The translations under genes were made by a program, and so were the position numbers. 20,000 nucleotides of DNA from a virus. Every line of letters starts with the position of its first letter. Positions within the stretch are counted from its first letter, which is position 1. Location of the stretch: positions 1-20,000 of IMG/VR virus record IMGVR_UViG_3300025890_000215. One strand, 5' to 3'. Below, in pieces: positions 1-20,000 of this stretch. The notes under the pieces were generated by a model, which made no database searches, was not told the DNA's origin, and worked only from the letters and a program-made list of their open reading frames with translations.

Positions 1-1
1 T

Positions 2-85
2 CCAGCAACAGATATAAAAACTTATGCTAGTGGTAGTTCAGCTACTAAAGGTTTTGCTATTGCTATGGCAATCGTATTCGGATAA
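2..85 (+). CDS. C-terminal end of an unidentified structural-type protein (partial)
   Basis: An open frame enters from the left edge and ends at TAA (83-85). It gives 27 residues finishing in a small hydrophobic, Gly/Ala-rich tail (GFAIAMAIVFG). The AAGGA ribosome binding site of the next gene overlaps its stop codon, so the two are probably co-transcribed and belong to one virion gene block. Such endings are common in phage capsid or tail proteins, but 27 residues are too few to assign a family. Seen: open frame, stop and linkage. Inferred: a virion role, from context only. Confidence 0.55.
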   Translation, partial: PATDIKTYASGSSATKGFAIAMAIVFG

Positions 86-97
86 AGGAAAAAATAA

Positions 98-463
98 ATG
101 GCCGTAATTAATCTAATTAATGTATCAAGTATCACACCTACAACAGTAGCTGGTGCAATAACAACAAGTAGGGCAAATATTATTGATGTAGCTGCTGACA
201 AAGTTGCTAAAGTAAACACACTAATTATTGCAAACATTGATGGTACTAATGCTGCTGATGTTACAGTAGAAGTAAGTGTAGACAATGGTTCTAACTATGT
301 AGCTATAGCTAAGACAGTCTCTGTACCTGCTGATGCAACACTAGTTGTTGTAGGTAAAGACAATGGATTTTACTTAGATGAAACAGACTTACTCGCAGTT
401 ACAGCTTCTGCAGCTAGTGACTTAACATACTTGTGTAGCTTTGAACTAATGGATGATGCATAA
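98..463 (+). CDS. Small beta-rich phage protein, probably virion component
   Basis: A 121 aa protein preceded by AAGGA (85-89) eight bases before the ATG. The composition is rich in Val, Ala, Thr and Asp, with alternating hydrophobic residues that suggest beta strands throughout (for example VTVEVSVDNGSNYVAIAKTV at about residues 52-71). There is no signal peptide, membrane span or catalytic motif. It sits two bases before the first repeat-fibre gene and just after a structural-type protein. A small neck, head-decoration or fibre-attachment protein is therefore plausible. I do not recognise a named family, and the role is inferred from position and fold-like composition. Confidence 0.6.
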   Translation: MAVINLINVSSITPTTVAGAITTSRANIIDVAADKVAKVNTLIIANIDGTNAADVTVEVSVDNGSNYVAIAKTVSVPADATLVVVGKDNGFYLDETDLLAVTASAASDLTYLCSFELMDDA

Positions 464-465
464 TA

Positions 466-1695
466 ATGGCAAGACGTAACGGTGGCTTTATTGGTACTGA
501 TGGATTAGATGCACCTGATCCACCTACAGGGGTTAGTGCTTCTAAGGGTGACACACAGGTAAGTGTAGAATTTACTGCACCTACTGATACAGGCACTTCT
601 GCTATCACAGGTTTTGTTGCACAGGTTAGTACAGACGGTACAGCCTACAGCGCAGGTTCTGGTACAGGTACATCATCACCTATAACTGTTAGTAGTTTAA
701 CTAACGGCACAGCTTACACAGCTAAAGTGTGGGCTATTAATGCTTATGGTACATCTAGCCCTAGTGATGCGAGTGGGAGTGTTACGCCTACTATTGCTGT
801 TGCTGCTTTTATGGGAGGTATAACCACAGGAGACAGCTTAACTAATACGATTGATTATATTAACTTTGCTAGTACGGGCAATGCCAGCGATTTTGGTGAT
901 TTAATTTCAGTGATGACACAGGGAAGTAAGGGCAGTGTTTCTTCTTCTACGCGAGGTGTAGTCGGTGGTGGCGCAACTGGCAGCGATGCAGAATACAATA
1001 TAATTCAATATATAACTTTTGCTTCCACAGGTAACGCAACTGACTTTGGAGATTTGACTCAAATAAGAGAGTCTTTAGGGGGATGTAGTTCTTCTACAAG
1101 AGGGGTGTTTGCTGGCGGCTTGAAGGGAACGCCAGACAACACGAACTACAACATCATTGACTATGTGACCATAGCCTCTACGGGAAATGCAACGGACTTC
1201 GGTGATTTGCTGGATACGACACGCAGTTTAGGCGGGGCAGGGTCTAGCACCAGAGGCGTATTTGCAGGGGGGGAAGCTCCCACTTCAGCAGATATTAATG
1301 TAATTCAGTATATCACCATAGCTTCCACAGGCAACGCAACGGACTTTGGCGATATGTCTGGCACAGGCCGACACGCTGCTTGCTGTAGTAGTTCAACAAG
1401 GATGTTAATAGGTGCAATTGACGGTGCTATTTCGGATAATACAATTGAGTATATCACGATAGCGTCAACGGGGAACTCAACGGATTTTGGTGATCTTACA
1501 ATAAGCAAAACAACCCGTGCGGCTGCGTCTAGCTCCACTCTTGGAGTTTGGGCAGGGGGACAAAGTGCATTCGATAACACCATTGATTATGTTACAATTG
1601 CGACTACAGGTAATGCGCTAGATTGGGGTAATCTTACAAGTCCAAGAGGCAGCGTTTCTGGCGGGGCTTCATCTGTTCACGGAGGACTTTCATAA
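466..1695 (+). CDS. Fibronectin III plus six-repeat kelch-like fibre protein (paralogue A)
   Basis: A 409 aa protein with two parts. Residues about 15-107 look like a fibronectin type III domain: PDPPTGVSAS start, VSVEFTAPTDTG core, then the LTNGTAYTAKVWAINAYGTS strand pair. From about residue 114 come six repeats of 45-51 residues with the consensus IxYITIASTGNATDFGDL, a variable stretch, SSSTRGVFAGG. The last repeat ends in HGG. Six such units fit a six-bladed beta-propeller. The likely role is a tail fibre or other surface adhesin, since FN3 and propeller domains are common phage surface modules. No clear Shine-Dalgarno precedes the ATG, which lies two bases after the previous stop, so translation is probably coupled. 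Its repeat half is richer in G+C than its two paralogues downstream. Confidence 0.75.
   Translation: MARRNGGFIGTDGLDAPDPPTGVSASKGDTQVSVEFTAPTDTGTSAITGFVAQVSTDGTAYSAGSGTGTSSPITVSSLTNGTAYTAKVWAINAYGTSSPSDASGSVTPTIAVAAFMGGITTGDSLTNTIDYINFASTGNASDFGDLISVMTQGSKGSVSSSTRGVVGGGATGSDAEYNIIQYITFASTGNATDFGDLTQIRESLGGCSSSTRGVFAGGLKGTPDNTNYNIIDYVTIASTGNATDFGDLLDTTRSLGGAGSSTRGVFAGGEAPTSADINVIQYITIASTGNATDFGDMSGTGRHAACCSSSTRMLIGAIDGAISDNTIEYITIASTGNSTDFGDLTISKTTRAAASSSTLGVWAGGQSAFDNTIDYVTIATTGNALDWGNLTSPRGSVSGGASSVHGGLS
805..1692 (+). repeat. Six kelch-like repeats, paralogue A
   Basis: Six in-frame units, each built as x-GG-x(n)-(I/V)xY(I/V)TIASTGN-x-(T/S)DFGDL-x(8-12)-SSSTRG. The DNA copies are diverged from each other, so this is an old protein repeat rather than a fresh tandem duplication. 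Unit 5 has lost the usual GG (it reads LIGAIDG), and the last unit ends in SSVHGG. Confidence 0.85.
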
Positions 1696-2681
1696 TGCCC
1701 AATTATCAAGGTGTATGGAGCCTCTCAACACAGTATCAGTATGCAGCAGATTGGCCTTTAAATCCTGAAGATCTTCAATCTGCATCTGCACAATCATCAG
1801 CAAGGGCAGTATTTGCTGGTGGTGAGATAGGTGGTTCTGCAGTAAACACTATGGAGTTTGTAACTATAGCTACAACAGGTAATGTTACAGACTTTGGTGA
1901 TATGACAGTAGCAAGGACACGTCTTGCTGGTTGCTCAAGTTATACTAGAGGCGTTTTTGGTGGTGGCTCTAGTGCAACAAATGTAATGGATTATATAACA
2001 ATAGCTACAGCAGGAAATGCTACTGACTTTGGTGATCTTTCTGCTGCTAAATCTCAGTTGACGGCAGTTTCTAGTAATATTAGAGGTGTGTTTGCTGGTG
2101 GCTATGCAGGTGGAAACATAGATGTTATGGAATATATAACTATTGCTTCTGTTGGTAATGTTACAGATTTTGGTAATTTAAGTGCTATATCAAGAAGGGG
2201 AACTGGTCACTCTAGCACTACTAGAGGGGTAATAGCTCTTGGTACACCAACGGCAAGTGACAGTTATAGTGATACTATAGAATATATTACTATTGCTAGT
2301 ACAGGTAATACTACTGACTTTGGTAATCTTTCTGCTGCTAAATATTTAATGGGTGGTCATTCTAGTTCTACAAGGGGAATATTTGGTGGTGGTAAGAGTT
2401 CAGGCACTGATTATATTAATGTGATAGAATATATTACTATTGCTAGTACTGGTGATGTTACAGACTTTGGTGATTTACTTGCAGGAAACAGAAATTTTAT
2501 GTCTACTAGTAGTCATACTAGAGGTTTATTTGCTGGAGGAAATGCGGGTGGGGCTACAGTTGATGTAATACAATATATTACTATTGCTTCTACAGGCAAT
2601 GCTACTGACTTTGGTGATCTTTCTGCTACTAACTTTGAAGGTCCAGCTGCTGTATCTTCAGCACACGGGGGATTATTTTAA
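1695..2681 (+). CDS. Six-repeat kelch-like fibre protein (paralogue B)
   Basis: A 328 aa protein. Its start overlaps the previous stop by one base (TAATG), and the GGAGG at 1681-1685, nine bases upstream, lies inside the preceding gene. Residues 1-38 form a leader with the motif GVWSLSTQYQYAADWP, shared in altered form with paralogue C. From residue 39 there are six repeats of the same VFAGG, ITIASTGNATDFGDLS type, ending SSAHGGLF. There is no FN3 domain. It was probably made with paralogues A and C as a set of alternative or co-assembled tail tip proteins with propeller folds. The codon choice is AT-rich, unlike paralogue A. The repeat family is clear from the sequence; the receptor-binding role is inference. 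Confidence 0.75.
   Translation: MPNYQGVWSLSTQYQYAADWPLNPEDLQSASAQSSARAVFAGGEIGGSAVNTMEFVTIATTGNVTDFGDMTVARTRLAGCSSYTRGVFGGGSSATNVMDYITIATAGNATDFGDLSAAKSQLTAVSSNIRGVFAGGYAGGNIDVMEYITIASVGNVTDFGNLSAISRRGTGHSSTTRGVIALGTPTASDSYSDTIEYITIASTGNTTDFGNLSAAKYLMGGHSSSTRGIFGGGKSSGTDYINVIEYITIASTGDVTDFGDLLAGNRNFMSTSSHTRGLFAGGNAGGATVDVIQYITIASTGNATDFGDLSATNFEGPAAVSSAHGGLF
1809..2678 (+). repeat. Six kelch-like repeats, paralogue B
   Basis: Six units starting at VFAGGEIGG and ending at SSAHGGLF. The core TGNxTDFGDL is kept in nearly every unit, with Asn/Asp variants at the GN and GD positions. The segments between DFGDL and the SS-TRG turn are variable in length and sequence, as expected for exposed loops. 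Confidence 0.85.
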
Positions 2682-3694
2682 TGTCGTACAAACAAATGAC
2701 AGGCAACATAATCTCCGCAACAAAAGTAGAACCTGATGGTAAACTTGTAAGTAGTGCAGCCTCTGGTGTGTGGAACTTACAAGATCAGTATGATTATGTT
2801 AGAGGTGATAACTGGCCTAATGCGGCTAATTTAGCTGCTACAGGTATTTTTCATGCAGGGTATGCTTCAGCAACTAATACACTAGATCAATTATTAATTG
2901 CTTCTGCAGGTAACACTACTGATTGGGGAGACTTAACTCTATCACGTTATAATGATGCAGGTGCTTCTAACAGTATTAGAGGTTTATTTGCAGGTGGAAC
3001 AAATTCAGGAAATTCTGAAGTAAATACTGTTGATTTTATTGTTTTTGCTACTGCAGGAAATGCTTCAGACTTTGGTGATTTAGGTGGTACAACCTTTGGA
3101 AATGCAGGTGTATCAAACTCAACAAGAGCAGTTTTTACAGGTAGAATAGGTGGAACTTCTGATAATAGAATGGAATATTTTACCATAGCTTCAGCAGGAA
3201 ATGCTACTGACTTTGGTGATCAATCAGTTACTAGGTATCAATTAGGGGGATGTCAATCAAGCACTAGGGGAGTGTTTGGGGGAGGTAATAGTACAAGTGA
3301 TGTTATAGACTACATAACTACAGCATCAACAGGTAATGCTACAGACTTTGGTAACTTAACTGTAGGTAGAGGATCTCAAGGCGGTGCTAGTAATACTACC
3401 AGAGGAATGTTTTTTGGTGGTGAAAGTGCTGGAGATAATAATATTGTTGATTATATTACCATAGCATCAACTGGAAATGCTACGGACTTTGGTAATTTAA
3501 GTAACTCAAATTCTTTACATTGTATGTCTGTTGCCAGTTCTACTAGAGCAGTTTCAAGTGTTGGCAATAATAATAATACTCTTGATTTTTTTACAATAGC
3601 ATCAACGGGAGATGCTACAGACTTTGGTGATTTAAGTAGTGGTAGCGGTGCAAATGGAGCAGTTTCCAACTCCCACGGTGGTATAGCGGCATAA
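2681..3694 (+). CDS. Six-repeat kelch-like fibre protein (paralogue C)
   Basis: A 337 aa protein, again starting in a TAATG overlap, with GGGGGA (2667-2672) eight bases upstream inside the previous gene. The 55-residue leader contains GVWNLQDQYDYVRGDNWPNA, matching the GVW-L-QY-Y-WP motif of paralogue B. I remember this motif from N-terminal parts of other marine phage fibre proteins. Six repeats follow from residue 56 (IFHAGY) and end at SNSHGGIAA. Repeat 6 is the most degenerate at its GG position (VSSVGN). It is the last gene of the cassette: no gene overlaps its end, and a 62-base gap with a promoter-like sequence follows. The likely role is tail fibre or adhesin. Confidence 0.75.
   Translation: MSYKQMTGNIISATKVEPDGKLVSSAASGVWNLQDQYDYVRGDNWPNAANLAATGIFHAGYASATNTLDQLLIASAGNTTDWGDLTLSRYNDAGASNSIRGLFAGGTNSGNSEVNTVDFIVFATAGNASDFGDLGGTTFGNAGVSNSTRAVFTGRIGGTSDNRMEYFTIASAGNATDFGDQSVTRYQLGGCQSSTRGVFGGGNSTSDVIDYITTASTGNATDFGNLTVGRGSQGGASNTTRGMFFGGESAGDNNIVDYITIASTGNATDFGNLSNSNSLHCMSVASSTRAVSSVGNNNNTLDFFTIASTGDATDFGDLSSGSGANGAVSNSHGGIAA
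2846..3691 (+). repeat. Six kelch-like repeats, paralogue C
   Basis: Six units with the core AGN/TGNATDFGDL and the SNSTRG/SSTRG turn. As in paralogues A and B, the array stops at a serine-rich HGG end. The fixed number of six in all three proteins argues for a closed fold rather than an open stalk of free length. Confidence 0.85.
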
Positions 3695-3698
3695 GTAC

Positions 3699-3727
3699 TT
3701 GCAATATTTAACAAAATATGATATAAC
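3699..3727 (+). promoter_or_regulatory. Possible sigma70-type promoter between fibre cassette and next gene
   Basis: TTGCAA (3699-3704, 4 of 6 matches to TTGACA) is followed, after exactly 17 bases, by TATAAC (3722-3727, 5 of 6 matches to TATAAT). It lies in the only sizeable gap of the left unit and just ahead of a gene with a strong ribosome binding site. AT-rich sequence can produce such matches by chance, so this is a candidate only. Confidence 0.35.
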
Positions 3728-3743
3728 TCACAAGAACAATAAG

Positions 3744-3749
3744 AAGGAG
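3744..3749 (+). promoter_or_regulatory. Strong ribosome binding site selecting a TTG start
   Basis: AAGGAG ends seven bases before TTG at 3757-3759. No ATG or GTG in this frame lies at a suitable distance, so the site decides the rare TTG start of the following gene. Confidence 0.7.
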
Positions 3750-3756
3750 TTACTCA

Positions 3757-4593
3757 TTGTCTAACACAGAATTAACTACGGTAGATCTTAACATTCAGCT
3801 TCCATCTGCAAAGCCTGAGTATAAGTCTATGCTGGCTAACATTTCGGATAAAGCCCCTGCAATTGCACAGGCATCTAGCAACTTCTACAAGTCGCACTCA
3901 CAGATGATGAGCGTAACACTAGACGTTACAGCAATCACGCCTATTCGCTCTGTAAAGCATACGCTTGCTGAAATTGAAAAAACCAAGTCTGCTTTGCAAG
4001 AAGGCTATTTCCGTATGAAGAAGGAAGAAGTTAAGCTAAAGAAGCTAGAGCGTAAGCTAGAGAATGAGTCTGATGATCTTGAGCGTGAGATGCTTGAAAT
4101 AAAGATTAACGAGAAAGAGGCTAACGCTGCATCATCTCGTGGCTACGTTGAAGGTGCAGTACGTAAGTTAAACTTTTTTACTAATCAGTATGACAACCTA
4201 ATGAAAAAAATAGGTAAAGAAGAACTTACAGAAGAAGACTATGAGCTAGAAGAAATTAAGTATCACATAATGACTTGTATGAAACAAGCATTAAATAGTG
4301 CAAGACCACGACAAGGTGTGATTGATGAAGGTAACATGATCTATTTGTTTGACTTAGGTATTAATGCAGCCCAAGCTCAAGCAGAAGTATTCTCTTATCT
4401 TAACTGGGAAAATGAATTAGTTAAACAAGGCAAAGCCCCAGAGCATCATCACACAGTACAGTGGCTTGAAGGTTGTGCAGATAAATGGGCGCACTGCCCA
4501 AGTGATTTTGCAGAAAGTCGTGGCTTTATTATATACGACGAAACATCTTTAACAAACACACCACAGATAGAGGACAAAAGTAATGGCGTATAA
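3757..4593 (+). CDS. Coiled-coil phage protein of unknown function, TTG start
   Basis: A 278 aa protein. Residues about 70-150 are a highly charged Lys/Glu helix (EEVKLKKLERKLENESDDLE region) that should form a coiled coil. The rest is soluble, with no membrane span. The C-terminal third (about 190-260) is compact and aromatic, with WLEGCADKWAHCPSDFAESR; Cys and His occur but not in a clear metal-binding pattern. Start choice rests on the AAGGAG site before TTG. It overlaps the next gene by 11 bases. I recall similar proteins in other marine phages without a proven role. A chaperone, scaffold or virion assembly function is possible but unsupported. The first half uses more G+C-rich codons than the genes around it. 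Confidence 0.65.
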   Translation: MSNTELTTVDLNIQLPSAKPEYKSMLANISDKAPAIAQASSNFYKSHSQMMSVTLDVTAITPIRSVKHTLAEIEKTKSALQEGYFRMKKEEVKLKKLERKLENESDDLEREMLEIKINEKEANAASSRGYVEGAVRKLNFFTNQYDNLMKKIGKEELTEEDYELEEIKYHIMTCMKQALNSARPRQGVIDEGNMIYLFDLGINAAQAQAEVFSYLNWENELVKQGKAPEHHHTVQWLEGCADKWAHCPSDFAESRGFIIYDETSLTNTPQIEDKSNGV

Positions 4594-4927
4594 AGTAGTA
4601 AAGTATAGACTAGAAGCAGATGGTACAATACCTACATGGTTAAAGTTTGGTGTTCCACAATCAACAGGTGGCATGTATACGGTTGCAGATCCCGATACAG
4701 CTTCACCACAAGATTGGATTATGATAGGTATAGCTGATGATGGTGCAGACATATCAGGTGCTATAGCTGAGATTAGTAGCAAGTCTGATTTACAGACATA
4801 CTTAACAAACTCTGCTAATGCTAACGGTTGGAAAGATCAAGACAGTGATGGTAATGATGTTACCTTTAATGCAGCAGCCCATGCTACTAAAGTATGGAAT
4901 GATTTAGACACACTTAATGGGGGCTAA
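4583..4927 (+). CDS. Small acidic hypothetical protein
   Basis: A 114 aa protein whose ATG lies inside the end of the preceding coiled-coil gene (11-base overlap). The N-terminus, MAYKVVKYRLEADGTIPTWL, looks like a beta hairpin. The middle is Asp/Gly/Ala-rich, and the end, FNAAAHATKVWNDLDTLNGG, is helical. There is no signal peptide, membrane segment or known catalytic motif. The next gene starts two bases after its stop, and its final GGGGG codons act as the ribosome binding site for that gene. I do not recognise the family; a small virion or assembly protein would fit the context. Confidence 0.6.
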   Translation: MAYKVVKYRLEADGTIPTWLKFGVPQSTGGMYTVADPDTASPQDWIMIGIADDGADISGAIAEISSKSDLQTYLTNSANANGWKDQDSDGNDVTFNAAAHATKVWNDLDTLNGG

Positions 4928-4929
4928 CT

Positions 4930-5193
4930 GTGGCTAACGATAACTGGCACTTGAGTAAGTCTGTACCATTGACATTAATCTTTGGATTATTTTTGCAAGG
5001 TGCCGCTATTGTTTGGACTGTAAGTACAATGTCCTCTGATATAGAAGTTAATGCTTCTAAGATTGTAGAGGTACAACAAAGATTAGGTCGTATGGAAGAT
5101 GCTGTACATGGACAGGCTGTATCTATGGCTAGAATAGATGAAAACATAAAAGCTATTCGTACTTCTGTAGAAAAAATGGCAGCTAAAGATTAA
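4930..5193 (+). CDS. Single-span membrane protein with coiled coil, holin/lysis candidate
   Basis: An 87 aa protein with a GTG start preceded by GGGGG (4919-4923) six bases upstream. It has a short polar N-terminus with NWHLSKSVP, one membrane span at about residues 13-31 (PLTLIFGLFLQGAAIVWTV), then a soluble coiled coil at about 38-84. Small one-span proteins with a WHL-K-VP-start and a coiled tail occur in many proteobacterial phages next to lysis genes. They are variously called holin-like or hypothetical (from memory). The next gene also has one span, at the opposite end, so the two could form a lysis pair. No endolysin was seen in the window. The membrane topology is supported; the lysis role is inferred. 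Confidence 0.6.
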   Translation: MANDNWHLSKSVPLTLIFGLFLQGAAIVWTVSTMSSDIEVNASKIVEVQQRLGRMEDAVHGQAVSMARIDENIKAIRTSVEKMAAKD

Positions 5194-5213
5194 TACTATA
5201 AGAGGCACTATGT

Positions 5214-5675
5214 ATGATAGATCCAATTACCGCTATTGCAGGTGCTACTGCCGCTTTCAATGCTCTTAAAAAAGGGATACAAGTAGGCAAAGACTTACAA
5301 GATATGGGAACACAACTCACTAAATGGGCTGGATGTATATCTGATTTAGACTTTGCCGATAGACAAATTCAAAAACCACCTTGGTATAAAACTCTTGGTG
5401 GTGGCGTTCAAGCAGAAGCAATGGAAATATTTGCAGCTAAGAAAAAAGCTGAGGCTATGCGTAAAGAACTAAAAGATTACATCTGTGTTATGTACGGTCC
5501 TTCACATTGGGATGAATTATTAAAAATAGAAGCAGAAATAAGAAAACAAAAAAAAGAACATGAGCACAAACAAATGGAAATTAAACAATCTATAATAGAA
5601 TGGAGTGCAGGTATATTTTTATTTATAGTTTGTACTGGTGGTTTGTTTGGCTTAGTATGGATAGGAACTAGATAA
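5214..5675 (+). CDS. C-terminally anchored membrane protein, possible lysis partner
   Basis: A 153 aa protein with AGAGG (5201-5205) eight bases before ATG. The N-terminus, MIDPITAIAGATAAFNALKK, is an amphipathic Ala-rich helix. Residues about 68-125 form a long charged helix (KKAEAMRKELKDY, then IRKQKKEHEHKQ). A single membrane span covers about 127-151. The MIDPITA-type start is one I remember from other marine phages, where function is not proven. A tail-anchored helical protein could be a spanin-like or holin-like lysis protein or a virion membrane-contact protein. It overlaps the next giant gene by one base (TAATG), with AGGA at the proper distance, so expression is coupled to virion proteins. 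There is no lipobox, so it is not an outer-membrane spanin lipoprotein. Confidence 0.6.
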   Translation: MIDPITAIAGATAAFNALKKGIQVGKDLQDMGTQLTKWAGCISDLDFADRQIQKPPWYKTLGGGVQAEAMEIFAAKKKAEAMRKELKDYICVMYGPSHWDELLKIEAEIRKQKKEHEHKQMEIKQSIIEWSAGIFLFIVCTGGLFGLVWIGTR

Positions 5676-8600
5676 TGAAACAATTTAAAGGATTTAAACC
5701 TGAAGCTATGCAACGTATTGCTGGTACTCTAGGGTATCAAGGAGATATGCAGGGGTTTAATGAATACTTAAATCAAAATCCTGACAAGATGCAACAGATG
5801 GGTATGTATCAACAGAAAGCCCTTCAGATGGTTAATGGTGGCATGGTGCAAAACTTTGCTAATGGTGGTGACGTTGACTATTCACAATACTTTGATCAAG
5901 AAGGTAGATTAAGAAAGAGTGATGGTAGTTTAGTTCCTACCTTTAGTCAAACACGACCTGACGCAACTACACCTGCAAGTACAACATCACAAATGGGAAC
6001 AGGCGATCCTCAAAGTAATACGTATCAAGATAGTTTAGGGCCAGCAGGTACACCTACAGAAACAATTGCAAAAGATCAACTTTCAAAAGGCTATCAGACT
6101 GCTGATATGGTTCCTATATATGATAGTCAAGGTAACATTACAGGTTATGGTCCGTCACTTACTTCAGATGGCACAGGAGTTAGTCAACAACCTGCTACAG
6201 GTATAGCTGATCCTAGAGATACAACAACAGTAGCACCTACACAAACTCGTGTTGATACACTAGCAGGTGCAAAAGCTAAAGCACAACAAGAACAAGTTAC
6301 ACCTGTAGATACTACAACCACTACACCTGTAGATACAGCAATTACTCCTGCAGTAGAAGAAGAAAAAGAACCAGACTACAGTACATTTTTTGATGATGCA
6401 GGTAATGAAAGAAATATGGATGGTAGTTTAGTTCCTATTGATCCTAAGTTTGATTATAAAATTGATGATCCTATAGTTGATGATCCTGTAGAAATGCCTA
6501 CAGAACCTGAATTTGAACAAGATGAAGATACTAAAGCTGGTATGCCATTTTATAAAGATGAGCTAACAAATATATATAATAATTATAAAAATAATAAAGA
6601 TGTCAATATTGCAGAAATATTTAAAAATCCAAAAGTAGTAACAACAAATTTAGATGGTACACCATCGGGAAAAATTAAAGTAATGTTTGATGTAGGTGAA
6701 GGTCAAACTACAGGCTTTGAAGTAGCAAATGCATTAGAAGCTGAAGCTGTTATAAATTCTTCAGAAAATTTTAGTGCTAATCTTGAAACTTTTTTAGAGG
6801 ATCAAACAAAATATCGTAAGTATATATCTGATCAAAGTGCAAAAGATGTTGATACAGATATTAAAGATATTAAAAATTCGTATGATAAAGTTACTAAAGA
6901 CATAGTATCAAAAAAAGTAGAGATAGGCAGATTACAAAAATTAGTATTACAGAACCCTGACTCAGAAAGATATGATAAAGAAACAGATTCAATTATTAAA
7001 TACAATTCTTATTACCAAGAATTATTAGATAATAAAGTAGAAGAACTTGCAGATGATGTAGAAAGAGAAGCTGAGTTAAAACCTGTATTACAATCTACAC
7101 AAAGAACTGTTAAGGATTTAACTACAGAAAGATTTGATAAACCTGCAGATTCTATTACGGAAGAAGCTGGTACTAAAGTTATGGCTGATAAAATTAATGT
7201 AGAAGATAATCAGTTTATTAAAGAAGGTACAGGTCAGTTAGATAGTGTAGCACAAGGTGTTACTACAAAAGCTAAATCATTTGATGCTAGTGGTCCTGAT
7301 ACAGTATCAGAACAAACATACGATGGCAAAGAAGTAACCGATACAGCAGAAGAAAAACTAAAAAAATTAGAAGCACAAACACAAGACACTCTTACACGAG
7401 AAGTAGTAGGACAGACAGATGATATACGTACAGAAGGTATAGCTGACGATGCAATTAAAGTAGCTGCAGATCGTATTGAACGTGCAGTCAATCCTACTGA
7501 TTTAGAGGTTACAGCTAAACAACTTGCGGAAGTTAAAGGTAAAGATAGAGTAGCAATAGAAGCTAATATTGCTGTGTCTGATAGACTAAAAAAGATTGTA
7601 GCTCAGACAAGCACAGTTGATCCTAAAGAGTTACCACCACCTGCTAAAATATCAGACAGTATAATGCGAAGTGTACAGGCAATGAAAGAAACTGACACTG
7701 GTTTATCTGATGAAACTACAGATTATATAGCTGCAAAGATGGAAGCATTTACTGTTTCTAGTGGTACACTTGCTGTAGCTATGCAAGGTGACGTTACTGC
7801 ACAGGCAACTGTACAAGGTCAACTATCTAGCCTTATGAAGAGCTTTGATAATGGCACTCCTGCGTGGGCTGCAGGGGCTATACGTGCGGCTAATGAGGCT
7901 ATGCTATCTCGTGGTATGGCAGCGTCCTCTATGGCTGCTGCAGCTATCGTACAGGCCGCTATGGAAAGTGCCTTACCTATTGCGCAACAAGATGCACAAG
8001 TGTATGCAGCAATGGGCATGGCTAACTTAGACAATCAACAAAAGGTATCACTTGCTAATGCTGCGGCACAACAAGGTTTGTCTTTACAGAACCTAAGTAA
8101 CGAACAACAGATGAACTTGCAGAATAGTGTGCAAGCATTTGACCTACAGAAAGTTAATTTATCTAATAGGCAATCTGTAGAACTAGCTAACGCACAGATT
8201 AGAACTAGCTTACAAGGTAAAGTATTAGACAATACACAACAGTCTAACATAATAACTGCAGCTAGGTATGCTGAACAAGCTAACGTAAACTTGAGTAATA
8301 AACAACAAGCAGTGTTGCAAGATAATGTAGGTGCATTACAAACTAACCTAGCTGATGCTAGTAACAAACAACAGTCTTATATTACTAGTGCTAATCTTGC
8401 ACAGGCTTTACAAGGTCAAGTATTAACTAATGATCAACAAGTAGCTATTAGTAATGCTGCACGTTACTCTGATGCAGCTAATCTTAACTTTACTTCTGAT
8501 CAACAAGAAGTGTTACATAACTCATCCTTGATGCAGTCTATTGGACTAGCAGAACTTAACACTACACAAGCAGCTACCCTACAGAATGCAGCTAACTTTG

Positions 8601-9313
8601 CAACTATGGATATGGCTGAACTGTCTAACGCTCAACAGGCACAAGTTCTTAACGCACAAAACTTCTTGCAGCTTGACTTGGCTAATCTAAGTAACGAACA
8701 ACAGGTAGCTATATTTAAAGCACAAGCTATACAGCAAACACTACTATCTGATCAGGCATCTGTAAATGCATCTGAACAGTTTAATGCTACCTCAGAGATG
8801 CAAGTAGATCAGTTTAATGCCAACTTAAAAACACAGGTAGATCAGTTTAATAAAGCACAACAGACAGCTATATCACAGTTTAATGCTGGACAAGACAATG
8901 CTATGGAACAGTTTAATGTAGCACAATCTAATGCTGCTGACCAGTTTAATGCACAGAACGAACTTGTGATTGCTCAGTCTAATGCTACGTGGCGTAGAGA
9001 AGTAGCAACTGCAGATACTGCAGCACAGAACAGAGCAAATGAAATTAATGCTAAGAATACTCTTGACATCCAGAACCAAGCATACGATAATATGTGGCAA
9101 CATTACGGTGATCAAATGGATAATGCATATAAGTCTGCTGAAAATGAAGCAGATCGTGCAGGTAACTATGCCATAGCTCAACTTCAAGCCACCACTGCAC
9201 AGAATGAAGCTGCTGCTACTCGTAATGCAGGTGCTTCTAAATCAATAGGTAGCCTTGCTGCAACATTACTTACAAGTGATTTGTCGGGTGGCATACTTAA
9301 AGGTCTATTTTAA
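5675..9313 (+). CDS. Giant helical-repeat virion-type protein (1212 aa)
   Basis: A 1212 aa protein starting in a TAATG overlap with AGGA eight bases upstream. The N-terminal ~70 residues (MQRIAGTLGYQGDMQGFNEY, then NGGMVQNFANGG) resemble a leader I remember from large marine phage proteins. Residues ~70-260 are Thr/Pro/Gln-rich and probably disordered. They carry two copies of a DYSxxFDxxGxxRxxDGSLVP-like segment (near residues 67 and 234). Residues ~290-780 are charged and helical. From residue 784 come eleven perfect 22-residue units (NLSNEQQ type), then seven 11-residue units (DQFNA type) to about residue 1110. The tail ends in a small hydrophobic stretch. No enzyme motif was found. Length, helical content and position suggest an internal or ejected virion protein; a tape-measure-like role is an alternative. 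Confidence 0.65.
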   Translation: MKQFKGFKPEAMQRIAGTLGYQGDMQGFNEYLNQNPDKMQQMGMYQQKALQMVNGGMVQNFANGGDVDYSQYFDQEGRLRKSDGSLVPTFSQTRPDATTPASTTSQMGTGDPQSNTYQDSLGPAGTPTETIAKDQLSKGYQTADMVPIYDSQGNITGYGPSLTSDGTGVSQQPATGIADPRDTTTVAPTQTRVDTLAGAKAKAQQEQVTPVDTTTTTPVDTAITPAVEEEKEPDYSTFFDDAGNERNMDGSLVPIDPKFDYKIDDPIVDDPVEMPTEPEFEQDEDTKAGMPFYKDELTNIYNNYKNNKDVNIAEIFKNPKVVTTNLDGTPSGKIKVMFDVGEGQTTGFEVANALEAEAVINSSENFSANLETFLEDQTKYRKYISDQSAKDVDTDIKDIKNSYDKVTKDIVSKKVEIGRLQKLVLQNPDSERYDKETDSIIKYNSYYQELLDNKVEELADDVEREAELKPVLQSTQRTVKDLTTERFDKPADSITEEAGTKVMADKINVEDNQFIKEGTGQLDSVAQGVTTKAKSFDASGPDTVSEQTYDGKEVTDTAEEKLKKLEAQTQDTLTREVVGQTDDIRTEGIADDAIKVAADRIERAVNPTDLEVTAKQLAEVKGKDRVAIEANIAVSDRLKKIVAQTSTVDPKELPPPAKISDSIMRSVQAMKETDTGLSDETTDYIAAKMEAFTVSSGTLAVAMQGDVTAQATVQGQLSSLMKSFDNGTPAWAAGAIRAANEAMLSRGMAASSMAAAAIVQAAMESALPIAQQDAQVYAAMGMANLDNQQKVSLANAAAQQGLSLQNLSNEQQMNLQNSVQAFDLQKVNLSNRQSVELANAQIRTSLQGKVLDNTQQSNIITAARYAEQANVNLSNKQQAVLQDNVGALQTNLADASNKQQSYITSANLAQALQGQVLTNDQQVAISNAARYSDAANLNFTSDQQEVLHNSSLMQSIGLAELNTTQAATLQNAANFATMDMAELSNAQQAQVLNAQNFLQLDLANLSNEQQVAIFKAQAIQQTLLSDQASVNASEQFNATSEMQVDQFNANLKTQVDQFNKAQQTAISQFNAGQDNAMEQFNVAQSNAADQFNAQNELVIAQSNATWRREVATADTAAQNRANEINAKNTLDIQNQAYDNMWQHYGDQMDNAYKSAENEADRAGNYAIAQLQATTAQNEAAATRNAGASKSIGSLAATLLTSDLSGGILKGLF
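8024..8749 (+). repeat. Eleven tandem 22-residue helical repeats
   Basis: The units run without any insertion or gap from NLDNQQKV to NLSNEQQVAIFKAQ. Each begins with a variant of NLSNxQQ: NLDNQQ, NLSNEQQ, NLSNRQS, VLDNTQQ, NLSNKQQ, DASNKQQ, VLTNDQQ, NFTSDQQ, ELNTTQA, ELSNAQQ, NLSNEQQ. The period is 66 bases, twice 11 residues, so these are double hendecads predicted to form a long continuous helix or coiled coil. Confidence 0.85.
8774..9004 (+). repeat. Seven tandem 11-residue (QFN) repeats, 33-base period
   Basis: Seven consecutive hendecads start EQFNATSEMQV, DQFNANLKTQV, DQFNKAQQTAI, SQFNAGQDNAM, EQFNVAQSNAA, DQFNAQNELVI and AQSNATWRREV. In the first six, Gln-Phe-Asn is always spelled CAGTTTAAT. 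That identical codon choice suggests the copies arose by fairly recent tandem duplication. The block continues the 22-residue repeats directly upstream at half their period. Confidence 0.85.
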
Positions 9314-9326
9314 TTAGGAGAATACA

Positions 9327-9539
9327 ATGCAAACTAATCCTGCTGGAACAGCATATGCAAAATACATGAAGAACAGAACTGCTATTAAACCTGTAGAGCC
9401 AGTTAGCACTGGTCTTATGGGTATGATGCGTAAAAAACCTGAACAAAAAAAGAAAACATTAGAACCTGCTGAAAGAGCACAGGAAATGTTTAATCAAGTG
9501 CGTGATCAAAGAAAGAAACTGTATGATGGAAGAGCCTAA
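9327..9539 (+). CDS. Small basic hypothetical protein
   Basis: A 70 aa protein with AGGAG (9316-9320) six bases before ATG. It is strongly basic, with RKKPEQKKK in the middle and a C-terminal helix RAQEMFNQVRDQRKKLYDG. It carries the short motif STGLMG, echoed by ATGLMARR at the very end of the next protein. There is no membrane span or known domain. It lies between the giant repeat protein and another virion-block gene, and its end overlaps the next start by 17 bases, so it is part of the same operon. Function unknown; a small virion-associated or nucleic-acid-contacting protein would suit its charge, but this is speculation. Confidence 0.55.
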   Translation: MQTNPAGTAYAKYMKNRTAIKPVEPVSTGLMGMMRKKPEQKKKTLEPAERAQEMFNQVRDQRKKLYDGRA

Positions 9540-10044
9540 CTTTGAAAGACATATCCCAGGCCAGAGCTTAACTAGTAAACTAGGTCAGTACCCTTGGCAA
9601 AGACCTGCACAGTACACTAATGTAGATGACGCCATGCAGTTCTATGCTGAACGCATAATGAACCCACTGTTTCGTGATCAGATAGCAGAGACTATGGAAC
9701 TAGGTGTGCCACTTACATCTATAGCTAATGCCCTACAGGGTAATGGTGTTATGATGGGCAAGCATACTATTGACGTAGGTGTTCTCATACTACCAGTAAT
9801 CATGGAAATGTTAGCTTATATAGGTGATGAAGAAGGTGTTGATTATGTTATGGGTACAGAACTAGAAGACCCTGACGAAGATAAATTTAGAGATTCAACT
9901 ATAGCTGTAGCTATGAAGAAGGTTAAGGCTAAGATGGAAGCTGCAGGTGATGCACCTGTAGAAGACACAGAGCCTATGATGGAAGAAGAACCTGCAGAGG
10001 CTAGTGAGCCACCTGCTACAGGATTAATGGCAAGGAGAGCTTAG
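9523..10044 (+). CDS. Conserved-looking phage protein with acidic tail
   Basis: A 173 aa protein from ATG at 9523. The frame is open back to GTG 9502, but the extra codons lie deeper inside the previous gene and have no better ribosome site. ATG 9526 is also possible. The N-terminal motif PGQSLTSKLGQYPWQRPAQY resembles one I remember as PG-SLT-YPW-PP at the start of hypothetical proteins in many marine phages. Residues ~40-110 are helical and hydrophobic (TIDVGVLILPVIMEMLAYIG) but read as a buried helix rather than a clear membrane span. The last ~50 residues are Glu/Pro-rich and acidic (EDTEPMMEEEPAEASEPP). Function unknown; a virion block member by position. Confidence 0.6.
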   Translation: MMEEPNFERHIPGQSLTSKLGQYPWQRPAQYTNVDDAMQFYAERIMNPLFRDQIAETMELGVPLTSIANALQGNGVMMGKHTIDVGVLILPVIMEMLAYIGDEEGVDYVMGTELEDPDEDKFRDSTIAVAMKKVKAKMEAAGDAPVEDTEPMMEEEPAEASEPPATGLMARRA

Positions 10045-10045
10045 T

Positions 10046-11269
10046 ATGTCGTTTGATTTTATGTCGTTTGCAGGTGGGTTTGCAGATGTTATTGTAGATA
10101 AAGTAAAGGCTGAAGAAGCTCAAGCTCGTGAAGATGAGTCGTGGGATAGGAAATTTAAAAAACAACAAGACGCTATTGATAATAGAACTCGTGGTGATTT
10201 AAGACGTGCAACAGAGAAAGCTGCGGCTGAAGCTGCCCAAGCATTAAAGGCTGCAGGATTTAGTGATGACATTAGTAGATATGCTTTAGGTCAAGGTAAT
10301 ACATACGCAACTACAATAGCTGGATATGGTGCTACTGCTATGGAAAATGGTGCTGATCCAAATACATTATTTAAATACTCTGAAACTATGGATGAATTTA
10401 AAGCTGCTGTAGGACCACATGGTAAAGTTAAACCTGGTGACTTGCCAGAGGGCTTTGACAAATCTCCATACTTAGAGTTTGATCCTACAGCTTTAGGTGC
10501 TATAATAAAACCTGTTGCTAAACCTGTAAAAAGCCTTGGGGAATTAAGGGCTGGTGTAGTACAACAAATGTTATCTCTTGATCCTGCCTCTGAAGAATAC
10601 ACTGTTTTGAATAAAAGAAATGAAGCTATTATAGAAGAACAGTTGGCTACTGCTAAAGAAGAAGATAGTGATCCGTATAGTAATGCTGATTTACGTAATG
10701 ATTTTAAATTATTTTCTGGTATAACTCAAGTCGCCCAAGGGTTTGAAAGTTTAGAAGGTCAGATAACAACAGCCATTGGTGGCAGAGAAGTTGCTGCTCA
10801 AGTATCTGTTCTTAACGCTGCTAATATGATGTTAAAACGTAATGATTCAAGTGATGTTAAATCTGCTAATTTAGAAGCATTTGTACAACCTGCTTTTGAC
10901 AATGCGGTCAGAGAAATTAGAGAAAATGCTAAGCGTGTAAGTGCCATAAATAGTGCATCAGATGAAGAAAAATTAAACCTTGGTGAAAGTGCTGTTGAAT
11001 TTGGAGATTACTATTACCCTACACCTGAAGGTCAAACTACATACACATCTGCACAAGCAGCAAATTTATACAAAAAAGGTTTATTAAAAGTAGGAAATGT
11101 ATTAAGTATAGATGGTAGAATACAAACTTATATAGAAACTCCTTTAGAGTATAAAGGATTAAATAGAAATAATCCAACTGCATCTATAGCATGGCCTTTT
11201 GTTTTTGCAAGGCCTGAACAAGAAAATGGAGATAGTAAATTTTATCCAATAGGATTTTATAATGAGTAG
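10046..11269 (+). CDS. Helical virion-type protein of unknown function (407 aa)
   Basis: A 407 aa protein with AAGGAG (10032-10037) eight bases before ATG. Residues 5-18 are a short hydrophobic amphipathic stretch (FMSFAGGFADVIVDKV). Residues ~20-75 form a charged Ala/Glu/Lys helix. The middle (~170-310) is mostly helical, and the final ~90 residues are beta-rich and aromatic (FGDYYYPTPEGQTTY, then FVFARPEQENG), perhaps a small end domain. There is no catalytic motif. It overlaps the giant downstream gene by eight bases (ATGAGTAG) and lies between two >1200 aa helical proteins. That arrangement resembles the sets of internal core proteins ejected by podoviruses, so an internal or ejection protein is the best guess. 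Confidence 0.55.
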   Translation: MSFDFMSFAGGFADVIVDKVKAEEAQAREDESWDRKFKKQQDAIDNRTRGDLRRATEKAAAEAAQALKAAGFSDDISRYALGQGNTYATTIAGYGATAMENGADPNTLFKYSETMDEFKAAVGPHGKVKPGDLPEGFDKSPYLEFDPTALGAIIKPVAKPVKSLGELRAGVVQQMLSLDPASEEYTVLNKRNEAIIEEQLATAKEEDSDPYSNADLRNDFKLFSGITQVAQGFESLEGQITTAIGGREVAAQVSVLNAANMMLKRNDSSDVKSANLEAFVQPAFDNAVREIRENAKRVSAINSASDEEKLNLGESAVEFGDYYYPTPEGQTTYTSAQAANLYKKGLLKVGNVLSIDGRIQTYIETPLEYKGLNRNNPTASIAWPFVFARPEQENGDSKFYPIGFYNE

Positions 11270-14200
11270 TGATCTACTACCTAGTGCTTGGGATGATAAT
11301 GAAGATGAACAACTTATCGTACAGGAAGATCCTGTGCTGTCTCAGGATGATTTACTACCTAGTGCTTGGGATGATAATGAAGTCAGTGAACCTGTAGTAC
11401 AGGAAGAACCTTCTGTAGAAGAACAGCCTGTTGTTTCTCCTGTTGTTTCAGAGGTTGAAACGTTATTGCCTACTGATACCATGACTGAAGAAGAAGTTAT
11501 GGGAGAAGTAGAAGGACAAAACTTTTTTCCAGAAAACTTTGAAGAGCTTACAGGTTTTGATCCTGACGCAGAAACAAAATTTTTAGATTATATTATATCT
11601 GAATTTGAAACTGAAGAAACAAAAAAAGCTACAGAGTACTGGAACAATACGCCTAGACTGCAGGAGCAAATGACTTTAAAAGATTATAAAAATTCTAAAG
11701 CTCTTGATAAAAGAATATCTTTAAAGTTTAGAGAAGAATACATAAATGAATTTTTAAATAAAGAAAATTTAGATTATGGTGGTCCTGTTGGTGCGAACTT
11801 AGATGAAGAAGTAGTAGATAGAGTAACACAACAGCTATCATCTGCAGATGAACAATTTTTAAAACGTCAAGAACTGTTAAAGTCAAGAGGCTTTAATACT
11901 GAAGAAGAATTTGCTATGCATGTACGTGCTACTGGAACCCCAGAACAAATTAAAAAATATGAAGATATACCTAAGACAGCAGATGATTTTTTTCAAGAGT
12001 CAGACAACGTAGACTACGAAAATTTAAAAGGTAGATTTGAACAGTTACACAAAAATTTAACTTCAGATAATGCCCAAACAAGGTTAGCTACTCAGGCACT
12101 GTTAGACACAGAGTTAAGTCTAGGTGCAATTAATTATATTATAGGCGCTGATACAATATTTAATCCAGCAACTATTGCAGTAGGTGTAGGTAATGATATA
12201 GAGTTTGGTCGTAGGGCGTGGAGTGAAGGGCGTAAGTTAGATGCTGCTGGAAATTATGCTATGGCTTTGTTTGGTGCTGTTGAAGTAGCTGGTGGTGTAG
12301 GTAAACTAGCTAAAGGTACACAGAAAGTTTTTACCAGACCTGTATCTAATGTAACAGGTAGACCCATAACAGATAGAACAAGATTTGCTCGTGATAAACA
12401 AGAAAAAATACGTACTGAAAAAGAGGCATCTGTACACGCTAAAGCAAATCTTGCTATCAATGATGGTATAGGTAAAAAATTAATTGAGCAATTTGAAAAA
12501 CGTAATAATGTAATTATATCTACTAAAGAAACTTTAAAAAATGGAAAGACAAGACTTGTAATTGACAAATCTAAAGTGTCTGAAGCTGGTATGGAAAGTG
12601 CTTTTCGTATTAGAAATAAAGAATTATCAATGGTTGGTGTAGACGAAACAGGTGAACTAGTTGACGCTAGTAAAGGACAACGTTTTGATATAGACCTTGG
12701 TGAAGAAGGAATAACTAAACCTATAGTGACTGCATCTTCTATGGAAGGTTTAGTAGGTTTACTGTCTGACTTTAATAAGTTATATCCTGAACAAATAGGT
12801 AAACGAGAAACTCTTATAGATGATATGTTACATCTTGTATTAAGTAAAGATTTAAAGCCAGACAAAATTATGGATATGTTAGATGCAAACAATTTAAAGT
12901 TTGGAGAATTTATATTGGCTACTTATGGTAGTGCATCTGAAGCAGGGCGCATACTACAAAAGTTTAGTACCATTAACAAACAAAAACCTAAATCTATAGT
13001 TACTGATTTAGATTCTAAGATTGCAATAAATAGAGAAAAAGGTTTTAAAGACTTTTGGAAAAGGTGGATACTTAGACCAGAGAGTATACGTAGGGGTTTA
13101 TTAGTTGCACCAGTAGCTGTTGCTGCAAGAAACTTGCAGAGTGCTATTGTAAGAAATCCAATAGAGGGTTTATCTAATTTGTTATCTAACGTAATGCTAG
13201 AGACACAAAGAGGTGGTGCCAAACAAGGATTAAAAAGTATAATAAATATTCGTGCTTCTAATGCCGCATTGCGTGGGTCTATGGACGGTATGAAAAATTT
13301 AATGCGTGATCCTGTACAGGCAAATGATTTTAGTAGATATATATTAAGTGAATATCCTGAGATGCATAAGATGATGTACGAAAACTTACATGAACTGCAA
13401 CAGGGTTTAGGTAGAGGTCAAGCTACTGGTATAATAGGTAAAAACTTAGACGAGATGTTAAGCATGGCTGAAGATTTAAGCAATGTTATAAACACACCAA
13501 ACAGAATACAAGAACATGCAATACGTAATGCCACTTTCTTTGCAGAACTTAACCGTTTGGTTAAACGTGAGTGGGGTATAGATAACTTTCAAGATAGATT
13601 AGAAGCTGGTGAACTTGCAGACTTTATGAATGACACAAGTAAAGTTAGACCTAAAGACGGTAGATCATTTAATAATTTATTAGCTGACTCTGTAGATAAA
13701 GCACTTAAAGTTACGTACTCTGGGCAACCAGAAAATCTTATACTACGTAGAACAGCAGAGTTAATTACTAAATCAGGTATAGGCACAGTGTTTATACCTT
13801 TTCCTAGATTTATTGCTAGTGGTATTGAATTTTTTGGTGAACTTGCTAGTGGTGCAGCAGGTCCATTAGGTAGGAAGTTAAGAAATGCTTTTGGTAAGGG
13901 TGTTAAAGGGCCAATGACACCTAAAGAGTTTGATAAAATAGCTAAAATGATGGTAGGCTGGGGTTTATTTGGAGCTTATACGGCATATCATAGTAGTGAT
14001 AATCCAGATAGACCAGAAAACTTTGAGCAATTACCTGTTCCTTTTAATGATAAAAATATGAATATTGTAGGTACTTATCCTTTAGCACAAGCTAATTGGA
14101 TAGGAAGAGCAGTTAATGAAATTAAAGATGGAACAATGGAAAGTTGGGATGGCGCAGATAAATTTTTTGAATTGTTTCTTGGCGGTGCTGGTCTTAGGGC

Positions 14201-15068
14201 TGGCGCTGGTAATATTGTTGTAGAAGAATTACAATCACTAGGTGCTAGTATTGATGGAGGTGATAAGTTAAGTAAAGAAAAAAGAAGAGAAGCTATAGCT
14301 AAAGTGTTTGGTCAATGGATGACTTCGTGGGGTGCTCCATTGTTTCAGATGATAGATTTAGATAGAGGTTTGGGTATTAGAACTACAGACCGTAAAGAGG
14401 TAGCACCAGAGTTTACACTAGACAATGAATTATCTCAAGTACAAATTCAAGCTAGAAGATCAGCAGAACAACGAGGCGGTCTTATGACTGCTGAAGAAGA
14501 AGCTGCACTACCTGATAGACAAACTGTAACTGGTTCAGAAGAAAAACGCACAGGTGGATTACTTAAATTATTTGGTGGTATTGATTTAAAAGATAGAAAT
14601 GATGATATAGAATATCTATACTCTATAGGTTATGACGATCCAAACTTTGCACTAGGTAGTAGGCACAAAATAAGATCGGTTCGTAATGAACAAAACGAAA
14701 TGATGAGCAAGTATTTACCAACAGTTATACGTCAAGCTAAACGTGACGCAGAACGTGCAGAGATAAGGTGGAATAAATCAATAGGTCTACAAAAGAAAAA
14801 CAGTCTTAAACAGTACCTAAGAACTGTACAAAAAGATTCTGTTAACGAAAATTTAAAAAGTTATTTAGATTTAATCCGTACAGCAACGGAAAAGAAAGCA
14901 TTACTAAGAAATCCTTTAGCATACAGTACTTATCAGTACTCAAAACTACCAGAACAAAGAAGGAGAAAAGCAGAGTTACTATTTGCAGAAAATTACCCAA
15001 CGATAGAGCTTGATTTAGGAAATAGAAAACATATAGATGTGTTAATTACATTAGGCAAAATAAAGTGA
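11262..15068 (+). CDS. Giant internal virion-type protein (1268 aa)
   Basis: A 1268 aa protein, last gene of the + unit, starting inside the preceding gene with TAGGA nearby. It begins with two copies of DLLPSAWDDNE (residues 4-14 and 30-40) in an acidic, probably disordered ~100-residue leader. Most of the rest is charged helix. Several Gly/Ala-rich hydrophobic stretches (near residues 286-312, 332-352, 605-645, 838-870, 895-910) could contact membranes. No protease, lysozyme or transglycosylase motif was recognised. Its size, acidic leader, amphipathic segments and end-of-cluster position fit a core protein that is ejected into the cell, like podovirus internal proteins; homology is not claimed. 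The TGA stop forms part of the terminator stem. Confidence 0.65.
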   Translation: MSSDLLPSAWDDNEDEQLIVQEDPVLSQDDLLPSAWDDNEVSEPVVQEEPSVEEQPVVSPVVSEVETLLPTDTMTEEEVMGEVEGQNFFPENFEELTGFDPDAETKFLDYIISEFETEETKKATEYWNNTPRLQEQMTLKDYKNSKALDKRISLKFREEYINEFLNKENLDYGGPVGANLDEEVVDRVTQQLSSADEQFLKRQELLKSRGFNTEEEFAMHVRATGTPEQIKKYEDIPKTADDFFQESDNVDYENLKGRFEQLHKNLTSDNAQTRLATQALLDTELSLGAINYIIGADTIFNPATIAVGVGNDIEFGRRAWSEGRKLDAAGNYAMALFGAVEVAGGVGKLAKGTQKVFTRPVSNVTGRPITDRTRFARDKQEKIRTEKEASVHAKANLAINDGIGKKLIEQFEKRNNVIISTKETLKNGKTRLVIDKSKVSEAGMESAFRIRNKELSMVGVDETGELVDASKGQRFDIDLGEEGITKPIVTASSMEGLVGLLSDFNKLYPEQIGKRETLIDDMLHLVLSKDLKPDKIMDMLDANNLKFGEFILATYGSASEAGRILQKFSTINKQKPKSIVTDLDSKIAINREKGFKDFWKRWILRPESIRRGLLVAPVAVAARNLQSAIVRNPIEGLSNLLSNVMLETQRGGAKQGLKSIINIRASNAALRGSMDGMKNLMRDPVQANDFSRYILSEYPEMHKMMYENLHELQQGLGRGQATGIIGKNLDEMLSMAEDLSNVINTPNRIQEHAIRNATFFAELNRLVKREWGIDNFQDRLEAGELADFMNDTSKVRPKDGRSFNNLLADSVDKALKVTYSGQPENLILRRTAELITKSGIGTVFIPFPRFIASGIEFFGELASGAAGPLGRKLRNAFGKGVKGPMTPKEFDKIAKMMVGWGLFGAYTAYHSSDNPDRPENFEQLPVPFNDKNMNIVGTYPLAQANWIGRAVNEIKDGTMESWDGADKFFELFLGGAGLRAGAGNIVVEELQSLGASIDGGDKLSKEKRREAIAKVFGQWMTSWGAPLFQMIDLDRGLGIRTTDRKEVAPEFTLDNELSQVQIQARRSAEQRGGLMTAEEEAALPDRQTVTGSEEKRTGGLLKLFGGIDLKDRNDDIEYLYSIGYDDPNFALGSRHKIRSVRNEQNEMMSKYLPTVIRQAKRDAERAEIRWNKSIGLQKKNSLKQYLRTVQKDSVNENLKSYLDLIRTATEKKALLRNPLAYSTYQYSKLPEQRRRKAELLFAENYPTIELDLGNRKHIDVLITLGKIK
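11271..11426 (+). repeat. Tandem 78-base duplication at the start of the 1268 aa protein
   Basis: Two adjacent 26-codon units (11271-11348 and 11349-11426). The first 33 bases of each differ at only one position and encode DLLPSAWDDNE. The remainder is diverged but alignable (VQEDP against VQEEP). It looks like a recent in-frame tandem duplication of a short linear motif. Confidence 0.8.
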
Positions 15069-15093
15069 GGGGCAATTAAGCCCCTCTTTTTTT
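15067..15093 (+). terminator. Rho-independent terminator ending the virion gene unit
   Basis: GAGGGGC (15067-15073), a six-base loop AATTAA, and GCCCCTC (15080-15086) make a perfect 7 bp GC-rich stem followed by seven T (15087-15093). The last two bases of the TGA stop of the giant gene open the stem. The TAA stop of the opposing mazG gene (15094-15092 on the - strand) begins in the T run. On the - strand the stem is not followed by a T run, so it should work mainly for rightward transcription. Confidence 0.9.
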
Positions 15094-15421
15094 ATCTAGT
15101 GTCACCACTTCCACCAATTGTACCTGCATCTTTCCTAGCCATGAGTTTCTTTTCATTCTGTCCTGCAATCATACCCAAGGTAAGGTTAAGATCAGTAGCT
15201 AATGCAGCACAATACCAGAGTACATCACCTATCTCACTGGCTATGTCCTCTCTCCATGTATCAGGTCTGTTTTCTGGGCCATCACGTATAAGTTTCTTAA
15301 CTTTGTTGGCTACCTCTCCTGCCTCACCAGCTAACCCTAACGCAGGATATAGTATCTTGTGTTGTTCAGGATAGATTGCAGTACGTGATGCACTCCTTTG
15401 ATATGCGTTAAAGTCAGACAT
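15092..15421 (-). CDS. mazG: MazG-like nucleotide pyrophosphohydrolase
   Basis: A 109 aa protein from ATG at 15421, the usual size of single-domain phage MazG. I chose this start because AAAGGAG (15437-15431) lies nine bases upstream. An upstream in-frame ATG at 15472 would add 17 residues but has its AAGGAG only one base away. The all-alpha NTP pyrophosphohydrolase metal-binding motif is complete: E33xxE36 in GLAGEAGEV and E63xxD66 in SEIGDVLWY, followed by NEKKLMAR (N-x-x-KL-x-x-R). The family hydrolyses NTPs/dNTPs to monophosphates; a role in lowering host ppGpp has been proposed for phage MazG. It overlaps the RMF-like gene by eight bases and is the last gene of the - unit. Confidence 0.88.
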   Translation of the reverse strand: MSDFNAYQRSASRTAIYPEQHKILYPALGLAGEAGEVANKVKKLIRDGPENRPDTWREDIASEIGDVLWYCAALATDLNLTLGMIAGQNEKKLMARKDAGTIGGSGDTR

Positions 15422-15677
15422 GCTGTACTTCTCCTTTAGGAACTGCTCTGCCTCTGCCTGTAGTTCGTTCATACTCCTTCACCCTTTTAAGTTGTTCAAA
15501 GTAGGCTTTGTTAAACCCACGTTCCCATTCACGATGTTGCATCGTATCCTTATCGAATGGGCTTGTTAGGCTACTACCATTTTTAAAAACGGAATAGCCC
15601 ATTTGGTATTGCACTCTTAGTGGTGCATCATGTTTACCTAAACCACGAGAGGCTCTGCTTTTATTATTGTTCTTCAT
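15414..15677 (-). CDS. Ribosome modulation factor (RMF)-like small protein
   Basis: An 87 aa basic protein with AAGGAG seven bases before ATG. Residues 24-58 follow the pattern of the RMF family: Q25-M-G27-Y28, then G34, P40-F41, W51-x-x-G54-F55 and A58. This is the GY-x5-G-x5-P(Y/F)-x(n)-W-x-x-G(F/W)-x-x-A layout of RMF and RMF-like proteins. RMF proper binds the 30S/50S ribosome and promotes inactive 100S dimers in slow-growing cells. The protein is longer than E. coli RMF (55 aa), with a basic N-terminus and a Lys/Arg-rich C-terminal tail. It overlaps mazG by eight bases. The motif match is seen by eye only; a ribosome-binding role in infection is inference. Confidence 0.5.
   Translation of the reverse strand: MKNNNKSRASRGLGKHDAPLRVQYQMGYSVFKNGSSLTSPFDKDTMQHREWERGFNKAYFEQLKRVKEYERTTGRGRAVPKGEVQHV
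15431..15437 (-). promoter_or_regulatory. Ribosome binding site fixing the mazG start
   Basis: AAAGGAG on the - strand, nine bases before ATG at 15421 and inside the coding sequence of the upstream RMF-like gene. It supports the shorter MazG and tight coupling of the two genes. Confidence 0.7.
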
Positions 15678-15688
15678 AAGTATTCTCC

Positions 15689-16168
15689 TTATGCTATTTT
15701 AAGTTTATGTTCTGCGTGTTCTTGTAAAAAAGATAAAGGTAGTATTGTCATTAGATCACCTCTGGTAGGACGTGTGTGTAATCCAAATTCCCCTCTGTAA
15801 TAATCCTTACACTTCTCATTTATTTTGTCAATAACTCTTTCTGGTTTAACTAAGAAAAAGTATTCATCAGTTTTAATTGCAATGTACCTGTCAATACCAT
15901 TAGGTACACCCCAACCTTTTGCTGATTCATTATTAGGTGGACGCTTAACTGTTTTTAGTTCCCACCAAATAGTATTATCTACAGGACCATTACGATACTT
16001 ACGTTTAGCTGCTTTGACATCCACTCTACCAAACTCTTTGTCTAGTACATCCCAATGTTCGTTAACGTTTTCATTCCAGTTAGCTTCACGTACAACGTGA
16101 CTACCTCGTAGTGCAATAAACTCTTGCTCTGCTTCTGTTCCTTCTCTATAAGAATTTGTTTTTTGCAT
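15689..16168 (-). CDS. Putative PD-(D/E)XK-type nuclease
   Basis: A 159 aa protein with CGGAG eight bases before ATG. It shows the order of conserved residues expected of the PD-(D/E)XK fold: an N-terminal acidic helix GTEAEQEF (E14/E16), D40 in NEHWDVLD, then GRVDVKAAKR with D50-x-K52, and WWELKTVKR one strand later. This resembles small phage or archaeal Holliday-junction-resolvase-like or restriction-like enzymes that bind Mg2+ and cut DNA. The acid before the D-x-K is a poor match to the classic PD, so certainty is moderate. In context it would be a third nuclease of this fold in one operon, alongside the T7 endonuclease I homologue and the Cas4-like exonuclease. Confidence 0.5.
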   Translation of the reverse strand: MQKTNSYREGTEAEQEFIALRGSHVVREANWNENVNEHWDVLDKEFGRVDVKAAKRKYRNGPVDNTIWWELKTVKRPPNNESAKGWGVPNGIDRYIAIKTDEYFFLVKPERVIDKINEKCKDYYRGEFGLHTRPTRGDLMTILPLSFLQEHAEHKLKIA

Positions 16169-16187
16169 AAGAATACTCCGATTCTGT

Positions 16188-16373
16188 TTAGGTTTCTAGT
16201 GATTTCTTTATCTTGTCAATCAGAATGTCATTCGTAACATTAAGACTGGCAAGCTGATACTTCAGTTGGGTAACTAACTTATTACAATACGATAACTCAC
16301 CAAGGAGTTTATTTTGTTCCTCAGTAAAGTTATCTGTATTGTATTCTGTTTCACCTATGGTGACGGTAGCCAT
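16188..16373 (-). CDS. DUF6447-like small coiled-coil protein
   Basis: A 61 aa protein with AAGGAG eight bases before ATG, located in the gap after the ribonucleotide reductase stop. The N-terminus MATVTIGETEYNTDNFTEEQ is a short beta hairpin, then a helix with heptad-like hydrophobic spacing (LVTQLKYQLASLNVTNDILI). The start (VTI-G-EYNTD-S/TEE) matches my memory of DUF6447, a family of small proteins common in marine phages with no known function. It probably forms a helical oligomer. It is co-transcribed with nrdJ and the putative nuclease downstream. Confidence 0.55.
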   Translation of the reverse strand: MATVTIGETEYNTDNFTEEQNKLLGELSYCNKLVTQLKYQLASLNVTNDILIDKIKKSLET

Positions 16374-16385
16374 GTTTATATCTCC

Positions 16386-18284
16386 TTATACTAAGTCTAC
16401 TATTTCGCATACGTCACCAGAGCAAGCCATAGTTTGCATTGCTACGGTGTTATCGTCTTTCTCGTACTCAGACAGCCCAGCCCAATCAATACGTTTAGGC
16501 ATAGACTTTAGTAACACATTGTAGGCATCTTTGTCTATCTCTTGGTATGGTGCCTGTTGATAGGTATGTTCAGAGTGTGGTAAAAATGATACACCTGACA
16601 TCTCATCAAAGTATTTGTATACAAAGGCACCTACTTCCATCCACTCTTCCTCACGAACAGAGATAGTAACGCTAGGTTTATGCTCACAAAAATGTCGTTG
16701 ATATTTAAGCCACATCTCTAGTTGCTCAATGGCAGTCATATCATTACGTGTAACCGATTTTGCAGGTGACTTAATAGGAAAACTAAACACTGTAGTAGTG
16801 TCACCTTTCATAACGCATGGCTCACTAGGTATACCCTGATCCATCATAAACTTTGTTAACGGATCTTTATTATCACCACGCACAGTGCGGATATAATAGG
16901 GGCTATGGCGAGCATGTATGCCAGAGGCACTATCCACCAGTTGCGAAACTGTTCCCGATGGTTTAATGCACGTAATTGCAGCAGCAACAGGTATACCAAG
17001 ACGATCAGCCCATTCAGCATTAGTAGATACAGCGATCCCACGTAGATGTTCAAGAGTACTTTCCAATTCTTTGTTGCGTAATGTCATCAAAGGGTTGTCC
17101 ATTATCCCTGTGAGTGACACACCAAGCAGTCGTTCTTCTTCTGTATTTGTAGACCACACCTTTCGCAGATATGGGAATTTTGTGTACGTTGATTGGATAG
17201 TTCCCAGAATTGTTGCCAAACGGATTTTTCGTTCAAGATCTTCCATAGTGTCTGTAGCACGTACAACAACTTCCGTAAGATTACAGAACTGATATGGACG
17301 CAAGATGATCTCACTACATGGATTAGTTCCAAACTCGTGATCTGGATCTCTACGCCCAAACTTTTTAGCTTGGTTTTTAGCTGCTTGACGATTGTATACA
17401 CCACGTTCTCCTGATTTACTTTCAACTAATGCTTGCCACTCACGCATGTATGTTTCCATGTCGGGCTTCTCTGTATAACTAACACTGTTATTTGCTAATG
17501 CACGATGTGCAGCAGTCTCCCACCACTGACCTGACTTAGCATGACGCATACGGTCATCAGATAAATTAGATAAACTAATCATAGCTGATCGACGCACACC
17601 ACCCACTACAACAATCTGACCAATGAAACACATAAGATCGTGACACTCAATGCTAGATAGCTTACGTCCTTGTGCATTCTTGAATGTAGTGATAGCAAAA
17701 TTAAATAGTTCTACTAATGGTGCAGGGCCACTAGCTCTACCACCAAATATTTTTAGTCTTGCCCCAGCAGGACGTACCTTAGAGACATCCCACTTAGGGA
17801 TCTCACCAGCCCATAGGAGTGCCAACACTTGACGGAAAGCTTTAGCCCAACCTTCCTTACTATCCTTGACAACGACTGTTGTATCACTGTCGAACAACTT
17901 AGGAACTTCAGGGAGCTTAGATACGAACTGACGTTCGACACTAAAGCCGACACCAGTACCACACAAGAGAATGAACATAGCCTCATCAAAGGACTTAGGA
18001 TCATCTACGGGTAAGTAACTACAGTTATAACCTGCAGTGTTGTCACGCTCTAATGCCTTACCTGCAGTCATCATAGCCCTCATACTAGGCGTAACCTCTT
18101 GACCTAAGATAGCGTCACGAATTTCGTTAGCAATCTTGTTATCGACTAAATTGATAACAACATTATCTATGTAACGTCCTACTGTCTCGCTCCAATTTTC
18201 TCTTCGTCCTTCATTTTCAAGCCATCGTGCATACCGTGAAGTATGAATGAAGGATTGATAGTCTGTTGGTAAATAATTATCCAT
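16386..18284 (-). CDS. nrdJ: Class II (B12-dependent) ribonucleotide reductase, monomeric type
   Basis: A 632 aa enzyme that reduces ribonucleotides to deoxyribonucleotides using adenosylcobalamin, needing neither oxygen nor a second subunit. All key residues are visible: redox cysteines C88 (AGYNCSYLP) and C334 (YQFCNLT), thiyl-radical C323 and E325 in NPCSEI, and a C-terminal thiol pair C621-x4-C626 (MACSGDVCE). The 11-residue spacing C323 to C334 equals C408/C419 of the Lactobacillus leichmannii triphosphate reductase (739 aa). IKPSGTVSQLVD (about 440-451) is the substrate/phosphate loop. I chose ATG 18284 because CGGAG ends eight bases upstream; ATG 18290 overlaps the previous TGA but leaves only two bases. 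There is no intein. It would supply dNTPs for phage replication in a host that makes or imports B12. Confidence 0.95.
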   Translation of the reverse strand: MDNYLPTDYQSFIHTSRYARWLENEGRRENWSETVGRYIDNVVINLVDNKIANEIRDAILGQEVTPSMRAMMTAGKALERDNTAGYNCSYLPVDDPKSFDEAMFILLCGTGVGFSVERQFVSKLPEVPKLFDSDTTVVVKDSKEGWAKAFRQVLALLWAGEIPKWDVSKVRPAGARLKIFGGRASGPAPLVELFNFAITTFKNAQGRKLSSIECHDLMCFIGQIVVVGGVRRSAMISLSNLSDDRMRHAKSGQWWETAAHRALANNSVSYTEKPDMETYMREWQALVESKSGERGVYNRQAAKNQAKKFGRRDPDHEFGTNPCSEIILRPYQFCNLTEVVVRATDTMEDLERKIRLATILGTIQSTYTKFPYLRKVWSTNTEEERLLGVSLTGIMDNPLMTLRNKELESTLEHLRGIAVSTNAEWADRLGIPVAAAITCIKPSGTVSQLVDSASGIHARHSPYYIRTVRGDNKDPLTKFMMDQGIPSEPCVMKGDTTTVFSFPIKSPAKSVTRNDMTAIEQLEMWLKYQRHFCEHKPSVTISVREEEWMEVGAFVYKYFDEMSGVSFLPHSEHTYQQAPYQEIDKDAYNVLLKSMPKRIDWAGLSEYEKDDNTVAMQTMACSGDVCEIVDLV

Positions 18285-18289
18285 GTGCA

Positions 18290-18448
18290 TCACTCCGTTA
18301 TTAATTTTATTGATTTAATTTCCATACCATCTACATCGTAGATAAATTCCTGTAGTGCATCCTTCACTTCTTCTTCGACAAAGCCATCCACAGGAATAGG
18401 ATATTCGTCTTCGTCTATTTTTAATGTAAGAAATACTTTAACTATCAC
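18290..18448 (-). CDS. 52 aa acidic small protein filling the nrdJ upstream gap
   Basis: Reading the - strand from GTG 18448 gives 52 codons to TGA (18292-18290), a gene shorter than usual cut-offs. The product begins MIVKVFLTLKIDEDEYPIPV, continues as an acidic helix EEEVKDALQEFIYDV and ends in EIKSIKLITE. This is a beta-alpha-beta pattern of a folded mini-protein. The start overlaps the end of the DUF3310 gene by 11 bases and is preceded by GAGG at normal spacing. The stop adjoins the nrdJ start. It fills the only gap in the - unit exactly, which supports it as real. Function unknown. Confidence 0.6.
   Translation of the reverse strand: MIVKVFLTLKIDEDEYPIPVDGFVEEEVKDALQEFIYDVDGMEIKSIKLITE
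18293..18297 (-). promoter_or_regulatory. Ribosome binding site fixing the nrdJ start
   Basis: CGGAG on the - strand ends eight bases before ATG 18284. It lies across the end of the 52 aa gene upstream. It favours 18284 over ATG 18290 and GTG 18293, which are too close to it. Confidence 0.6.
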
Positions 18449-18665
18449 CGTTCTCTTCCTCAATCAACTGATTCAGATACCACTGTGCTTTCTGTAAATC
18501 TTCTATGCCATTCTTATATCTGTATCGCCATAGGTATTTCATAATGTTACCTTGTAAGTAATACTGAAACCCTTCTTCACCAGTTGCTGCACGAATAGCA
18601 TCAATACATTCTACCCCTGCAAAGTTGTAATGCTCTGGTGAGTTTACCATATCTTTATTTGACAT
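18438..18665 (-). CDS. DUF3310 phage protein
   Basis: A 75 aa protein with AAAGGAG six bases before ATG. It has the full set of DUF3310 signatures: VNSPEHY (residues 7-13), ECIDAIRA (19-26), GNIMKYLWRYRYKNG (39-53) and EDLQKAQWYL (55-64). The family is very common in phages and is sometimes labelled nucleotide kinase in databases, but the domain is too small for a P-loop kinase and no such activity is visible. It typically sits among nucleotide and replication genes, as here, between a hypothetical protein and ribonucleotide reductase. The family call is confident; the biochemical role is not. Confidence 0.85.
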   Translation of the reverse strand: MSNKDMVNSPEHYNFAGVECIDAIRAATGEEGFQYYLQGNIMKYLWRYRYKNGIEDLQKAQWYLNQLIEEENGDS

Positions 18666-18676
18666 ACGTATCTCCT

Positions 18677-19006
18677 TTAATTAAACTTTACTTTAACTAC
18701 ATTACCTTCAACACTTTCCACTGTAGCCTTTGGTGTGTTATCTTCTTCTTCTAACACATCATTAGCATACTTGGCAAGGGTTTCTCGTATGTCAGTACTA
18801 TCTTCCATAGCTGGGATAGATGCACAAACCATGTGACACATCCGCATTAGATTAACGTAGTCATCGTCTGTTGTAGTGTTCTCTCCTGTAGTAACAGTGC
18901 CTACCATTAACTCTCCTGTCCAGCTACCCTTCTTGTCTAGGAATGGTGTGATACGTATGATAAAATCATTTGGATCAAAGTCCATAAATACTTTTTCTTC
19001 TGCCAT
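18677..19006 (-). CDS. Acidic hypothetical protein in DNA-metabolism operon
   Basis: A 109 aa protein with a GAGGA site about six bases before ATG, starting one base after the endonuclease I stop. The N-terminal half reads as beta strands (DFIIRITPFLDKKGSWTGEL, then VGTVTTGENTTT). A helix follows with an odd MRMCHMVCASIPAM segment containing two Cys and a His, and the C-terminus closes with strands (TVESVEGNVVKVKFN). It is strongly acidic, with no membrane span. I do not recognise a named family. The position between T7 endonuclease I and DUF3310 suggests an early or middle phage role, perhaps an inhibitor or accessory of DNA metabolism, but nothing in the sequence proves it. Confidence 0.6.
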   Translation of the reverse strand: MAEEKVFMDFDPNDFIIRITPFLDKKGSWTGELMVGTVTTGENTTTDDDYVNLMRMCHMVCASIPAMEDSTDIRETLAKYANDVLEEEDNTPKATVESVEGNVVKVKFN

Positions 19007-19007
19007 A

Positions 19008-19460
19008 TTATTTCCTCTTCACTTTTTTGTATGGAAAATGTATTAGATCAGGGTGCATGTCCTTACCTTTTTCATTTAGCCAATCTTCTGGAATGATCCT
19101 ATCGTAAAACAAGATCTTATTTTTTTCACACCACTGACCGTAGGTTGTCTTAGCACCTTTACTCAGCTTACGTCTACTACTTTCAAACACAAACCTAATG
19201 TCTAGCTTTGGATGCTGTTTCTTAATAGCGGCATGTTTACGTCTATCATCTGATGTAAACCTACCTTTAGTTTCTATTATGATCCCATTAGGTAACACAA
19301 AGTCTGGGGTATAGGTGCGGTACATAAGATCTTCCCATTCAATCTTTATGGCTTCATACTTGACACGAACATTACGCTCCACCAAGTAGTCTTTTACTTT
19401 GATCTCTAGCCCACTCCTATACCCATGCTTTAGAGCAGCGGCAAACTGCTTGCCATACAT
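19008..19460 (-). CDS. T7 endonuclease I homologue (Holliday junction resolvase)
   Basis: A 150 aa protein, close to the 149 aa of T7 gp3. I chose ATG 19460 because it overlaps the previous stop as TAATG; TTG 19484 would also be in frame. Matches to T7 endonuclease I run along the whole length: FRSGLE/YRSGLE, TYTPDFLLPNGI/TYTPDFVLPNGI, ETKG, DDRKKH/DDRRKH, QHPELDIR/QHPKLDIR, YGEFCEK/YGQWCEK and LIPAEW/IIPEDW. The catalytic residues E19, D53, E63 and K65 correspond to T7 E20, D55, E65 and K67. It acts as a dimer that cuts four-way and branched DNA, resolving recombination intermediates and, in T7, breaking down host DNA. It lies directly downstream of a Cas4-like exonuclease and a coiled-coil gene. 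Confidence 0.95.
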   Translation of the reverse strand: MYGKQFAAALKHGYRSGLEIKVKDYLVERNVRVKYEAIKIEWEDLMYRTYTPDFVLPNGIIIETKGRFTSDDRRKHAAIKKQHPKLDIRFVFESSRRKLSKGAKTTYGQWCEKNKILFYDRIIPEDWLNEKGKDMHPDLIHFPYKKVKRK

Positions 19461-19687
19461 TAGATGCGCCACAACCCATTCCAAGGACTAGGCAAACTAC
19501 TTACAGTAGACACACCTAGTGAGCGTAGCTCTTGTCGCACCGCATCTTCCGCAGCCTTACGTGCTTCCATAGCTGAACGTAGTCCTGCATATCTAGCTTC
19601 GTGTAGCTGTTTCTTACGCTCTGCAATGTCCTTTTCCATAGCAGCAATCTGCTCCTGCATTTCTTTTATTTCTTCATCACCTAACAT
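19460..19687 (-). CDS. Small coiled-coil hypothetical protein
   Basis: A 75 aa protein with AAAGGAG six bases before ATG. Residues 3-57 are one highly charged helix (EEIKEMQEQIAAMEKDIAER, then an Ala/Arg-rich stretch) with heptad-like hydrophobic positions, so probably a coiled-coil dimer. The last ~18 residues are Ser/Pro/Trp-rich (SSLPSPWNGLWRI) and could be a docking tail. It starts directly after the exonuclease stop (TAAATG), and its stop overlaps the endonuclease I start. Being tied between two nucleases, it could be a partner or regulator of one of them; this is inferred from position only. Confidence 0.6.
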   Translation of the reverse strand: MLGDEEIKEMQEQIAAMEKDIAERKKQLHEARYAGLRSAMEARKAAEDAVRQELRSLGVSTVSSLPSPWNGLWRI

Positions 19688-20000
19688 TTAATACTCCTTT
19701 ATTTCTATGTATGGTACAATGGGTTTTACCTTAGCCTGAGACACCTTAGATGGTAGCTCTTGTAGGGTAGGATAACACTCAAACCTGTAATCACAGAACT
19801 TACAATTGCTATTCAATACTTTGTTGCCTGATGCCTTACCTCTGAATGTTTCAGGTATAGGATCAAAACAACGCTTGAACTCATTAGTATTTACTGTGTC
19901 AACAGTATCTTCTAATATAGTAATCTCTTTGTCTATGTCAAGACCGTCTGCTGGAACATATTTAATTCCACCATTGGCTTTGTTGACTACCCACCAGCCA
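19688..20000 (-). CDS. C-terminal part of a Cas4/AddB-like Fe-S exonuclease (partial)
   Basis: An open - strand frame enters from the right edge and runs 103 codons to TAA (19690-19688). The visible part begins GWWVVNKANGG and ends in VPYIEIKEY. It contains C66-K-F-C69-x5-C75 (numbering from the first whole codon), exactly the C-x2-C-x5-C pattern that, with one distant N-terminal cysteine, holds the 4Fe-4S cluster of Cas4 and AddB nucleases. GWWVV just upstream resembles the region after the PD-(D/E)XK core in phage exonucleases of this class. The catalytic residues lie outside the window. The likely role is 5'-3' resection for phage recombination or replication. The stop abuts the next ATG. 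Confidence 0.65.
   Translation of the reverse strand, partial: GWWVVNKANGGIKYVPADGLDIDKEITILEDTVDTVNTNEFKRCFDPIPETFRGKASGNKVLNSNCKFCDYRFECYPTLQELPSKVSQAKVKPIVPYIEIKEY

What the first reader, a model, noticed from the sequence alone, without database searches (positions are those of the whole stretch)
15092..15677. RMF-like gene overlapping mazG: a possible phage module acting on host growth state
Phage MazG has been proposed to lower ppGpp, and RMF is a ppGpp-linked factor that parks ribosomes as inactive dimers. Here an RMF-like gene overlaps mazG by eight bases, with mazG's ribosome site inside it, so the two are made together. A phage RMF mimic could block, protect or redirect host ribosomes while MazG shifts the alarmone signal. 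I do not know of this pairing being described.
Basis: partly seen in the sequence, partly recalled or inferred. Interest (0 to 1): 0.68.

Follow-up and report, generated by a model that had tools for sequence, protein, structure and literature searches.

The report
RMF-fold phage gene overlapping mazG
A small gene overlapping mazG in abundant ocean phages encodes a protein with the fold of the bacterial ribosome-parking factor RMF, but it lacks most of RMF's ribosome-contact residues, so the gene pair is real and conserved while the proposed ribosome-dimerising role is unlikely.

Summary
The 87-aa ORF at 15414-15677 (-) is a real gene: hundreds of IMG/VR relatives, dN/dS about 0.1. It is a distant relative of ribosome modulation factor (RMF). 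The window protein itself has no Pfam RMF match, but divergent homologues do (best E 2.6e-5, under Pfam's cut-off), and two AlphaFold models match solved RMF first. Core residues of RMF are kept; those that contact 16S rRNA or are needed for 100S dimerisation (R3, K5, R11, C29, W44, R45) are replaced. Alphaproteobacteria, the host class, appear to lack canonical rmf and carry long HPF. The RMF-mimic reading is therefore weak, and so is its ppGpp premise: the one assayed cyanophage MazG does not act on ppGpp.

The pairing is not unique: adjacent in 14 of 20 HMO-2011-type contigs sampled by DNA polymerase. It is separable: some genomes have the genes apart or mazG alone. The overlap is 8 nt from one mazG start, 59 nt from an upstream start conserved in all 81 loci.

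Best reading: an RMF-fold accessory protein, perhaps ribosome-associated but not a dimeriser, co-translated with a nucleotide-cleaning MazG. I found no paper describing the pair.

The parts
15414..15677 (-). RMF-fold ORF, 87 aa, pI about 10.2; predicted helices 20-33 and 46-74
15092..15472 (-). mazG, 126 aa from the upstream ATG (15472) or 109 aa from the downstream ATG (15421)
   Evidence: PF03819 29 bits; phrog_229 2.3e-34; EAGE...EIGD motif; starts
15414..15472 (-). 59-nt overlap of the two reading frames if mazG starts at 15472
   Evidence: ATG conserved 81/81 loci although the RMF-frame residue varies Y/N/H/D, always NAT; dS 0 in the overlap among three close relatives
15419..15421 (-). 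second mazG start codon, 8-nt overlap
   Evidence: conserved as ATG in 66/66 loci where it lies inside the ORF
15431..15436 (-). AAGGAG before the second mazG start; it encodes part of the conserved C-terminal KGEVQHV tail of the RMF-like protein
   Evidence: AAGGAG in 60 of 71 loci; tail absent in homologues with a shorter ORF
15685..15690 (-). Shine-Dalgarno of the RMF-like gene
   Evidence: aaggag, 7 nt before ATG
15689..16168 (-). upstream gene of the same run, 159 aa, unknown
   Evidence: ORF; no Pfam or PDB match
16386..18293 (-). ribonucleotide reductase, first recognisable gene upstream in the run
   Evidence: phrog_367 9.8e-186

Best explanation
The gene encodes a small basic protein with the two-helix RMF fold, conserved in HMO-2011-type marine phages in a slot between the RNR gene and the convergent structural genes. 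It is translated together with mazG from overlapping reading frames; the overlap links expression, but the two products act separately. Shown here: fold and distant homology to RMF, purifying selection, conserved overlap, separability. Inferred: the protein uses the RMF scaffold to associate with ribosomal or other RNA during infection and tune host translation, through a binding face different from RMF's, and it does not dimerise ribosomes into 100S particles. MazG most likely hydrolyses (d)NTPs in the nucleotide-recycling module rather than lowering ppGpp.
For: Fold: Foldseek's top three PDB hits for the window model are all RMF (2jrm, 9iot_y, 6h4n_v), VIA Z 5.1-5.8 against 2.5 for the next; an independent model of divergent homologue L359 (pLDDT 89.8) also ranks RMF first, Z 7.0-7.7 against 4.0. 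Sequence: 12 of 19 family members match PF04957, best 2.6e-5, 24.6 bits; profile score above all 300 shuffles. G16, G23, P30, W40, G43 of RMF conserved. Basic: pI 10.2, median of relatives 10.1. Not a dimeriser: R3, K5 (helix 28 contacts) and R45 (anti-SD contact) replaced. Overlap. Slot after RNR kept even where mazG is elsewhere. MazG substrate: PMC6850273.
Against: No direct evidence of ribosome or RNA binding. Two residues needed for RMF binding (C29, W44) are changed, W44 conservatively. Basic charge is not universal: the CRP-212 homologue has pI 6.5. The genomic neighbourhood is DNA and nucleotide metabolism, not translation. BatR shows that RMF homologues can act outside hibernation. 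Z scores under 8 for a helical hairpin are modest by the tool's own note.
Confidence: 0.42

Rival explanations
1. The RMF-fold scaffold has been repurposed as a protein-binding accessory of the nucleotide-metabolism module or of a host target, with no ribosome role.
For: Lies in the RNR/endonuclease I/DUF3310/MazG run. Invariant family-specific stretches KYDAPL and DTMQHREW that RMF lacks. rRNA-contact residues lost. BatR, a closer RMF homologue, works outside hibernation. One homologue is near neutral.
Against: No partner identified. The slot is kept when mazG lies elsewhere, which argues against MazG as the obligate partner. Strongly basic in most members.
Confidence: 0.38
2. One reading: a functional RMF mimic that parks or protects host ribosomes as dimers while MazG lowers ppGpp.
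For: RMF fold and linked translation with mazG.
Against: Residues R3, K5, R11, C29, W44, R45, each needed for full dimerisation in E. coli, are replaced. Alphaproteobacteria lack canonical RMF and use long HPF. Cyanophage MazG is inactive on ppGpp. The genes separate.
Confidence: 0.07
3. The RMF resemblance is a chance likeness of a short helical hairpin with G and W residues; the protein is unrelated.
For: The window protein itself has no RMF match in Pfam or NCBIfam at E 10. In the PDB sequence search the mTOR FRB domain scores slightly above RMF. Foldseek E-values are near 1.
Against: Divergent homologues match PF04957 at 2.6e-5; RMF is top in two models; 0 of 300 shuffles reach the score; PF04957 hits in whole phage genomes fall only on this ORF.
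Confidence: 0.08

Closest known systems
Escherichia coli RMF (PF04957; PDB 6h4n, 4v8g, 9iot)
   Same: Two-helix hairpin of similar size; G16, G23, P30, W40, G43 positions conserved; basic.
   Different: Below the Pfam cut-off; R3, K5, R11, C29, W44, R45 replaced; longer N-terminus and second helix; in phages of alphaproteobacteria.
RMF-superfamily proteins already annotated in phages (Agrobacterium phage Milano; BFVD entries of Delftia phage IME-DE1 and Caulobacter phage CcrBL9)
   Same: Small phage proteins of RMF fold, function untested as far as I found.
   Different: No mazG in the Milano stretch inspected; different phage groups.
P. aeruginosa PA3049/BatR
   Same: RMF homologue with changed function (PMC13411936).
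   Different: Cellular, much closer to E. coli RMF in sequence.
Rmf/CrpP family (NF041886, NF041856)
   Same: Weak matches of divergent homologues, same motif.
   Different: All below the curated cut-offs; CrpP activity not tested.
Hypothetical genes of HMO-2011 (phage1322_20), CRP-1 (gp29), CRP-345 (gp38)
   Same: Orthologues directly upstream of mazG with overlap.
   Different: Annotated only as hypothetical proteins.

Membership tests
RMF (PF04957) | Profile match over Pfam's curated cut-off (27.9 bits) | tested here: not met
   Window protein: no match. Best relative 24.6 bits.
RMF (PF04957) | Two-helix RMF fold | tested here: met
   Two AlphaFold models, RMF first in PDB searches; modest Z of 5-8.
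RMF (PF04957) | Structural core residues G16, G23, P30, W40, G43 | tested here: met
   G16, W40, G43 in 103/103; G23 in 98/103; P30 in 83/103.
RMF (PF04957) | Essential residues R3, K5, R11, C29, W44, R45 | tested here: not met
   Replaced in nearly all members (residues from PMC8126665).
RMF (PF04957) | Ribosome binding and 100S formation with HPF | not testable with these tools
   Needs sucrose-gradient assays.
RMF (PF04957) | Induction by ppGpp / stationary phase | not testable with these tools
   No expression data.
Rmf/CrpP family (NF041886) | Match over NCBIfam cut-off (28 bits) | tested here: not met
   Window protein no match; relatives at most 17.3 bits.
MazG (PF03819) | Profile match over cut-off | tested here: met
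   29 bits, cut-off 22.
MazG (PF03819) | Acidic metal-binding motif ExxE...ExxD | tested here: met
   EAGE...EIGD.
   A cyanophage MazG is inactive on ppGpp (PMC6850273).

The most novel reading that the evidence does not exclude
A phage family of RMF-fold proteins that binds the ribosomes of alphaproteobacterial hosts, which have no RMF, at a new site and reprograms translation during infection, with expression tied to nucleotide recycling through the mazG overlap.
Probability: 0.2. Interest if true: 0.75.

Novelty: new variant of a known kind. Interest (0 to 1): 0.4.

Why it matters
HMO-2011-type phages are described as dominant and broadly distributed in the ocean (PMC9038755). A conserved RMF-fold gene in their nucleotide-metabolism run is a concrete, testable candidate for phage control of host translation, or a clear case of the RMF scaffold used for something else. 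It has no CDS of its own in the CRP-3, CRP-212 and CRP-235 records and is named hypothetical in HMO-2011, CRP-1 and CRP-345.

Tried and rejected
Single-sequence Pfam, NCBIfam and PHROG scans of the window protein found nothing useful. The P63C and mTOR-FRB hits are weak, cover only part, or are not repeated by the wider family profile, so they were taken as chance. E. coli RMF as a query found no relatives in IMG/VR or the phage collection, so the link runs only through profiles and structure. The wider profile A4 did not hit RMF chains in the PDB sequence set, although its members hit the Pfam model. The conserved C-terminal tail KGEVQHV was considered as a functional motif and rejected: it is the coding of mazG's Shine-Dalgarno and start, and shorter orthologues lack it. 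A pairing outside HMO-2011-type phages was looked for next to RMF-like genes of Milano, fHe-Yen8-01, BcepSaruman and Ep020; no mazG is annotated in the stretches seen for the first three, and no mazG-profile match was found in the Ep020 stretch.

Full report
What is there. The window is a 20-kb virus record whose best relatives are HMO-2011-type phages: Roseobacter phages CRP-1, CRP-2, CRP-207, CRP-345 and HMO-2011. On the minus strand run endonuclease I, DUF3310, ribonucleotide reductase, two unknown genes, the 87-aa ORF and mazG. The ORF is under purifying selection and has at least 588 relatives in IMG/VR; orthologues in HMO-2011, CRP-1 and CRP-345 also sit directly upstream of and overlap mazG.

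Is it RMF-like. The window protein alone gives no RMF match. Family members do: CRP-3 0.0056, CRP-212 0.013, CRP-1 0.032, and in a wider alignment 12 of 19 members match PF04957, best 2.6e-5 and 24.6 bits, under the cut-off of 27.9. Searching 12 related phage genomes with PF04957 gave one hit in each of five, always this ORF. Profile-profile comparison scored 25.6, above all 300 column-shuffled controls (maximum 24.0). AlphaFold models of the window protein (pLDDT 77, core near 90) and of divergent homologue L359 (pLDDT 89.8) both rank solved RMF first, with Z 5.1-5.8 and 7.0-7.7, clear of the next rows at 2.5 and 4.0. These Z values are modest for helical hairpins, so the homology rests on sequence and structure together. 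Predicted viral structures similar to it include phage proteins already named ribosome modulation factor.

Does it work like RMF. Yoshida et al. (PMC8126665) showed that the fully conserved RMF residues they tested are needed for normal 100S formation, that G16, C29, W40 and W44 are needed for binding, and that R3/K5 contact helix 28 and R45 the anti-SD. Across 103 sequences (the window protein and its relatives) G16, W40 and G43 are invariant and G23 and P30 mostly kept, while R3, K5, R11, C29, W44 and R45 are replaced, W44 conservatively. So the scaffold is kept and the known contact set is not. The alignment in the N-terminal part is by residue offset from the core, so the R3 and K5 assignments are the least certain. 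In 190 alphaproteobacterial genomes PF04957 passes its cut-off once, in a 141-aa ORF, whereas the long-HPF C-terminal domain occurs in 126; the RMF search scores a limited number of candidates per genome, so absence is not proven.

The mazG side. MazG is intact by profile and motif. The only phage MazG with biochemistry that I found in the held library prefers dGTP/dCTP and does not act on ppGpp; the HMO-2011 survey paper cites the same result and calls mazG sporadic in this group. The ATG at 15472 is conserved in 81 of 81 loci while the overlapping RMF-frame residue varies among Y, N, H and D, always as NAT, against 58% NAT elsewhere in the same ORFs. mazG genes with no RMF-like neighbour have the same longer N-terminus. 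The ATG at 15421 is also conserved (66 of 66) and mostly carries AAGGAG (60 of 71). Either or both may be used.

How tight is the pairing. Among loci found mostly by the RMF-like protein itself, mazG is directly downstream in 181 of 204, a biased set with overlapping contigs. In 12 isolate or assembled genomes the RMF-like gene is in 7 and mazG (PF03819) in 9; they are adjacent in 3. In 20 contigs chosen by DNA polymerase with at least 9 kb downstream: both adjacent 14, both apart 2, mazG only 2, RMF-like only 1, neither 1. In the two mazG-only contigs another gene fills the slot. So the pair is common in one branch but separable. These samples are not corrected for phylogeny.

Mechanism. I put a ribosome- or RNA-associated, non-dimerising role slightly ahead (0.42) of a repurposed protein-binding role (0.38); nothing here tests binding directly. 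BatR is a precedent for the second. No paper found in the held library describes RMF-like and mazG together in phages; that library lacks most subscription papers.

Noticed in passing
window 466-3694 (+): Three adjacent ORFs (409, 328, 337 aa) built of similar repeats of the type TIASTGNATDFGDL...GVFAGG; the first starts with an fn3 domain (4.4e-8). Probably tail-fibre-like.
   Followed up: partly
window 15689-16168 (-): 159-aa protein upstream of the RMF-like gene with VDVKAAKR...WWELKT, reminiscent by eye of PD-(D/E)XK nucleases; no Pfam or PDB match.
   Followed up: partly
L290 5438-5990 and L295 5411-5978, counted from the end of the polymerase gene: A 177-aa protein that looks like a GIY-YIG/T5orf172 nuclease by eye occupies the slot upstream of mazG in place of the RMF-like gene.
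   Followed up: no
window 15421 and 15472 (-): Two conserved in-frame mazG starts, the second with a strong ribosome site: possible two MazG forms.
   Followed up: partly
L084 4977-5180, L086 2971-3159, L087 2974-3165: RMF-like ORFs of CRP-212, CRP-3 and CRP-235 have no CDS of their own in the deposited annotation.
   Followed up: yes
L212 (alphaproteobacterial genome G036): An RMF-like domain near the end of a larger protein; a similar stretch occurs in Aeromonas phages.
   Followed up: no
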